Below are positions 1 through 60,153 of a stretch of DNA of 60,153 nt, in pieces (the stretch's first letter is position 1; each line of letters starts with the position of its first letter). Both the position numbers and the translations under genes were made by a program. The notes under the pieces were generated by a model. That model did no database searches. It was not told where the DNA came from and was given only the letters and a program-made list of their open reading frames with translations. The DNA comes from Vulcanimicrobiota bacterium (lineage in GTDB: Bacteria; Vulcanimicrobiota; JAJTBE01): positions 1-60,153 of the forward strand of contig JAIORV010000130.1 in assembly GCA_021107945.1 (NCBI GenBank), written 5' to 3'.

Positions 1-254
1 CCTGCCCTTTCTTCATACCATATATATTACACAGAGAAAGGAAAACTCATGCAAATAATCGAAAATTTTTTAAATTATTTTCTGCATGGGGGTGAACAGT
101 TACCATTATGTTAACATTGGAAAGAATTCCGTTCAGAAATGGCAGGCTTTTGCCCCTTTGGGAGCCGAAAAGTCAGACGAAATCGTTTTCCTTGTGTTCC
201 GAGCATATCATTAATAAACAGTATCATTAACAGATCGACAGGAAGTGTATATTC
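1..254. other. Window edge, no gene seen
   Basis: This is the downstream flank of the K+ channel gene. I see no convincing coding frame or RNA here; the short frames in it overlap the 3' end of the channel gene and have no ribosome binding site. Confidence 0.5.
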
Positions 255-1364
255 CTATTTTTCTTGCTTGTCTGTTTCTCTTTTCTTTGCCGTTTCAAGC
301 TCTTTTTCAAACCATTTCCAGTCAAGTTGTCCCTGTACTGTGATGATCAGCAGGTCATCTTCTTCGATCATCATATCAAAAGACGGGCAATTTACGGGCT
401 TTTTGTTTCTTATCAGGGCGAATGGATTTATTGTATGTCCTTTTTTCTCCGCCACACGGATTGAGTAAATCATCAACTCTCCCCATGTCCAGCCCACAAT
501 TTTCGTGGGTCTCACTGTCATGGGATTTCCACCCTCGGTATTGAGAAGAAGTCTCTGGATTGTCGGAGCACAGAAAGGATCGTGAATTTCCTGAACAATC
601 GCGAGGATTTCCAGAGATTCCATAATCGTTGTGGATTTTTTGTCGGCGAAAAGCCATTCGTTATTGGGATCCACAAGCATATGTATGATCCTGGTCGTAT
701 CGCCTGCAAATTTTTCTATCATATCAACGGTAACCTTGGTGGTTGCATCGGATTCTGGATTTAAAGAATCGGCGGGGAACACTATTGCCACCCAATTTTC
801 CTGTAATTTTGCTTGTTTGTATGTATCTTCCGAAAGTATTGAGCCTTTCAGAAAGTGCATATTGGGAAGCGCTGAGATACCCGGCGGTAATTCATCAAGT
901 TTATTGTCAACAACGCAAACGGGAATATCGGGGTCAGCAAATCGAAGCTCCCTTAACAATTCAACGAACCTGCTCGTTCCCGGGTAATTAAATATTACAA
1001 TTCCATTTTTGAAAGGATTTTCCAACAAACCCAGCCTCCTTCTATCACGCATTTCTTCCCTGTAATCAAACAACGCACCAATCAATGTGCCCAGGATCGC
1101 AATTCCAAGCATTCCAAAAAGTATTGTCGCCCAGCGACCGGCAGTAGTCTCGGCGGGACGATTCCCATAACCGACCGTCGTAGCCGTCTGCCAGACTTGC
1201 CATATTGCCTCTTCCCATGACACATTCTCAATGAATTTGAACGAGATAGTAAATAAAATTCCGATGAGTATAAACATTACTGCCATATCAAGAATCCACA
1301 CGAGGGTTCTCTTGTGTCTGAGTTTATCCCTTAAGTTTTGAGAGAGAAAAAAATGAATAAGCAT
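255..1364 (-). CDS. Two-TM potassium channel with cytoplasmic RCK (TrkA-N/TrkA-C) domains
   Basis: The 369-residue protein has TM1 at about residues 22-42, a pore helix, a canonical selectivity filter TTVGYGN at 62-68, and TM2 at about 76-98. A Rossmann-like RCK domain follows from about residue 117, where the nucleotide-binding turn reads FNYPGTS instead of the usual GxGxxG, and a TrkA-C-like domain occupies about 280-350. The architecture matches MthK/Kch-type ligand-gated K+ channels, which form tetramers in the inner membrane and are gated by Ca2+, nucleotide or c-di-AMP; the ligand cannot be told from sequence. The gene stands alone, divergent from hutI. A strong Shine-Dalgarno (GGGAGGT) lies about 16 nt before the ATG, which is long; a frame-matched ATT sits at a better distance, so the start is slightly uncertain. 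Confidence 0.9.
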   Translation of the reverse strand: MLIHFFLSQNLRDKLRHKRTLVWILDMAVMFILIGILFTISFKFIENVSWEEAIWQVWQTATTVGYGNRPAETTAGRWATILFGMLGIAILGTLIGALFDYREEMRDRRRLGLLENPFKNGIVIFNYPGTSRFVELLRELRFADPDIPVCVVDNKLDELPPGISALPNMHFLKGSILSEDTYKQAKLQENWVAIVFPADSLNPESDATTKVTVDMIEKFAGDTTRIIHMLVDPNNEWLFADKKSTTIMESLEILAIVQEIHDPFCAPTIQRLLLNTEGGNPMTVRPTKIVGWTWGELMIYSIRVAEKKGHTINPFALIRNKKPVNCPSFDMMIEEDDLLIITVQGQLDWKWFEKELETAKKRETDKQEK

Positions 1365-1682
1365 ATCCCGTTCAATAAGACCTCCCTTTAAATTCCGGGG
1401 CGATATCTCCGGTTGATGGTTTTATACTTTCATGGGAGCATAGAAAAAACGCTCTTTAAAATCTAGTTCAATAAAAATTGGTATATCCTTCAAGTTGATT
1501 TGGCAATTTTAAGAATAACATATCAAAATCGCCCTGCTCAATCCCCGTTTTTTAATCTTCATATACATTTCAGGGATGGAATGGAGAAGATGATAATTGA
1601 CTCAATTATATTTTACAGGAAGGGTTTATCAATCGGATAATAAAAATATTCTTGCAAATCTATTTCACGAGGAGACCGCAAT
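1365..1682. other. Divergent intergenic region between K+ channel and hutI
   Basis: About 320 bp that must hold the promoters for both flanking genes. I see no consensus -35/-10 pair with good spacing and no palindromic operator. The hutI ribosome binding site (GAGGAGA) lies at its right end, 7 nt before the ATG. Confidence 0.5.
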
Positions 1683-2948
1683 ATGAAGGAAGTCGATCTT
1701 ATAATTTTTACCGATTGTCTTGTAACTTGCAAGGGAGACAGGAAACCAAAGTCAGCAGAGAAGATGAAAGATGTTGGAATCATCGAAAACGGGGCGGTTG
1801 CTGTTGATGATGGGATTATAGTCGGTGTGGGCACGCAAAATGAAATTAAATCGGGATTCAGAGCAAAAATGAAGCCTCTGGGACAAAAAATTGATACAAA
1901 GGCATTCCCCATACTACCAGGGCTTGTTGACAGCCATACACACCCGGTTTTTGCCGGCGACAGAGTCAGAGAGTTTATTATGCGCTCCGGAGGGGCGACA
2001 TACCAGGAAATACACGCCGCAGGTGGCGGGATACAGTTTACTGTTAACCAAACCAGGGAAGCGCCAACAATTGGCCTTTATTTAAAAGCGAGGATGACCC
2101 TTAAAAGAATGCTGGAGCATGGCAGCACGACCGTCGAGGCAAAGAGCGGTTACGGGCTGAATAAGGAAGAAGAGATCAGGGAGCTTGATATAATAAGAGA
2201 TTTGGATGAGGATCTTCCCATGGATATTATCCCTACATTTATGGGAGCCCATTCCATACCAACCGAGTTCAAGGATAATCGCGGGGAGTTTATCAGAAGC
2301 ATAATGGAAGAAATGATGCCCGAGGTAAAAAAGAGAAACCTGGCAAAATTTGTAGATGTATTTTGTGAACAAGGCGCTTTTACTCTGGACGAGACAAGAA
2401 AAATCCTTGAATCTGCAAAAGAAATGGGGTTCAAGACAAAACTCCATGCCGAGGAGTTCTCAAGCATGGGAAGCGCCAGGATGGCCGGTGAAATGGGAGC
2501 AACTTCGGTTGATCACCTTCTTTGTATTTCTGATGATGATATAAAAGCATTGGCCGATACGGATACCATTCTTACGGTTATGCCCGGAACTTTATTCTTC
2601 CTTGATATGAAAAAATATGCGCCGGCAAGAAAAATGATTGATATGGGCGCAAAAATTGCACTTGCCACAGATTACAACGCGGGCTCCTGTATGTCCGAAT
2701 CCATGCAGATGGCGATGTCCCTGGGTGTGATTGCAATGAAAATGACCCCTGAGGAAGCTATAAACTCTGCAACATATAACGCCGCTTTCGCCGTCGGGAT
2801 GAGTGATGCTGTCGGCAGTATAGAGGTTGGCAAAAAGGCGGATATGATAGTTATGGGAATTAACAACTACAGGGAGATACCTTACCACTTCGGAGTAAAC
2901 CTCGTGAAAATGGTATTCAAAAGCGGTAAGGTTGTTGTGGAGAGGTAG
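1683..2948 (+). CDS. hutI: Imidazolonepropionase
   Basis: HutI hydrolyses 4-imidazolone-5-propanoate to N-formimino-L-glutamate, the third step of histidine degradation, in the cytoplasm. The 421-residue length is normal for the family. It belongs to the metal-dependent amidohydrolases: the metal-binding HxH is at His85-Thr-His87 within LVDSHTHPVFAGDR, followed by the family segments GGGIQFTV, EAKSGYGL, the HAE metal-site region (KLHAEEFSS) and the late ALATDYNAGS with its metal-ligand Asp. The start is supported by GAGGAGA 7 nt upstream. No hutH, hutU, hutG or formiminotransferase gene lies in the window, so the rest of the pathway must be elsewhere or the enzyme works alone. Confidence 0.95.
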   Translation: MKEVDLIIFTDCLVTCKGDRKPKSAEKMKDVGIIENGAVAVDDGIIVGVGTQNEIKSGFRAKMKPLGQKIDTKAFPILPGLVDSHTHPVFAGDRVREFIMRSGGATYQEIHAAGGGIQFTVNQTREAPTIGLYLKARMTLKRMLEHGSTTVEAKSGYGLNKEEEIRELDIIRDLDEDLPMDIIPTFMGAHSIPTEFKDNRGEFIRSIMEEMMPEVKKRNLAKFVDVFCEQGAFTLDETRKILESAKEMGFKTKLHAEEFSSMGSARMAGEMGATSVDHLLCISDDDIKALADTDTILTVMPGTLFFLDMKKYAPARKMIDMGAKIALATDYNAGSCMSESMQMAMSLGVIAMKMTPEEAINSATYNAAFAVGMSDAVGSIEVGKKADMIVMGINNYREIPYHFGVNLVKMVFKSGKVVVER

Positions 2949-2969
2949 TAAGTCCCTTGTCTTCCATGC

Positions 2970-3176
2970 TGTCATCCTGAGCGGAAAACCGATTAACTTA
3001 CTTTAACAAAAAAACCTCTCTCAAGAACAAGGTTTACATATCTCCAACATATTAATCAGCGAAGGATCTCTTCTCCCTGATTCTTCGCTATGTGAATCAT
3101 TTTCTTTCAACAAAAATCCGTCTTTGAGTAGATTATCGAAGTAAAGAAAGTCTCTTGTGATCCGCTCAGAATGACA
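2970..3176. repeat. TIR element, copy 1 (about 207 bp)
   Basis: The element begins TGTCATCCTGAGCGG and ends CCGCTCAGAATGACA, a 15-bp terminal inverted repeat with one mismatch. Internally it carries CAGCGAAGGATCTC and, inverted, GATTCTTCGCT. It has no coding capacity. Related copies lie at 8305-8555, 40589-40857, 40899-41053, 41073-41174 (partial) and 59901-60133. Confidence 0.85.
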
Positions 3177-3245
3177 GTCTGCATGATTGCGAGCGAAGCG
3201 AAGCAATCTCACAAGAATGTTCAAAACAAAGGTTCAAGGTGAACA

Positions 3246-3830
3246 TCATGGAGCTTTCCATATTATCACATTATTTTTATTTGAAATGGAGAACATGGGT
3301 TGATCTTTTGAGGACACGGATATTTTTGCCTTGGATTTGCCATTGCCCGCAAGCAAAGAAAGAGCAGGCAGTCCTTCCTGAGATACTGTCATTCCGGCCC
3401 GTGGTATGCCGTTTCCATCGGGCATGATCAGACTTGATGAACCGTCTGTGAGAACCGCCAAGCCAAGCTTTATCTTTCCGTCGCTGTCGTAAAGTCGAAG
3501 AAGTGGTGCTCCGTCTTTGAGGACTTGCGCTTTCAAACGGGATGTTCCGTTACCGTCGAGGAGATCAAGGACAGGCTCCCCTTCCGACACTCCAAGGAAA
3601 ACCCTCAATCTTCCAAGAGAATCCTTGATAATGACTCTTTTAGTGTAATCTGTATCGCTGTACCTGTCCTCGTATGCATTGACTGTGGATGATCTGTTAA
3701 TGAAAAAGAATATCAGCACAATCAGAAGCGACATTGCGGTCAGGATTTTCCAGATTTTCATTTCTCTTCTTCCATAATCAATTTTTTTCTCCAACTCAAG
3801 TAATCTTTGCTCCATTGAGATATTTTGCAT
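3246..3830 (-). CDS. Membrane-anchored protein with short beta-type repeats, function unknown
   Basis: The 194-residue protein has a short charged N-terminus (residues 1-25, possible coiled coil), one transmembrane segment at about 27-45, then about 140 residues of a roughly 25-residue repeat. Each repeat has the shape hydrophobic-x-D-x-x-G-K-x-R ... V/L-x-D/E-G-x-P-x-L-x-L-x-D/G-x-N-G; five copies can be aligned by eye. The pattern suggests stacked beta strands (a beta-solenoid or fibre-like ectodomain) outside the cytoplasmic membrane. I do not recognise a named family. AAGGAGA 8 nt before the ATG supports the start. It is separated from the nicotinamidase-like gene by about 80 bp and is read in the same direction, so co-transcription is possible. 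Confidence 0.7.
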   Translation of the reverse strand: MQNISMEQRLLELEKKIDYGRREMKIWKILTAMSLLIVLIFFFINRSSTVNAYEDRYSDTDYTKRVIIKDSLGRLRVFLGVSEGEPVLDLLDGNGTSRLKAQVLKDGAPLLRLYDSDGKIKLGLAVLTDGSSSLIMPDGNGIPRAGMTVSQEGLPALSLLAGNGKSKAKISVSSKDQPMFSISNKNNVIIWKAP

Positions 3831-3913
3831 AGATTTATTCTCCTTTGATGCTTCAAATACGGCGGGTCGGGAGACCCGCCGCTACTCAAAAACAGTGTCA
3901 TTTTCTTCAATTT

Positions 3914-4642
3914 TTACACAATCTCCCTTACCGCATTTATCCCGTTAAGCTTCATGTGATACAGGAAGATAATGTGAAGCAGGTCTCCGGGATGGGGAGT
4001 GGCGCCAATTTTTTTGGCAATGTCAACGGGTAAGTCGTATGTCGCGATTGCATTGTCCGGTACGATTACCTCCCAGTGGTACCCCTTTGCGTTACCGAAT
4101 AACTTCACATGAAGCGCCAAATGGTATGTACAAAGGTCGGTGCAATCGCCAAGTACAATTATCTTCTTCGGGTTCTTCTCAAGCAACCATTCTTCGAGAT
4201 CCGTGTCAATGCCGGAGTTGATTGATCTCTTTTGAATGACCTTCATAAGGTTGAAAAACGGAAGCTCCTTAAATTCCCTGACCGTCTCTGCCTCTTCGGT
4301 TTCCTCTACACAGTGCGGTGGGAAATGTGCAAATTCAGGCGAGTCCTCCGGGTGAGTGTCCTGGGGAAGTACGAAGTTCCTTACTCCGAGGTCATAGGCT
4401 TTCCTTAATATCTCAACAATAGGCTCGATAATCGCCTTAACACGGGGAGATGCAAGGGGTCCGATACGACAGAATCCCTCGATAACATCGACGGATATGA
4501 CGGCTACATTTTCCGGACCTCCTGCTTCTTCCACGATTTTTTTCATGGGGATATGTTCAAGACTTTCTTCCATTTCCTTGAGGTATTCAAAGAATGACCT
4601 GTTTTGTTTCAGGAATCCATCTATATTATTGATATATGACAT
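3914..4642 (-). CDS. Nicotinamidase-like isochorismatase-family hydrolase
   Basis: Cysteine hydrolase fold. Counting from the longer possible start, the candidate triad is Asp55 (ISVDVIEGF), Lys141 (IQKRSINSG) and Cys174 (GDCTDLC, the ATDxC-type nucleophile motif). The metal-site pattern is DTH at 98-100 with a further His at 109, followed by FPPHCVEETEEAE, which resembles the WPxHCVxGTxGAE signature of nicotinamidases. The next gene upstream on this strand is nicotinate phosphoribosyltransferase, so deamidation of nicotinamide to nicotinate followed by NAMN synthesis is the likely role. The protein is longer at the N-terminus than PncA. AAAGGATG lies 6 nt before the second ATG at 4642, which I prefer; the alternative ATG is at 4651. 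Confidence 0.85.
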   Translation of the reverse strand: MSYINNIDGFLKQNRSFFEYLKEMEESLEHIPMKKIVEEAGGPENVAVISVDVIEGFCRIGPLASPRVKAIIEPIVEILRKAYDLGVRNFVLPQDTHPEDSPEFAHFPPHCVEETEEAETVREFKELPFFNLMKVIQKRSINSGIDTDLEEWLLEKNPKKIIVLGDCTDLCTYHLALHVKLFGNAKGYHWEVIVPDNAIATYDLPVDIAKKIGATPHPGDLLHIIFLYHMKLNGINAVREIV

Positions 4643-4774
4643 ATTTATCATCCTTTCGTTTAGTGTGATTTCAAAGAATTGTTATTTAGATGGGAATGGG
4701 TAAATATAAGCGTGGTGGTCGCGATTTGAAATCATTTCTACCTTACAATCAAATTTTAGAATGGAAGCCCTATA

Positions 4775-4843
4775 AACCGTTAAAACGGTTAGGTTGTTGA
4801 GTATGGTTGGTTATCCTCCACATCCCCCAGTTGAAACTGGGGG
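4775..4843. repeat. Two adjacent perfect palindromes
   Basis: AACCGTT-AA-AACGGTT at 4775-4790 and CCCCCAGTT-GA-AACTGGGGG at 4825-4843 (one further flanking base pair is possible). Both have almost no loop and no following T-run, so neither looks like an intrinsic terminator. They lie between the two NAD-salvage genes. Confidence 0.7.
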
Positions 4844-4918
4844 TTAATCTCATGAAAGAGGTTGGAAAATAGAAGTTGGATATGAAAGTGGGAGATGAGA
4901 GGTGGGAAACGGGAAGTT

Positions 4919-4948
4919 ATCGGGACGGGGACGTCCCTCCTACAGATC
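4919..4948 (+). repeat. 30-bp hairpin element, copy 1
   Basis: ATCGGGACGGGGACGTCCCTCCTACAGATC-type element; core stem GGGACG / CGTCCC with a GGGA tetraloop. Followed by word-like repeats (CTTCGTGTCCTCCGTGGC) up to about 5035. Confidence 0.8.
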
Positions 4949-5118
4949 CGACATCCGTTACCCGGCATCCGTCTATCGGGACTACAGAATCCGTCATTTC
5001 CTTCGTGTCCTCCGTGGCTTCGTGGTGAAATATCTCCACACTCCGGTCTCGGTTCTCAATTTTCCTAATTTCCTCATTTCCTTAGAGGTATAATTCCTCA
5101 TTCCGGTCTCCGCATTCC

Positions 5119-6279
5119 TCATTCCACAATCACAAGATCGGGATTGGGGTTGTATTTCCTTCCCACTTTGGCACAGCTTTTCCATTTGTCGTCTTCTTTG
5201 ATCATCACCACATCGGCCGTAAAGTCATAACTCCCCTTGAGGAGCCATGATCCCACCGCATAAACGTCTGCGGGGATGTTTAACTTCTCGAAAAGCTTGA
5301 TTTTATCGGGGTTGAATCCACCTGACACTACTATCTTGACCCAGTTGTACCCTGCTTCATCAAGAGCTTTCCTTACTTTCCTGACCAGCTTCGGATTCAC
5401 ACCTGTGGGTGGAAATACGGACATATCTTCCCAGAGTGATTTGTCAACCATTGTTGCCGATGTATCCAGGCGAACTCCCCAGAGCTTCTTTCCCAGCGCC
5501 TGGGCGCATTTCAGTGAAGTAGTCACAGAATCGTTTTGAAAATCGACAAGTGCGATTACGGAGACTTCCGGGTCCATATATTCCGCAAACTTCTCGGTGG
5601 CTTTGACGGTATCCCCGTTGTATGCGGCGATCAGTGAATGGGGAATTGTCCCAAGTCCCTTTGAGCCCCACCATTGCGCCTGGGCGTCGGTTGAAACTCC
5701 AAGCGTGCCTGTAATATATGCGGCGTATCCGTCGCCGGTCTGCATCAGATGATGATCAAACCTTGCCGGGAAAAACAATATAGGCTTCCCGTTTGCCGCA
5801 TTGACTACAGCCTTCGTGTTCGTGGCGATTTTGGTTCTCCTGGCAAGCACACCGAGGTAATCAGTCTCCAGGTGAGCAAACAGGGAATAGTCGCCGGCAA
5901 TTGTCATTACAACGTCGAAAGGTTTTATCAGGTCGCCGTCATACAGAGCTTTGACTTCGAGTTTATCCCATCCGTCAATCCATTTTCCGCTCTTGTCGTA
6001 GTATCCCGAGCAGAATTTCAATATTGCAATTGCCTCATCTATACCACATAGAAGGGAGTTATGTTTTTGAAAAACCTGCATCAGAACAACAGGATGATAA
6101 TTGTCCTTTTCCAGTATTTCCTTTGCACGGTTGAAGTATTTATCGGAATAATAACCTTCCCTCATTTTTTCTACAGGGAGCTCGAAAGTTTCAGGATCCA
6201 GCCTGAAGCCTCTCTCACGGGCTTTCAATGGAGGAAATGAACTTTTGGCTTTGTCACCTTTGGTTGTGGTGTTTCCCAT
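5119..6279 (-). CDS. pncB: Nicotinate phosphoribosyltransferase
   Basis: This enzyme makes nicotinate mononucleotide from nicotinate and PRPP (Preiss-Handler NAD salvage). The 386-residue length suits the shorter NAPRTase class. Recognisable family segments are ALYDGDLI, LARRTKIATNTK, FFPARFDHH, GSKGLGTIPHSLIAAYNGD and the phosphate-binding end of the barrel KIVVSGGFNPDKIKLF followed by DVYAVGSWL. A strong ribosome binding site (GGGAGGT) sits 7 nt before the ATG. The nicotinamidase-like hydrolase lies downstream on the same strand, about 475 bp away, the gap being filled with hairpin repeats. The last codons run close to word-like repeat DNA but the protein end looks normal. Confidence 0.92.
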   Translation of the reverse strand: MGNTTTKGDKAKSSFPPLKARERGFRLDPETFELPVEKMREGYYSDKYFNRAKEILEKDNYHPVVLMQVFQKHNSLLCGIDEAIAILKFCSGYYDKSGKWIDGWDKLEVKALYDGDLIKPFDVVMTIAGDYSLFAHLETDYLGVLARRTKIATNTKAVVNAANGKPILFFPARFDHHLMQTGDGYAAYITGTLGVSTDAQAQWWGSKGLGTIPHSLIAAYNGDTVKATEKFAEYMDPEVSVIALVDFQNDSVTTSLKCAQALGKKLWGVRLDTSATMVDKSLWEDMSVFPPTGVNPKLVRKVRKALDEAGYNWVKIVVSGGFNPDKIKLFEKLNIPADVYAVGSWLLKGSYDFTADVVMIKEDDKWKSCAKVGRKYNPNPDLVIVE

Positions 6280-6333
6280 AATAATAACCTCCCATATACT
6301 CTTGTTCGAAGTATGGTTTCATTTCTTTTAGCC

Positions 6334-7245
6334 TCATTTCCTTCTTATCTCCCTTCGAAAATTTTTCATAGTATTATGTTTGGACGAAAAACCTCCTGAT
6401 TTTCTGGTCGATTTGTCAATTTTATGCCTGACAATTTTCCCAATTTGCTCTCTCATCATTTCAGCATTCCTATATCTAAGATGTGGATCAATCGCCATGG
6501 ATCTAAAAATGACGTTTGAGAGGTCATTGGGAATTGCAGTATTATACTTCCGGGGAGGCACGATGTCCTGTCCCATCAGCCTGCTGACTGCATCCATAGG
6601 GAATTGCCCTGTCAACAGGTAATAAAGTGTCGCCCCGGTTGAGTATATATCGGATGCCGGTGTTGTCTTGCCGGTTGATGTGCATTGTTCCGGCGAAGCC
6701 ATATAGGGGGTGAATGCTCCCCTTGCGCCGGGTGATGTAACGAGCCTGACCCCAGCCTTGGCGATTCCGAAATCAACAAGGGTTGCGAAACCTGTGGGAG
6801 TTACCTTGATGTTTCCCGGTTTTATGTCCCTATGTACAATGTCGTTGGAATGGATATATTCAAGCGCTCCAAGGATCTGTATAATCCACTCCATAACATC
6901 TTTATTGTTGAGAAAGCCTGTGGACTTATTGAGGATTTCCTGGAGATCCTTACCCTCGATATAATCCATCACGAGGTAATGCTTCGTGCTTTCAGAGAAA
7001 TAATCGGTGACCCTTGGGAGGTGTGGATGTTTCAGCTTTGCCAGGATTTTCGCCTCAGATTTGAACTGAGTGATTGATGCAGGTGAATTGTCAAACAGCA
7101 TTTTCACGGCAACCGGCACATCAAGCGCTGTATCTCTTCCCTTATAGACTGCGCCGAAGCCACCCTCGCCCAGGAGATGCTCTATTTGATACCTGTCTTT
7201 TATGGTCATTCCCGACAGGTTATTATGGATGTTAAGTAAATTCAT
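6334..7245 (-). CDS. Eukaryotic-type Ser/Thr protein kinase, soluble
   Basis: A complete bacterial Hanks-type kinase domain: glycine loop LGEGGFGAVYKG, VAVKML lysine, HRDIKPGN catalytic loop, DFGIAK, APE-equivalent MASPEQ, and DIYSTGATLYYLLTG. There is no transmembrane segment; the last 35 residues are basic and disordered-looking. The ATG at 7245 is preferred because GAGGTG lies 6 nt upstream; an in-frame ATG at 7278 adds 11 residues but lacks a binding site. It is the last gene of a minus-strand cluster (VWA, FHA, two unknowns, kinase) and is the likely writer of the phosphothreonine marks read by the FHA protein. Its substrates are not known from sequence. Confidence 0.93.
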   Translation of the reverse strand: MNLLNIHNNLSGMTIKDRYQIEHLLGEGGFGAVYKGRDTALDVPVAVKMLFDNSPASITQFKSEAKILAKLKHPHLPRVTDYFSESTKHYLVMDYIEGKDLQEILNKSTGFLNNKDVMEWIIQILGALEYIHSNDIVHRDIKPGNIKVTPTGFATLVDFGIAKAGVRLVTSPGARGAFTPYMASPEQCTSTGKTTPASDIYSTGATLYYLLTGQFPMDAVSRLMGQDIVPPRKYNTAIPNDLSNVIFRSMAIDPHLRYRNAEMMREQIGKIVRHKIDKSTRKSGGFSSKHNTMKNFRREIRRK

Positions 7246-7312
7246 CGGGTTCACCTCTAATCTCTCATCTGAGGGCATCGAAAAACCTTAAAATCTCTAT
7301 ATTTTCCTTTTT

Positions 7313-7406
7313 TTTCCATTTCCCATTCACCACAGAGGACATAGAAATATCAATGTTTTTTCTCCGGTTATCCTCTGCGGCCTCTGCGATCTCTGCGTTG
7401 AAAAAC
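7313..7406. repeat. Word-like repeat (CCCATT / CTCTGCG words)
   Basis: A run of short related words, TTTCCCATTCACCACAGAGG followed about 45 bp later by CCTCTGCGGCCTCTGCGATCTCTGCGTTGAA (written here only as the words CCTCTGCGG, CCTCTGCGA, TCTCTGCGT). The same vocabulary recurs in most gaps of the window. Confidence 0.7.
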
Positions 7407-7412
7407 CACTTC

Positions 7413-8279
7413 TCATATCATATCAATCGCAATCTTGAAATCCGCCACTGTCGAGAAACGATAATCGGGTTGCGTGGATCTCACCGTAAGGTCGTTCTCC
7501 AGATGTTTCCTGATCCCGGATATTAGTGATTGTTCTGCGTTGTGACTATTGGATTTTCCTATTGACATGACGCTCACATACTTTCCCATGTCAACCAGAT
7601 CCCATATTTTGAGATCCTCCGGATTCCTCAGTCTGGAATCGGCGACTATTCTGCAGTCAACTGCACCGATGGCGGAATAAAAGATTCTCTGAGGATCCTT
7701 TCCCACCAGGAGTATCCGTTCAGGCTTTCTATCCGTCACCGCCTCCTCGACTTTTTGTGAGAAAAAGACATTATTTCCCTTGAATGTCGTTGTATATGGG
7801 CTCATTTGAATTAGCTCCATCATAGCCGGTGAGATGTTCTTGCTCGATGGAAGTATTATCATGAGGTCGTTTCCGTTATTCTTCAGCATTTCTTCTATTG
7901 ATACCACCGTGTCCCGATTATCCCCCACATCATCAAGTAAGACAACCAGGGTATCGGAAAACTTTGCGGATCTCTCGAGTACGTTTATTCCATAAGATTT
8001 CCCCAGGAGATGTTTAAAAAGAATACCATCGTCAATACGATCCGATATTGGGGGACTATGTGAAGATAATGTGTTGACCGGTGTCAGAACGGATACCTCA
8101 GGGAAATCTTTCCATCCCATAAATCGCAGATCCCTCAGGCAGTTAATCGTGGGAAGAACCGAGGCGAGACCGCCCCTTACAACGAGAGTATGATCGTGAT
8201 TGTTCCTGATGATTGTTTCCACATCCCGATTACCAGCGAGAAAGTTCCAGGTTGCCGTGTTAAATACCTCGGTGCTCAT
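7413..8279 (-). CDS. Unknown protein in kinase/FHA/VWA cluster (288 aa)
   Basis: I do not recognise a family. The sequence is soluble, with alternating beta/alpha character: HTLVVRGGLASVLPTI, TLVVLLDDVGDNRDTVVSIEEML, DLMIILPSS and ERILLVGKDPQRIFYSAIG read like Rossmann-type strands and helices. There is no clear nucleotide-binding loop or catalytic motif. AAAGGATGATG precedes the ATG at a suitable distance. The gene follows the 407-residue unknown after a 324-bp gap holding a TIR element and precedes the kinase by about 170 bp. A partner or target of the kinase is a reasonable guess, no more. Confidence 0.75.
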   Translation of the reverse strand: MSTEVFNTATWNFLAGNRDVETIIRNNHDHTLVVRGGLASVLPTINCLRDLRFMGWKDFPEVSVLTPVNTLSSHSPPISDRIDDGILFKHLLGKSYGINVLERSAKFSDTLVVLLDDVGDNRDTVVSIEEMLKNNGNDLMIILPSSKNISPAMMELIQMSPYTTTFKGNNVFFSQKVEEAVTDRKPERILLVGKDPQRIFYSAIGAVDCRIVADSRLRNPEDLKIWDLVDMGKYVSVMSIGKSNSHNAEQSLISGIRKHLENDLTVRSTQPDYRFSTVADFKIAIDMI

Positions 8280-8304
8280 TGGTCATCATCCTTTCATTTT
8301 TTAT

Positions 8305-8555
8305 TGTCATCCTGAGCGAAATACGATCTTTTATTATACTGAACAAACCTTGGCAAGAATGGATTTTACTTACCTCCGATGAATTACTCAGCGAAGGATC
8401 TCGTTAACGCAAATCTTCTTTTCTATTGAGACTCGCTAAGTTTATACCATTGGGGTCTAGATTCTTCGCTATGAAATTCCCGGACATAAGACAATCCCGT
8501 CTTTGAGAAAGTCGTCGAAGTAAAGTAATTCTTTCTTGTATCGCTCAGAATGACA
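8305..8555. repeat. TIR element, copy 2 (about 251 bp)
   Basis: Ends are TGTCATCCTGAGCGA and TCGCTCAGAATGACA (15 bp, one mismatch). It holds the internal segments TTACTTACCTCCGATGA, CAGCGAAGGATCTCG and AGATTCTTCGCTATG, so the interior is partly palindromic too. A further weak end-like motif (TTCAGAGTGACA) follows at about 8570. It fills nearly all of the gap between two genes of the signalling cluster; no coding frame. Confidence 0.85.
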
Positions 8556-8603
8556 GTATGCCTTACGTTCAGAGTGACAATTCACTTGCCTCGTTGAATA
8601 ATT

Positions 8604-9827
8604 TCACTTTATCCCTGCAAATCGCTTTACTTCATTCCTTGAAAGCACAATCTTCAATCCCATTGATGTGACTCCGCGGGCAATCTGTTTCGTGTAATCA
8701 CGCCACCAGGAGTCATGGTGAGAGCGGTCAAATTCCTTTACTTTTTTAACGGCCTTATCCCAACCGGAAGGCTTCGCTCCCAGGAGTGACTCAATCCAGT
8801 CATAGGTAAAGAAGAGCTTTTTGCCATAGAGCTCCTTCAGATAATGAGCTGTATGGAGCTTTGATGAGAAGAAATCCAGTCCCTTGACGCATGAGAGCAG
8901 GCAAATGACATTGATATCCGCATCAATGAGGTGCTCGATGAGAAGCCTGACTGAGTATTCATAACATGCGCCTGCGACAATCGCGATTTTCTCGTGCCTG
9001 TGATTGTCCCCCTGGAAATATGCCCCGGTGAAGGCCGCTTTTAATATCCCGTCAAACTTGTTTCCGTTCATCCCGCGCTCGTCGCCGGGCATGTCAACAG
9101 TGAGTCCGTCCTTGGCGACCGGCAGGAAGTAAGCTGTTGGAAGTATCTCTCCCATGTTGACCTGTTCTGCAATCCTGAGCTTCTGGCATTCAAAAACATC
9201 CCTCACAATCTCAAGATATTCAACTATGTTTTCAGTGCAGTGAGGCAGGAAGTTCCTCTCCTCCTTACCCTGGAAGTTGCCCCTTTGATTATCGGTATTC
9301 TTGCTCATGAATATTTCCCGCCATATTCCGGCAGGTAATCGCTTGCCCACCCAGCTTGAGAACCTATTTTTCACTATTTTCCTCTCCCTGTCGCTCAGCA
9401 TTGAGAGATCGGAATCCAGAACTGTTGTTGTGAGCATGTTGGGGTCAAAAAGATCGGGATTTTCATGTTGATCTCCGGGAAATATTGTGAGCATCTGCTC
9501 TTTTTTCGTTTTTTCAAGCAAAATCGAGAGAGGCTCCAGGGTCGGCTCGGCGTCCTTTCCTGACGAAGCATAATAGAGTCCGTCCGATTCGCCTTTTCTC
9601 TGCTGCCCCGAGCTGTCCAGGTTTCCCTCGAGAAGATCCGTTGCAATTATCAGCGGTCTTGGAGTGCCTGTGGTGTGAAAGCCGACATTAGGAACCTTCA
9701 CATTCTCCCGTCCCAGGTATCGGCGAAAGAACGGAGAGCGAATCTCGATTCCGTCTTCACCGGGTCTGTAACTGCCGGCATAATCTCCCTCGATCCACCT
9801 TTTCTTAATTCCCTTGTATATGCTCAT
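8604..9827 (-). CDS. Unknown protein in kinase/FHA/VWA cluster (407 aa)
   Basis: I do not recognise a family. The protein is soluble, without signal peptide or membrane span. The C-terminal third has Rossmann-like stretches (KIAIVAGACYEYSVRLLIEHL, in which AGACYEYS could be a loop after a strand, then DINVICLLSCVKGLDF). Residues about 60-140 are rich in charged and Gly/Ser residues. The ribosome binding site GGAGGTAAG is excellent and 5 nt before the ATG, implying efficient translation. The gene lies downstream of the FHA gene with a 200-bp gap containing two palindromes. A search with a profile method would be needed to say more. Confidence 0.75.
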   Translation of the reverse strand: MSIYKGIKKRWIEGDYAGSYRPGEDGIEIRSPFFRRYLGRENVKVPNVGFHTTGTPRPLIIATDLLEGNLDSSGQQRKGESDGLYYASSGKDAEPTLEPLSILLEKTKKEQMLTIFPGDQHENPDLFDPNMLTTTVLDSDLSMLSDRERKIVKNRFSSWVGKRLPAGIWREIFMSKNTDNQRGNFQGKEERNFLPHCTENIVEYLEIVRDVFECQKLRIAEQVNMGEILPTAYFLPVAKDGLTVDMPGDERGMNGNKFDGILKAAFTGAYFQGDNHRHEKIAIVAGACYEYSVRLLIEHLIDADINVICLLSCVKGLDFFSSKLHTAHYLKELYGKKLFFTYDWIESLLGAKPSGWDKAVKKVKEFDRSHHDSWWRDYTKQIARGVTSMGLKIVLSRNEVKRFAGIK

Positions 9828-9942
9828 GTTTCTTACCTCCTTTTAAATTTTCGGATTCACTTCAGGGTTGGTAGAGTTTTTACACCCTCAATTCCTGATA
9901 ATATTTCTTTGTGAGAACCTTCTTGAAAGAAAGTTCTTCGCA

Positions 9943-10004
9943 TTAAGCCGCTGAAGCGGCTTGGTATAAAGCCACCTTCCCTTAAGCCGCTTCAGCGGCT
10001 TAAC
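9943..10004. repeat. Pair of AAGCCGCT/AGCGGCTT palindromes
   Basis: TTAAGCCGCTGAAGCGGCTT at 9943-9962 and TTAAGCCGCTTCAGCGGCTTAA (22 bp, given by its halves TTAAGCCGCT and AGCGGCTTAA) at 9983-10004. The two copies are direct repeats 40 bp apart with reverse-complementary centres (GA versus TC). They lie downstream of the FHA gene; without T-runs they are not classical terminators. Confidence 0.75.
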
Positions 10005-10026
10005 AAGGAGGATATCCGCTTCGCAA

Positions 10027-10557
10027 TCACGGGTTTACGGATTCAAATTTGAATATAATGTTTGCAAGCCTGATTTCATCACCGGGCTTTAATGAAACGG
10101 ATTCATCCCGGACGAGCTTCACCTTGTTTACAAATGTACCGTACTTTGATCCGGCATCTTCTATAATGAAGGAATCATTTTTGTAATCAACAAGTGCATG
10201 CTTTCTTGACACTCTCTTCTCACGCCCGCCGATTCCCGTCAGATCAATATCCACCACATTGGCGTTCTTCAAATCATTCCTCCCCATTGTGATTGGAGTG
10301 CTATACGGTGGAGCGGGCAAGTTTATTGTTTCGCCTGTGGGTTGAAGATTTTCGAACACGACAAGCCTGCAAACGGACTTTTTGCTGCCTCCCGCAAGAA
10401 GTCGAACAAGGGGAGTCTTCCAGTTCAGTTGTTGATCGTTTTGCTGATTTGCTTTTATGGGGATGACATTTTGCATATCATTCTGGAGGGGCATTATACA
10501 TATATTGCAGAACATCGCTCCATCGGGGTTGTCCTGTCCACAGTGGTGGCATTTCAT
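10027..10557 (-). CDS. Zinc-ribbon plus FHA domain protein
   Basis: The protein begins with a treble-clef-like zinc ribbon (MKCHHCGQDNPDGAMFCNIC: CxxC ... CxxC) and, after a linker, has a C-terminal FHA domain with the usual phosphothreonine-binding residues: Arg in MGRNDLKN, SRKH (SxxH) and GSKYGTFVN. FHA domains bind phosphothreonine peptides, so this protein probably reads marks made by the kinase at 6334-7245. The start at 10557 is preferred because GGAAGTGA lies 7 nt before it and overlaps the stop of the VWA gene; the ATG at 10578 would overlap that gene by 14 nt. Gap to the VWA gene is 7 nt, so the two are translationally linked. Confidence 0.92.
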   Translation of the reverse strand: MKCHHCGQDNPDGAMFCNICIMPLQNDMQNVIPIKANQQNDQQLNWKTPLVRLLAGGSKKSVCRLVVFENLQPTGETINLPAPPYSTPITMGRNDLKNANVVDIDLTGIGGREKRVSRKHALVDYKNDSFIIEDAGSKYGTFVNKVKLVRDESVSLKPGDEIRLANIIFKFESVNP

Positions 10558-10564
10558 TGCATGC

Positions 10565-11953
10565 TCACTTCCTTTCATTTGTGATCTGCTTTGTGATGAG
10601 CTTTGCAGATGCCGTTGTGAGCGTCCGCCTGGTATTCAGATCGTCGCCTGCAAGGTTTCCCTTTTTCTTTGCCGTGTTGGACAATGTCATCAGCTTTGTT
10701 GAAATGTCCTTCACACCGACTTTTTGATACAAATCCGCAGCCCTGTCCATCATCTCTGTTCCCTGCCTGATATTACCGGTTGCCACCTGTTCCGTCCCCA
10801 GGGTTGCAAGTGTATGCGCACCATTGAGAGTGACAATGTCAAGTACCTGCTGGTTTTGTTTTATTAAGGAAGAATCGTTGGTGAAGTCGATCTTTATATC
10901 GATAGATCGCTCCATCCCCATTATTCCCAGGGCATAAGCATCGAATTTCACCCTCGCAGTCGCAATCCTTGAGAGACCGTTGAAGACCGGGACAATATCC
11001 AGGCGCAGAAGTATCGCCGTTCCCCTCGACTTGTCGAGATCGGGCAAAGGCGTGGAAAAATAAGTCGGTTGGAAGTTAGTGTATCTTTCTATATCGGGTA
11101 TAACCCTGGATATCTTCCTGAACATTACCCCGGGTTCTGCTTCAATTGTTATCTCTGCGTTTGTAATGACAACATCCTGGAAATATGAAACCTGGTCGGA
11201 GAAAACGGCGGTTATATCCTTTGCGTTTCCTATATGCTCGTAATGACCGCCGCTTTCTCTTGCAAGATCCGTCAGGAAGTCCTCTGCGTAATCAATTCCA
11301 GTGCCATATACCCAGAAGGGAGTTCCTGATTTCCTCGCTCTTTTTGCAATTTTGGTACATATTGATTCCTCGGATTTCCGGGAAGGTGTGTTTACCTCGC
11401 CGTCCGTAAAAACTATGGCCCTCTGCAGACAATTGTTATCTATTGGCTTCAGATTCAACATATGATCCAGACTGGTTGATAGATGGGTGCCTCCGCCGTA
11501 GTTGATGTTGTTGATTGATTTTATCATTCTGCTCTTGTCTTTTTTGTTTTTTACAACTGTAGGCTTCAATTCCATCTTAGATCTTTCACAAAAAGTATAG
11601 ATAGTCAGTCTGTCTCCATCTTCAAGTCTTCTAACCGTCTCCAGGCAAGCTGATTTGAGAACGTCGAGTCTTGATTTATTAGAAAATTTTCCGACAGGCG
11701 CGAACATGGATCCTGATCTATCCAGAACCATTCTGAGATCAAGTGGTAATTTTTCTCCTTCATCAAATTCGATTGGCTTCAACCTGATAAGTGCATAGAT
11801 AGTTTGTGCGGAATTTTTAATCTCCATAATGTTCTGGCTAAGTTCGGCTTTTAGCTCAATAATATTATTCAATTTTTTGCCACCTCCATTTTCTGTATTA
11901 AGTTCCCCGACAAAACTTCGTGTACTTTCTACACTTTCTATAGTATAGATCAT
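10565..11953 (-). CDS. VWA-domain protein, first gene of the kinase cluster
   Basis: A von Willebrand factor A domain spans about residues 70-255 with the MIDAS motif DRSGSM, the conserved threonine in YGGGTHLST and FTDGEVN. An N-terminal IELKAELSQN... beta region (VIT/Ig-like arm) and a C-terminal Ig-like plus helical region complete the fold, as in YfbK-like cytoplasmic VWA proteins. No signal peptide or transmembrane segment. VWA proteins act as metal-dependent protein-binding platforms; with FHA and kinase neighbours the likely role is assembly of a phospho-regulated complex. Start choice is open: the ATG at 11953 has only AAAGAGAAA, whereas an in-frame TTG at 11872 has GGAGGTG 7 nt upstream, giving 435 residues. 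Confidence 0.9.
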   Translation of the reverse strand: MIYTIESVESTRSFVGELNTENGGGKKLNNIIELKAELSQNIMEIKNSAQTIYALIRLKPIEFDEGEKLPLDLRMVLDRSGSMFAPVGKFSNKSRLDVLKSACLETVRRLEDGDRLTIYTFCERSKMELKPTVVKNKKDKSRMIKSINNINYGGGTHLSTSLDHMLNLKPIDNNCLQRAIVFTDGEVNTPSRKSEESICTKIAKRARKSGTPFWVYGTGIDYAEDFLTDLARESGGHYEHIGNAKDITAVFSDQVSYFQDVVITNAEITIEAEPGVMFRKISRVIPDIERYTNFQPTYFSTPLPDLDKSRGTAILLRLDIVPVFNGLSRIATARVKFDAYALGIMGMERSIDIKIDFTNDSSLIKQNQQVLDIVTLNGAHTLATLGTEQVATGNIRQGTEMMDRAADLYQKVGVKDISTKLMTLSNTAKKKGNLAGDDLNTRRTLTTASAKLITKQITNERK

Positions 11954-12417
11954 ATATTTCTCTTTGTCAATACCTTTATGAATTATTATGCTTATTTCTT
12001 CAGGGAGTTTGTGTACGCCATACTCTTTCTGAATATCCTCATATAAAGTATATTCACATGAGATATCTGTTGTCCGAGAAAATTCACCAAAGACTATCCT
12101 GAATTATAATCAATATTCTTTCTGCGACTTTGTGTGGAAATTGAAATCCAAAAACCATGATCAAGCTGATATTAACAACAATGATTTTAGTTAATGTTTT
12201 TCAAGCTCATTTCTTGCGCACCAAGATAGACAAATTCAATATTGCGTATCATTCTATGAATTACTTGCAATATTTGCCGGTCTCAACATGGTTAATAAAA
12301 TATAATTCTCATTTTCTCTTGTTTTTTTGCAGGAGTTCCCTTTGACTTACTGAAAATTAATAACAGAACGTTTGGATGCAAATGTTTTGTCTTGAAATAT
12401 GATAGGAGGGATTTTTT
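11954..12417. other. AT-rich intergenic region between the VWA gene and glgA
   Basis: About 460 bp, clearly more AT-rich than the flanking genes, between divergently read genes. A short frame at 12157-12345 lacks a binding site and a recognisable product. The glgA ribosome binding site (GGAGGG) is at the right end. I see no hairpin and none of the dispersed repeats that fill other gaps. Confidence 0.5.
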
Positions 12418-13899
12418 ATGAAAAAAGAACAGAATGTCTTAATTGCATCGGCCGAAATTGTGCCGTTTGCAAAAACAGGAGGCCTGGCCGATGTTGTTGG
12501 AGCTCTGCCGGGGGCTCTTGAAAAAGTCGGAGCAAAGGTTAACGTCGTAATGCCGCTTTACAAGACGATTGATCAGAAGAAGCACAAGATGAAAGTAGTC
12601 GGAGAAAAATTCTTCGTCCCTATGGCGGGAGAGAATGTTGAAATAACAATTAAACAGGGAAAATTACCCGGAGTAAAAGGGAAAGCTTTCTTTGTGGAAT
12701 GTGATAAATACTTCGACAGAGATGGAATGTACCAGGAGAACGGCGAGAGCTACCATGACAACGACGAAAGATTCGCATTGTTCTCAAGGGCTGTTGTTGA
12801 AATGATGAAAATGCTTGACTACAAACCTGACATTGTTCATTGTAATGACTGGCAAACAGGACTCATACCCACATATATGAAAGTCATCTATGGTAATGAC
12901 GAATTTTACAAAGATATACCGACAGTTATGACTGTCCACAACATCGCATACCAGGGCATATTCCCATCACATACCATGGAAAAAATCGGACTTCCCTGGG
13001 AGATATTCACACCGGAGGGCGTCGAGTTCTGGGGACACCTCAATTACCTCAAGGCAGGTCTTGTTTTTGCCGATGTTATAAACACAGTCAGCGAGACCTA
13101 TGCAAGGGAAATACAGTCTTCGAAGGAATTCGGAAGAGGACTGGAAGGACTGCTGAATTTCCGCAGTAAAGACCTCTATGGAATTCTCAACGGAATAGAT
13201 TATAGAATTTGGGATCCGGCAAAAGACGACTATATCTCTTCGAACTACGACGAGGGAGATCTTCGCGGGAAAAGCCGCTGTAAGAAATCCTTGCAGAAAG
13301 ATCAGGAGCTGAAAACAGGTAAGGTTCCGCTAATTGGTATAGTATCACGACTTGCCGACCAGAAAGGGTTTGACATTGTAGCAGGAGCACTGGAGAAAAT
13401 AATGGAGATGGATGTGCAGCTTGTTATACTCGGAACCGGCGACCCTAAATACCACGAGATGCTCCAGGAGATGACGAAAAAATACGGCAACAAGATGAGT
13501 GTCAACCTACGCTTTGATGAGCAACTTGCTCATATGATATATGCAGGATCCGATATCTTCCTGATGCCGTCACGGTTCGAACCTTGCGGACTGGGGCAGA
13601 TGATTGCCCTTAAATATGGAACCCTTCCCCTGGTTCATAAAACGGGAGGACTGGCAGATACCGTTACAGATTATACCGAGGATCCGAATCAGGGCAATGG
13701 ATTTGTCTTTGATGAATACTCCTCGGAAGCACTGCTTTACGCAGTAGAACGGGCGGTTGAAGTATATTCCAACAAGAGAAAATGGAATACAATTGTCAAG
13801 GCGTGCATGAAAGTTGATCATTCATGGAAAAACGCTGTTAAGAAATACATGGATCTTTATGAGAAAGCCGCTGAAAAAAAAGTCCTCGTGGCAGTCTAA
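12418..13899 (+). CDS. glgA: Glycogen/starch synthase (ADP-glucose type)
   Basis: GT5-family glucosyltransferase that extends alpha-1,4-glucan from ADP-glucose. The N-terminal sugar-nucleotide loop KTGGLADVVGALP is diagnostic, followed by DIVHCNDWQTGL, GILNGIDYRIWDP, the second-domain start GIVSRLADQKGFD, and the catalytic EPCGLGQMIALKYGTLPLVHKTGGLADTV with its Glu. The 493-residue length is normal. GGAGGG lies 9 nt before the ATG. No glgB, glgC or glgP lies beside it. A hairpin terminator follows the stop codon. Confidence 0.97.
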   Translation: MKKEQNVLIASAEIVPFAKTGGLADVVGALPGALEKVGAKVNVVMPLYKTIDQKKHKMKVVGEKFFVPMAGENVEITIKQGKLPGVKGKAFFVECDKYFDRDGMYQENGESYHDNDERFALFSRAVVEMMKMLDYKPDIVHCNDWQTGLIPTYMKVIYGNDEFYKDIPTVMTVHNIAYQGIFPSHTMEKIGLPWEIFTPEGVEFWGHLNYLKAGLVFADVINTVSETYAREIQSSKEFGRGLEGLLNFRSKDLYGILNGIDYRIWDPAKDDYISSNYDEGDLRGKSRCKKSLQKDQELKTGKVPLIGIVSRLADQKGFDIVAGALEKIMEMDVQLVILGTGDPKYHEMLQEMTKKYGNKMSVNLRFDEQLAHMIYAGSDIFLMPSRFEPCGLGQMIALKYGTLPLVHKTGGLADTVTDYTEDPNQGNGFVFDEYSSEALLYAVERAVEVYSNKRKWNTIVKACMKVDHSWKNAVKKYMDLYEKAAEKKVLVAV

Positions 13900-13935
13900 T
13901 ATGATAATCTGAAAATGACATAAAGCTAACTTGAT

Positions 13936-13970
13936 AAAAACCGGTGGATATCAATAATCCGCCGGTTTTT
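13936..13970 (+). terminator. Intrinsic terminator of glgA
   Basis: Stem AAAAACCGG-T-GGAT / ATCC-G-CCGGTTTTT with a short loop, ending in five T. It starts 37 nt after the glgA stop. The A-run on the left makes it potentially bidirectional. Confidence 0.85.
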
Positions 13971-14114
13971 GGGATTTTGATATTTTTCACAGCATTCCTT
14001 CACAATTGAGGAGCAATTATGATAAATCTTGTCAGATAGCCTTTTTCAAATACACAGGGCGGTTGGCCTCCACAGATCAATTGGGACATCAGTTTTGAGA
14101 AGTAGTATTCTCCC

Positions 14115-14166
14115 GAAAAATAAAACACCACCGCCCGGTTAACCTGAAGGTAACCGTCCCGGTGGT
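14115..14166 (-). terminator. Intrinsic terminator of the tRNA-Pro gene
   Basis: A long GC-rich hairpin (ACCACCG ... CGGTGGT outer stem, GGTTA / TAACC inner stem, loop around CCTGAAGG) at 14127-14166, followed on the minus strand by TTTTATTTTTC. It lies about 50 nt downstream of the tRNA. Confidence 0.85.
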
Positions 14167-14217
14167 TGTAAAAGATGTAGATTATTTCAAAATAAATCTA
14201 CGAGAGTAAATGTTATA

Positions 14218-14291
14218 TCGGGGCGAGAGGATTTGAACCTCCGACCCCTGCGTCCCGAACACAGTGCGCTACCAGGCTGCGCTACGCCCCG
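14218..14291 (-). tRNA. tRNA-Pro (anticodon CGG)
   Basis: Full cloverleaf on the minus strand: acceptor CGGGGCG / CGCCCCG, D arm GCGCAGCCTGGTAGCGC, anticodon stem CTGTG / CGCAG with loop TTCGGGA, T arm GGAGG-TTCAAAT-CCTCT, discriminator A. CCA is not encoded. Anticodon CGG reads CCG. Confidence 0.97.
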
Positions 14292-14317
14292 ATAATATAG
14301 TATCTTTACCGGACAAT

Positions 14318-14346
14318 ATTCTATCACATACATTTTTTATTGTCAA
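14318..14346 (-). promoter_or_regulatory. Sigma-70 promoter of tRNA-Pro
   Basis: Minus-strand TTGACA at 14346-14341, 17-bp spacer, TAGAAT at 14323-14318; transcription would begin about 20 nt before the tRNA. Confidence 0.85.
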
Positions 14347-14395
14347 TATGGTATAAGGCCATATTCGTTGTGATGGTATTCGATTATGTGGTTTT

Positions 14396-14473
14396 TCAAC
14401 GCAGAGATCGCAGAGTACGCAGAGAATACCCTATAGAATAAAAGATTGATTTCCCTGTGTTCTCTGCCTGCCT
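14396..14473. repeat. Word-like repeat (ACGCAGAG / TCTCTGCC)
   Basis: AACGCAGAGATCGCAGAGTA and CGCAGAGAATACC on the left, TTCTCTGCCTGCCTTCTGTGG on the right (as words). Part of a 500-bp stretch made only of repeats between the tRNA-Pro promoter and smc. Confidence 0.65.
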
Positions 14474-14512
14474 TCTGTGGGGAAGGGGGAAGGGGAAATG
14501 GGAAAAAGGAAA

Positions 14513-14546
14513 TGGGAGGTGGGAGGTGGGAGGTGGGAGGTGGGAT
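14513..14546 (+). repeat. 7-bp tandem repeat GGGAGGT
   Basis: Four to five consecutive GGGAGGT units, preceded by imperfect GGAAATG, GGAAAAA units. The complementary-type array CCCATTT occurs at 20711-20737 and GGGAGATGAGAGGT at about 4890. Confidence 0.85.
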
Positions 14547-14580
14547 CCGACCTCTGTTCTCTGCTATCCATTTTCTCATT

Positions 14581-14610
14581 ATCGGGATTAGGAAATCCCT
14601 CCTACAGATC
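14581..14610 (+). repeat. 30-bp hairpin element, copy 2
   Basis: Core stem GGGATT / AATCCC with AGGA loop, followed by CTCCTACAGATC. Confidence 0.8.
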
Positions 14611-14701
14611 TCTGTGGTCTCTGTGGTCTCTGTGGTCTCTGTGATCTCTGTGATCTCTGTGGTCTCTGTGATCTCTGTGATCTCTGTGATCTCTGTGGTG
14701 A
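14608..14701 (+). repeat. 9-bp tandem repeat (TCTCTGTGG/A T)
   Basis: About ten consecutive 9-bp units CTCTGTGGT or CTCTGTGAT, ending in the GTGAAAAAC that follows most word-like arrays here. A frame through it encodes only a Val/Ile/Ser repeat and is not a gene. Confidence 0.9.
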
Positions 14702-14737
14702 AAAACTAATCTTTCATACAGCCTGTATCATTCGTTT

Positions 14738-14767
14738 ATCGGGATTAGGAAATCCCTCCTACAGATT
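14738..14767 (+). repeat. 30-bp hairpin element, copy 3
   Basis: Stem GGGATT / AATCCC, AGGA loop; followed by the words CTTCGTGTTCTCCGTGGC, TTCGTGGTGAA to 14813. Confidence 0.8.
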
Positions 14768-14841
14768 CGACCTCTATTTCCTTCTTCGTGTTCTCCGTGG
14801 CTTCGTGGTGAATAAACACATCCGTCACCCGTTATTTGTTT

Positions 14842-14871
14842 ATCGGGACGGGGACGTCCCTCCTACAGATC
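14842..14871 (+). repeat. 30-bp hairpin element, copy 4
   Basis: Stem GGGACG / CGTCCC, GGGA loop, identical over the core to the copy at 4919. It ends 17 bp before the smc stop codon. Confidence 0.85.
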
Positions 14872-14887
14872 TGATCTCTGTTATCCG

Positions 14888-17800
14888 TTATCCGCCCTCC
14901 GGCTTCTGATCTCCGTCCTCCACCATCTTAACCGATACTAATTTCGACACGCCGGGTTCCTCCATTGTAATCCCGAACATGTTGTCTGCCGATTCCATTG
15001 TTTTCCTGTTGTGTGTTATGACTATAAACTGACTTTTTTGGGAGAATTCTTTTATCAACAAGCTTATTTTCGCTACATTTGAATCATCAAGAGGGGCGTC
15101 GAGCTCATCCAGTACAACGAAGGGGCCGGGCTTTATGGAGAGCAGTGCGAAGAGAAATGTCACCGCCGTCAGGGATTTCTCGCCGCTGGAAAGTAAATTC
15201 ATATTCGTCGCTCTCTTGCCGGGGGGTTGAACCATTATGTCAACGCCCGATTCAAGTTTGTTTTCAGGTTCCGAGAAAGAGACTGATGCCCTTCCGCCTC
15301 CGAATATCTTCTTGAAAAGGACTGCAAAAACATCATTGAGTTTTTGTAGTGTATCCTCCAGGCTCTTCACGCTGACTGTGTCCATCTCGCTTATTATCTT
15401 CCTCAGGCGTTTTGAAGATTCCTGAAGATCATCGATCTGCCTTTTCATCTCCTCGTATCTTGCCTTATGCTCGCTGAATTCTTCCTCTGCCGAGAAATTT
15501 ATAGCATCAAAATTCTGAATCAGATTTCTTTTCTTCTCGATGTCATCCTTGACCCTATCCCTTTCAATCGACATTCTCCTTGCACTTTTTCTTGTCACTT
15601 TGTTAAATCCCACAAGTCTGTCTTCGAGGTACCTGCGATTTGAATCAAGCTCAATTTTCTTTATACGAAGCTCGCCCTGCTGATTATCCAGGGAGCCCTT
15701 GTCTTTTAACAACACTTCGAGTTTATTCCGGGCAGTTTCAAGCTCAACATCAACTCTTGAAAGATCCTTTTTTGACGATTCAAGGGCTATTGTCAATCCT
15801 TTCATCTTCAGTTTTAGAACCGATTGTCTGTTGCTTATGTCGCGAAGCCCACCATTGAGATTACCGATTTCCGCCTTCTTGTTTTCGATCTTCTCATTTA
15901 CCGTATTAATATCGGATTCCACCTGTGAGATATATTCTTTCTCGCTTTCTATCTTTGATTCAAGAAGTCGGCGGTTATGCACGATATTGTCAATTTGTTT
16001 TTTCTTTTGAGCCAGGGTGCTTTTTAATTCATCAAGCTTAGCAAACCGGCTTTTATGATTATCTTTCATATCCCCCAGTACAATCTCTTTTTCTTTGATA
16101 TCTTGTTCCATGGCAGATATTTTTGTTTTCAATTGAGATGTTTTTTTCTTGTATCCTTCGATTTCTCCACCGATTTTGGATTCCGACTCTTCTATTTGCT
16201 TTAAATCAAGAGAGGCCGACTCCCTGAGTCTTTTAAGGATGTTCAGTTGTCCTCCTGTGCTTCGAATTTCATCATCCAGGCGGGTAACCTTTGCCGAGAG
16301 CGATTTTCTCTCCTCGTCAATCCGTGCCAGGACTTCCCGATCGGATTTGATCCCGGAATTGCACTCCTCAAATTCCCGTGCCATCAGCTTGACTTTCTTT
16401 TCCATTTCCCTCATTCTTCTTTGCCTTGACAGAATCTGACTCCTGTCCGTTCTGTGTCTTCCGCCGGTAACTGCGCCGTTGAAATCCAGAACATCCCCAT
16501 CCAGTGTTACCATCCTGGGAATGAATGCACGGTTTCTCTTTTGAATCCCATATATGTCATACGCGGACTTCAAGCTGTCAACAATAAAAGTTTTTCCGCA
16601 TATAATGTCAAGTATATCGCGGTAGAGCGAGTCACATTCCACCAGGTTTCTCGCCCAGTCAATCGCACCTGGTAGATCTATGGGCAAATAAGGAAGGTCG
16701 GATCCGGTTCTCTCCATGTCGAGGGGGAAGAATGTAAGCCTGCCTGCTCTCTCCTGTTTGAGGAAATCGATACATAGTCCGGCGTCCTTCCTGTTTTGTG
16801 TTATCAGGGACTGGAAGTGTGCGCCCAGCACAACATCAACCGCAGTTTCATATTTCTCAACCACCCTGATGACGGAATGTACCGGTGTGATGGACGGCAA
16901 GAAGTCCCTTGCCTTCATAACTCTCTGGAATGCGCCGGAGAAGCCTCGGAAATTCTCCTCTTCTCTTAATAGGATGGCAATCTCAGATGTTTTTGCATGA
17001 ATCGATTCTTTCAATTTCCTGATTTGATTTTCTTCATCGGACAAGCGTTTGTAAAGACTAGAATATCTGGTTTGGACGGCTTCATTCTCTTCCCGGGCTT
17101 CTCTTTTTTCCACCTCAAATTTCGCAAGTTTCTCTTCCTCGGATGAAATTATTTCTTCCGACTTCTCAAGCTCCCCGATGAGTTTGCCTGCCCTATTTTC
17201 GTTTTCGTTCTTTCTTTTGTTCTCGTTTTCCAGGATATTTTCCAGGTTCCGTTGCTCTACGGTGAATGTCCTTATATCTTCGCGTATCTTGTCAATCTCT
17301 TGTATAAACTTGTCAATTTCCTCTTTTGTACCTGACAGATTGGTTTCTCCCGCTCCAAACTCCTCACTCGCAAGTTTCAAGCCGGCTTGTGCCGACTGTA
17401 ATAATTTATTCTCTTCCTCGATTTCCTTCTCATATTTTTCAATTTTCTTTCGGGTAGCTTCAAGCCTATTGTCGAGTCGTTTATAGTTATTACTATAGTC
17501 TTCAAGGGAGGACTCGGCCTGCCTTATTTTCTCAAGGGTCAACTCCCGTTGTGATCTGATTTGAGCTTCTTCCTTATTCCTCCTGGAAGATTCCTCTCTT
17601 TCCTTTTCAAATGCTGAGGAGAGCCTGCCTCTTTCTTTTTCCTTTGAATATACCTCAAACCTTTGTTTCTCAATGTCCCTGTCCAGGTTTGTCCTTTTTT
17701 CTTCCAGTTTTTCAATCTTGCCTGCATGCTCTTTTTCCTGCGTCTCCTGTGTCCCCATATCAATCAGCACGAGACGACATTCCAGAGTCGAGAGTTTTTC

Positions 17801-18466
17801 CTTTAATGTTTGATACCGCCTGAGTTTGTTCAATTGCTTTTGCAGCATATCCATCTGCCGGGATACTTCCTGCAAAATATCGTTAAGGCGTGACACGTTT
17901 TCTTTAACTAACGATAGTTTTCGAAGTGTTTCTTTCTTGCGAATCTGATATTTGTTTATACCGGCGGTCTCTTCGAGTATCATCCTTCTCTCGTCCGAGT
18001 TCGGACTCAATACTTTCTCAACTTCCCTGCCCGACAGCACAAAAAGCGCTCCCTGTCCCACGCCTGTGTCCGCTATCATCTCCTGGATATCCTTTAGCCT
18101 CATTGTCTTGTTGTTGAGGATGTATTGCCCGCCTCCGTCCCTGTAGAGTCTTCTTGCAATGATAACTTCCGGTTGATCGAAAGGCAGGCTCCCGTCAGAA
18201 TTATCCAGGGTGATAGCGACCTGAGTCATGCCTGATGGCTTTCTCTTGTGGGTTCCGGCAAATATAATCTCATCCATCTGCTTGCTTCGAAGGATGGTCG
18301 TTTTTTGCTCGCCCAGCACCCATCTGATCGCGTCGAGTATGTTACTCTTGCCGCAGCCATTAGGTCCCACAATAGTATTGATTCCCGGTGAGAAATTCAA
18401 TTTGATTTTATCGGCGAACGATTTAAAATTGGAAAGCTCTATTTTCTTGAGATACAAGGAACCCAC
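14888..18466 (-). CDS. smc: Chromosome segregation SMC ATPase
   Basis: SMC dimers, with ScpA/ScpB, organise and help separate bacterial chromosomes. The 1192-residue protein shows the whole plan: Walker A GPNGCGKSN near residue 35, long coiled coil, hinge at about 515-680, second coiled coil, then the ABC signature LLSSGEKSLTAVTF and Walker B FVVLDELDAPLDDSN near the C-terminus. LSSGEKS departs slightly from the common LSGGEKA/R, and DELDAP from DEVDAA. The first in-frame start is a GTG; because the family normally opens MYLKKIEL, the TTG three codons later (18457) may be the true start. No scpA, scpB, rnc or ftsY gene is near. Confidence 0.97.
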   Translation of the reverse strand: MGSLYLKKIELSNFKSFADKIKLNFSPGINTIVGPNGCGKSNILDAIRWVLGEQKTTILRSKQMDEIIFAGTHKRKPSGMTQVAITLDNSDGSLPFDQPEVIIARRLYRDGGGQYILNNKTMRLKDIQEMIADTGVGQGALFVLSGREVEKVLSPNSDERRMILEETAGINKYQIRKKETLRKLSLVKENVSRLNDILQEVSRQMDMLQKQLNKLRRYQTLKEKLSTLECRLVLIDMGTQETQEKEHAGKIEKLEEKRTNLDRDIEKQRFEVYSKEKERGRLSSAFEKEREESSRRNKEEAQIRSQRELTLEKIRQAESSLEDYSNNYKRLDNRLEATRKKIEKYEKEIEEENKLLQSAQAGLKLASEEFGAGETNLSGTKEEIDKFIQEIDKIREDIRTFTVEQRNLENILENENKRKNENENRAGKLIGELEKSEEIISSEEEKLAKFEVEKREAREENEAVQTRYSSLYKRLSDEENQIRKLKESIHAKTSEIAILLREEENFRGFSGAFQRVMKARDFLPSITPVHSVIRVVEKYETAVDVVLGAHFQSLITQNRKDAGLCIDFLKQERAGRLTFFPLDMERTGSDLPYLPIDLPGAIDWARNLVECDSLYRDILDIICGKTFIVDSLKSAYDIYGIQKRNRAFIPRMVTLDGDVLDFNGAVTGGRHRTDRSQILSRQRRMREMEKKVKLMAREFEECNSGIKSDREVLARIDEERKSLSAKVTRLDDEIRSTGGQLNILKRLRESASLDLKQIEESESKIGGEIEGYKKKTSQLKTKISAMEQDIKEKEIVLGDMKDNHKSRFAKLDELKSTLAQKKKQIDNIVHNRRLLESKIESEKEYISQVESDINTVNEKIENKKAEIGNLNGGLRDISNRQSVLKLKMKGLTIALESSKKDLSRVDVELETARNKLEVLLKDKGSLDNQQGELRIKKIELDSNRRYLEDRLVGFNKVTRKSARRMSIERDRVKDDIEKKRNLIQNFDAINFSAEEEFSEHKARYEEMKRQIDDLQESSKRLRKIISEMDTVSVKSLEDTLQKLNDVFAVLFKKIFGGGRASVSFSEPENKLESGVDIMVQPPGKRATNMNLLSSGEKSLTAVTFLFALLSIKPGPFVVLDELDAPLDDSNVAKISLLIKEFSQKSQFIVITHNRKTMESADNMFGITMEEPGVSKLVSVKMVEDGDQKPEGG

Positions 18467-18530
18467 ATCCGTTATTGGTTTTCTATTAAGAAATATTGTT
18501 CGTAATTTTAAATATCATGCTTTTACCGCA

Positions 18531-18690
18531 AATGACGCGGAGGACACATAGATTATATAAGGGAATGGACTACGAAAAAGGAAAGCGGATCCCGTTTTTC
18601 CTTTTCGGTTTCCATCACTATTCCGGAGATTTTAAAATCTCTTTCCCTGGTCATCCTCTGCGATCTCAGCGATCTCCGCGGTGAATAAGA
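18531..18690. repeat. Word-like repeats upstream of smc
   Basis: CGCGGAGGACACATAGA at the left and CCTCTGCGATCTCAGCGATC-TCCGCGGTGAA at the right, in inverted orientation about 100 bp apart, so the segment could fold into a long imperfect stem. No gene is visible. Confidence 0.6.
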
Positions 18691-18736
18691 ACTTTTCTCC
18701 AATCGTCTTTTTTTACCTGCAGACTCTCACAATCAA

Positions 18737-18765
18737 TTGTTTTCCCTGTAACATTCTGGTATAAT
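18737..18765 (+). promoter_or_regulatory. Sigma-70 promoter of the membrane kinase gene
   Basis: TTGTTT at 18737-18742, 17-bp spacer, perfect TATAAT at 18760-18765; predicted start about 25 nt before the ATG at 18797. Confidence 0.65.
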
Positions 18766-18796
18766 TTGGAAAGATAATTTACATCCGGAGTATGGT

Positions 18797-20599
18797 ATGA
18801 ACAACCTTGAAAAACTCCTGACCAACCGATATAGAATAAAGAAATCCCTTGGGTGTGGTGCATTTTCGGAAGTATATCTTGCGGAGGATATTGAAAGCAA
18901 AGAAGAGCGCGCCATAAAAGTAATGGATCTGGATAGATTGCCGGATAAAGAAAAAGGCTTCCATTATGATCTTTTCCTGAGGGAATCCCAAATGCTCCAG
19001 GATCTTGATCACCCCGGGATACCAATATTCTTTGATTTTTTCATTGAAGGAAACCTCATGATTCTTGTAATGGAGTATGTAAAGGGAATTGACCTGGATA
19101 AGTACATGGAAAAGCATGGCGGTCCCCTGGAAGAGTTGGAAACTCTTTCGATTTTCATCCAGGTTTGCCAGATTCTTGAGTTCCTGCACATGGAAAAACC
19201 CGGGGGGAAGATTATCTACAGGGATTTAAAACCCTCGAATATTATTATTGATGAAAATAGCAAGATAAAATTGATAGATTTTGCAACTGCAAGGATCTAT
19301 AGTCCTGAAAAAAAATGCGACACAATTAAATTGGGGACACCGGGTTATGCCGCCCCGGAAGCATACGGCAGTATCCAGACCGATGAGAGGGCTGATGTGT
19401 ATTCAGCCGGTGCGTCAATGTTTCATGCCCTGACAGGTGAAGATCCGGAAAAATATATGTTTCATTTCCCGTCTCTTCGTAAAATCAACCCGAGATTATC
19501 AGTCTATATTGACGGTATCGTTCAGGAGACACTGAAACCCAGGGAAGAGAGAACAAGGGACATAACAACCCTGAAAGACAGGTTAAATAATCTGAAAGAT
19601 ACGCTTTCATTCATGAAGAAGTTCTCGCCTGCAAGTATCTTTTTCAGAGGGATGTTCTCAATAATTCAACTTTTCAGAATGAAATTTTCTTTTCGTCCTT
19701 CACGTGATTTTGTCAAGATCGGATTCATTTTACTTTCAATTTGTATAATCACACCTCTTCTTGTTACTTTTCTCTTCATTAAGTTCCCTCCATATCACAG
19801 CAAACCATTTTTCAAGGTAATTCACCCGGTGCCGGCGGAGTTAAGGGGTAGAAGACAACAACAGAAATTGGCTCGCATTCTTGAAAATGAATTTGATAAC
19901 TTCAAACTCTATTGCGATCTCAAGAAGTATGACAAAGCTATGTCCGCCTGGAGAGAACTGATTTCATTTGTTTCAATTCATGATGAAGTAATGAAAAAAA
20001 AGTTGAGCTATTATCCTTCCGCTATGAAAATAATCCTGAGAAACGGTAATACCGGGCAGATATCGGAGGTTTTTCTAAATATCCTGGGTGAATATGAACG
20101 TTATATGAATGGCAGTATTATTGGTGATCCCGGCGATGAGATCCAGGATATCACCGGAATGACTGCCAAAGTTGTATCCGGCGAAAACATGGTAAATATA
20201 ATGAGAATATTCATGCTTGAGACTCCGAATATTAATTATTCCAGAAAAATCTTCGTAATTCACAGGGTGTCCGATGAAATGGCAAGGATGGGCAAGAAAA
20301 AGGAGGCAATTGAAATATTATCATTCCTGGTGGCTCATATTAGAGAAATGGACAACACCGAAAATGGGGGGATTCCAATCCCAAAAAACCTGAATGTCAA
20401 GCAGATGACCAACATCGACATGCTTTTCATCCGGGGAGAAATAAGCAGGTATAAGGGTAATAAAAACAAATCCCGGGAGTATTATAAACAATATCTTGAG
20501 GAAGTCGGCAAACGAAAAGATCCTGACATGGAAACATACCGGGAGACATTCAGAGAAAAGCTTTTTATAGACGATGCAAGAAGAAATATTGGCAAATAA
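18797..20599 (+). CDS. Membrane Ser/Thr protein kinase with DFA motif and C-terminal helical domain
   Basis: Hanks-type kinase domain at about residues 10-270: LGCGAFSEVYLAE, AIKVMDL lysine, YRDLKPSNIII catalytic loop, then LIDFATAR where the Mg-binding DFG is DFA, and GTPGYAAPEAYG. A single transmembrane helix lies at about 308-332, followed by about 270 residues of helical, TPR-like sequence. By topology the C-terminal part would be outside the cytoplasm if the kinase is inside. Loss of the DFG glycine occurs in some active kinases, so activity is uncertain but likely, as catalytic Lys, Asp and Asn are present. The gene is monocistronic as far as can be seen, with its own promoter. Confidence 0.92.
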   Translation: MNNLEKLLTNRYRIKKSLGCGAFSEVYLAEDIESKEERAIKVMDLDRLPDKEKGFHYDLFLRESQMLQDLDHPGIPIFFDFFIEGNLMILVMEYVKGIDLDKYMEKHGGPLEELETLSIFIQVCQILEFLHMEKPGGKIIYRDLKPSNIIIDENSKIKLIDFATARIYSPEKKCDTIKLGTPGYAAPEAYGSIQTDERADVYSAGASMFHALTGEDPEKYMFHFPSLRKINPRLSVYIDGIVQETLKPREERTRDITTLKDRLNNLKDTLSFMKKFSPASIFFRGMFSIIQLFRMKFSFRPSRDFVKIGFILLSICIITPLLVTFLFIKFPPYHSKPFFKVIHPVPAELRGRRQQQKLARILENEFDNFKLYCDLKKYDKAMSAWRELISFVSIHDEVMKKKLSYYPSAMKIILRNGNTGQISEVFLNILGEYERYMNGSIIGDPGDEIQDITGMTAKVVSGENMVNIMRIFMLETPNINYSRKIFVIHRVSDEMARMGKKKEAIEILSFLVAHIREMDNTENGGIPIPKNLNVKQMTNIDMLFIRGEISRYKGNKNKSREYYKQYLEEVGKRKDPDMETYRETFREKLFIDDARRNIGK

Positions 20600-20699
20600 A
20601 GAACTTAATGCGCTTTATTCGGGGGGATAGGAGTAATCCCACTCCGCTTAATTATTTAGCCAATTCAGTGGATTCCCTATAACGAGAAAATGGAGAGCA

Positions 20700-20788
20700 G
20701 AGGTCGGATCCCACTTCCCATTTCCCATTTCCCATTCACCACAGATGACACAAAGCCGAATCTGTAGGAGGGACGTCCCCGTCCCGAT
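20700..20788. repeat. Composite repeat: CCCATTT array plus hairpin element copy 5 (inverted)
   Basis: CCCATTT x3 at 20711-20737, the words TTCACCACAGATGACAC, then the 30-bp hairpin element in reverse orientation (CTGTAGGAGGGACGTCCCCG at 20763 onward; stem GGGACG / CGTCCC). The order array-words-hairpin equals that at 14513-14610 read in reverse. Confidence 0.8.
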
Positions 20789-20897
20789 AAATCCGATGGC
20801 AGACCTGTTATTAATAAAAGCTTTGTCACACAACTCAAGAGGATAAAATAAGATGGAACAGAAAATGGATTCATAAATTGTAACAGGAGATGAAATT

Positions 20898-22388
20898 ATG
20901 ATTCAGGATAAATTACTTGAAAATAAAAGTCCGGAAAAAGAATGCAAAGAGCAAAACCAGGGCACACTAAAGGTTCGGTTTGCTCCATCGCCCACGGGAT
21001 ACCTGCATGTCGGCGGGGCGAGAACTGCGCTTTTCAATTACCTTTATGCGAGGAAAAACGGAGGCGCGCTTCTCTTGCGAATCGAAGATACTGACTTGAA
21101 AAGGGAGATTGAAGGCTCCATAAACAGGATAATCGAAGATATGCAATGGCTTGGCTTGAAATGGGACGAGGGACCCATCAGGCAGACCGGTAGGCTTGAC
21201 ATTTATCGGAAATATGCAAACGCGTTAGAGGACAAGGGACTCACTTACCCTTGCTATTGCACGCCGGAAGAGCTTAAAACAAACCGTGAAAAGATGATGG
21301 AAGCGGGGACAACACCTCATTATAATGGTGCATGCCGCGACCTTACGCCGCAGCAAAGAGAACAAAAGTCCGCAGAGGGAAGAAAACCATGCATAAGATT
21401 CAGGATGCCGGACAAATCGGTTGTCGTGAAGGATCTCATCCGTGGCGATGTCGTTTTCGAGAAGGATTTTGTTGATGACTTTATTATAATGAAGTCCGAC
21501 AATACACCCTCATATAACTTCGCTGTTGTTGTTGATGATCACGAGATGGGCGTGACGCTGGTAATGAGGGGCGAGGAGCATCTTGTAAACACTCCCCGGC
21601 AGATTTCCCTTTATGAAGCTCTTGAATTTTCCATGCCGCAGTTTGCACATATAAGCATGATTTTGTCGCCGGATCGGAAAAAAATGTCGAAACGGCATGG
21701 CACTGTCGCCGTGGACATATTCAGGAAAGAGGGATACCTGCCGTCGGCGCTTATCAATTATATTTCCCTTCTGGGCTGGTCTCCGCCTGATAACCGGGAG
21801 TTTTTTACCCTTGATGAGATGGTGGAGGCGTTTTCCCTTGATCGGATTGCAAAAAACCCCGCCGTATATGACATTGAAAAGCTACGATGGATGAATTCAC
21901 AGTATATAAAGGAAATGGACAACGAGAAGCTCCTGGATATGTTGATTCCATTTATGAAAGATGCCGGATTTGTCGATGATGATAAAACCCCGGAGAACCG
22001 GGATAAGCTCCTGTTGATTGTCGATGCGTTAAAAAGCAGGCTTGTTCTCTTGTCTGACATAAAGGAAGAAGCGAGTATCTTCTTTGACGACAACCTGGAA
22101 TTGGACGAGGGCGCAAAAGAATCGCTGGAATGGGACACAACCCCTGCTGTTTTCAAAGCTTTCCTGGAGGTTCTTGATGAATATGATGCAATCACCTCTG
22201 AAAATTCGAGAGAATTTGTGAAAAAAATTCAGAAGAAAAGCATGACCAAGGGTAAAAAGCTCTACATGCCCCTTCGCGTGGGTATTACTGGAAAAGGTCA
22301 TGGTCCCGAGATGGTGGCAGTATTGACGATTTTATCTATAGAGCAGATGAAGAAAAGGTTAAAGAGCATAATTGAAATTTGCAAATAG
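20898..22388 (+). CDS. gltX: Glutamyl-tRNA synthetase
   Basis: Class I aminoacyl-tRNA synthetase charging tRNA-Glu (and tRNA-Gln if the genome uses the transamidation route). The HIGH-type motif is PSPTGYLHVGGART and the KMSKS-type motif is DRKKMSKRHG. ALLLRIEDTDLKRE and WDEGP are typical of the family. At 496 residues the length is normal, with an N-terminal extension of about 25 charged residues before KVRFAPSPTG. AGGAGATG lies 6 nt before the ATG. No partner gene is adjacent. Confidence 0.97.
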   Translation: MIQDKLLENKSPEKECKEQNQGTLKVRFAPSPTGYLHVGGARTALFNYLYARKNGGALLLRIEDTDLKREIEGSINRIIEDMQWLGLKWDEGPIRQTGRLDIYRKYANALEDKGLTYPCYCTPEELKTNREKMMEAGTTPHYNGACRDLTPQQREQKSAEGRKPCIRFRMPDKSVVVKDLIRGDVVFEKDFVDDFIIMKSDNTPSYNFAVVVDDHEMGVTLVMRGEEHLVNTPRQISLYEALEFSMPQFAHISMILSPDRKKMSKRHGTVAVDIFRKEGYLPSALINYISLLGWSPPDNREFFTLDEMVEAFSLDRIAKNPAVYDIEKLRWMNSQYIKEMDNEKLLDMLIPFMKDAGFVDDDKTPENRDKLLLIVDALKSRLVLLSDIKEEASIFFDDNLELDEGAKESLEWDTTPAVFKAFLEVLDEYDAITSENSREFVKKIQKKSMTKGKKLYMPLRVGITGKGHGPEMVAVLTILSIEQMKKRLKSIIEICK

Positions 22389-22407
22389 ATAGATTGACGG
22401 AAGGCGG

Positions 22408-22478
22408 AGGTGGTTTTTCAAAGCGGAGAGCGCAGAGTTTTTTCAGGAATCTTCGTGAACTTCGTGTCTTCGTGGTGA
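22408..22478. repeat. Word-like repeat after gltX
   Basis: AAGCGGAGAGCGCAGAGTTT followed by CTTCGTGAACTTCGTGTCTT-CGTGGTGA. Same vocabulary as at 7313, 14396 and 41567. Confidence 0.65.
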
Positions 22479-22594
22479 TGATATTTTTATGTAATTTCAC
22501 CTCCCGCTTCCCACTTTACACCATTTGCAGGAATAGGGCGCTGTCCATAGTTTATTTCTGCGGCGAACAAAGAAAGTTTTACCATATAAATAAA

Positions 22595-22835
22595 AAAAGA
22601 ACCCGGGTGTTTTGGTTTGATGTCTGTTACTGCTATAGCTACTCTGCCTGTTCGTTTTGTTGCTTTGATGATTGCTTGATCTATGCTTCTTATTTGCTGG
22701 ATTGTTTGCTGTGATTGTTGACTGGCTTTAAGACCTATCAACGACTTCATCTACTGGTTGATCTTTGCTTCATTTTTGCTGCATTTTAGTACTTCAATTT
22801 TGCTTCAATTCATTTCTATCAAACCGGGTTCTTTT
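22595..22835. repeat. 241-bp segment bounded by AAAAGAACCCGG inverted repeat
   Basis: AAAAGAACCCGG at 22595-22606 and CCGGGTTCTTTT at 22824-22835, each followed inward by GGTTTGAT-like sequence (GTTTGAT at 22614 onward; ATCAAA at 22818-22823). The interior is rich in TTGCT and GCTTC words. A minus-strand frame of 87 codons (22487-22750) has no good binding site; I do not call it a gene. Confidence 0.55.
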
Positions 22836-22924
22836 CGTTTATTATATTAGCATAATATCCAGGATTACTCTTTTTTTTGAAAATGTTTAATTAATCCTCA
22901 TATACAAATGATTCTTTGCGCCTG

Positions 22925-22969
22925 CACTGAAGATGTCATCCTGAATTTGTTTCAGGATTGTTTCAGTGT
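22925..22969. repeat. Palindromic ATCCTGAA-N5-TTCAGGAT element, copy A
   Basis: ATCCTGAA-TTTGT-TTCAGGAT at 22938-22958, nested inside CACTGAA ... TTTCAGTG. A second copy with a different loop lies at 51402-51422. Confidence 0.75.
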
Positions 22970-23016
22970 CCTCCATGGTTAAAAAGAAATCCTCCATCCG
23001 GCCTGTATCATTCATT

Positions 23017-23046
23017 TATCGGGACGAGGACGTCCCTCCTACAGAT
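23017..23046 (+). repeat. 30-bp hairpin element, copy 6
   Basis: Stem GGGACG / CGTCCC with AGGA loop, followed by CTCCTACAGATC and the words TCTGTGGTCTCTGTGGTGAA. Confidence 0.8.
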
Positions 23047-23102
23047 CTCTGTGGTCTCTGTGGTGAAAAACTGATCCTCCATCCGCTCTGCAGCTTTCGT
23101 TT

Positions 23103-23132
23103 ATCGAGATTGGGAAATCCCTCCTACAGATC
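23103..23132 (+). repeat. 30-bp hairpin element, copy 7
   Basis: Stem GAGATT / AATCCC (one A-C mismatch) with GGGA loop, then CTCCTACAGATC. It is the copy closest in sequence to the version inside the KAP NTPase gene. Confidence 0.8.
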
Positions 23133-23270
23133 ATCTATCTTCTTCTTCGTGTTCTCCGTGGCTTCGTGGTGAAATTAAAGGCATTCTTTAAATTCAGCCA
23201 TTCCTTCCCTTGCGATGTTCATGTCAAAATCCTACAATTTGCCCCGCATAAAAGGGAAGTCAACATTATT

Positions 23271-23717
23271 ATGGAAATAATCTTTGTTGCGCAAATCGTC
23301 CGTGAAGTTATTAAAAGGGGAAGATTATTGAAATTAGACAGGTTTACATATAGTCTTACGATTGCATTGCAGAGCGCGGTGTTGATGGTGGAGTTCTTTT
23401 CGTTCTCAATGCTTCTTCTTATAGATCCGCATTATTTTCGCTCGTATGTAATTAATTCAAAGATTGATCTCACACCGGTAAACAGAGTATTTTTTGCTTT
23501 TTTATCCTTATTCGAATCACCGTCTATGAAACTTGTGGGGGTTTGGGTTCTCACTCTGTTTTTTCTCTTTGTAATATACTACTTCATTCTTCTTCGAAAA
23601 ATCTGGGTTAAACCCGTAAAAGAATCCGTTTATTTCACTGGAATTGTCCTGCTGTCAACAAGTTTTTTTTGTTTCCTTGTAATTAATTTCTGGGATATTT
23701 ACTCGCGCTTTTTGTAA
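23271..23717 (+). CDS. Small integral membrane protein, unknown function
   Basis: About 148 residues with three hydrophobic segments (around residues 25-50, 83-108 and 118-142) separated by short charged loops. I do not recognise a family. The longer frame that opens at 23166 would be translated from word-like repeat DNA (CTTCGTGGTGAAATTAAAGG), so I prefer the internal ATG at 23271; no strong Shine-Dalgarno is visible for either. The next gene, encoding an acidic protein, begins 100 bp downstream on the same strand. Confidence 0.6.
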   Translation: MEIIFVAQIVREVIKRGRLLKLDRFTYSLTIALQSAVLMVEFFSFSMLLLIDPHYFRSYVINSKIDLTPVNRVFFAFLSLFESPSMKLVGVWVLTLFFLFVIYYFILLRKIWVKPVKESVYFTGIVLLSTSFFCFLVINFWDIYSRFL

Positions 23718-23816
23718 GCGAAATGCAGGAGACAGGACAAGTTGCTTGTTTGTTGTTTTACTATTATTCGGCATTCTTGCATCTGATCTCCGACTTCCAT
23801 TTTGTAGGTGAGCTTT

Positions 23817-24455
23817 ATGAATGAAAATAAAGATACCGGAATAGAGACAATTACATATTTGAAAGATGTCTGCAGTTATCTCTTTCACGAGGAGGAACCT
23901 CAGGATGAAAGAAATAATATAGCCGACGATCTTAAGATTGTCACCGAGGACCTGGGTTATATGAGGCAGGAATATGATTCTCCCGCTCCTCGAGGTGCGG
24001 AGGGCGCAAGAGATGTGATGCTTGATATCCTCGCCCTTTTTGACAGGGGAATAGAGGGAATGTTGCAATATATCGAGGACGAGGACAGGGAGCATCTGAC
24101 GGAAAGCCTTGACTGCTTCGCAGAGGCGGAGCAAATACTTGATTCACTAAGAATGGCAATTGACCAGTACAGGCTTGAATTGGCCGAGTTGTTGTCAAAG
24201 CTGGAGAGTGGCGAGATCAGCGAGGGTGAGAAGATTGACGAAGATTCCGACATGCATCTATCCATAACCGATATGGAGGGAGCTGATCTGATCGTCCCGG
24301 AGAATGAGCTACCGAGAGCACCGGAGACAAAGCTATTGGATGGATATGGAGCATATACTGATGAAGATATTGAAAATGAACATGAATACGAAGTGCCTGC
24401 AACCGAGACACTGGATTATGATGAGCTGAATCTTTCTAATCAGGATGAAGCGTGA
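23817..24455 (+). CDS. Acidic cytoplasmic protein, unknown function
   Basis: About 212 residues, very rich in Glu and Asp, predicted almost entirely helical between residues 10 and 140, with a low-complexity acidic tail (TDEDIENEHEYEV, TLDYDELNL). There is no membrane span or signal peptide. The ATG at 23817 follows TAGGTGAG by 5 nt; the GTG at 23808 is a less likely start. Function not recognised. It ends 17 nt from the stop of the convergent TPR gene. Confidence 0.7.
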   Translation: MNENKDTGIETITYLKDVCSYLFHEEEPQDERNNIADDLKIVTEDLGYMRQEYDSPAPRGAEGARDVMLDILALFDRGIEGMLQYIEDEDREHLTESLDCFAEAEQILDSLRMAIDQYRLELAELLSKLESGEISEGEKIDEDSDMHLSITDMEGADLIVPENELPRAPETKLLDGYGAYTDEDIENEHEYEVPATETLDYDELNLSNQDEA

Positions 24456-24471
24456 TGTAATTGGGGACGGA

Positions 24472-25665
24472 TCAAATAAAATCTAAATTTATCTTGTTTC
24501 TTTTCTTGTTCAGAGCGATATCATCAACTTTTTTCAGCTTTTTATCTATCCGCTCAACTGAATCATTTATATGTGATATATCAATATTGATTTTCCGGGC
24601 TTCATTGAGGTCAATAGCTTCGAGAAAGTAATGACGCGCTTCTTTAAGATTTCCATCCCTCATGCATGTCTTGCCCAGTTCCTCAAGAATCTTCATTCCA
24701 TCCCTGTGAGAGCCTGCCAGCATATAGTTCTCAAGAGCATATAAAAGATTTTTGTATTCTTCCTGATTTTGTCCTGTCTCTTTCATAACAATTGTCATAT
24801 TATAATATGCATCTGCCAGTTTTTGTGGAGTATCCAATTCCAAATAAAGCTTTATCGCTTTTTTCAGTATTTCCTGAGCTTTGTTCCATTCTTTTCCTTT
24901 TATATATAAATCAGCCAAAAGCGAGGAAGTTTCGGCACATCTCAGGATTTTGTCGTTTCTCAGAAATTTTTCAAGGGCCGATTTAAATAATTTCTCAGCG
25001 CCCCCAAAGTTTTTATCTTTTATAAGGATTGCTCCCAATTTCAGGCATGCTTCGGCCATTTTCGTCTCACTCTGAATCTCGCCATAAATTATAAGTGATC
25101 TGTTAAAATATTCTCTTGCCACATTGAAATCGCCGGCTTTAAAGAAAAGATTCCCTTGATCAAAAAAGGCGTCGGCAGCTCCCTTGCGGTTTTGGGTTTT
25201 CTGGAAAAGCTTCTGTGCCTGGTTTAGATGCTCAAAAGCGCGATCCAGGCCAAAAACTTCCATATATATTCTTCCGAGACAATAATGCAATTCTGCGACT
25301 ATTTCAGGAGATTCATCAGGATTGATAATCTTTAACGCTGTTTCAAATGGTTTTTTTGACTTCTGATATTTACCCTGGAGAGAATAAGATTTGCCCAGGT
25401 AAAAAGCGGCGTATCCAAAAGATCTTCTGTCCATAACTTTTTTATACAAGGCTGCCGCCCACTTGAAATTCTCGCCGGCAAGCCTGGCTCTTTTTTTCTC
25501 AAGCATTATCTTCCCAATCTCAAGATGAGCTTTCGCTCCACTCTTGAAATCCAGGTTATCAAGAGAAATCTTCAAAGCCCTCTCAAAAATCCTCAAAGCT
25601 CCGACCTTGCCGTTTCTCAGAAGAAAGTCTTCTCCCATGCTTAATAATTCTTCAATTTCCGTCAT
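24472..25665 (-). CDS. Tetratricopeptide-repeat protein
   Basis: The 397-residue protein consists of about nine TPR units of 34-40 residues, visible as recurring A-x-x-x-LG-x-I/x-Y-x-x-x-x-x-x-x-A-x-x-x-F-x-x-A patterns (for example AEACLKLGAILIKDKNFGGAEKL, shown in part). TPR arrays are protein-binding scaffolds. There is no signal peptide or transmembrane segment. The last 40 residues are a basic coiled-coil-like tail. GGAGGT lies 12 nt before the ATG. The gene converges with the acidic-protein gene and diverges from the methyltransferase operon. Confidence 0.88.
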   Translation of the reverse strand: MTEIEELLSMGEDFLLRNGKVGALRIFERALKISLDNLDFKSGAKAHLEIGKIMLEKKRARLAGENFKWAAALYKKVMDRRSFGYAAFYLGKSYSLQGKYQKSKKPFETALKIINPDESPEIVAELHYCLGRIYMEVFGLDRAFEHLNQAQKLFQKTQNRKGAADAFFDQGNLFFKAGDFNVAREYFNRSLIIYGEIQSETKMAEACLKLGAILIKDKNFGGAEKLFKSALEKFLRNDKILRCAETSSLLADLYIKGKEWNKAQEILKKAIKLYLELDTPQKLADAYYNMTIVMKETGQNQEEYKNLLYALENYMLAGSHRDGMKILEELGKTCMRDGNLKEARHYFLEAIDLNEARKINIDISHINDSVERIDKKLKKVDDIALNKKRNKINLDFI

Positions 25666-25721
25666 CTTTTACTGGAAAACCTCCCAATTAATAAGGCGTT
25701 GCTATTGGTAGTATTGTAAAG

Positions 25722-25750
25722 TTGACATAAGAAAAACCAGAGATTATAAT
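25722..25750 (+). promoter_or_regulatory. Perfect consensus sigma-70 promoter
   Basis: TTGACA at 25722-25727, 17-bp spacer, TATAAT at 25745-25750. It drives the operon starting at 25864, giving a 5' leader of about 105 nt that contains a small hairpin (AAGAC-TCTTTT-GTCTT). Confidence 0.88.
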
Positions 25751-25863
25751 CTAACCAATAAAGACTCTTTTGTCTTAAAAAACATGTTCCCTATAGTTTA
25801 TTAATAAATTTTCGTGTAATTAATCATTTTTCCTCCAATAAAAATTTTAGATGGTAATGAAAC

Positions 25864-26427
25864 ATGAAAGAGCCTTTTTTTGAGCCGATTTTCAGAAAAC
25901 TGAGGATTGGAAAAATTATCAAATATATCCCTGCCGGTTCTATAATATGTGATATGGGGTGCGGACCTGTTGGAGAGTTTCTTTTTGGTATAAAGGATCA
26001 CATAAAGAAGGGATATGGATTTGACAACCTTACCAATGATAGCAATAATACCAATATAATACTAAAAAAAATTAATATTGCGACAGATGAAATTCCTCTT
26101 GCAGACTCAACGGTTGATGTTGTTACCTCGCTTGCAGTTCTTGAGCATCTTGACAATCCATTATTCATGTTAAAAGAGTCTTACAGGATATTACAGCCCG
26201 GGGGAAGCTTACTTCTTACCACGCCTGCGCCTGTTGCAAAGCCTATCCTGGAATTCCTTGCATACCGTCTTCACTTGATAAGCAAAAGGGAAATTGACGA
26301 ACACAAGCATTATTTCAACCGGGAAGAGTTGAGGGATATATTTATTAAAGCGGGATTTCAAGATAATAATATCAAATGCTCCGTGTTCGAATTTGGATTT
26401 AACAATTTCGTTATTGCCCAAAAATAG
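25864..26427 (+). CDS. Class I SAM-dependent methyltransferase
   Basis: A 187-residue methyltransferase of the Methyltransf_11 type: motif I ICDMGCGPVGEF, motif II acidic region GYGFDN, post-motif STVDVVTSLAVLEHLDNP and LQPGGSLLLTTPAP. The late ..LRDIFIKAGF segment is typical of the family. Acceptor substrate unknown. First gene of an apparent operon (25864-29387) under the consensus promoter at 25722; the gap to the next gene is 22 nt. Ribosome binding site before the ATG is weak. Confidence 0.88.
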   Translation: MKEPFFEPIFRKLRIGKIIKYIPAGSIICDMGCGPVGEFLFGIKDHIKKGYGFDNLTNDSNNTNIILKKINIATDEIPLADSTVDVVTSLAVLEHLDNPLFMLKESYRILQPGGSLLLTTPAPVAKPILEFLAYRLHLISKREIDEHKHYFNREELRDIFIKAGFQDNNIKCSVFEFGFNNFVIAQK

Positions 26428-26449
26428 AAAGAACGATTGGAGAGATTTT

Positions 26450-27085
26450 ATGAAAAAACAATTTTTATTTCGAAAAACTTATCTTTTCTTCCTTGCTCTG
26501 CTCATCTGTCTTATGTTTTTCTCCGCAAAAAATATAGAGGCGGCCGGAAATTTAAAAACAGTGAAGGTGAAAGGAGAATTTCTGGGAGGAGAGATAGGCA
26601 GCGATTCATGTCAAATTTACATTAAAAACACGGCCGGAAAAATAATTAGATGCCAAATAATTGCATCTCTGGATTGGATGACTTCCAGGCAGAGAGATGA
26701 ATACAGGAAATTGAAGAGGACACTGCCCGGAAGAAGTTGGCCCACATTGACTGATACTCATAGCACTGTAAAAGCGTGGTGCATAAAAATGAGTGACGGC
26801 TCGCTCTTCCTGGTCAAATACAGCGTTTTGTCCAAGCCTGTTCCATTATGGATCACCATTATCGCCAGCACAAAAAGCCGGAATAGAGCCAATTCTATTA
26901 AATACAAAGCATACAAATCGGGATTTCACCCGGATATTATAAATTCATCCAATTATTCCAAGCTTCGTTCAGGCTATTTTGTGGTTATAACAGGAGCGTT
27001 TGACGAACAGCACAAAGCTTTATCAGCGGCAAAAAAAGCTCAAAACAAGGGTTGGAAGGATGCCTATATAAAAAGGATAAGATAG
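26450..27085 (+). CDS. Secreted protein with C-terminal SPOR-like domain
   Basis: About 211 residues. A clear signal peptide (KKQFLFRKTYLFFLALLICL... cleavage probably after KNIEAAG) is followed by about 120 residues of unrecognised beta-rich sequence and a C-terminal segment, SGYFVVITGAFDEQHKALSA then AKKAQNKGWKDAYIKRIR, that fits the SPOR fold (strand-helix-helix-strand binding denuded peptidoglycan glycans). The ATG at 26450 follows GGAGAG by 5 nt; an upstream in-frame ATG at 26393 overlaps the methyltransferase gene and would bury the signal peptide. Envelope location and peptidoglycan binding are inferences. Confidence 0.78.
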   Translation: MKKQFLFRKTYLFFLALLICLMFFSAKNIEAAGNLKTVKVKGEFLGGEIGSDSCQIYIKNTAGKIIRCQIIASLDWMTSRQRDEYRKLKRTLPGRSWPTLTDTHSTVKAWCIKMSDGSLFLVKYSVLSKPVPLWITIIASTKSRNRANSIKYKAYKSGFHPDIINSSNYSKLRSGYFVVITGAFDEQHKALSAAKKAQNKGWKDAYIKRIR

Positions 27086-27147
27086 TGAACAATAATACCG
27101 GGGAAATTGCGGAATAATTGACAGGACATGTAAGAAAGGAAAACTAT

Positions 27148-27774
27148 ATGAAAAAATTGACCGTCATGCTCATATCAGCGCTTATAGCTTTTCTCCTGAT
27201 GACGGGGTTGTCGCATGCAAAAGAAAAAATCACCGAGAATAACGGGTATTTTTATTACAACGGGGGCCAAACCGGAATCAAGCTTGGCAAAGCATTTGGA
27301 AGAGGATTGGCAAAAAGCGCAATAATCAGGAAAAATTCCGATGGCGCAACAGTCATCCGCATGAATTATTCCGAGGAGGGATCCGATTTCCGCAATTGCT
27401 ACATCATAAAAAACGATAAATTGGTTTTCTCGTTCGACCCATATTCACAGAAAAGCTTCAGAGATGTCTATTTCTCTCTCTTCGATTCAATAATCAAAAA
27501 GAAGTGGCCGTCCCCCGATTACAGCCCCGGCAAGTATATACGCTATGAGGGCGCGGTAAATGTAACCGGCTCAAGAGTATTGATGTTTACCGCAAATTTT
27601 TACAGAACCAGCAGAACATCGAATGAATACACTTACCAGATAGCCACGGATTATTTCGATTATGAAAAGAACGAGACAATCTCCGGCAAAGTCTGGATAG
27701 GAAGGACGAAGACTCCCACATTTAAGTTTGTAGAGGAAAGACTGAGACGAACAAATGATATGCTTGGACAATAA
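27148..27774 (+). CDS. Secreted protein, unknown function
   Basis: About 208 residues, opening with a signal peptide (MKKLTVMLISALIAFLLMTG, cleavage likely after SHA) and then a beta-rich, Tyr-rich mature part (NNGYFYYNGGQTGIKLGKAF). No lipobox and no family recognised. AAGGAAA before the ATG at 27148 decides the start over the earlier in-frame ATG at 27118. The 3' end overlaps the DUF917 gene by 20 nt, which indicates translational coupling within this operon. Confidence 0.72.
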   Translation: MKKLTVMLISALIAFLLMTGLSHAKEKITENNGYFYYNGGQTGIKLGKAFGRGLAKSAIIRKNSDGATVIRMNYSEEGSDFRNCYIIKNDKLVFSFDPYSQKSFRDVYFSLFDSIIKKKWPSPDYSPGKYIRYEGAVNVTGSRVLMFTANFYRTSRTSNEYTYQIATDYFDYEKNETISGKVWIGRTKTPTFKFVEERLRRTNDMLGQ

Positions 27775-28861
27775 AGACCTTGACAATATCCTCCGGGGAG
27801 CGCAAATCCTCGGCTGTGGTGGAGGCGGGGAGATCGAATGGGGAAAAGGTTTGATTGAATGTGCCATTAAAAAAGGCAAATCTTTCAAACTCCTTTCTAT
27901 AAACGACAAAAATGAAGACCGGGAAGATCCCCTGATATGTATTATCGGGGCCGTTGGCGGAGGCGTATCCGATGAAATAAAAAGAAAAACTGCGCCCATA
28001 CTTCGCAACATGTCGGCCGAAGACAGAATGGAAAAGCCTATACTCAGGGCGGTTGAAGAGCTTGCCGCGTACAAAGGACAGGACCCTGGCGGATTTATCC
28101 CTACGGAAATCGGGGCCGGTAATATGGCGGTAACAATGTTTGCGGCCGCGATGCAAGATAAATTTGTTCTTGACGGCGATTGCTGCGGCAGGGCGAAGCC
28201 AATGATCTCGATATCCACAACAGGAATCGCCGGAATTCCACAGACACCCCTTGCCTGTATAAATGCTTTGGGGGATGTAATGATCTTGAAAGATGCAAGA
28301 AATGACATTCACGCCGAGGATATATGTCGATCTTTTGCTGTCGTTTCCGGAGGCACTTGCTATTGTGCCAGGTGTATGCAAAAATTATCCCGATATGTTA
28401 ACGCAATGATCCCGGGGTCATTCACGCGCTGTTTGAAACTGGGAAACGCAATGAGCAAAGCCCGTGAAAGCGCTGACAACCCGGCGTCGGCTCTTCTTGA
28501 GGTAGAAAAGGATGCAAAGATATTATTCAGGGGAGAAATCATATCCCATGAGAAAAAATATGCGGGTGGATTCATCACGGGAATGTTGAAGTTAAAAGGA
28601 AACCGGGAATATAAAGGGCATAATTACGATGTATGGTTTAAAAACGAATTCCTGGCGGGATTTCTTGACGCCCGGATGAATTATAAATGTCCGGATCTTA
28701 TATGTGTAATCAACGAAGACGAATACAGGGGAGTCTCAAACTGGGACGATTTTGACGAGGAAACCGGCGCCCCCGTTACAGTGGCGGGCATTCCCTCACA
28801 TCCTATATGGAAAACTGAAAAAGGACTTGAGATTTTCTCTTACGAACGATTAAGAAGGTGA
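27755..28861 (+). CDS. DUF917-family protein (S-methyl-thiohydantoin desulfurase/hydantoinase-like)
   Basis: A 368-residue DUF917 member: N-terminal glycine loop AQILGCGGGGEIEWG, IGAVGGGVSDE, the conserved PTEIGAGNMAVTMFAA and DGDCCGRAKPMISI, and C-terminal PDLICVI...GAPVTVAGIP. DUF917 proteins include subunits annotated as hydantoinases or thiohydantoin desulfurases and are cytoplasmic; the substrate here cannot be read from sequence. Its neighbours on both sides encode exported proteins, an odd setting. It overlaps the previous gene by 20 nt and is followed 4 nt later by the next one. Confidence 0.85.
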   Translation: MICLDNKDLDNILRGAQILGCGGGGEIEWGKGLIECAIKKGKSFKLLSINDKNEDREDPLICIIGAVGGGVSDEIKRKTAPILRNMSAEDRMEKPILRAVEELAAYKGQDPGGFIPTEIGAGNMAVTMFAAAMQDKFVLDGDCCGRAKPMISISTTGIAGIPQTPLACINALGDVMILKDARNDIHAEDICRSFAVVSGGTCYCARCMQKLSRYVNAMIPGSFTRCLKLGNAMSKARESADNPASALLEVEKDAKILFRGEIISHEKKYAGGFITGMLKLKGNREYKGHNYDVWFKNEFLAGFLDARMNYKCPDLICVINEDEYRGVSNWDDFDEETGAPVTVAGIPSHPIWKTEKGLEIFSYERLRR

Positions 28862-28865
28862 TTCC

Positions 28866-29387
28866 ATGAAACATTTACTCTGTAATAATATAAACACAAA
28901 AAGTAGATTCAGGTATTCAAGTTTAATATTAATCACTCTGGTTTTACTTCTATTGTCATCATTCCATAAACCAGCATATGCTCAAGCCCAATCCCCAACA
29001 AAGGCGGCACGGGTATTCTTTCAATCCATGGGTTATATGAATTACAAGAGAAGCTGGCAATATATGTCATCACTCTCACAAAAACACAACCTCATATATT
29101 TGAAGAGATATTTCCTTGCAAAGAGAAAAGACCATACAATATATGGATTAAGGTTCCAGGTGGAGACAAATGTCAATGGATACAGGAACCTCCTTTTTAG
29201 CGACCTTTTCTCCAGGCTTACCATTAAAATGGGGGTAAAAGCGAGCAGTTTCAAGTCTGCGAAGGTGGCGTATGTCAGCGGTAACGCCAAAACCGCCACA
29301 ATCAGGCTTACTGTCGAGGGTAAAAAGTCCTTTTTCAAGATGGTAAAAGAAGAGGACGGATGGAAGGTTGTATTTTACAATGAATGA
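28866..29387 (+). CDS. Secreted protein, unknown function (NTF2-like/DUF4878-like shape)
   Basis: 173 residues with a signal sequence (hydrophobic core at about residues 19-33, cleavage near AYAQA) and a mature domain of about 130 residues. The layout (helical AARVFFQSMGYMNYKRSW, then strands ending in TATIRLTVEGKKSFFKMVKE and GWKVVFY) resembles small NTF2-like lipoprotein domains; I rate that as a guess. AGAAGGTGA lies 4 nt before the ATG. It is the last gene of the operon. Confidence 0.65.
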   Translation: MKHLLCNNINTKSRFRYSSLILITLVLLLLSSFHKPAYAQAQSPTKAARVFFQSMGYMNYKRSWQYMSSLSQKHNLIYLKRYFLAKRKDHTIYGLRFQVETNVNGYRNLLFSDLFSRLTIKMGVKASSFKSAKVAYVSGNAKTATIRLTVEGKKSFFKMVKEEDGWKVVFYNE

Positions 29388-29469
29388 GGGTGTTTCTTCA
29401 GACCACCCCAGGATTTGGGTAGATGCCGGTCTCCCGACCATACTGGGAATGGTATGAAAAATTCGCAAC

Positions 29470-29742
29470 CTACCATTCCGGGCCTGTAACGATGGATCCG
29501 TCCCCTCTCATATCATCATCGCTTCTCTTTTTCATCTCCATACCCCATTCCATGAAAAGCGTCTTGAATACCTCATCGTTCTCAGCGACATAATTCAGGA
29601 TTTCCAACGCCCTCTCGTAATTAATATCTCCTTCATATGTCAGAATACCGACTTTCCTGAGGAACCCTGGCGGATTTCCCAGCGAAAGGTACCCTTCCAC
29701 TTTTTTTCTCACTTCTATTTTTATGTCATCGTCTATTTCCAT
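29470..29742 (-). CDS. Small acidic protein, unknown function
   Basis: 90 residues, charged, no membrane span or signal; helical N-terminal half (DDIKIEVRKKVEGYL) and a second helical part (ERALEILNYVAENDEVFKTL). GTGAGG sits 4 nt before the ATG, supporting it as a real gene. No family recognised. It converges with the secreted-protein operon. Confidence 0.6.
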   Translation of the reverse strand: MEIDDDIKIEVRKKVEGYLSLGNPPGFLRKVGILTYEGDINYERALEILNYVAENDEVFKTLFMEWGMEMKKRSDDDMRGDGSIVTGPEW

Positions 29743-29924
29743 AAAACCTCACGATTCAAAAAAATTAATTTAAACCTCAATAATGTATCTGGAATCCTAT
29801 AATTACCGTATTATAGCTTTCTACCGGGGAAAGAGTCCATTTCTCACCAGCATACAACTATATCGGAGAATGCCTGAAAATTTGATGAGTTTAATTAGCG
29901 GCGAACCCTCGTATGCAATAAATT

Positions 29925-29957
29925 CTCTGCGCCCTCCGCGATCTCTGCGTTGAATTT
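29925..29957. repeat. Word-like repeat (CTCTGCGCCCTCCGCGATC)
   Basis: TTCTCTGCGCCC-TCCGCGATC-TCTGCGTTGAA immediately after the ROK gene; same vocabulary as at 7313-7406. Confidence 0.65.
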
Positions 29958-29974
29958 AAAAAGCATTATTCGGA

Positions 29975-31009
29975 TTAAATGCTGTACAACCTCTGGAACA
30001 CATAGGCCGCCGCCCCGTATGCGCCGGAAAGCTCCCCCAGGTTTGCTGCCACGAAGCTTACCTTATTGTATGAAATCATCTTGATCCTGTTCATCAATTC
30101 TTTCATAATCAGGGGATGTAGTATATCAAGAAGAGGTACGATGTCTCCCCCTATTACAATCAATTCCGGGTCAAGGACATTTGCAACAACGGCAAGTCCC
30201 ATTCCTAGATACCTTCCAACAATTGAAAGTATTTTCATTGTAAGCTCGTCATTTTTCCTGGCGCATTCCTGAATAATCTTGAATGTAACTTCATCAGCGC
30301 TTTTGACATAATCGGTCAGGCTTGTTTCCCACCCTCTCTTGAGCCCTTCCGCCACACCGCGTTTTATGGCGTTGAGGGAGCAAAGCGCCTCCAGACATCC
30401 GGAATTTCCACAAGTGCACGGCGGACCGTCAGGTTCGATTGTGACATGTCCTACTTCACCCGCTCCGTAATTCTTTCCCACAACAAGCTCCCCGTTTATA
30501 ACAATACCCGCTCCAATCCCGACACCCACGGCAATAAAAACCATGTTATCCACCCTGTAAGACTCATTTTTCTTTGATGTAGCGTCAAATAAAAACCCCT
30601 CGGATACAGTGAGGTATATGGGAGTTTCCGATTTCATCTCAACCTTTCCCGCACCGTAATACATCTCGCCCAACGCCGCCGCGTTCACATCATTCAGAGC
30701 AAAAACAGGAAGCTTGAATTCCTCCTTCAGACCGGTGATAAGATCTACATCTTTCCACATCGGGTAATTCGGAGAAAATCGGCAGATCCCCCTCTCCATA
30801 TCAATCCAACCAGGACTGCCCAGACATATACCCGTTACCTCGATCCGGTTAAGTCTCCTTATGATAGTTTTAATATCCTCCAGAACATAATCAAAAGGAG
30901 CGTCCATCGGGATAGCGATATCACTGCGCTCAAGCATCCTGCCGTTAATATCGGTTAGTATCCCTATTACCGGAGATCTCCCCAGGTCTATGCCTATTGC
31001 CTGTCTCAA
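29975..31009 (-). CDS. ROK-family sugar kinase (glucokinase-like)
   Basis: 344 residues with the ROK plan: N-terminal phosphate loop AIGIDLGRSPVIGILTD, ALNDVNAAALGE with the catalytic Asp, GIGAGIVINGELVVGKNYGA, the family HxxI(x)P/zinc region GEVGHVTIEPDGPPCTCGNS followed by GCLEALCS, and a C-terminal ELIVIGGDI. The CxCGxxGCxE zinc motif is intact, and there is no N-terminal DNA-binding helix-turn-helix, so this is a kinase rather than a NagC/Mlc-type repressor. Sugar specificity is not readable. The start is a TTG at 31009 following AGGGGTGATATGA. Confidence 0.9.
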   Translation of the reverse strand: MRQAIGIDLGRSPVIGILTDINGRMLERSDIAIPMDAPFDYVLEDIKTIIRRLNRIEVTGICLGSPGWIDMERGICRFSPNYPMWKDVDLITGLKEEFKLPVFALNDVNAAALGEMYYGAGKVEMKSETPIYLTVSEGFLFDATSKKNESYRVDNMVFIAVGVGIGAGIVINGELVVGKNYGAGEVGHVTIEPDGPPCTCGNSGCLEALCSLNAIKRGVAEGLKRGWETSLTDYVKSADEVTFKIIQECARKNDELTMKILSIVGRYLGMGLAVVANVLDPELIVIGGDIVPLLDILHPLIMKELMNRIKMISYNKVSFVAANLGELSGAYGAAAYVFQRLYSI

Positions 31010-31064
31010 TCATATCACCCCTAAAAATATTATTTCATATTCAATATAAATCCCCTGCAAAGTG

Positions 31065-31093
31065 TTGACACAAAGATTCAAATATGCTAAAAT
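31065..31093 (+). promoter_or_regulatory. Sigma-70 promoter of tRNA-Thr
   Basis: TTGACA at 31065-31070, 17-bp spacer, TAAAAT at 31088-31093; about 70 nt of leader before the mature tRNA. Confidence 0.85.
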
Positions 31094-31171
31094 CCCGAAA
31101 TGGAGGTTGGTAAGTTGCTCAGGCGGCTTTCTTAGAAAATAAATACTATCATACCAATCTTCAAAAAAAGC

Positions 31172-31243
31172 GCCGACGTAGCTCAGAGGTAGAGCAGCTG
31201 ATTTGTAATCAGCCGGTCATCCGTTCAATCCGGATCGTCGGCT
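31172..31243 (+). tRNA. tRNA-Thr (anticodon TGT)
   Basis: Complete cloverleaf: acceptor GCCGACG / CGTCGGC, D arm GCTCAGAGGTAGAGC, anticodon stem GCTGA / TCAGC with loop TTTGTAA, T arm ATCCG-TTCAATC-CGGAT, discriminator T. CCA not encoded. Anticodon TGT reads ACN. Confidence 0.97.
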
Positions 31244-31252
31244 TGCAACAAG

Positions 31253-31284
31253 ACCCACCATTTCAAGGCTTTGGTGGGTTTTTT
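31253..31284 (+). terminator. Intrinsic terminator of tRNA-Thr
   Basis: ACCCACCA ... TGGTGGGT stem with an 11-nt loop, then a T-run, 10 nt after the tRNA. Confidence 0.9.
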
Positions 31285-31714
31285 AGTTCCAAAATATCGT
31301 GTCATATTTGGTATAAAATAGCACTGTTTTACCCTGTTTTGGAAAGTTTTTGTCCCAAATATGTCCCAGATTTCCTTTATTTTTGTTATTCCACGCCTGC
31401 CCGATTGAACCCGCATGAACACTTGTTTTGTGAAAGGATGTATATTTCACAAATGACGATCAGAAGAGGTTTGGAGGAGTGAATTTAAATTCTTTCTATA
31501 TAATGAAAATTATTACTCATTTCAGAATGTGAATTGAATTGTTTTCTTGCTCTCCAACTCAAAGAAAAGTCAATTTAAAAAGTTGCCGGAATTCTTATTT
31601 TATCCCGTTATTTGCCACTTGTTTTTTTATCTCTATGCAGTCCGTCCCTCCCATCGGGAACCGGCTCCATCGGTGGAATCCTGAAAGTTGCCGTTTGAGG
31701 ATAATTCAAGGTCG
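31285..31714. other. Gap between tRNA-Thr and the ankyrin cluster
   Basis: No convincing gene. The last part (31636-31714) is homologous to the flanks at 32620-32700 and 35018-35095 (AGTCCGTCC...GGAACCGG, GAAAGTTGCCGTTTGAGG, ATTCAAGGTC), that is, it belongs to the duplicated ankyrin unit. Confidence 0.6.
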
Positions 31715-32029
31715 TTATTCTTTCCCGCCGTGCTTGCGGAGGAGGTTGGCTGTTTTCTTCTCTCCTGCCTCAATTGCCCAGGTCAATGGCGTCCTGCCCA
31801 TATTATCCCTTACATTAACATTGGCTCCCTTGGATATAAGAAGACTTGCGATATATGTATGGCCACCCACAACCGCATTGTGCAATGGTGTCTCACCATT
31901 ATAATCCCCTGTATTGACATTGGCTCCCCGGGATATGAGAAGCTTTGCTATATCTGAATGGCCACCAAAAACCGCCAAGTTCAATGGTGTCCTGCCATAT
32001 TCATTCTTCGTATTAACATCTTTTCTCAT
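31715..32029 (-). CDS. Short ankyrin-repeat protein, signal peptide deleted
   Basis: 104 residues holding three ankyrin repeats (33-residue units with TPL and GANVN motifs) and the common C-terminal cap LLRKHGGKE. It opens MRK then DVNTKNEYGRTPL: the first three codons and the upstream region match those of the ankyrin lipoprotein genes at 33658 and 35093, but the signal peptide, lipobox and first repeats are missing, as if deleted cleanly between MRK and DVN. The ribosome binding region (GGGGGGACATT before ATG) is kept. Without a signal it should stay in the cytoplasm. Possibly a decaying copy. Confidence 0.7.
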   Translation of the reverse strand: MRKDVNTKNEYGRTPLNLAVFGGHSDIAKLLISRGANVNTGDYNGETPLHNAVVGGHTYIASLLISKGANVNVRDNMGRTPLTWAIEAGEKKTANLLRKHGGKE

Positions 32030-32091
32030 AATGTCCCCCCTATTCTATGATTTTTACACATAAGCAATTTCGTCAATATTATCTTTTCCCC

Positions 32092-32160
32092 CTCCTCCAG
32101 TCCTAGGGTGGAATCGGATTCTTGTCCTGCCGCAGTCCCCGCTTCGCCTGCCGTAGAGAT
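32092..32160. repeat. Conserved 5' flank of ankyrin genes, copy 1
   Basis: CTCCAGTCCTAGGGTGGAATC...CCTGCCGCAGTCCCCGC. Homologous copies at 33583-33650, 34840-34905 and 35983-36050 all lie upstream of an ankyrin gene in the same orientation. Confidence 0.8.
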
Positions 32161-32161
32161 A

Positions 32162-32513
32162 TTACGCCCAGGACACTGTAACATCTCCCGTCTTTCCATT
32201 TTGCTCTATTGCCCAATAATGATCATGATCACGGGCAAGACAATAGTCATCGGCAAGAAAATAGTCATCGTCGGGACAAAATAGACGATATACAGGAAGC
32301 CCGACAATTATCTCGTTGTGCCAAACAGAAGCCCCCCCCCTGCTCATTTCCATATGGCGTTTGGTTGCTCGTCGCAGGGAGGATATCCCCATATCTTACC
32401 TCTATTTCTTTGTCATGGTACACGCAGAATAACTCCACCAATGCTAAGAAAGCCATCTTCCTGTTTTTTGTGCCACTATAGATGGCATTCTTGCATAACT
32501 CTGATAACTTCAT
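32162..32513 (-). pseudogene. Small unknown protein gene split by a +1 shift in a G9 run
   Basis: The reading frame from the ATG at 32513 (GGAGGT 8 nt upstream) runs through NQTPYGNEQGG and then meets nine G (minus strand; C9 at 32332-32340). With nine G it continues into an unrelated tail ending at 32265; with eight G it would join the frame ASVWHNEIIVGLPVYRLF ... DVTVSWA ending at 32162, giving a smooth 116-residue product. The product is not recognised; it is acidic in its C-terminal half and rich in Tyr, Asp and His. It may be a phase-variable gene, a pseudogene or a homopolymer miscall. It sits between the first two ankyrin genes. Confidence 0.65.
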
Positions 32514-32697
32514 TTCTGTAACCTCCTAATTTTCTCTCTCCCACTCGAAATATAAACAATTCAGAAACTTGCCGGATTTTTTATATTATCCCATTTTTTG
32601 CCACTTGTAATTTTAACTCTATGCAGTCCGTCCTGCCCATCCGGAACCGGATCCAGAGGGGAAATTCTGAAAGTTGCCGTTTGAGGATAATTCAAGG

Positions 32698-33519
32698 TCA
32701 TAATTTCTTCCCGCCGTGCTTCCGGAGGAGGTCGGCTGTTTCCTCGTGTCCTTTCTCAATTGCCAAGTGCAATGGCGTCAAACCGCCTGTACTCTCCGCA
32801 TTAACATCAGCGCCCTTGGATATGAGAAGCTTCGCTATCTCTGTATTGCCTTCCCCAGCCACCACGTGCAATGGTGTCAAACCTCGTTTCTCCTTCGCAT
32901 TGACATCGGCTCCATTGGATATGAGAAGTCTAACTATATCTGTATTGCCCAAAACAACCGCCCCATGCAATGGGGTGCTGCCAAATTGATCTTCCTTTGC
33001 ATTAACATCTGCGCCGTTGGATATGAGAAGTATTGCTACATCTATTTGGCCATCTATAGCCGCCTTTTGCAACGGTGTCTGGCCTACTTCCTCCTTTGCA
33101 TTAACATCGGCTCCGTTGCTTATTAGAAGCTTTGCTATATCTGTGTGTCCCAAAGCAGCCGCCCTGTGCAACAGTGTCTGGCCTTTTTTATCCTTCGCAT
33201 TGACATCCGCCCCCTTGGAGATGAGAAGCTTCGCTATCTCTGTATTGCCGTCCCCAGCCACCACGTGCAATGGTGTCTGGCCTACTTCCTCCTTTGCATT
33301 AACATCGGCTCCGTTGCTTATTAGAAGCTTTGCTATATCTGTGTTCCCGCCCATTGCCGCAAAATGCAACGGTGTATGCCCCCCCCTCCACCTTTCATGG
33401 ACAACATTAGGAGATCGCTTTAGAATTTTTTCTATTCTATTTTTATCTCCAGTCTGGAGATAAAAATCAATTGCATCAAAAATATTATCATTTGCAGATT
33501 TCCCAAAGATACCACCCAT
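32698..33519 (-). CDS. Ankyrin-repeat protein, cytoplasmic
   Basis: 273 residues: a 45-residue N-terminal helical part (SANDNIFDAIDFYLQTGDKN) without signal peptide, then seven ankyrin repeats of 33 residues with consensus GxTPLHxAAxxGxTDIAKLLI then SxGADVNAK, and the shared cap ETADLLRKHGGK. Ankyrin arrays bind other proteins; no enzymatic domain is present. The Shine-Dalgarno TGGAGGAAA is close to the ATG. Second unit of the duplicated cluster; it differs from its two larger relatives in lacking a lipoprotein signal. Confidence 0.9.
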   Translation of the reverse strand: MGGIFGKSANDNIFDAIDFYLQTGDKNRIEKILKRSPNVVHERWRGGHTPLHFAAMGGNTDIAKLLISNGADVNAKEEVGQTPLHVVAGDGNTEIAKLLISKGADVNAKDKKGQTLLHRAAALGHTDIAKLLISNGADVNAKEEVGQTPLQKAAIDGQIDVAILLISNGADVNAKEDQFGSTPLHGAVVLGNTDIVRLLISNGADVNAKEKRGLTPLHVVAGEGNTEIAKLLISKGADVNAESTGGLTPLHLAIEKGHEETADLLRKHGGKKL

Positions 33520-33582
33520 AAATTTCCTCCATTATTTATTAAACTTTTACCCATAAGCAATTTTGTCAATATTGTCTTTTTC

Positions 33583-33650
33583 CCTTCCTCCAGTCCCAAG
33601 GTGGAATCGGATTATTCCCCTGCCACAGTCCATGCCGTGATCTCCATGCT
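33583..33650. repeat. Conserved 5' flank of ankyrin genes, copy 2
   Basis: CTCCAGTCCCAAGGTGGAATC...CCTGCCACAGTCCATGCCG; the closest relative is the copy at 35983. Confidence 0.8.
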
Positions 33651-33657
33651 TGTGCTT

Positions 33658-34779
33658 TCATTCCTTTGCCCCGTGCTTGCGAAGGAGGTCGGCTGTGTCC
33701 TTGTGTCCTTTCTCAATTGCCATTTTTAATGGTGTCATGCCTAAGTTATCCTTCGCATTTACATCGGCTCCTTTTTCTATGAGAAGCTTTACTATCTCTG
33801 TATTGCCTTTTAAAACCGCCCTGTGCAATGGTGTATGGCCGAATACAGCCACCGCATTAACATCAGCGCCTTTTGCTATGAGAAGCTTTACTGTCTCTGT
33901 ATAGCCTTCATAAGCCGCCCAGTGTAATAGCGTCCCGCCACCTATGTCTTTTGCTTCAACATTTGCCCCTTTGTCTATGAGAAGCTTTGCTACATCTGTA
34001 TGGCTTCCCATAGCCGCCCAGCGAAATGGCGTACTGCCAACTTCATTCTTCGCATTCACATCTGCCCCCTTGGATATGAGAAGCCTTGCTACCTCTGTAT
34101 GGCCTTTAAAAGCTGCCTCGTACAATGGCGTATTGCCGTCTTCATCCTTCGCATTAACATCTGCCCCTTGGGATATGAGAAGCTTTGCTATATCGGTATG
34201 GCCTTCAATAGCTGCCTCGTGCAATGGCGTATAGCCATCTTCATACTTCGCATTGACATTGGCCCCTTTGGATATGAGAAGCCTTGCTACCTCTGTATGG
34301 CCTTTAGAAGCTGCCAAGTACAATGGCGTCACGCCGATTTTTTTATCCTTCGCATTAACATCGGCACCCTTGGATATGAGAAGCTTTGCTATGTCTGTAT
34401 AGCCCCCATAAGCTGCCAAGTGCAATGGCGTCACGCTAGCATTATTCTTTGCATTAACATCTGCCCCCTTATCTATGAGAAGCTTTGCTACATCTGTATG
34501 GCCTTCCAAAGCTGCCCTGTGCAATGGTGTAAAGCCCCTTTTATCCTTTGCATTAACAATTTTAGGGTTCTTTCGAATGAAGTCTTTAACCGCCTGTCTA
34601 TTGTTCTTCTCAATTGCCTTATAAATGCTACTGTATTTACTGTCTTCATTGCTACTAATGGTGATTTTTTTGTGATCTTTATTGCTACTAATGGTATTAT
34701 CTTTACGGTCTTCCTTGCTACCACACGAAGCCATTCCCATGACGGCAAGAATTAACAATAACACAATTGTTTTTCTCAT
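33658..34779 (-). CDS. Ankyrin-repeat lipoprotein (nine repeats)
   Basis: 373 residues. The N-terminus is a lipoprotein signal (MRKTIVLLLILAVMGMASCG, lipobox ASC with the modified Cys near residue 19), then a charged spacer with the near-duplicate words ITISSNEDSK / TISSNKDHK, then nine ankyrin repeats and the cap DTADLLRKHGAKE. It is predicted to be anchored in the envelope with the ankyrin array outside the cytoplasm. Upstream flank and first codons match the 35093 gene, showing descent by tandem duplication. GGGGGAGATGTT lies directly before the ATG. Confidence 0.92.
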   Translation of the reverse strand: MRKTIVLLLILAVMGMASCGSKEDRKDNTISSNKDHKKITISSNEDSKYSSIYKAIEKNNRQAVKDFIRKNPKIVNAKDKRGFTPLHRAALEGHTDVAKLLIDKGADVNAKNNASVTPLHLAAYGGYTDIAKLLISKGADVNAKDKKIGVTPLYLAASKGHTEVARLLISKGANVNAKYEDGYTPLHEAAIEGHTDIAKLLISQGADVNAKDEDGNTPLYEAAFKGHTEVARLLISKGADVNAKNEVGSTPFRWAAMGSHTDVAKLLIDKGANVEAKDIGGGTLLHWAAYEGYTETVKLLIAKGADVNAVAVFGHTPLHRAVLKGNTEIVKLLIEKGADVNAKDNLGMTPLKMAIEKGHKDTADLLRKHGAKE

Positions 34780-35092
34780 AACATCTCCCCCATCCTATGA
34801 ATTCTTCACAGAAGTAATTTCGTTAATACTATCTCTTCCCCTTCCTCCAGTCCCAGGGTGGGATCGGATTCCTCCCCTGCCATAATCCCCGCTTCGCCTG
34901 CCTTGCTTTAAGCTCCAGCTTCCCCAAGGTCGGATCCTTCGAATATTTCCACATTATGGTTTACAAACCTTACAAGGTCGCTTTCCCGTCTTAATTGCTT
35001 CTCATAATTCTCTCTCTATTCAGTCCGTCCCGTCCATCAGGAGCCGGAGGGTGGAATCCTGGAAGTTGGAGGTTCAGTATAGTTCAAGGTCG
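34780..35092. other. Inter-ankyrin spacer made of duplicated flanks
   Basis: The right part of one unit (34840-34905, TCCAGTCCCAGGGTGGGATC...) is followed by the left part of the next (35018-35095, CAGTCCGTCCCG...GTTCAAGGTC). No gene between them. Confidence 0.75.
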
Positions 35093-35941
35093 TTATTCTT
35101 TTCCGCCATGCTTGCGGAGGAGATTGGCTGTTTCTTTGTGTCCTTTCTCAATTGCCCAAGACAAAGGTGTCTTGCCCTTATTATCCTTCGCATTTACATC
35201 TGCTCCTTGGGATATTAAAAGCTTTATCATACCTGTATTACCCTCTGAAACTGCCATTTGTAATGGCGTCTTGCCCTTTTTACTCTTTGCATTAACATCT
35301 GCCCCTTTGGATATTAGAAGCTTTGCCACATCTGTATGGCCTTTATAAACCGCCTTGTGCAATAGTGTGTAGCCATAATTATCCTTCGCATTAACATCTG
35401 CCCCTTTTGATATTAGAAGCTTTGCTATATCTGTATAGCCTCTATAAGCCGCCTCGTACAATGGTGTTTCGCCTTTTTTATCCCTCGCATTTACATTTGC
35501 TCCTTTGGATATGAGAAGTTTTGCTACATCTGTATGGCCTTTAATAGTTGCCTTGTGCAATGGTGTCTCGCCATATTTCTCCTTCGCATTAATATCTGCC
35601 CCTTTGGATATTAGAAGCTTTGCCACATCTGTATGGCCTTTATAAACCGCCTTGTGCAATGGTGTGTAGCCAAATTTCTCATCTTTTGCATTCACAAGTT
35701 GCGGATTCTTCCGAATGAAGTCTTTTACCGCCTGCATATCGTCTTTTTCAATCGCCTCATTAATGCTACCATATTTACGGTCTTCATTGCTACCATGAGA
35801 AGCCACCTTCGTACTTGGACGGAACTGTTTCGATGGAGTTGTCTCTTTACGGGCTTCATTGCTACCACATGAAGCCATTCCCAGGACGGCAAGAATTAAT
35901 AATACCACCATTGTTTTTCTCATAACATCTCCCCCATTCAT
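35093..35941 (-). CDS. Ankyrin-repeat lipoprotein (six repeats)
   Basis: 282 residues. The longest frame starts MNGGDV before MRKTMVVLLILAVLGMASCG; because the other copies start at MRKT, the ATG at 35923 is the likelier start (GGGGGAGATGTT just before it). A lipoprotein signal with lipobox ASC is followed by a spacer, NEAIEKDDMQAVKDFIRKNP, six ankyrin repeats and the cap KETANLLRKHGGKE. Same predicted envelope location as the neighbouring lipoprotein. First gene of the cluster in the direction of transcription. Confidence 0.92.
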   Translation of the reverse strand: MNGGDVMRKTMVVLLILAVLGMASCGSNEARKETTPSKQFRPSTKVASHGSNEDRKYGSINEAIEKDDMQAVKDFIRKNPQLVNAKDEKFGYTPLHKAVYKGHTDVAKLLISKGADINAKEKYGETPLHKATIKGHTDVAKLLISKGANVNARDKKGETPLYEAAYRGYTDIAKLLISKGADVNAKDNYGYTLLHKAVYKGHTDVAKLLISKGADVNAKSKKGKTPLQMAVSEGNTGMIKLLISQGADVNAKDNKGKTPLSWAIEKGHKETANLLRKHGGKE

Positions 35942-35982
35942 TTAATTTTACACAGGAGTAATTTCGTCAATATCATCTCTTC

Positions 35983-36060
35983 CCCTTCCTCCAGTCCCAG
36001 GGTGGGATCGGATTCTTCCCCTGCCACAGTCCCCGCCGTGATCTCCGTGCGAAAGACGGG
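35983..36060. repeat. Conserved 5' flank of ankyrin genes, copy 4
   Basis: TCCAGTCCCAGGGTGGGATC...CCACAGTCCCCGCCGTGATC. Together with the TTGACGAAATTAC segment at about 35965-35950 (minus strand) it probably carries the promoter of the lipoprotein gene. Confidence 0.75.
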
Positions 36061-36169
36061 GGTCATATCTTGAATTTGGTAATTCCAAATAAGGCATTGT
36101 CCCATTTTGGAATTACTCATAACGAAGATTTGATCTCATTTTCCACTTCCTGAGATATAGGCATTTTTC

Positions 36170-36258
36170 TCTACTTACCCTCTTTGCTCTTTGTGGTTTT
36201 TGCGGTGAGATTTTCTTACTTATCCTCTGCGCTCTCCACTGTCTCTGCATTGAAATTC
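36170..36258. repeat. Word-like repeat reaching into the membrane-protein gene
   Basis: TACCCTCTTTGCTCTTTGTG, TTTTTGCGGTGAGA, TATCCTCTGCGCTCTCCACT, GTCTCTGCATTGAAAT. The last three words supply the final codons of the gene at 36216-37742. Confidence 0.7.
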
Positions 36259-37742
36259 TTTTTACTTTTGTTTTTTACATCGATTTCTTTCTTTGTTGAA
36301 AAATAGAAAAACGGGATTAAATATGAGAAGCATGGAAGGTACAGCAATCCCCAATATGTTACCGGCGGGATTCCCATGAATAAGTATATTACGCCTGCCA
36401 GGGGTATGATAGTTAGGGGATAGAACAATTTCAGCCTTTCTCTGAATATCTTCAGAGATGCAAATGCATACATGGTGACGATAAAAAAGCCGAATAGCAC
36501 CGGTTTGTATAGAACCGAACCGGCGTACAGGAAACTCCGGCCGGCAAATGTCGTACTGCCCTGGAACCACTGGTGGAAAGATAACCCTCCTGCAGCGTTT
36601 GTTGAAATGGATATATATTTCGACACAAAGTAATAGTGAATCATGTAGTAAATCAACGAAACAACAAACACAAGCAGAAGTTGCAGTGTTTCCTTTTTAT
36701 TCTTGTTGAGAAATGCGGTCATTATAAAGACTATCCATACGAAAAAGAAAAGCTCCCTGATAAAGAGGCAGATTATGAATGATGATATCCAGACAATGTT
36801 ATATTTCCTCTGTTTTGCCCATATCGCAATCGACAGGAAAAACCATGCCCAGTATTCATGAAAAGTAAACCAATTGCCGCATATACCATAGACAAACAGG
36901 TAAGACATGAGTACCGGCGTGATTATTGCAACCAATGGATCGTCAAGCTCATTGTTCACTGTGAAATAGGAGGCGAAAAACATTATAGCTGCCATGATAA
37001 CGAACAGAAGGGCCACATACATTCCATCGGGGGGCATCAATTCCCAGAAATGGAACAGGAACGGTGGACGGATATTGAAGACAGATGTAATCGTAAAACT
37101 TCCCTGCCTTTGCGTTAACGCCCATTGGAAGCTTTCATAATAGACATTCCCCGCTTTCATGAGATGGAAAGTTCGAAGATAAATATGCCCGTCAAATGAA
37201 TAGGTATGCGATTCCGGGGGCACAACAACTCGTGAAAAGTCATTTGCATTCAAAGAGAATCCCATGATAAAGAAATTAATTACAAACACTGTGAGAAAAA
37301 TCAGCGCAACAATTCTCTCGGTTTTTTTATTCTTTTTAAGGATGCTTCCTATTGAGACCCCAAGGAATCCTGCCAGTGGGATTATTAACAGAGGGAAAAG
37401 AAGGGAATGTATGTTATTTATTATATTTGGAATTATTTTCCCCATCAGCATGAAATCAATATAATACCCTTTTGAAAGGAGCGTCTGAGTAGGAAGGCTT
37501 ACATATAACAAAGCGAATAATATGTTGATTATTAAGGTTGTAATAATTTTAGGAATAAATCCAAGACTTTTACAAATGAGGTTGATTATCACTCCCACAA
37601 ACAGGCACAAAAAAACAATATAAAAGAGACTCATATACAAGATACTCGTCCAGTATAAGACCAGCGCGACTAAAAGAAATTTAAGCAGGTTGCTTTTTTT
37701 TATCCAATTCATTAAGTTTGATATTTCCAATTTTTTCAACAT
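36216..37742 (-). CDS. Polytopic membrane protein, possibly a glycosyltransferase-C-like or polymer protein
   Basis: 508 residues with about eleven transmembrane helices and one larger extracytoplasmic loop near residues 180-235 (PPESHTYSFDGHIYLRTF). This topology is that of GT-C glycosyltransferases such as Dol-P-mannose-dependent enzymes, but I see no DD/DE catalytic motif in the first loop, so the assignment is tentative. The last 12 residues (NFNAETVESAEDK) are encoded by a word-like repeat, AACGCAGAGACAGTGGAGAG, so the original C-terminus was probably shorter. Monocistronic. Confidence 0.75.
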   Translation of the reverse strand: MLKKLEISNLMNWIKKSNLLKFLLVALVLYWTSILYMSLFYIVFLCLFVGVIINLICKSLGFIPKIITTLIINILFALLYVSLPTQTLLSKGYYIDFMLMGKIIPNIINNIHSLLFPLLIIPLAGFLGVSIGSILKKNKKTERIVALIFLTVFVINFFIMGFSLNANDFSRVVVPPESHTYSFDGHIYLRTFHLMKAGNVYYESFQWALTQRQGSFTITSVFNIRPPFLFHFWELMPPDGMYVALLFVIMAAIMFFASYFTVNNELDDPLVAIITPVLMSYLFVYGICGNWFTFHEYWAWFFLSIAIWAKQRKYNIVWISSFIICLFIRELFFFVWIVFIMTAFLNKNKKETLQLLLVFVVSLIYYMIHYYFVSKYISISTNAAGGLSFHQWFQGSTTFAGRSFLYAGSVLYKPVLFGFFIVTMYAFASLKIFRERLKLFYPLTIIPLAGVIYLFMGIPPVTYWGLLYLPCFSYLIPFFYFSTKKEIDVKNKSKKNFNAETVESAEDK

Positions 37743-37862
37743 TATATAGAGAAACCTTAATCAATTATTAAGAAGCGTTCTTGTATCATTTAGAAAGCCC
37801 CTTCTAAAGGCGATATATCACGGTCGGGGAACCGCTCCTGTATTACTAATTAAACATTCTCA

Positions 37863-38642
37863 TCATTCCACGGGGCTTCCCATTATATGGAATCCGCCAT
37901 CGACATGAATTTTTTCTCCCGTTATTTTCTTTGAGAGATCCGAGAAAAGGAAGACCGCCAGGTTTGCTACCTCTAAAGCATCTTTGCTCACTGACCATTC
38001 AAGTATCGCCCTTTCAGCCCATATTTTTTCGAAGCTTCTGAATTCCGGTATTCCTCTTGCGGCGATTGTCTTTAAGGGTCCCGAGGAAATGCAATTTACC
38101 CTTATGCCATGTTTCCTCCCCAGCTCGTAGGCCATATATCGGGATATCGACTCCAGTCCGGCCTTGCATACGCCCATCCAGTTATAATGAGCCCAGACGA
38201 CGGATGCATCGAAATCCATGGCGACAATGCTTCCTCCCTTCATATATGGGGCAAAGACGCGTCCCAGCGAGGTGAGGGAATATGAGCTTACCTGGAATGC
38301 CTTGGATATGTCATCCCAGGATGTTTCAACAAAGCTGCCGCCGAGACAACCGGCAGGAGCATACGCTATTGAATGAAGCAGTCCGTCAAATTCACCCCAG
38401 CGCTTTACAATCTCATCCCTTACGCTTTCAATCTGTTCCTCCCATATTACATCCATAGGTATCACCAGTGGAACCGGGTCCATTTTTTGTGCCACTTTTT
38501 CAGTTAGCCTCGAGCTTTTGCCGGGGCCGCCTGTCAGGATAACCTCAGCACCCTCCTCCTGAACTCTCCGGGCAATTTGGAAGGCAATGCTCTGTTTGGT
38601 AAGTACTCCTGTTATCAGGATTCGTTTTTTATCAAGCAACAT
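37863..38642 (-). CDS. fabI: Enoyl-ACP reductase, FabI/InhA type
   Basis: Short-chain dehydrogenase fold catalysing the last step of each fatty-acid elongation cycle with NAD(P)H. Seen: N-terminal ILITGVLTKQSIAFQIARRV, LLHSIAYAP, and the catalytic Tyr-x6-Lys in YNWMGVCKAGLESISRYMA, which is closer to InhA (YNWMTVAK) than to Escherichia FabI (YNVMGLAK). C-terminal ITGEKIHVDGGFHIMG is typical. The start at 38642 is chosen for GGAGGT 8 nt upstream; the longer frame (38684) reads through the binding site. It follows the HAD and methyltransferase genes by about 60 bp on the same strand. Confidence 0.92.
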   Translation of the reverse strand: MLLDKKRILITGVLTKQSIAFQIARRVQEEGAEVILTGGPGKSSRLTEKVAQKMDPVPLVIPMDVIWEEQIESVRDEIVKRWGEFDGLLHSIAYAPAGCLGGSFVETSWDDISKAFQVSSYSLTSLGRVFAPYMKGGSIVAMDFDASVVWAHYNWMGVCKAGLESISRYMAYELGRKHGIRVNCISSGPLKTIAARGIPEFRSFEKIWAERAILEWSVSKDALEVANLAVFLFSDLSKKITGEKIHVDGGFHIMGSPVE

Positions 38643-38703
38643 GATTATTACCTCCTGCTTCCAACTTCTGACCTGTAATTTCAAACTTCTCTTTGCGGCG
38701 AAT

Positions 38704-39522
38704 CTATCCCGACTTATTCCGCTTACGTAAAACCACGTTCATTCTCCAGGATTTCCGGGAGTTATCAAGAGGTTGTGATGTACTAAAACCCCCGTACCAA
38801 TCAACAAAATCAAAAACTCCCGATAATCTTACCAGGGCAAGGACTTCCTGCGCCGTATATAATCTCTCGAATGAGGTTTCCCTTATCTCGAATGTCTCTC
38901 CCCTGTCGGTAATTCTCATTGATACGGTGGTTGTTGTAATCTGCCCAATTGCGTCAAACTTATCGGAGGGATACCCCCAGTTTGTCTCGACCACTATGCC
39001 GTCACGCTCTGAAACCCAGTGGTTTTTTACTCTCCGTTCATCCTTTATTATTTCATCAAAGGGGTGAGAAAATTCGATGAAATATATTCCGTCGGAGTTG
39101 AGGTTGGAGGCGATACATTCAAGGTGCCTTATAAAATTATCATTTGTAAGAATATGACCGACGGAGTCGAGCATTAAAATCGCCATATCAACGGGATCGT
39201 GAAGAGAGAAATCCAGAAAATCTCCCACCATTAACTCGGTGGTGAGATGCTCTTTCGATATTTTCCTCCGTGCATACTCAATCATCTCCGATGATATGTC
39301 AATTCCAGTGCTTCTCTTCCCCCTTTTTGCAAATTCCCCGACAAAATAACCGGGACCGCACCCCAGGTCAATTATTGAATCCGGTTCTCTTCCTGTCGCA
39401 TCTCTGAATACTTCTTCCAGGAAGTCGGCTTGTTGCGGGATGTCCCTGAAGTCAAACGCTATGTCATAATACAGAGGGAGCCTGTATATTTCCGAATGAA
39501 GCAACTCCAATTCATTCATCAT
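38704..39522 (-). CDS. Class I SAM-dependent methyltransferase
   Basis: About 272 residues. Motif I DLGCGPGYFVGEF, acidic GIDISSEMIEYAR, MVGDFLDF and VDMAILMLDSVGHIL are characteristic of the Methyltransf_25/11 type. Starts at 39522, 4 nt after GAGGGG, and overlaps the end of the HAD gene by 11 nt, indicating coupling. The acceptor is unknown. The long C-terminal part (TVSMRITDRGETFEIRETSF, then LYTAQEVLALVRLSG) is usual for this family. Confidence 0.88.
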   Translation of the reverse strand: MMNELELLHSEIYRLPLYYDIAFDFRDIPQQADFLEEVFRDATGREPDSIIDLGCGPGYFVGEFAKRGKRSTGIDISSEMIEYARRKISKEHLTTELMVGDFLDFSLHDPVDMAILMLDSVGHILTNDNFIRHLECIASNLNSDGIYFIEFSHPFDEIIKDERRVKNHWVSERDGIVVETNWGYPSDKFDAIGQITTTTVSMRITDRGETFEIRETSFERLYTAQEVLALVRLSGVFDFVDWYGGFSTSQPLDNSRKSWRMNVVLRKRNKSG

Positions 39523-40285
39523 AATCCCCTCGTTTCTCAATAATTTCAATCAATTGCCCCATGATATTTTTTCTACTGATAACCGGGAATCCCTCGTTTT
39601 TTGCTTTATTCCTCTCCCTCTTATTATTATACCCCCAATCGGCCATTATGCATATACAATCTGTGGATTTAACATGTCGCAGATTTTCCATCAGATCATC
39701 AATAAAAATAATTTTCGATGATTCGATCTGCATTTCCCGGGCAATTGCCCTTATCAAGTCAGGTTTATATTTCGAATGCTCCCTTCCATAGACGCAATAT
39801 GACTGATTATACCTTGCAATAAGCAGGTTGATTGTGCTTTCGTCCTTTGCGGAGCATATAGCTACGTCCAGAAACTCGTCCTTTAGCCCGGGGAGCTGCT
39901 CCATAACATCGGGATATGGACCCTGCAATGAAAGCCAGGTTTCAATATCTTTTTCCTGCGTTCTCCATCTCTCATTATAGAAGCCCTTGGAGAAATCATT
40001 GATTTTTTCAGAATATCTCTCCCTGCAAGAGAAAAACTGGTCAAAAGTGGTTTCATTAAAGTCGATTGACGGGTCCTGCTTCATCATGCGAAACAAAATA
40101 TAAAAGTCATCGCCTGTCTTTGCAAGGTATCGTCCATGGCGGAATTTTTCCATGAGAATTGAATCATCGGCGGGAATTTTGCCTTCCATTTCCTTAAAAA
40201 CTCTATATCCCAGATGGAAGCACTCATCGACACTGTTCCATATAACGCCGTCGAAATCAAATGCAATGAGGTAATTGCTATGCAT
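39512..40285 (-). CDS. HAD-superfamily hydrolase
   Basis: 257 residues; motif I AFDFDGVIWNS (nucleophile Asp and acid/base Asp), motif II about VAICSAKDE, motif III Lys in SKYKPDLI, motif IV KIIFIDDLMEN. The cap is a C1-type helical insertion between about residues 20 and 120. Members hydrolyse phosphoesters such as phosphoglycolate or sugar phosphates; the substrate here is unknown. GGAGATG lies 6 nt before the ATG. It overlaps the methyltransferase gene and probably forms an operon with it. Confidence 0.88.
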   Translation of the reverse strand: MHSNYLIAFDFDGVIWNSVDECFHLGYRVFKEMEGKIPADDSILMEKFRHGRYLAKTGDDFYILFRMMKQDPSIDFNETTFDQFFSCRERYSEKINDFSKGFYNERWRTQEKDIETWLSLQGPYPDVMEQLPGLKDEFLDVAICSAKDESTINLLIARYNQSYCVYGREHSKYKPDLIRAIAREMQIESSKIIFIDDLMENLRHVKSTDCICIMADWGYNNKRERNKAKNEGFPVISRKNIMGQLIEIIEKRGDYDE

Positions 40286-40310
40286 TGGACATCTCCTTTT
40301 TTGTAACTAT

Positions 40311-40345
40311 TCACCGCAAAGTTCGCAGAGGTCGCGGAGTTTCCT
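40311..40345. repeat. Word-like repeat (CACCGCAAAGTTCGCAGAGG)
   Basis: CACCGCAAAGTTCGCAGAGG and TCGCGGAGTTT just upstream of the HAD gene. Confidence 0.65.
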
Positions 40346-40372
40346 GCGAATTTATCACTTCATATAACTAAG

Positions 40373-40462
40373 CATCAGTTGGTAGCGGAAAGCTTTAGCT
40401 TTCCCTTTCCTAAGTATCAGCTGGTAGCGGAAAGCTTTAGCTTTCCCTTTCCCTTGCTTAAC
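40373..40462 (+). repeat. Tandem pair of GGAAAGC-TTTA-GCTTTCC hairpins
   Basis: Two direct copies, 42-44 bp apart, of TATCAGCTGGTAGCGGAAAG followed by CTTTAGCTTTCCCTTTCC; the core is a 7-bp perfect stem with a TTTA loop. Architecture (GTAG, then hairpin, then pyrimidine run) recalls the 30-bp hairpin element but the sequence differs. Confidence 0.8.
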
Positions 40463-40588
40463 AGTGACATCTTTTATTACCTTACGAATATATTAGTTAT
40501 CTGTGTAAAAATTCTTTTTGATACTTATCAGGAGTTACGCAATTGTCATGATGAGCATGGGTTTTTTATTAAATGAAAGCCTGCAAAT

Positions 40589-40857
40589 TGTCATTCTGAG
40601 CGGATCAAGAATGAGTTACTTTACTCCAATGATTTTCTCAAAGAAGAGTTTTTCTTGATGCTCGTGGAATCACACAGCGAAGAATCTGGGCCTTGATTGT
40701 TTTAAAGAGCAAGTCTTGACAAGAAAGAGGATTATTCTGAAGTAGCTCCCAAGGGAAGAGATCCTTCGCTGTGGAATAAATCGGAGACATGTAAAATCCG
40801 TTCTTGCCAGGGCTTCATTTGTTAAAGTAAAGCGATTGTTTTCCGCTCAGGATGACA
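40589..40857. repeat. TIR element, copy 3 (about 269 bp)
   Basis: Begins TGTCATTCTGAGCGG and ends CCGCTCAGGATGACA. The right arm (CCTTCGCTGTGGAATAAATC ... TTGCCAGGGCTTCATTTG) is repeated almost identically in the next two copies. Confidence 0.9.
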
Positions 40858-40898
40858 CGCCGGGGGATCGTCTTTATGTTAAAAAAAGGCGTGCGAAC

Positions 40899-41053
40899 TG
40901 TCATTCTGAGCGGATCATGAATGATTTGCTTTAATCCGATGACTTCCTCAAGACGGAGCCTTCGCTGTGGAATAAATCGGAGACATGTAAAATCCGTTCT
41001 TGCCAGGGCTTCATTTGTTAAAGTAAAGCGATTGTTTTCCGCTCAGGATGACA
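40899..41053. repeat. TIR element, copy 4 (about 155 bp, internally deleted)
   Basis: Same ends as copy 3, but the middle is missing; the junction is near CTTCCTCAAGACGGAGCCTT. The right arm of about 100 bp is nearly identical to copy 3. Confidence 0.9.
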
Positions 41054-41072
41054 CGCCGGGGGATCGTCTTTG

Positions 41073-41174
41073 TAGAGATCCTTCGCTGATCAATAAATCG
41101 GAGACAAGTAAAATCCGTTCTTGCCAGGGCTTCATTTGTTAAAGTAAAACGATCGTTTTCCGCTCAGGATGACA
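41073..41174. repeat. TIR element, copy 5 (right arm only)
   Basis: GATCCTTCGCTGATCAATAA to CCGCTCAGGATGACA. Together copies 3-5 form a local tandem array in which the right arm and the following ACGCCGGGGGATCGTCTTT are present three times. Confidence 0.9.
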
Positions 41175-41267
41175 CGCCGGGGGATCGTCTTTGAACAGAT
41201 CATTATCGGTGGTTTCAATCAATAAATATTTCTTGACATCCCCTCCTTTTATCTTTATCATATTCCT

Positions 41268-41561
41268 ATGTTTGTATGCACTTGTTGGTTTGACATAATG
41301 CTGTTGAACAAACCCAACTCGCTGAAGGGCAAGAGGCATGTAGTTAAAAGCCTCAAGGACAGGATCTGGAATAAATTCCATGTTTCGATAGCCGAAGTGG
41401 GAAAGAATAGTCTCTGGCATAGGGTTGAACTGGGCATTTCATTTGTGAGCAATGACAGAAGCCTTGCCGAGAAGATGTATTCCCGGGTACTTAATATATT
41501 GGATTCGAGATCCGAGATTGAAATATTGGATCAGTTTTACGAGATCCAGAAGATAAAATGA
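41268..41561 (+). CDS. DUF503 (YlxP-like) protein
   Basis: 97 residues covering the whole DUF503 domain: LLNKPNSLKGKRHVVKSLKD, VSIAEVGKNSLWHRVELGIS, FVSNDRSLAEK. The family is small, conserved and often next to rbfA/nusA; the molecular role is not established. Here it is isolated, which is unusual, and no clear Shine-Dalgarno precedes the ATG; the start fits the family's N-terminus. The gene is flanked on the left by the TIR-element array. Confidence 0.85.
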   Translation: MFVCTCWFDIMLLNKPNSLKGKRHVVKSLKDRIWNKFHVSIAEVGKNSLWHRVELGISFVSNDRSLAEKMYSRVLNILDSRSEIEILDQFYEIQKIK

Positions 41562-41566
41562 TGTAA

Positions 41567-41612
41567 TTATTCACCGCAGAGGGCGCAGAGAGCGCAGAGA
41601 GCGCAGAGTTTA
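41567..41612. repeat. Word-like repeat (GCAGAG words)
   Basis: TTCACCGCAGAGGGCGCAGA followed by GAGCGCAGAGAGCGCAGAG: four CGCAGAG words in succession, in the gap between two convergent genes. Confidence 0.75.
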
Positions 41613-41641
41613 TATCAGAATGACAAACTGCACTTCCACTT

Positions 41642-43108
41642 TTATCCCTGCACGAATTCCTCTCCGGTCTTCAGGCACATTCCTGCCCTTTCCAGCATCC
41701 TCCCGACATAAATGGCGTGGTTTATATCTGATATGGCGCAGTTTTTGTATAGTTCATGCTGAATTTTAACCGGTTTTTTACCCTTATATTCATCAATTTG
41801 GATCCCTGAGATAAAATGCCTTACGACAATTTCCCCATTCTCTATCTTTATGGAAAAATTACCGCAGGGATCAATGTTAACCTCGAATCCCCTTTTCGAA
41901 GCTATGCTTTTTGCGATATCAATTCTGCGGGGATCTATGCTAATGGAATGAGATATTACCGTAATCGCTCCGGGTTGAATATTCACTGCATCGGAAACTG
42001 TTTTTTGGACTTTCATCAATCCGTAGAAATTCTTTAGCCAGGCGTCAATCGAGTTATGAGTGCGAAATGTGGCTGTTAGCGTGAGCTTTCCCTCAAATTT
42101 CCTGAAGTAAATCGCCACGAGGCATGGATGACCGCAGGAGCTTGAAATATCCCTGCCCGAGTCCCAGAGGCAGATATAAGACTTCCGATCCTCCGGGTCT
42201 TTTTTCAGGCTGCTGATACAATCGTCAATCGTGTTCTTCCCGAAGTATGAAGCTATTCGATTCCCATAAGTGTATGTCGTATCCGGCGGGAGATCCCTGT
42301 CCAGGAAATGATCATAATAATTCTGGAATTCATCGAAATTAAACCCGAACTCCCGGAGTTTTTCAGGGGCAATAAAGTCCGGATTTTCAACCACCACTTT
42401 GGCATTTTGAATTTCCTGACGGCCTCCCTTTTTAAGATGCACAAGGTGTCCGAACCGGTAAATCCTGAATATCAGCTCAGCCCATGCCTTAAGGGGATTA
42501 TCCGCCGTTATGTTGTGATTCCTTGGGTTTGAAGGGAATCTGTTTATATGAATTTCAGGCAGTGGGATCTTAATTCTCTTTATTTTAATATCGGGGAAAA
42601 TAGCTTCTTTTTGTATAGCTTCTTTTCGAATAGCTTCTTTTTGTATAGCTTCTTTCAGGCGATTGGTTGATTCATTGATTTTGAGCTCCCCGACACAATA
42701 TATCTCAGGCTTTTCAATAAACATGTCCGGCGTTGCCATCCCGTCGATTAGCCGGCTTGTTCCTTTTATCCCGTAATTTTTATCGCCGAGGAAGTCAACC
42801 TCCTCCAGTCCATCACGAAAGAATTTCATTAGTTCCTCTCCCGATCCCGATCTATCATTCCCACAAATAACAATTCTGCTTACCTGCGGATTGTAAAGAA
42901 GATTCCTGATCAGCTCCGGCAATCCGTTTCCGTAGAGATTCCCGATCGCCGCAACGGGAGATGTTTCCGGGGATAGATCTATCCCGATGTTTCGCATTTT
43001 ATCAACAACCCATTTAATTTCAGACCAGAGCGTTACAACGCCGATAAATCCCTGGGGATTGATTATTTTTATTTTATCAGGAAAATGTATTGGAATGAAC
43101 TTATTCAT
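41642..43108 (-). CDS. Fusion of an MtrA-like domain and a thymidylate-synthase-like domain
   Basis: 488 residues. Residues 1-150 resemble the cytoplasmic domain of methanogen MtrA (GFIGVVTLWSE, VAAIGNLYGNGLPELIRNLL, RIVICGNDRSGSGEEL). A linker at 152-170 is EAIQK/EAIRK repeats. Residues about 205-400 match thymidylate synthase: YTYGNRIASYFG, LKKDPEDRKSYICLWD, candidate nucleophile Cys329 in GHPCLVAIYF, KLTLTATFRTHNSIDAWLKN and GAITVISHSISIDPRR (where TS has DAHIY). Compared with ThyA, PPCH is HPCL and RSxD is RTHNSID, as in archaeal-type relatives. Folate- or pterin-linked methylation of a nucleotide is plausible; it is inference. The ATG overlaps the KAP gene stop by 8 nt (translational coupling). 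Confidence 0.8.
   Translation of the reverse strand: MNKFIPIHFPDKIKIINPQGFIGVVTLWSEIKWVVDKMRNIGIDLSPETSPVAAIGNLYGNGLPELIRNLLYNPQVSRIVICGNDRSGSGEELMKFFRDGLEEVDFLGDKNYGIKGTSRLIDGMATPDMFIEKPEIYCVGELKINESTNRLKEAIQKEAIRKEAIQKEAIFPDIKIKRIKIPLPEIHINRFPSNPRNHNITADNPLKAWAELIFRIYRFGHLVHLKKGGRQEIQNAKVVVENPDFIAPEKLREFGFNFDEFQNYYDHFLDRDLPPDTTYTYGNRIASYFGKNTIDDCISSLKKDPEDRKSYICLWDSGRDISSSCGHPCLVAIYFRKFEGKLTLTATFRTHNSIDAWLKNFYGLMKVQKTVSDAVNIQPGAITVISHSISIDPRRIDIAKSIASKRGFEVNIDPCGNFSIKIENGEIVVRHFISGIQIDEYKGKKPVKIQHELYKNCAISDINHAIYVGRMLERAGMCLKTGEEFVQG
42600..42659 (-). repeat. 15-bp tandem repeat inside the fusion gene
   Basis: Four units of ATAGCTTCTTTTTGT (plus strand) with small changes, encoding the linker EAIQK-EAIRK-EAIQK-EAI between the two domains. 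Confidence 0.9.
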
Positions 43109-45539
43109 CTATTTTTGTTCCTTCCATCGAGTTTTGGGGCTGGGGAACCTTTCCTGCGGGGTTTCGAGGTTGGGAAACCTCTCCTACATGGTTTCGAGGT
43201 TGGGAAACCTTTCCTGCGGGATTTCGAGGTTGGGAGACATTTCCTGCGGGATTTCGAGGTTGGGAAACCTCTCCTACATGGGTGTCTTGGGGAATCTCGT
43301 CCCGTTTTGTCTGTTCCAGGCACTTTTCTTTTTCATCTTCCTCACCCACCACGATGCCTTTCCTGACCCTCTCGTCACGGGCTCTTTCAATCTCGGCGAT
43401 CTTCCGTTTTGCCCTGTTTACTTTTACCAGGAGATCATCCAGGCTCTCCTCCCTTGGTTTCGCTTCTTTTTCCTTTTCTTCCAACGCCTTTAAGAATTCC
43501 TTTACCCCCGCTCTTTTTTTCTTATCAAGTCGGACAAAGCCTCGATATGAAGATATCCGTCTGAGCCTGTTCTCAATATCCCCTATGTCCGCAAGCTGTT
43601 TTATCCTGTGAATGTTTGTCACTAACTCCCTCTTCAGAGAAATATCATACACTCCCGATATGAATGATTTTTTCGTAATTCCGCTTATGAAGTCAATAAG
43701 CCCGGAATCGCTCTCTATCAATCTAACGATATATCCTGATATTTGCTCCGGCTTTCGCCATTTCATCCACTGAATCAGGATGTCTGCAAAGTCAATATGT
43801 CTTAAAAGCCTGCCGCTTTCAGCCCAACTCTCGATTTTTCTACATACAAGATCTATAAGTTTCTCTGCCTGTTCTTTTGTTATCAGCTTTTTCTCCCAGG
43901 GAATCGTATCTTCTTCTTCCTCATCAACAGGAATCTCCGGGTAAACCTTTTCAACCTGTTTTACCGGCGTAAAAAGGCTTTTATCAGAATACTCAATTGC
44001 CGATTTCAACACTTCATATCTTTCTTCAGGAGACTCCATTCTTGATAAAAGCTGGAATTGAATATCAATGATCTGCGACACCATGTTAATATCGCCGCTT
44101 TCTGGATTGATGAACGAATCGCCGATGTCCATGAAAGCTAAGATAACATTTCCCATATGTTTCCCCGGTACTTGCAGAGCAACGGAATCCTCCAGGAGCA
44201 GGAGAAATGAGCCCATTTTCTCCCTGTCGCCACTTTCCAATATTGCATCGGCAAACGCTTTCGGATCTCCGGTATGGGATAATATGTCTTTTATTTCACT
44301 CCGGGAGACCTTACCCTCGGGGACGGTCAACCTGAAGAAGATATCGAACATCTCGGGGCTGCAAACCCTGCCCTCCTGCCTCCAGGTTGCAAGCTCTCCT
44401 TCCTCATAGATCACATCATTGATAACAGTGTCCAGCTTGGGAAAAACTCTTCCCAGGAGACCTGTGAGAAGTTGAGCGGATATAACGGTAGAGCTATTTA
44501 AAACCTTGAGAATCTGCTCCCTGTCCCGTGGAATCGAAGGTGAATCCGCCTCGATAATCCCGGTAAAAAGCTCTTTATTGTCCCTTATGCCGGAAAACAC
44601 CCCGGACGCAAAAACCTGGAGAGATATAATCACGAGAAAATCCACGATATTTATCTCTCTTTTCACCATTTCGAAGCTGAATTTCAGAGCATTAATATAC
44701 CTCGTAACATCCCTTATGCTGTGGAAAAAGTTTTTCAAACCGCTATGATATACATCTCCCCAGTATGTATTATCAAACCTCTTCGACGGGATATTTTTCA
44801 GGAGTCCCGCTATTCGTTTGAGAAGATACTCCTCAATATCTCTTTTCGATATAAGAGGAACTTCGAAAGGGACCTGGATTATCTTCTCCAGGTATTCCAC
44901 TCCCGACACCTCCTGAACCTTATTGAGAGCACGTATAACAGCTTCCTTGTCAAATGATGCAAGGTAAATCGTACGGGGAAAATTCGCAACAACTTTCATC
45001 AACCTGAAGATTTCAAGAACTTCATTTGTGTTTAACCTGTCTATATCATCCACGAAAACAATTATCTTATGGGGCTGTTTCTCAAACCTTTCGTCCAGTT
45101 CATTCCTGATATTATGAAAGTCAATCTCACGATTATCACTTTCACCCCGGTAATGAGGTGAAAAAAAGTTTTTGTATTCAACAAGTTTTTCTTTCAATAT
45201 CTCTATATCGTCTGCTTTAATTTTGCCGACGGTAGAGAAAAGATGGTTGAAAAACTGTGGGATCATCTGGTTCTGCGCCGAGAAATTCCAGGGATTGAAC
45301 CGGATTATCAGGGGAGTATTTTCTATCTGGGGCGATCCGGTATTCTTTATATATTCCAGGATCATATTTATAATAGATGTCTTGCCTGATCCCCATGTAC
45401 CAAAAAGCCCCACAGCGAGACTGTCGGTATCCTCGTATGATAACATCGCCTGTCCCAGGGATCGTGCGAAGGGAGCGCGTCTGAGGAAATCATCTTTTCT
45501 TGATTTAATAGGCTTGTCAGGTAAAAACATCTGATACAA
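43101..45539 (-). CDS. KAP-family P-loop NTPase with repeat-derived C-terminal tail
   Basis: 812 residues. Walker A is GLFGTWGSGKTSIINMIL near residue 45 and Walker B is IIVFVDDIDRLNTNEVLEIF near residue 160, the KAP signature (STAND-related, in animal Kidins220, bacterial plasmid and phage-exclusion proteins). The usual intramembrane insertion is not evident. A coiled-coil, highly charged region occupies about 690-760, and the last 55 residues are a 10-residue repeat, VSQPRNPAGK, five copies. That tail is encoded by a 30-bp tandem repeat related to the window's dispersed hairpin element. It lies in an operon with AcpS upstream (14-nt gap) and the MtrA/ThyA-like gene downstream (8-nt overlap). 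Its function is unknown; KAP proteins often organise complexes or act in defence. Confidence 0.85.
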   Translation of the reverse strand: MYQMFLPDKPIKSRKDDFLRRAPFARSLGQAMLSYEDTDSLAVGLFGTWGSGKTSIINMILEYIKNTGSPQIENTPLIIRFNPWNFSAQNQMIPQFFNHLFSTVGKIKADDIEILKEKLVEYKNFFSPHYRGESDNREIDFHNIRNELDERFEKQPHKIIVFVDDIDRLNTNEVLEIFRLMKVVANFPRTIYLASFDKEAVIRALNKVQEVSGVEYLEKIIQVPFEVPLISKRDIEEYLLKRIAGLLKNIPSKRFDNTYWGDVYHSGLKNFFHSIRDVTRYINALKFSFEMVKREINIVDFLVIISLQVFASGVFSGIRDNKELFTGIIEADSPSIPRDREQILKVLNSSTVISAQLLTGLLGRVFPKLDTVINDVIYEEGELATWRQEGRVCSPEMFDIFFRLTVPEGKVSRSEIKDILSHTGDPKAFADAILESGDREKMGSFLLLLEDSVALQVPGKHMGNVILAFMDIGDSFINPESGDINMVSQIIDIQFQLLSRMESPEERYEVLKSAIEYSDKSLFTPVKQVEKVYPEIPVDEEEEDTIPWEKKLITKEQAEKLIDLVCRKIESWAESGRLLRHIDFADILIQWMKWRKPEQISGYIVRLIESDSGLIDFISGITKKSFISGVYDISLKRELVTNIHRIKQLADIGDIENRLRRISSYRGFVRLDKKKRAGVKEFLKALEEKEKEAKPREESLDDLLVKVNRAKRKIAEIERARDERVRKGIVVGEEDEKEKCLEQTKRDEIPQDTHVGEVSQPRNPAGNVSQPRNPAGKVSQPRNHVGEVSQPRNPAGKVPQPQNSMEGTKIDE
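43135..43290 (+). repeat. 30-bp tandem repeat coding the KAP tail, related to the dispersed hairpin element
   Basis: Period of exactly 30 bp; TCGAGGTTGGGAAACCTCTC followed by CTACATGGTT at 43164, 43194, 43224 and 43254, with a decayed unit to the left. Stem GAGGTT / AACCTC with a GGGA loop. The intergenic copy at 23103 reads ATCGAGATTGGGAAATCCCT then CCTACAGATC. Confidence 0.85.
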
Positions 45540-45553
45540 TCCCCTGGTTTTTA

Positions 45554-45937
45554 TTATAGTTTTTTGTGAGCAATTGCAAATGCCACGGCAAAATCGTGAG
45601 AATGGCTGATTGTCAGTGATATATTCAAAATTCCCATAGACCGGACTATTCTTTCGGACTCTTTCTTTAGTCTGACTTCAGGATTACCGCTTTTCCCCCT
45701 GAGTATTTCAATAGATTTCAACGGAGGTGAAGGTCTTACTTTTATTGATTTAATAACAGCTTCCTTGGCAGCAAATCTTCCTGCCAGGTGGGCCGGTGTT
45801 CCTGCCTTACCAAGGCAATACTCTATTTCCGCCGCTGTAAAAACCCTATGAAGGAATTTATCTCCCCACTTTTCATATAACTTCCGGATACGGGAGATTT
45901 CCACGATATCAACTCCGGGGATGCAGATAATATTCAA
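45554..45937 (-). CDS. acpS: Holo-[acyl-carrier-protein] synthase
   Basis: Transfers 4'-phosphopantetheine from CoA to ACP. The 127-residue length fits AcpS; Mg-binding motif PGVDIVEISRI (Asp) and RFAAKEAVIKSI (Glu, Lys) are both present. I start at the TTG at 45937, 5 nt after GAGG, since the family begins just before the GVDIVEI strand; an ATG at 45973 would overlap the upstream gene. It lies second in the minus-strand operon of the GGDEF-like sensor, AcpS, KAP NTPase and MtrA/ThyA-like fusion. Confidence 0.93.
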   Translation of the reverse strand: MNIICIPGVDIVEISRIRKLYEKWGDKFLHRVFTAAEIEYCLGKAGTPAHLAGRFAAKEAVIKSIKVRPSPPLKSIEILRGKSGNPEVRLKKESERIVRSMGILNISLTISHSHDFAVAFAIAHKKL

Positions 45938-45957
45938 TAGACCCTCGTTTTCCTGCC

Positions 45958-47940
45958 CTATGTCAGGAAGCATGTTTGTGAGCCACCTTTCCCCTTGGCA
46001 TCTTCAAGACTTTTTAATGTTAGATTATAGAGTTCCTCGGAGCTTTCAGCATCTTCGGAGATATTTGCCAATCCAAGGCAAAGATGAAGCTTGGAAGCCC
46101 TCGCCTGCGGAGAGCCGAAAGAGCGCATTTCCGCTCCCATGCGAATCCTCTCGGCAATATGAATGGTATCTATTTTTGAGGAATGGATAAAGAGAATAGC
46201 AAATTGATTTTCCGTCAATCTCGCTGCGAGATCCGTTTCCCGCACATGAGATTGCAGGATTCCTGTGAGGTCCTGAACCAATCGATCCTGAACCAGTTGC
46301 CCCGCTCGTTCAGCAAATTGCTCATAATTGATAATTTCCATCATTACAAATGTCAGGGGTATTTCATATCTCAAAGCCCTTGCGACTTCTTCCCTGAATC
46401 GCTCATTGAAGTAAATATCATTATACAGTCCCGTTGTCTCATCAATCAGCGAGACCTGCATCGTTTTCTCCAATTGAACGGCCAGATGTATCAATGAGCC
46501 TGCAAGTTTGCAGAATGACTTCATTAAATAGACGTCTTTGTCAGAAAAGCCCGCTTCTTCTGGTTTGCCCAAATACATTGCGCCTGTTACTTCCCCGGCA
46601 TATTGAACAGGTACAATTAACGCGCTTTTCTCATACCTGATGAGAGTTGAAAGCTCGTTTCCGTTTTTCAATTTAATTGAGCTTCGGTTAATTTTCAGCG
46701 CTTTGGAATTTCGAACCGCCCATCCCACGGCTCCTTCCCCCACACTCACGGAATAGTCGATGAATAAATTCTTATAAGGTGTAGCGGCAACATCGGCAAA
46801 AAGGTGTTTTCCCATATCGGTATCTTCCACTACAAATAAAATTGCGGTTTGTGAAGGAACCAATTTGAGAGCTTCGTTAATAATGGCCAGGTAAGTGGAT
46901 TCAATATCCACAGCCTGAGATATCCTGGTATATGATTCAAAGAGGTTCTCCCTGGACTGCAGGGCAACATTCAATTCCGATATTTTGCCCACAAGAAGGG
47001 ATATTTTTCCTTCAAGATCTTTTATTATATCGCGATATTCAACTTCAGTCACTCCCAAATTCGACTCCAGTTCTTTAATCATCGCTTGATACTTGTTAAC
47101 TCCATCCTTATACTCAGTTTCAAGACGCTTTTTAAAGACCTCCGTTTCCCCTTCTTTTCGCTTTAAAAGCTTATTTTGCTTGGTCAGAATTTTCTTTTGT
47201 TGCTCAAGAGCATCTCTCTCGCTCTGTGTGACACTCTCTTCCATATGCTCAAGTTCCATGGACATCACATCTACTTTTTGGCGGGCTTCAATCAAATTCT
47301 CTTCTTTTTTCTGAAATCTTGATTCCAACTCGTCTATGAACACCTGTTTCTTTTCCAATTCATTAAAAACGACGCCAAATTCTTTCTTTGTCGCCTGATG
47401 ACTTTCAAACAGCATCCTTTTCTCTTCCTGGAATTTCCTGACAATATCTGACACTTCCTCTTCATGCCTTAACGACCAAATAAAATTGATATATATAGCC
47501 GCTGCGGAGAAAACAAATGCCCAGACAAGGTCGAAAAGCTGTTTCATCAGAATATCTTTGAAAGCTGAGTTCTGCAAATGCTTTATAATCAACATAATGA
47601 CAAGAGGACCAAAGAATGAAATTGATATAATTAAAACTACAATAGAAATAAAAGTGCCGAAATAGAATGCGGTTTCCAGCACGGGCAAAAGCACTGTCAG
47701 GTAAAAGTAAGGGACTCCGAAAAACCATGCCATAAATCCACCGGCACAAAGATCCATGAAAATAAGAAGCCCGATATTAAATTTGCTGTCATCGAACTTG
47801 AAAATTACAAGAGATGCTACAATATGGTAAATAAAAAGAAGAAGGATTAAAAGCACAGGCATATCCGCAAAAAACGACGGTAATGCATGAGGGAGCGCTT
47901 GTGCGGTTGCACCGACTTTTTGACCGCCAAAATTACTCAT
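45958..47940 (-). CDS. Membrane sensor: TM region, coiled coil, GAF and degenerate GGDEF domain
   Basis: 660 residues. Four to five transmembrane helices within 1-165, a long coiled coil at about 165-325, a GAF domain at about 335-485 (VPSQTAILFVVEDTDMGKHL, SVGEGAVGWAVRNSKALKIN), and a C-terminal diguanylate-cyclase-type domain beginning LIDETTGLYNDIYFNERF. The GGDEF signature is replaced by TENQF, and the substrate Asp/Asn pattern is weak, so it should not make c-di-GMP; it may bind nucleotide or act as a dimer module. The C-terminal KGGSQTCF replaces the usual K-x-x-GRN. First gene of a four-gene operon. Confidence 0.88.
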   Translation of the reverse strand: MSNFGGQKVGATAQALPHALPSFFADMPVLLILLLFIYHIVASLVIFKFDDSKFNIGLLIFMDLCAGGFMAWFFGVPYFYLTVLLPVLETAFYFGTFISIVVLIISISFFGPLVIMLIIKHLQNSAFKDILMKQLFDLVWAFVFSAAAIYINFIWSLRHEEEVSDIVRKFQEEKRMLFESHQATKKEFGVVFNELEKKQVFIDELESRFQKKEENLIEARQKVDVMSMELEHMEESVTQSERDALEQQKKILTKQNKLLKRKEGETEVFKKRLETEYKDGVNKYQAMIKELESNLGVTEVEYRDIIKDLEGKISLLVGKISELNVALQSRENLFESYTRISQAVDIESTYLAIINEALKLVPSQTAILFVVEDTDMGKHLFADVAATPYKNLFIDYSVSVGEGAVGWAVRNSKALKINRSSIKLKNGNELSTLIRYEKSALIVPVQYAGEVTGAMYLGKPEEAGFSDKDVYLMKSFCKLAGSLIHLAVQLEKTMQVSLIDETTGLYNDIYFNERFREEVARALRYEIPLTFVMMEIINYEQFAERAGQLVQDRLVQDLTGILQSHVRETDLAARLTENQFAILFIHSSKIDTIHIAERIRMGAEMRSFGSPQARASKLHLCLGLANISEDAESSEELYNLTLKSLEDAKGKGGSQTCFLT

Positions 47941-48462
47941 AAAAAGCCCAAGTAAAAGAGCCAGCCATCGAAATACGATGAGAAAAACCCTCAGTTACAC
48001 TGATATTAGATAACATATAATCCTCTGATAACGGGTATTATATTGACTTGTGACAATTGTTGAATTTCATGGGCTACCTAACCCGCCCAATTATAGTAAA
48101 CATGTAATACAACCGTAATATTCTGTAATGAATTTCCTTTTTCCTCTCTTGATATTTTCAGGGCGGTATTATCCAATCAAATTAAAATTTAAATACCACA
48201 TTTCGCGATTGTGAATTTGTTAAGAAATAATAGTTTATTAGGGACAGACACCAATAAAAATGGTGTCTGTCCCTATTAATGAATAAAAAAAACAGACCCG
48301 GATGACCCCCATATCCATCCTAATCCCGCCCTGGGGGACTCCGTTATGAGCGGAGCGCAGGTTGAGTCTGAAGATATTATACCACAACCGGGGACAGAAA
48401 TCCATACTTCCGGAAACAGAAGGATTGAAACCGGAAAAGAAGAAGTTTATTGATGAAGTTTT
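47941..48462. other. Divergent intergenic region with a GGGACAGACACC hairpin
   Basis: About 520 bp between the sensor gene and the phosphoesterase gene. Apart from the hairpin at 48239-48275 and a run of AT-rich sequence I see nothing; the promoters of both genes must lie here. Confidence 0.55.
48239..48275. repeat. Perfect hairpin TAGGGACAGACACCA / TGGTGTCTGTCCCTA
   Basis: A 15-bp perfect stem with a 7-nt A/T loop. A partial related word (GGGGACAGAAATCC) lies at 48393. No T-run directly follows, so a terminator role is uncertain. Confidence 0.85.
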
Positions 48463-49314
48463 ATGATAATAATAATAATAGCAGTAATAATAACTTTAAT
48501 TATCATCGGCCTTGTGGTTTTTGTCTATCATGAGACAAATTGGATCGAGGTCAATCATTACGTTGTGCCGATGGGTGATGTGGAAATTAAAAAACCAATT
48601 GAGATAGTACATATATCCGATCTCCACATGAGCCCATGGTCGCTCCCTTCAACTTTCAGAAAAACGGCTGATTTCATTAATTCCCTGCAGCCGAATTATA
48701 TTGTTATGACCGGAGATTTCGTTACACATTTCAAGGAATTAATACCCGGTTGCGCAAAAGCCATTTCATGGTTAAAACCCAAAGTTTCCATGCTGGGTGT
48801 ACTGGGAAACCACGATTACTGGATAGATGCGGGCTATATTTGCAGGAGCCTTGAGGAAGTGGGGGTGGAGCTTTTATTAAACCGTTGCTCTCCCTCAAAG
48901 AACGGCTCCAATTTAACTTTTTTGGGTGTGGATGATCCATATACGGGACATGATGACCTCAAGTCAACATCCCGGGAAATACCGGGGTCCCATATGAGTG
49001 TTCTTCTATCCCATTCCCCGGACATTATTGAGGATGCCGCCGATTTGGGTATTAATCTTGTGCTTGTGGGACATACTCATGGGGGGCAGGTACGACTTCC
49101 CCTGCTCGGAGCGATATATATTCCCTCAAAACATGGAAAACGCTTTGATAAAGGCTGGTTCAACATAAAAAACACAAAAATGTATGTTAACCGCGGACTG
49201 GGTGGAATTTATCCATCGATAAGGTTTCTATGCAGGAAGGAAATAGCAATTCACAAATTGGTTTCAGGAGAAGGAAAACCATACCTTGAAGAAAAAAAAC
49301 TCATCAAGCTTTAA
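48463..49314 (+). CDS. Membrane-anchored metallophosphoesterase (YkoQ/YaeI-like)
   Basis: 283 residues. An N-terminal transmembrane anchor (residues 1-22, ILVFVYHETNW region) is followed by the calcineurin-like fold: HISDLHMS, YIVMTGDFV, GVLGNHDYW, LLSHSPDI, VGHTHGGQVRLP. The set of five motifs is complete, so a dinuclear metal site is expected. Relatives hydrolyse UDP-diacylglucosamine or act on phospholipid headgroups; the substrate here is not determined. The PQQ-propeller gene starts 15 nt downstream, making a two-gene operon. Confidence 0.92.
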   Translation: MIIIIIAVIITLIIIGLVVFVYHETNWIEVNHYVVPMGDVEIKKPIEIVHISDLHMSPWSLPSTFRKTADFINSLQPNYIVMTGDFVTHFKELIPGCAKAISWLKPKVSMLGVLGNHDYWIDAGYICRSLEEVGVELLLNRCSPSKNGSNLTFLGVDDPYTGHDDLKSTSREIPGSHMSVLLSHSPDIIEDAADLGINLVLVGHTHGGQVRLPLLGAIYIPSKHGKRFDKGWFNIKNTKMYVNRGLGGIYPSIRFLCRKEIAIHKLVSGEGKPYLEEKKLIKL

Positions 49315-49329
49315 CAACGGAGGTTCCCA

Positions 49330-51273
49330 TTGCAAAATACTATTCTTGATTTATTGAGTTGGAGCAAGTTGTTTAGAATCCAGGCCAAGCAAATCTCTTC
49401 TATTGAGTCGAGGGAAAACCTGAATGACGTCGCCCTGAAAATGGATCAGGTTGCAAACACTCTCCTTACGGGAAAAGACTACTTCGGGAATGCCATGGAT
49501 CCGTCGGAAGTGGGACAGGCACTACTTCGCCTGTGGAGAACAACACATGACCAGGAATGGAGATTTTCAACTCTGAATGTCCTGGGGGAAATGGGAAACC
49601 AGATAAGGTTGATTCTAAGTTACCTCAGGGATGCGGCCGAGAATCTCCTCAGGGAGGATTTTGTAAGACCCGATAAACCCCTGGTTTTAGAAGAGATAAA
49701 GGCAATGATGAACCCGATTGGCGTATGTAAATATTGCAGGAAGGTAATTGAAGCAAAGGCCGGATTGTGTCCGTTTTGCAAAAAGACAATAACTCATGAG
49801 GATATCATTGAAAATCTTCCCCAACAGGATGAAAAGATCAGTTTCATACCAAAAAAAATAACCAAGAAAATCAAAATAGATATACCTGGAATCTTTTTCC
49901 TGAATGAAAAAACAGAAAGATGCGAATGCCGCAAATGTGGATTTGCCCCTTACGAGGAAGGGAAGACGGAAGACCTTTATTGTCGGAACCTTAAAAAATG
50001 CCCGTCTTGTGGGGCAAAGGAAGAATCCGGTAAAATCAAAGTTATCCCGGCCGTGAAGCATAAAACCATTCTTCCCAGAAAATTGAAAAAGAAGGCAAAG
50101 GCAAAGGAGGATAAAGCACCGGGAATTCTTCACCATCATGAAGCAAAGACTCCGGATGTTGAAGAAATAGAAGAGAAGCCGGTTCAAGAAATCACCCACA
50201 AAGAAAAAGAATACGGGGGTCTTGCCACACAATCTCCCTGGCCCTGCGAGGGAAAAGATGAAGGTAGAACAGGCCTTACCGGGATGAGCGGTCCCAAAAA
50301 AGGACGAGTTATATGGTCTCAAAAGGCTGGTTCCAATCTTATCGCCCCGCCTGTTATAGGTATTGACGGCAATATCTATCTGGGAACCATGGGGGCGGGT
50401 TTTGTCCAGATAAAAAAGGACGGCAAAAGCGGCTGGACATTTTCTATGGTCAACAATGTTATATCCTCAGCCTGCATCAGCTCAAAAGGTTTCATTTACT
50501 TCAGTCTTCCCGGTAAGACTTACAAATTAAATCCCGATGGATCTCCGGCATGGGTTGTGAGGGAAGGATCCAATTTTCCACCCGCTCTTGATAAAGAGGG
50601 CAACCTTTATGTGATTTCGAAGGGCGACCTGGTTTGTCTCCGGGGAAACCGGGAGATAAAGTGGCGAGTTCCTCTGGGATGTGATCCCGACAACAGAGAA
50701 CTTGATCTTGCGCCGTCCATAGGCCCCGCCGGAAACATATATATATCGACGGACCACCTTCTCGCCTTTAATAATGCAGGAGAGCAGCTTTTCCATGCAA
50801 AGCTTATAAGGAAGGGAACCAGGCCGGTTGTTGATTCAGAAGGCGTTATCTATGTCGGCACTGAAAACCGAATCTTATGTCTGAATCCCGAAGGTAAATT
50901 ATACTGGCAATACGAGCTGGGAGACCAGGTTTCAACTCCACCTGTTCTTACAAACAGCGGGAATATGTATTTCGGCACAGCTCAAAGAGGCACTCTATAT
51001 TGCATTACAAACACCGGGGCAAGACTGTGGGACTTCAAGGGTGATTCACCGATAACCGGCACTCCGTCGGTGGATCTTGAAGGAAATGCATATTTTGCCA
51101 ATCAGGATGGAAACCTTTTTTGTGTAAATCCCAAGGGTAAGAAAAAATGGTGTTATTCAAGTAAATCCTTTGGCTTCCTTGGTGGCGGTATGTTCAATTC
51201 ATCTCCCGCAATAGGCGAAAATGGGATAATGTATGCCTCATGCCAGGACGGAAAATTATATGCTTTTGAATGA
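49330..51273 (+). CDS. Zinc-ribbon and PQQ-like beta-propeller protein
   Basis: 647 residues in three parts: a helical N-terminus (1-125), two zinc-ribbon segments (CKYCRKVIEAKAGLCPFC at about 135 and CECRKCGFAP ... CRNLKKCPSCG at about 195-235), a basic low-complexity linker, and from about 325 a beta-propeller of PQQ-like repeats (GSNLIAPPVIGIDGNIYLGT, STPPVLTNSGNMYFGTAQRG and similar blades about 40 residues long). No signal peptide, so it is predicted cytoplasmic, which is unusual for PQQ-like propellers. The start is a TTG preceded by GGAGG 7 nt away. It probably acts as a binding scaffold; no PQQ-dehydrogenase catalytic residues are claimed. Confidence 0.88.
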   Translation: MQNTILDLLSWSKLFRIQAKQISSIESRENLNDVALKMDQVANTLLTGKDYFGNAMDPSEVGQALLRLWRTTHDQEWRFSTLNVLGEMGNQIRLILSYLRDAAENLLREDFVRPDKPLVLEEIKAMMNPIGVCKYCRKVIEAKAGLCPFCKKTITHEDIIENLPQQDEKISFIPKKITKKIKIDIPGIFFLNEKTERCECRKCGFAPYEEGKTEDLYCRNLKKCPSCGAKEESGKIKVIPAVKHKTILPRKLKKKAKAKEDKAPGILHHHEAKTPDVEEIEEKPVQEITHKEKEYGGLATQSPWPCEGKDEGRTGLTGMSGPKKGRVIWSQKAGSNLIAPPVIGIDGNIYLGTMGAGFVQIKKDGKSGWTFSMVNNVISSACISSKGFIYFSLPGKTYKLNPDGSPAWVVREGSNFPPALDKEGNLYVISKGDLVCLRGNREIKWRVPLGCDPDNRELDLAPSIGPAGNIYISTDHLLAFNNAGEQLFHAKLIRKGTRPVVDSEGVIYVGTENRILCLNPEGKLYWQYELGDQVSTPPVLTNSGNMYFGTAQRGTLYCITNTGARLWDFKGDSPITGTPSVDLEGNAYFANQDGNLFCVNPKGKKKWCYSSKSFGFLGGGMFNSSPAIGENGIMYASCQDGKLYAFE

Positions 51274-51295
51274 GAGTTAACTGTCCAACAACGAT

Positions 51296-51325
51296 TATTC
51301 ACCACGGAGTCACGAAGAACACGGA
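51296..51325. repeat. Word-like repeat (TTCACCACGGAGTCACGAAG)
   Basis: TTCACCACGGAGTCACGAAG then AACACGGAG; inverse-complement vocabulary of CTTCGTG...CTCCGTGG seen at 14783-14813 and 23145-23170. Confidence 0.65.
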
Positions 51326-51401
51326 GTTATTAATAATAGGACTTACGTAAAAGTTGTTTGGAGTTTGTTTTGGGATTTTATAATGATGCGTTTAATGATA
51401 G

Positions 51402-51422
51402 ATCCTGAAACAAGTTCAGGAT
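51402..51422. repeat. Palindromic ATCCTGAA-N5-TTCAGGAT element, copy B
   Basis: ATCCTGAA-ACAAG-TTCAGGAT followed by GACGTCTTCAGT; same arms as 22938-22958 with a different 5-nt loop. Confidence 0.8.
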
Positions 51423-51445
51423 GACGTCTTCAGTAGGATAAAATG

Positions 51446-52516
51446 CTAGTAATCCAAGACCACATGATCTTTCAATCCGCTTGTAATTGCAGGTCCCTCA
51501 TCGTCAATAACAATCCCGTCCAGTTTTTCTTTATGGAGGAATTTAATCCCCTTTTTCTTACCCATAACAAAAACAGCGGTTGAAATGGCATCTGCGGTTT
51601 GGGCATCAGGCGCGATAACAGTAACGCCTATGGCTCTCCGGGCGGGCTTGCCTGTGTGTGGGTTGATAACGTGGTGATACCTGACTCCTTTATAAAAAAA
51701 ACACCTCTGGTAATCACCCGATGTTGCCACCGCCCGATTATTCAGGGAAATAACCGTCATAATCTTATCGGGGGAGCGTGGATGTTGAACCCCTATTCGC
51801 CAAGCTTTCCCCTCCGCATTTTTTCCGATAACCCGTATATTTCCCCCGGCATCGACAAGCGCAGATTCAATTCCCGATTTTCTCAGAACTTCCATTGCCC
51901 TGTCAACAGCATGTCCCTTGAGAATTCCACCGAAATCAATTATCATATCGGCCGGTTTTTCCAGTTTATTACCCGAAAGCTTGATTTTCTCATATCCGGA
52001 ATTCTCAAGTGCTCTTTCAATTTCATCATTACCGGGAGGAACAGGATTTTCCCGGCCTATGGGATAAAGTAATTTTACCGCTCCAATTGTAGGATCAAAA
52101 GCTCCTTTAGTAAGCACCGCATAGTTTTTACTTTTTTCGACTATTTCCAAAAGACCCTTGTCATTAATTTGTGAACTACCTCCATTATTTAACCGGGATA
52201 GCATGCTGTCAGGATCAAAAACGGAAAATTTCGAATCCAGGTCCACAAAAACTCTGAAGGCTTTTTGCATCGCCATTTCAGCTTCTTCTCGATCCCCGGA
52301 CACAACTATTATTTTTATATATGTATCCATATGAAATTGCATCGTCTTGTATTCATGCAGTGTTACCTGCCTGGAGCGATAAATTGAATAAAAACCAATG
52401 ACCAGAATAAAACCGAGCAGGGCGGATAGCACGAGCCTCCATTTGCTGGGTTTCATCGGGCAGTTCATATTAAATTTTTTTTTGTTGCAATTGTGAGAAT
52501 CCATGTATGCTGTCAT
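51446..52516 (-). CDS. apbE: FAD:protein FMN transferase, ApbE family
   Basis: 356 residues. ApbE covalently attaches FMN to threonines of flavoproteins such as RnfG or NqrB/C outside the cytoplasm. Seen: N-terminal transmembrane anchor at about 28-46, GAFDPTIGAV, IDFGGILKGHAVDRAMEVL, LVDAGGNIRVIG, ATSGDYQRCF, HHVINPHTGKPA and a C-terminal DAISTAVFVMGKKKG. All main motifs are intact. No Rnf or Nqr genes are in the window. Several in-frame starts exist near the N-terminus (52516, 52504 and later); AAGGATG favours the first two. Gap to the upstream transglutaminase gene is about 190 bp. Confidence 0.95.
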   Translation of the reverse strand: MTAYMDSHNCNKKKFNMNCPMKPSKWRLVLSALLGFILVIGFYSIYRSRQVTLHEYKTMQFHMDTYIKIIVVSGDREEAEMAMQKAFRVFVDLDSKFSVFDPDSMLSRLNNGGSSQINDKGLLEIVEKSKNYAVLTKGAFDPTIGAVKLLYPIGRENPVPPGNDEIERALENSGYEKIKLSGNKLEKPADMIIDFGGILKGHAVDRAMEVLRKSGIESALVDAGGNIRVIGKNAEGKAWRIGVQHPRSPDKIMTVISLNNRAVATSGDYQRCFFYKGVRYHHVINPHTGKPARRAIGVTVIAPDAQTADAISTAVFVMGKKKGIKFLHKEKLDGIVIDDEGPAITSGLKDHVVLDY

Positions 52517-52707
52517 CCTTGATAGTTATAAAATATTGGTTCTTCGCTGTTTGATATGGACTCTTGTCTATTGATCATTCTATAAAAAAGACTGTAAGTG
52601 TCTATTCATCGCAAATACTATAAAAAATATTGCTTTTCGTTCTTTGCTTCTTTGCGGTTAATTTTAATCCTCCAATTATTAAATCAATCCTGATTGCCAC
52701 ATGCGAG

Positions 52708-55011
52708 CTAATTTTCATACCTGTAGTCCCTGATATCATTACGAAGAGATTCCCAGACATTTCTCAGGTTTATCACCTCGTCTTCATGGGGCTCATTGGG
52801 GCTATAACGGGAAACCTCGAAAGTATGTATTACAATTCCCGCAGATGTTGAAAGATCGCCGGGAATGGAATATTGGAGGAATTCTCTTGGTGTATAACTG
52901 TTATTCTTGGTTATACCCTTTCTTGCCAGCTCTGAGACCATATTCCTGTAAATTTCCACGACAGGATTCTCGCGGGAAGGTGAAATATAACTTGTTACCT
53001 TTTGCCTGAATTCATTGCCTATATCCTTGATTTGCGTATAAATCCACCCAAATAAGTTCTTATTCCCGATTTTTCCTTCTTTTCCGGCTCTTAAATAAGC
53101 AAGAATCATTACTACTGCAAAATACAACGCAAGGGCGACAATGGGAAACGCGAGGTATCCTGCTACGGGAAAATTCGGCAGGAAACTAAAATTCATCTTT
53201 CCCTTGAGTTGATTCAAAGCTCCCATAAAGAGCCAGGGTGATTTCCTGGTTCTTGCATATGATGAGCCGTCGAAGCCCGGCGTGGGATCCACGGCATACC
53301 AGCCATAATCGGGAATGAAATATTCCACCCATGCATGGGCATCCGACATGCGGATGCTGTAATATCCCGATAAAGGATTATATCTCCCGGGCAGATAACC
53401 GGTAACAAGTCTCGCCGGGATTCCCTGCGTCCGTAACATCACAACCATTGCCGAGGCGAAATGCTCACAATAGCCCCTCTTTTTCTCAAACAGGAAATAA
53501 TCCACGGAATCTTTTCTGTCTGGGAAAGGTGGAATATCAAGGTCATACGGGTAACTCTCTTTGAGGTAGGTTTCAATATCCATTGCCCTGATAATAGGTG
53601 ATGCGTTTCGATGTCCTCTTTTTTCGAGGATTTCTCCTGTGAGTGATGAGACGCGCGAGGGAAGATCGGGAGGCAATTGCGTATAAATTTCCCGTATTAT
53701 CCTGACTCTTTCTTTATAACTGGGACTATCGGGTACATATGTATAAAATTGCCGGTCGCCATTTTTCAAATATTCCTGATGTTTCATCCTTAATTCTCTA
53801 ATTCTCTGGGGAGTCATGGGAAGGAAAAGGGAAATCGAGGAATATATCGTTCCCTTTTCAAGGGGGAATGGAGAGCGGATTCCGCCGTTCATATCTTCAT
53901 ACACGGTCTGTGTCGGGAAGTAAAGCAATGAGGGCTGATATGCCCCGAATACAATATTGGGCAATTCTCTACGTACATTCACAACCTGGGTAACCTGTTG
54001 TGTTTGACTGTGGTTCATTGAGAGCTCCGGGGAAAGTTTGAGCCTCAGGGGAGGAATGGGTCTTGTTATCTTCTCAAGGTCCTCTTCTTCTTCTCTGCTT
54101 ATTGACCAACCGGTCCCGTCATAACGGTCAAATGAAAGTCCCCTGAGATATGACCACCTTGTGCTTTTCACTTTCATTACTTCTTCATCCGACAGTCTTC
54201 CCCTGAAATTCAAGTGTAAATATGAATTGAACCCAAAATACGAATCATCTTTCCAGAAGAGTTTTCTACCTGACGCTCCCCGAAGATCCTCCGAGTCCTT
54301 TTGTCCCGGGTTCATCACCTTTCCCCTCGTAATATCCCAGTTTAACTGCCATGAGCGGGGCAGGGGTCTGATGGTATAGCCCTCATACCGGGGGACAAAA
54401 ATAAATACAAGTGCTGTCAGCAAAATAAAGAGAACTGAAACATACCCGGTTCTCGCCAGAACGAACCTGACTTGAAGCTCCTTTTTGACTTTTGCATTGA
54501 AATTCTGGATAGAAAGGGTATTATATATCATGGCGCATGATGAGAAAAGCACAAAAAACAGATAGTACAGGACAATATCCGAGTTTATGGTTAAAACGGA
54601 AGCCACGGCCATCAATATAAGTCCCACAACCATTGAGTAATTAAGGTCTCGCCTTGCGGGCAGGTCGAAACTATGTAATGTCTGGAGCCATAGAAGCAAT
54701 ATCGCCAGTGGCACGGCGGGTTCATAGGGATTGGATTGAAGGTTCTTAAGAAAATCAAAAAAGGAAAAAATCATCAAAATGGATAGAATCACTTTCAAAA
54801 TCCAGTTTTTATCGTTTCTCCTTTTGTAAGAAACATAGAAGCCCAGCATTGTGCCTGATACGACAAAAGCCGAGTAGTTGGGCCATTCGAGCCTGCTTGC
54901 AACTGCCAGAATGCCTGTAAGCACCATGAGAAATACAAATAGCCTGAAGATAATGGATTCTTCAGGTATTTTCTTCCTGAGTCTCAGTTTTTCAATGATA
55001 CGGGACAGCAT
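52708..55011 (-). CDS. Membrane transglutaminase-like protein (TgpA/DUF3488 type)
   Basis: 767 residues. N-terminal block of about six transmembrane helices (DUF3488-like, residues 20-207), an extracytoplasmic region with the transglutaminase core (Cys515 in KRGYCEHFASAM, His559 in MSDAHAWVEYF, Asp575 in WYAVDPTPGF), one more transmembrane helix at about 625-650, and a cytoplasmic C-terminal DUF4129-like helical domain (PREFLQYS). The triad is complete, so peptide-bond hydrolysis or crosslinking activity outside the membrane is expected. The gene overlaps the DUF58 gene by 20 nt, the usual pairing; the customary MoxR AAA+ ATPase is not beside it. Confidence 0.92.
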   Translation of the reverse strand: MLSRIIEKLRLRKKIPEESIIFRLFVFLMVLTGILAVASRLEWPNYSAFVVSGTMLGFYVSYKRRNDKNWILKVILSILMIFSFFDFLKNLQSNPYEPAVPLAILLLWLQTLHSFDLPARRDLNYSMVVGLILMAVASVLTINSDIVLYYLFFVLFSSCAMIYNTLSIQNFNAKVKKELQVRFVLARTGYVSVLFILLTALVFIFVPRYEGYTIRPLPRSWQLNWDITRGKVMNPGQKDSEDLRGASGRKLFWKDDSYFGFNSYLHLNFRGRLSDEEVMKVKSTRWSYLRGLSFDRYDGTGWSISREEEEDLEKITRPIPPLRLKLSPELSMNHSQTQQVTQVVNVRRELPNIVFGAYQPSLLYFPTQTVYEDMNGGIRSPFPLEKGTIYSSISLFLPMTPQRIRELRMKHQEYLKNGDRQFYTYVPDSPSYKERVRIIREIYTQLPPDLPSRVSSLTGEILEKRGHRNASPIIRAMDIETYLKESYPYDLDIPPFPDRKDSVDYFLFEKKRGYCEHFASAMVVMLRTQGIPARLVTGYLPGRYNPLSGYYSIRMSDAHAWVEYFIPDYGWYAVDPTPGFDGSSYARTRKSPWLFMGALNQLKGKMNFSFLPNFPVAGYLAFPIVALALYFAVVMILAYLRAGKEGKIGNKNLFGWIYTQIKDIGNEFRQKVTSYISPSRENPVVEIYRNMVSELARKGITKNNSYTPREFLQYSIPGDLSTSAGIVIHTFEVSRYSPNEPHEDEVINLRNVWESLRNDIRDYRYEN

Positions 55012-56344
55012 TTACAGGTCTCCTGAATGTCAAAAGCTCATTGAGAGGCGTTCCCTTATTATATACATAAGCTGAAATGCCAATCTCCCTGAGTTCTTTT
55101 AATTGTGAATCATAATTAATCCCCTTGATCTTTTTTGCATCTTCATCAAGTTCATCATCGTCAATATATGAGCCCGGATTGAAGAAGATCACGATTGTGA
55201 AGATTCTCCTTTCCAGGGTTTTCTTGATTACATCAAGATTTTCAAAAGGATATGTTTTTAAAATATAAAGGTGATCAAGTGCCTGAACCCGGGAAATCAC
55301 TTCGAATAGATCCTGCTCCAGGGGAAATTCCGAGTTGCTGTCCAACTCGGCGAGTCGATACATTCCTTTTTTTGATGACAGGTTCTTATCAATTATAAGA
55401 TTGCTGTCGATATGGGAATATAGATCATACGTGTAGCGACGCTTTTTTGCCGATTTCAGCAATGTTGCAGAAGTGCGGATGATATCCTCGGTTGTGCTTT
55501 CACGTCCCTTGCCGATGTCCGAATATATATGTGTATCAAGCACAACGGACATGGAGTGTGTTGCAATCTCCTTGAATTCTTTTATCATCAGCTTTCCTTG
55601 TTTAGCGGAAGACGGCCAGTGAATACAACGGATCTCCTGCCCCGGTGAATACTCCTGAATTCCAAGAAAATCGTGGCTTTTTCCGGTAAGTATGCATGTT
55701 TTTTCTTCCCGTGCAAAATATGGAGAAACATTGTCAAGAATGAAATGATCAAGGCGATATGTCCGGGGAAATACAATTAATCTTTCATTTTCCGCCCTGA
55801 TTTTCTTTTTTGTATAGAAAAGCCCCAGCAATCCCATCGATTCTATGAGAATCTCACCAAACCTGAGGATTCCCCTGCTGTAACATCTTACGCTGTAAGA
55901 TACTTCTACCCTTTCCCTGCCCGGAATATACGTCACTACAATCTTCTCATCTTTTTTATCGGGTTCAAGTGACGGGAATTGATCCTGGAGAAGAAGCATG
56001 TATTTTGGGAATCTGCTTTCATTAATCAAAATTAGCTTCACATTTATTTTGCCGTCCTCACTGCTCACCCCGGCAAACTTTCTCTTTATCCTGAGCTTCC
56101 TCAAGTTCATTTTGCCCTGAATGAAAGTCATTAACAAAAGCGCGCCAATCATTGCAACAATAAAATAAAGCCAGCCCGACTGCGTATTTGTCGCTACAAA
56201 GAAAAGGAAGCCCGCAAGCACCGACAGCCCTATTTCCCCCCCGTAGCGCATTATAGAACGGTATGCTTTACCGATATAATGAAAAGGCCACATGTGGATG
56301 CGATTTTCTTCTATACTGTTTAGTTTTCTATGCCATTTTGTCAC
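54992..56344 (-). CDS. DUF58-domain membrane protein
   Basis: 450 residues with two transmembrane helices at about 36-75 and the DUF58 signature around residues 223-260: DFLGIQEYSPGQEIRCIHWP followed by SSAKQGKLMIKEF. DUF58 proteins usually partner a MoxR ATPase and a transglutaminase-like protein; here only the latter is adjacent. A VWA-like C-terminal part is expected (SMSVVLDTHIYSD, where DxSxS is not conserved: DTHIY). The frame opens with a GTG at 56344, 7 nt after GAGGGG; an ATG 17 codons later is an alternative. Confidence 0.9.
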   Translation of the reverse strand: MTKWHRKLNSIEENRIHMWPFHYIGKAYRSIMRYGGEIGLSVLAGFLFFVATNTQSGWLYFIVAMIGALLLMTFIQGKMNLRKLRIKRKFAGVSSEDGKINVKLILINESRFPKYMLLLQDQFPSLEPDKKDEKIVVTYIPGRERVEVSYSVRCYSRGILRFGEILIESMGLLGLFYTKKKIRAENERLIVFPRTYRLDHFILDNVSPYFAREEKTCILTGKSHDFLGIQEYSPGQEIRCIHWPSSAKQGKLMIKEFKEIATHSMSVVLDTHIYSDIGKGRESTTEDIIRTSATLLKSAKKRRYTYDLYSHIDSNLIIDKNLSSKKGMYRLAELDSNSEFPLEQDLFEVISRVQALDHLYILKTYPFENLDVIKKTLERRIFTIVIFFNPGSYIDDDELDEDAKKIKGINYDSQLKELREIGISAYVYNKGTPLNELLTFRRPVNAVPYH

Positions 56345-56390
56345 TACCCAACCCCTCTTGAAATAATATTTGCCAGAACAGACGTATTTT

Positions 56391-56505
56391 CCTTGAATAG
56401 TTGAATATTAAAATCGCAGCTATTCAAGGCGGGGGATGTTATTGGTCAAACGGAATCGTCATTGGATTCCGAAATAAGTATAGCAATTGTTTCGGAATGA
56501 CATCC
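56391..56505. repeat. Two hairpins upstream of the DUF58 and pentein genes
   Basis: CCTTGAATAG / CTATTCAAGG (10-bp perfect, 56391-56429), then a nested palindrome: outer GGATGT / ACATCC (56434-56505) around inner ATTCCGAAA / TTTCGGAAT (56466-56498). They lie in the gap between divergent genes and may be regulatory or repeats. Confidence 0.7.
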
Positions 56506-56744
56506 ACTTATTCCCCGATTAAATGTTGAGGGTAAAATATTTATTGATATACTCAAGGCTCATTTACAAATTTACGAACAAAATTTTCGAGGCACTTTAT
56601 ATATACTGTCTCCTTTTTTGAGGAAATATTCCAATTCATCGAACTTTTAACAAAATCTTAACATCTTGTTCGATGACATTTTAAATATCATGCATTACAA
56701 TAGTGGCTGAAAGAGTTTTTTTGTATATATAAAAGGAGAATTGC
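56506..56744. other. Leader region of the pentein gene
   Basis: AT-rich. TACAAT at 56696-56701 could be a -10 box but no good -35 is correctly spaced. AAAGGAGAA lies 6 nt before the ATG at 56745. Confidence 0.45.
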
Positions 56745-58325
56745 ATGAAAATAAATGACGGCGGTATAGGACCGGACAAAGCATCATACCGGACAATTAA
56801 TCAGGCAAAAAACACTGAATCAAAGCCGGAAAACACAAGTATAGTCAAGGCTGACCGGTTTAATCCAGCGGGAAAATTATCCCTTGACACGTTCCGGGAT
56901 GCCCTTTCAGTAATTCCGCGTCCCGGGCCGGGAGAGATCACAGGTAAAGTGATTGAGGAAAATACTGTTCAATACGCCGACAGTTACGGACGTGTGAAAC
57001 ACCTTGCGTTACAATTGAGCGACTATGTCTCCGGGGAAACGCGCTCACAGGTCTTAAATGCATACAAGGCTCTTTTTACCAATATGGAACCCGACACTAA
57101 ATTCACTGTCGTCGTTGAGTCCGACAGGGATCGGGAAGACGTGGAAAAGGTGATCCGGGATAATAATGTTGTAAATCCGGAGCGCTTCAAGTTTATAAAA
57201 CCTGATGAGGGAGGACTGACAGTCTGGGCAAGGGATATGATGATCGGAATGTACCTGCCGGAGAGTGAATCGCAGAACGCCCTTTTAAACCAGTCCATGC
57301 TCCATAACTGGCACGCCAGCGATGCCAAAGTTCCGGCATACATAGCGAGTGAGAATCCCAATATAACACTGGACAGAGAGCCAAGACTCGTCACAGACGG
57401 CGGGGATACCGTATCAAATAGAAATGAGAGTTATGTAGGATTTTACTCAATTGCCGCCACGGCAATTAATCTTGAGAATATGGCTGATGAAAGCCCGGTT
57501 TTGAGGGGTCAGATGATGGCCTATTATGAAAATAACTTCGGTAAAGAAGTTGTGAAGAGCAAATCTGACAATCCCCTTTCATTTAATATAGTACCCATGG
57601 ATTACCCGAAAGAAATCCACAGGATACCTTTCAAGGTTGAGCCAAATCCGGACTATAAGCCAGCCAAGCTCAAAGAGGGTCAGGTTGACGAGGGGCAGAT
57701 GTATGAGGATCTGGCGGTTGAGCTTTTCAAACAGCAATTCGGTAAAAAGATAAATGTCATGGGGAAGGACGATCCGGCAACAGAGGAGTATGAGATGCCG
57801 GCGTCGGATCACATGGATATGGGATTGACCCCTGTTGACGAGAAGACCTTCATGCTGGGAGACCCGGGACTCACGGATAGCATTTTCAGGAGCATGTCTT
57901 CCGATGAATTGAAACAAGCCGAGGCAGTGCTGTCAAAAGCCGCCGGCAAAAAAATTGATCTCAAAAAACACCTTGCAGATACAAGGGATGATGATTCTCC
58001 CCACGATTTCAATATGTACGAAAAAAAGCTGACACAGGACGGATACAGGGTAGTTCGCCTCCCCCACTCGGAGCCGGACTGGTGGGGACCTTATATCACA
58101 TATAATAACTGCCTGATGGAGCGGTTTGACAAGAACGGCGACGGGACCGAATACAGGCGTGTTTTCCTGCCTGTAATGGGAATTGAGAAGCTTGACGATT
58201 ACGCCGTCAATGCATATAAAAACGAGGGGTTCGAGGTGATTCCCATGCGCATGGACTCCCTGTCCTCAAGGTGGGGCGCGCTTCGCTGTATATCAAACTG
58301 GCTGGAGAGATCACCGAGAGGATAG
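56745..58325 (+). CDS. Pentein-fold protein, candidate protein-arginine or agmatine deiminase relative
   Basis: 526 residues, no signal peptide, no membrane span. I infer a guanidino-group-modifying (pentein) enzyme from the order of motifs: VWARDMMIGMY (Arg163-Asp164), TDGGDTVSN (Asp218-Gly-Gly, where deiminases have DGGN), DHMDMGLTPV (His356-x-Asp358) and, near the C-terminus, SSRWGALRCISNWLERSP with Cys515, where deiminases have G-x-x-HC-x-T. This is the set that carries the Cys-His-Asp catalysis in PAD and agmatine deiminases. A possible Ca-binding loop, DKNGDGTEYRRV, lies at about 462-473. The first 60 residues are low-complexity. Not a standard member; substrate unknown. Read alone, with AAAGGAGAA before the ATG. 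Confidence 0.65.
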   Translation: MKINDGGIGPDKASYRTINQAKNTESKPENTSIVKADRFNPAGKLSLDTFRDALSVIPRPGPGEITGKVIEENTVQYADSYGRVKHLALQLSDYVSGETRSQVLNAYKALFTNMEPDTKFTVVVESDRDREDVEKVIRDNNVVNPERFKFIKPDEGGLTVWARDMMIGMYLPESESQNALLNQSMLHNWHASDAKVPAYIASENPNITLDREPRLVTDGGDTVSNRNESYVGFYSIAATAINLENMADESPVLRGQMMAYYENNFGKEVVKSKSDNPLSFNIVPMDYPKEIHRIPFKVEPNPDYKPAKLKEGQVDEGQMYEDLAVELFKQQFGKKINVMGKDDPATEEYEMPASDHMDMGLTPVDEKTFMLGDPGLTDSIFRSMSSDELKQAEAVLSKAAGKKIDLKKHLADTRDDDSPHDFNMYEKKLTQDGYRVVRLPHSEPDWWGPYITYNNCLMERFDKNGDGTEYRRVFLPVMGIEKLDDYAVNAYKNEGFEVIPMRMDSLSSRWGALRCISNWLERSPRG

Positions 58326-58347
58326 AAGCTTGAAACTCCTGTCTATT

Positions 58348-58935
58348 CTATTTTTTCTGATATATTTCCACATATCTATCAGTTTCTCTGCCCAATGGGT
58401 CAAATTCGGTTTCTTTTTCGATCCGTCGAAATCCAATTTTTCTCGCTATTTCCATTGTAGGTTCTATTATTGAGCTTAATCTCCACTCCACCACTATAAG
58501 GAAGCCGTTTTTTTTGAGAGCGGAATAACAACTATTAATAAAACTATAATTTATTTTACTGTCCAGGATATGAATTGTCCCGACAAGCCATATCTGATCG
58601 CAGGAATTCGGGGGCAAGCAAATGTCGTCAGGTTTGCTTTTTATGGTTGTTATGTTTTTCAGCCCCTCCTTTTTCTTTACCACATCAACAAAATGAAGTA
58701 CACTTTCGTTTATATCCACGGCATAGACTTTACCGGTATCTCCGACCTTACCGGATAATATGTATGTAAGGTATCCAATTCCACAACCGACGTCGGCAAC
58801 AACAGCTCCTTCTTTGATTCTATCCAGATATTCGTTCGTCAATGGGGGGGGGTAAAAAGCGAGCCGGGGATAACTCGTATGACAATAATTGTCTAATAGC
58901 TTCAGTGCAAGAATAAGACTCAGGAGTAAGCTCAA
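58348..58935 (-). CDS. Class I methyltransferase, N-terminally rearranged
   Basis: 195 residues as called. The methyltransferase domain starts at about residue 32 (LTNEYLDRIKEGAVVADVGC, GIGYLTYILSGK, VYAVDINESVLHFV, LPPNSCDQIWLVGTIHIL). The first 31 residues (MSLLLSLILALKLLDNYC...) come from a frame other than the one that upstream DNA would predict: across a C9 run (coding strand, 58844-58852) the frame of the preceding formylglycine-enzyme gene continues as ELTPESYSCTEAIRQLLSYE and LSPARFLPPP, and would join this domain if the run had eight C. The start at 58935 therefore may be artificial. Substrate unknown. Confidence 0.7.
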   Translation of the reverse strand: MSLLLSLILALKLLDNYCHTSYPRLAFYPPPLTNEYLDRIKEGAVVADVGCGIGYLTYILSGKVGDTGKVYAVDINESVLHFVDVVKKKEGLKNITTIKSKPDDICLPPNSCDQIWLVGTIHILDSKINYSFINSCYSALKKNGFLIVVEWRLSSIIEPTMEIARKIGFRRIEKETEFDPLGRETDRYVEIYQKK

Positions 58936-59002
58936 TTATCTTTGAACAGGCTTTTACCAGATTATCATCATTTCCCGGAGCCACTGGCTTTACGCATCGA
59001 AA

Positions 59003-59746
59003 TCATAGAAAGGCGGAGCTATTTTTAATATTCATGGGAAAACGAAAAGTAGTTCTGTTATATTCCGGAAAATAAGGCCATGACCCCGCCTTGATTATTC
59101 TTAATTGTCCCGATTGGGTGGAATCCAGGTGAAATTCTGTCTTACATGGCGTGATTGTCCAGTGGAATATATTTCCAACCATATCCTCCACGCCAAAGAC
59201 GCTTGCACCGGAAGGGAATTCCCCGATTCCGCACGTCCCTTTTGCCCTTTCCTTAATCCTGCTTTCATCCCACCGGTTACCCCAGGGATATAACATTCCA
59301 CTTTTTCCCCTTGCGACGGCTTCCCATTCAGCCTCCGTGGGAAGTCGCTTCCCGGCCCATCGTGCATATGCTTCAGCTTCCTCATATGTAATCATGGTTA
59401 TGGGGTGATCATGGGGAAGAGAATATATATACTTCTTCCTTCTCCCCAACTCAAAATCCGATAAAGCTGCTTCCCCGTTTGCCTTTATAAATTCCAGAAA
59501 TTGTTTTACACGAACCGGATACTTGTCGATGTAATACGGTTTCAGTCGTACTTTTTTCTTCTCCGCTTCAAAATTTTCTCCACTGCCGATAATATATTCC
59601 CCTCCGGGTATGTATATCATTCCTTCAGGAGTGGGGGGGAATTTATAAACAATATTTTTACCGTAATCTGATTTAAAAAAGATAATTAAAGCAAATATAA
59701 GAACTATTGTCAAAAAAACAATAATAATTAATCTTCTTTTCCTCAT
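59003..59746 (-). CDS. Formylglycine-generating-enzyme (sulfatase-modifying factor) domain protein, truncated by TGA
   Basis: 247 residues: an N-terminal transmembrane or signal anchor (6-26), then an FGE/SUMF1-type domain: [51 protein letters not shown] followed by [49 protein letters not shown]. The frame stops at TGA just after NSSAFL, exactly where the family has GFRCV; the codons following TGA read FRCVKPVAPGND, so TGA stands for the conserved Gly (GGA). The catalytic Cys pair of true FGEs is not evident, so it is probably a non-FGE member of the fold. A frame through the stop continues towards the downstream methyltransferase. Confidence 0.82.
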
Positions 59747-59900
59747 AAAATCAGCTCCTGATTATCAGGAGGGTGACTGGCTTCATAACGTTCATTCAGT
59801 CATAATACTCCTCTTGATATAGATATAGCGAAATATAATAAGGGTGCATTTACTTTTTGTCAAAGATTCAGGCGTAATTATTCAGTCCCCCGGGACTTCT

Positions 59901-60133
59901 TGTCTTTCTGAGCGGATCAAGAATGAATTACTTGACTCCGATGATTTTCTCAAAGACGCGATTATCTTGTGTCCAGGGATTTACACAGCGAAGAATCTCT
60001 TGAACCTATGCTTGAAGGAGATCGTTGCCACAGAAGAGATCCTTCGCTGATTAATACATCGGAGGTAAGTAAAATCCGTTCTTACCAAAGCTTATCCAAT
60101 AAATTAAGAGATCGTATTCCGCTCAGGATGACA
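59901..60133. repeat. TIR element, copy 6 (about 233 bp)
   Basis: Begins TGTCTTTCTGAGCGG and ends CCGCTCAGGATGACA. It shares AGCGAAGAATCTC, GATCCTTCGCTGATTAATAC and AAATCCGTTCTTACCAAAGC with the other copies. The 68-codon frame across it (59844-60050) is not a gene. The rest of 59747-60153 shows nothing recognisable. Confidence 0.85.
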
Positions 60134-60153
60134 TGGCGGTGGGATCTGAATAG

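Follow-up and report, generated by a model that had tools for sequence, protein, structure and literature searches.

How does a cell make thymidylate when its genome offers neither a canonical ThyA, nor ThyX, nor a dihydrofolate reductase (DHFR)? The question is raised by one gene of the window (the whole 60,153-nucleotide stretch of DNA analysed here, from a Vulcanimicrobiota bacterium), which encodes an MtrA-like domain, a thymidylate synthase (TS) domain and a C-terminal PterinBD-DUF4346 domain in a single protein. To our knowledge, only two thymidylate synthases are established, the unrelated ThyA and ThyX, of which the former is coupled to dihydrofolate reductase. The gene and its surroundings comprise the following features:

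41642..43108, minus strand: MtrA-like / thymidylate synthase / PterinBD-DUF4346 fusion protein, 488 aa (profile matches, homologue alignments)
42614..43108, minus strand: N-terminal MtrA-like Rossmann-type domain and linker, aa 1-165 (weak single-sequence matches; profile match to 5laa)
42600..42655, minus strand: tandem repeat of a 15-bp unit that encodes the KEAIQ/RKEAIQ linker from the MtrA-like domain to the TS domain
41936..42490, minus strand: TS domain, aa 207-391 (TIGR03283 match, alignments)
41648..41872, minus strand: C-terminal PterinBD-DUF4346 domain, aa 413-487 (PF14251, E 2.8e-17)
43101..45539, minus strand: KAP P-loop NTPase, PifA-like, 812 aa (PF07693, E 2e-44)
45554..45973, minus strand: AcpS holo-ACP synthase, upstream on the same strand (PF01648, E 7.5e-16; TIGR00516 above its cut-off)
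45958..47940, minus strand: GAF-GGDEF protein whose GGDEF motif is degenerate (ENQF); it opens the gene run

An earlier note on this DNA had described the two open reading frames with their 8-nucleotide overlap (ATGAATAA), the identity of the KAP NTPase, the MtrA-like/TS-like fusion, and the AcpS and degenerate GGDEF genes ahead of KAP on the same strand, all of which were recovered as described. The TS domain is matched by the methanogen-type (archaeal ThyA) profile TIGR03283 with an E value of 1.2e-30, although its score of 106.6 bits is below the equivalog cut-off of 174.55 bits; the same profile matches 12 of 12 scanned fusion members (best E 5e-37). The general TS profile PF00303 matches the window protein with an E value of 7e-6 (25.8 bits, above the gathering cut-off of 24.3) and all 12 members at E <= 0.01, and the ThyX profile PF02511 is absent from the Pfam matches of the window protein. 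PF14251 scores 63.7 bits against a gathering cut-off of 29.6. Fusion homologues share 28-47% identity with the window protein (L137 is outside this measurement) and keep the domains; therefore, the reading frame is not a chance one. Like the methanogen-type enzyme, the fusion has a short TS core that lacks the N-terminal R21 segment of ThyA; unlike it, the fusion is joined to MtrA-like and predicted pterin-binding domains, has a probable partner protein of the ParB-CE family (see below), and occurs in bacteria and viral contigs.

The MtrA-like part is weak in the single window sequence, where NF002126 gives an E value of 0.001 and PF04208 has no match. Among the 12 scanned members, NF002126 matches ten (best E 8.8e-6) and PF04208 four (best E 0.0026), and a nine-member profile searched against solved MtrA structures finds 5laa with an E value of 1.1e-5. 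The relationship thus appears to be a distant homology, visible only by profile. The earlier note had called this domain methanogenesis-type MtrA and had proposed PF04208, DUF4346 and TS profiles as the check: the latter two match and the homology stands, but the label is misleading, as the cobalamin-ligating histidine is missing. That ligand is His84 in MtrA (PMC4915002); the window protein and nearly all other members have Gly or Ser there, the one His, that of L117, stands in the adjoining column, and the GAIPF-x-EN meander of MtrA is not recognisable in the aligned fusions. About 25 of 396 genomes in the phylum of the fusion relatives encode MtrA-DUF4346 proteins (NF002128-like, approximately 390 aa) that share the MtrA-like part and C-terminal DUF4346 with the fusion; unlike the fusion, these proteins have retained His84 and an E-N-I-G motif, contain two Cys clusters and have no TS domain. 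ParB-CE is absent from the 17 genomes with such proteins that were tested.

Landmarks of the TS domain in the window protein are Y281-G, R308, P328-C329 and R349. Cys329, which the earlier note had put forward as the nucleophile, is the cysteine of the PC motif and is invariant in 16 homologues. In the alignment of 16 divergent members, the fusion keeps the equivalents of ThyA residues Cys146, Arg166 (the substrate arginine, R349), Asn177 (N360) and Tyr94 without exception, and that of Arg126 in 13 of 16. D413, G416, Y441 and H464 of the DUF4346 domain are likewise invariant in 16 homologues. Unlike canonical ThyA, the window protein has N352 at the position of Asp169 and S390 and D392 at those of His207 and Tyr209, so that the active site is indeed altered, as the earlier note had noticed. 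Throughout the clade associated with ParB-CE, Asp169 is replaced by N (R in one member), His207 by S or G, and Tyr209 by N, D or S; the folate-contact Asp and the 3′-OH ligands His and Tyr are kept only in L124, L125 and L137, three divergent members with no ParB-CE gene nearby. These replacements could signify a changed substrate or product.

The genome to which the window belongs is 98.6% complete, and the fusion is its sole TS-family gene: a PF00303 search found no other ThyA, there is no ThyX, and dihydrofolate reductase was not found. A thymidine kinase is present, so salvage is possible there. The FolA-type DHFR that is coupled to canonical ThyA (PMC9931769) was sought with PF00186, which is absent from 9 of 9 fusion genomes; DHFR is encoded by seven of eight relatives with canonical ThyA and by none of 15 with ThyX. 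It is also missing from all four Nitrospirae-related controls; because such genomes generally lack DHFR, its absence from the Nitrospirae-related fusion genomes is not independent evidence. Thymidine kinase is absent from eight relatives, and four Nitrospirae-related fusion genomes (G149, G211, G387 and G487) have no thymidine kinase, ThyX or other ThyA. ThyX accompanies the fusion in three genomes (G531, G299 and G303), and G232 has a second TS-like protein of 214 aa; the presence of a different TS in the same genome therefore does not preclude the fusion. Like ThyX, the fusion occurs in organisms without FolA, but no sequence or domain similarity between the two was found.

A small ParB-CE protein (PF24392; ParB/sulfiredoxin-like fold, DGMHR motif) is encoded in 9 of 9 fusion genomes tested versus 0 of 41 others (Fisher p 4e-10). 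Its gene directly precedes the fusion in 8 of 8 Nitrospirae-related genomes, and two viral contigs have the two genes side by side; across 11 pairs, the divergences of the two proteins correlate (r 0.92, Mantel p 1e-4). ParB-CE is probably a real partner of the fusion. In the window's genome it is encoded on another contig (C3) and not beside the fusion. Contamination as the origin of the window contig was considered and thought unlikely, because its tetranucleotide bias matches that of C3 (r 0.96). The fusion is also linked to genes for dUMP production and dNTP synthesis. Five genomes have the order dcd-HAD-ParB-CE-fusion, dcd being the dCTP deaminase gene, and a 287-kb viral contig has HAD-ParB-CE-dCMP deaminase-fusion. 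A 90-kb viral contig has nrdA-nrdB-fusion and, farther along, thymidylate kinase; in an 81-kb contig that bears a terminase, the fusion is followed by a class II ribonucleotide reductase (RNR) and a cobalamin adenosyltransferase. Alignment-based viral scans found seven fusion contigs in all, whereas a scan with a single fusion protein as query found none. Described phages (50,697 records) have no full-length fusion, only stand-alone TS matches that cover up to about half of the query; plasmids gave one weak match, to the TS portion only, and the 148 genomes of the window's own phylum contain no close relative.

On balance, the sequence evidence favours an enzyme of the TS family that feeds dTMP synthesis independently of FolA, with ParB-CE as an accessory. 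The fusion would supply dTMP from dUMP in a cell that lacks ThyX, canonical ThyA and FolA-type DHFR; such ordinary supply is favoured over the modified-nucleotide synthesis that the earlier note had suggested, because the fusion is the sole TS-family gene and its viral homologues lie in clusters for dNTP synthesis. Cys329 would add to C6 of dUMP, which Arg308 and Arg349 may hold and whose uracil Asn360 may select, and the PterinBD-DUF4346 domain would bind a one-carbon pterin, either folate or a pterin related to it, from which C5 would receive the C1 unit. Because FolA is absent, the reduction would have to proceed without the ThyA-style oxidation of the carrier to dihydrofolate, or the carrier would be recycled by an unknown enzyme. 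ParB-CE would act with the fusion, probably as a nucleotide-dependent accessory, and the MtrA-like domain, having lost the cobalamin ligand, probably has a structural role or a different binding partner. A bolder proposal, offered tentatively, is that of an undescribed TS system with a built-in pterin-binding domain, FolA-independent dTMP synthesis and a requirement for ParB-CE, exchanged between separate bacterial phyla and large viruses. If true, nature would have a further way to carry out a step that DNA synthesis cannot do without, and this route would come with a reductant and a partner protein of its own. PterinBD-DUF4346 and ParB-CE, domains known mainly as profiles, would thereby gain a function, and thymine production in some bacteria and viruses would be explained. 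No published description of the fusion system was found in the open-access literature searched (most subscription papers and all preprints lie outside it), which has no mention of DUF4346 and no paper on MtrA together with TS.

An unlikely alternative is that the fusion is a hydroxymethylase or hypermodification enzyme, which converts dUMP or a related nucleotide to the 5-hydroxymethyl form without pterin oxidation, after which ParB-CE and HAD modify the hydroxymethyl group or reduce the product to dTMP. This would suit the lack of DHFR, the HAD and ParB-CE neighbours, the coexistence with ThyX, and the ligand positions altered in the ParB-CE-type clade and not in the three divergent members. 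The predicted structure of the fusion matches TS-fold structures, dCMP hydroxylase (9iqc, 9iqu) best and MilA among them, but these matches depend on a model with a mean pLDDT of only 67; while the fusion shares the TS fold and cysteine with MilA and the phage dCMP hydroxylases and hydroxymethylases, it differs from them in its uracil-type Asn at position 177, its extra domains and its ParB-CE linkage. Moreover, at least four genomes have no other recognisable dTMP maker and no thymidine kinase, and the ORF listings around the fusion, with part of the neighbours profiled, show no recognisable gene for a glycosyltransferase or another hypermodification enzyme. A corrinoid-assisted TS, in which a methyl-cobamide on the MtrA-like domain passes its methyl group, already at the methyl oxidation level, to the C5 of Cys-activated dUMP, would need neither reductant nor DHFR and was at first attractive, given the MtrA homology and the His84 kept by the TS-less MtrA-DUF4346 proteins. 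The loss of that ligand from the fusions, along with the meander, makes it improbable; the viral fusion beside a B12-dependent RNR and cobalamin adenosyltransferase would be explained by the RNR alone.

It is a shade less probable still that the fusion protein has no catalytic activity, being degenerate or regulatory, and that dTMP comes from salvage or an unrecognised enzyme. Several ThyA ligand residues are lost, the window's genome has its thymidine kinase, and two genomes of the same phylum (G003 and G012) lack ThyA, ThyX and the fusion alike, so unrecognised routes may exist; against this, the catalytic cysteine and its companion residues are invariant, viral contigs keep the fusion with dNTP genes, and eight relatives lack the kinase. 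Least credible is the suggestion of the earlier note that KAP and the fusion form a complex for defence or nucleotide chemistry. It drew on the gene overlap, and the KAP protein is a PifA-like ATPase (PADLOC PifA, E 1.7e-79) that resembles QatA/PifA-type KAP NTPases; however, the fusion is the only TS of its genome, and the survey that the note had called for found KAP at 0 of 15 other fusion loci. A functional partnership with KAP was accordingly set aside as the main reading, and KAP is probably just a neighbour. A defence-system identity for the fusion was rejected as well, no PADLOC model matching it. The three plasmid relatives of KAP examined have no TS neighbour, although one of them has an anti-phage dCTP deaminase gene in its vicinity.

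The fusion gene and its neighbour were located as follows.

41642-43108, minus strand: open reading frame of the 488-aa fusion protein, with domain profile matches
43101-45539, minus strand: gene of the P-loop NTPase KAP, overlapping the fusion gene

The overlap, previously noted as 8 nt, was confirmed as the eight bases ATGAATAA, shared by two genes that are both on the minus strand; this strand also encodes, upstream, AcpS and a GAF-GGDEF protein whose motif is degenerate. A 30-bp tandem repeat of 4.5 copies (43141-43275) encodes a C-terminal tail of KAP that is of PRNPAG type. The earlier description of an MtrA-like/thymidylate synthase (TS)-like fusion also holds: residues 207-391 hit TIGR03283, a model of methanogen-type TS (E 1.2e-30, below its equivalog cut-off), and exceed the gathering score of PF00303, and the N-terminal part, which matches MtrA weakly as a single sequence, is supported by a profile of nine homologues that matches solved MtrA (E 1.1e-5). 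Residues 413-487 match PF14251, PterinBD-DUF4346 (E 2.8e-17).

A scan of genome contigs found a full-length relative (45-48% identity) in a 'Nitrospirae bacterium' MAG (L043). Among 396 genomes of that phylum, eight encode the complete fusion and about 25 others a ~390-aa MtrA-DUF4346 protein without TS; of the 148 genomes searched in the phylum to which the window belongs, just its own genome has the fusion. Seven further fusion loci are on seven IMG/VR viral contigs (L117, L118, L119, L122/L127, L124, L125 and L137), and a search of 50,697 described phage records yielded no fusion of full length. No description of the fusion or of its pairing with ParB-CE, the PF24392 protein discussed below, was found in the open-access literature searched, so their novelty is judged solely against that literature and profile libraries.

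The proposal that KAP and the fusion form a common complex or pathway was not supported by a survey of the pairing: at the 15 other loci of the fusion, KAP never adjoins it. KAP is PifA-like (PADLOC E 1.7e-79), three plasmid relatives of it have no adjoining TS, and its link to the fusion is probably local. At L043 (6418-8273), a defence-like pair of AAA_21 ATPase and DUF4276 genes directly follows the fusion, and similar genes are found in locus L104.

The fusion is likely, though not certain, to have a role in dTMP supply. The window's genome (98.6% complete) has a thymidine kinase, but no PF00303 match besides the fusion, no ThyX and no dihydrofolate reductase (DHFR, FolA). In its phylum, DHFR is present in seven of eight genomes with canonical ThyA and none of 15 with ThyX, the pattern expected from ThyA-FolA coupling (PMC9931769). 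Two genomes of this phylum (G003, 90% complete; G012, 100%) yielded no ThyA, ThyX or fusion and have either assembly gaps or another TS. Half of the eight Nitrospirae-related fusion genomes (G149, G211, G387, G487) lack ThyX, any other ThyA and thymidine kinase, and three have ThyX. Their missing DHFR is not independent evidence, because control genomes of the phylum lack it too. In G232, where the fusion locus sits on a 3.27-Mb contig, there is a second TS-like protein of 214 aa (L080 1456-2100, PF00303 E 1.7e-8) that keeps an H-x-H motif near the 3′-OH site.

Neighbouring genes are such as would be expected where a thymidylate synthase belongs. In five Nitrospirae-related genomes, genes for dCTP deaminase (dcd) and a HAD protein precede ParB-CE (identified by Pfam in L043 and by near-identical sequence in the other four), and viral contig L117 has the row HAD, ParB-CE, dCMP deaminase, fusion; thus two different dUMP-generating deaminases are linked to the fusion. 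Motif I of the HAD protein is FDIGSTL or FDIGQTL in these six loci and lacks the second of the Asp residues that a phosphatase motif usually has. L118 has the fusion followed by a B12-dependent RNR (weak Pfam match, insertion domain) and cobalamin adenosyltransferase, with a terminase on the same contig, and L137 has nrdA, nrdB and the fusion, with thymidylate kinase further along.

The conserved neighbour is ParB-CE, a protein of ~203 aa whose gene lies directly upstream of that for the fusion in each of the eight Nitrospirae-related genomes and adjoins it in two viral contigs (L117, L127). PF24392 was found in 9/9 fusion genomes and 0/41 others, a set that includes 17 genomes with the TS-less MtrA-DUF4346 protein (50 genomes searched; Fisher p 4e-10, the fusion genomes being effectively two bacterial lineages plus viruses and not independent). 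The window genome's copy is on another contig, C3, whose tetranucleotide bias matches that of the window (r 0.96). Pairwise divergences of fusion and ParB-CE correlate (r 0.92, Mantel p 1e-4, 11 pairs). Viral contigs L128 and L129 have ParB-CE with no fusion found within 10 kb; L128 also encodes dCMP deaminase. The ParB-CE model (pLDDT 78) weakly matches the sulfiredoxin/SbnI/ParB fold (best E 4e-3, sulfiredoxin probability 0.99), and a DGMHR motif is invariant.

Active-site residues were assigned by alignment with the canonical ThyA L003, the numbering of which we take to be that of E. coli ThyA. C329, the nucleophile proposed earlier, is indeed equivalent to Cys146, and R308, R349 and Y281 to Arg126, Arg166 and Tyr94. 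C329, R349, N360, Y281, G282 and R284 of the TS domain, and D413, G416, Y441 and H464 of DUF4346, are invariant across 16 aligned members. The active site is altered, as the earlier note had it: in the window protein's clade of 13 members, Asp169, a folate contact in ThyA, is replaced by N (R once), His207 by S or G, and Tyr209 by N, D or S. Asn at the Asp169 position also occurs in a stand-alone, unannotated TS-like protein of Nonomuraea gerenzanensis (L087, NZ_LT559118.1). Three divergent members on viral contigs (L124, L125, L137) have C or A in place of Arg126. They alone retain D, H and Y, and they have no ParB-CE nearby, which suggests that ParB-CE and the altered pocket evolved together.

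We somewhat favor the reading that the fusion is an enzyme of the TS family that has a pterin-binding domain of its own and would act with ParB-CE in dTMP supply in organisms lacking FolA. The leading alternative, that a hydroxymethylase or hypermodifying enzyme works with this same partner, seems unlikely. The ThyA uracil/cytosine switch sits at Asn177, and the fusion's equivalent, N360, is of the uracil type. In Foldseek, the TS domain of an AlphaFold2 model from nine sequences (mean pLDDT 67) groups with TS-fold enzymes; the top match is dCMP hydroxylase (9iqc, 9iqu), and MilA is also among the matches. Around the nucleophile, at residues 315-330, pLDDT falls below 50, too low for the pocket to be judged from this model.

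Comparison with MtrA does not support a corrinoid role for the fusion's N-terminal domain, because the fusions have Gly or Ser where MtrA has His84, the lower ligand of cobalamin (PMC4915002), and the TS-less relatives have GKDTEGH. Unlike the fusion, these ~390-aa proteins of Nitrospirae-related genomes (L052-L073) retain His84, have two Cys clusters (CRKCGCM and CFGCKYCIPPEA) and lack the TS domain; possibly they are soluble corrinoid/Fe-S methyl carriers.
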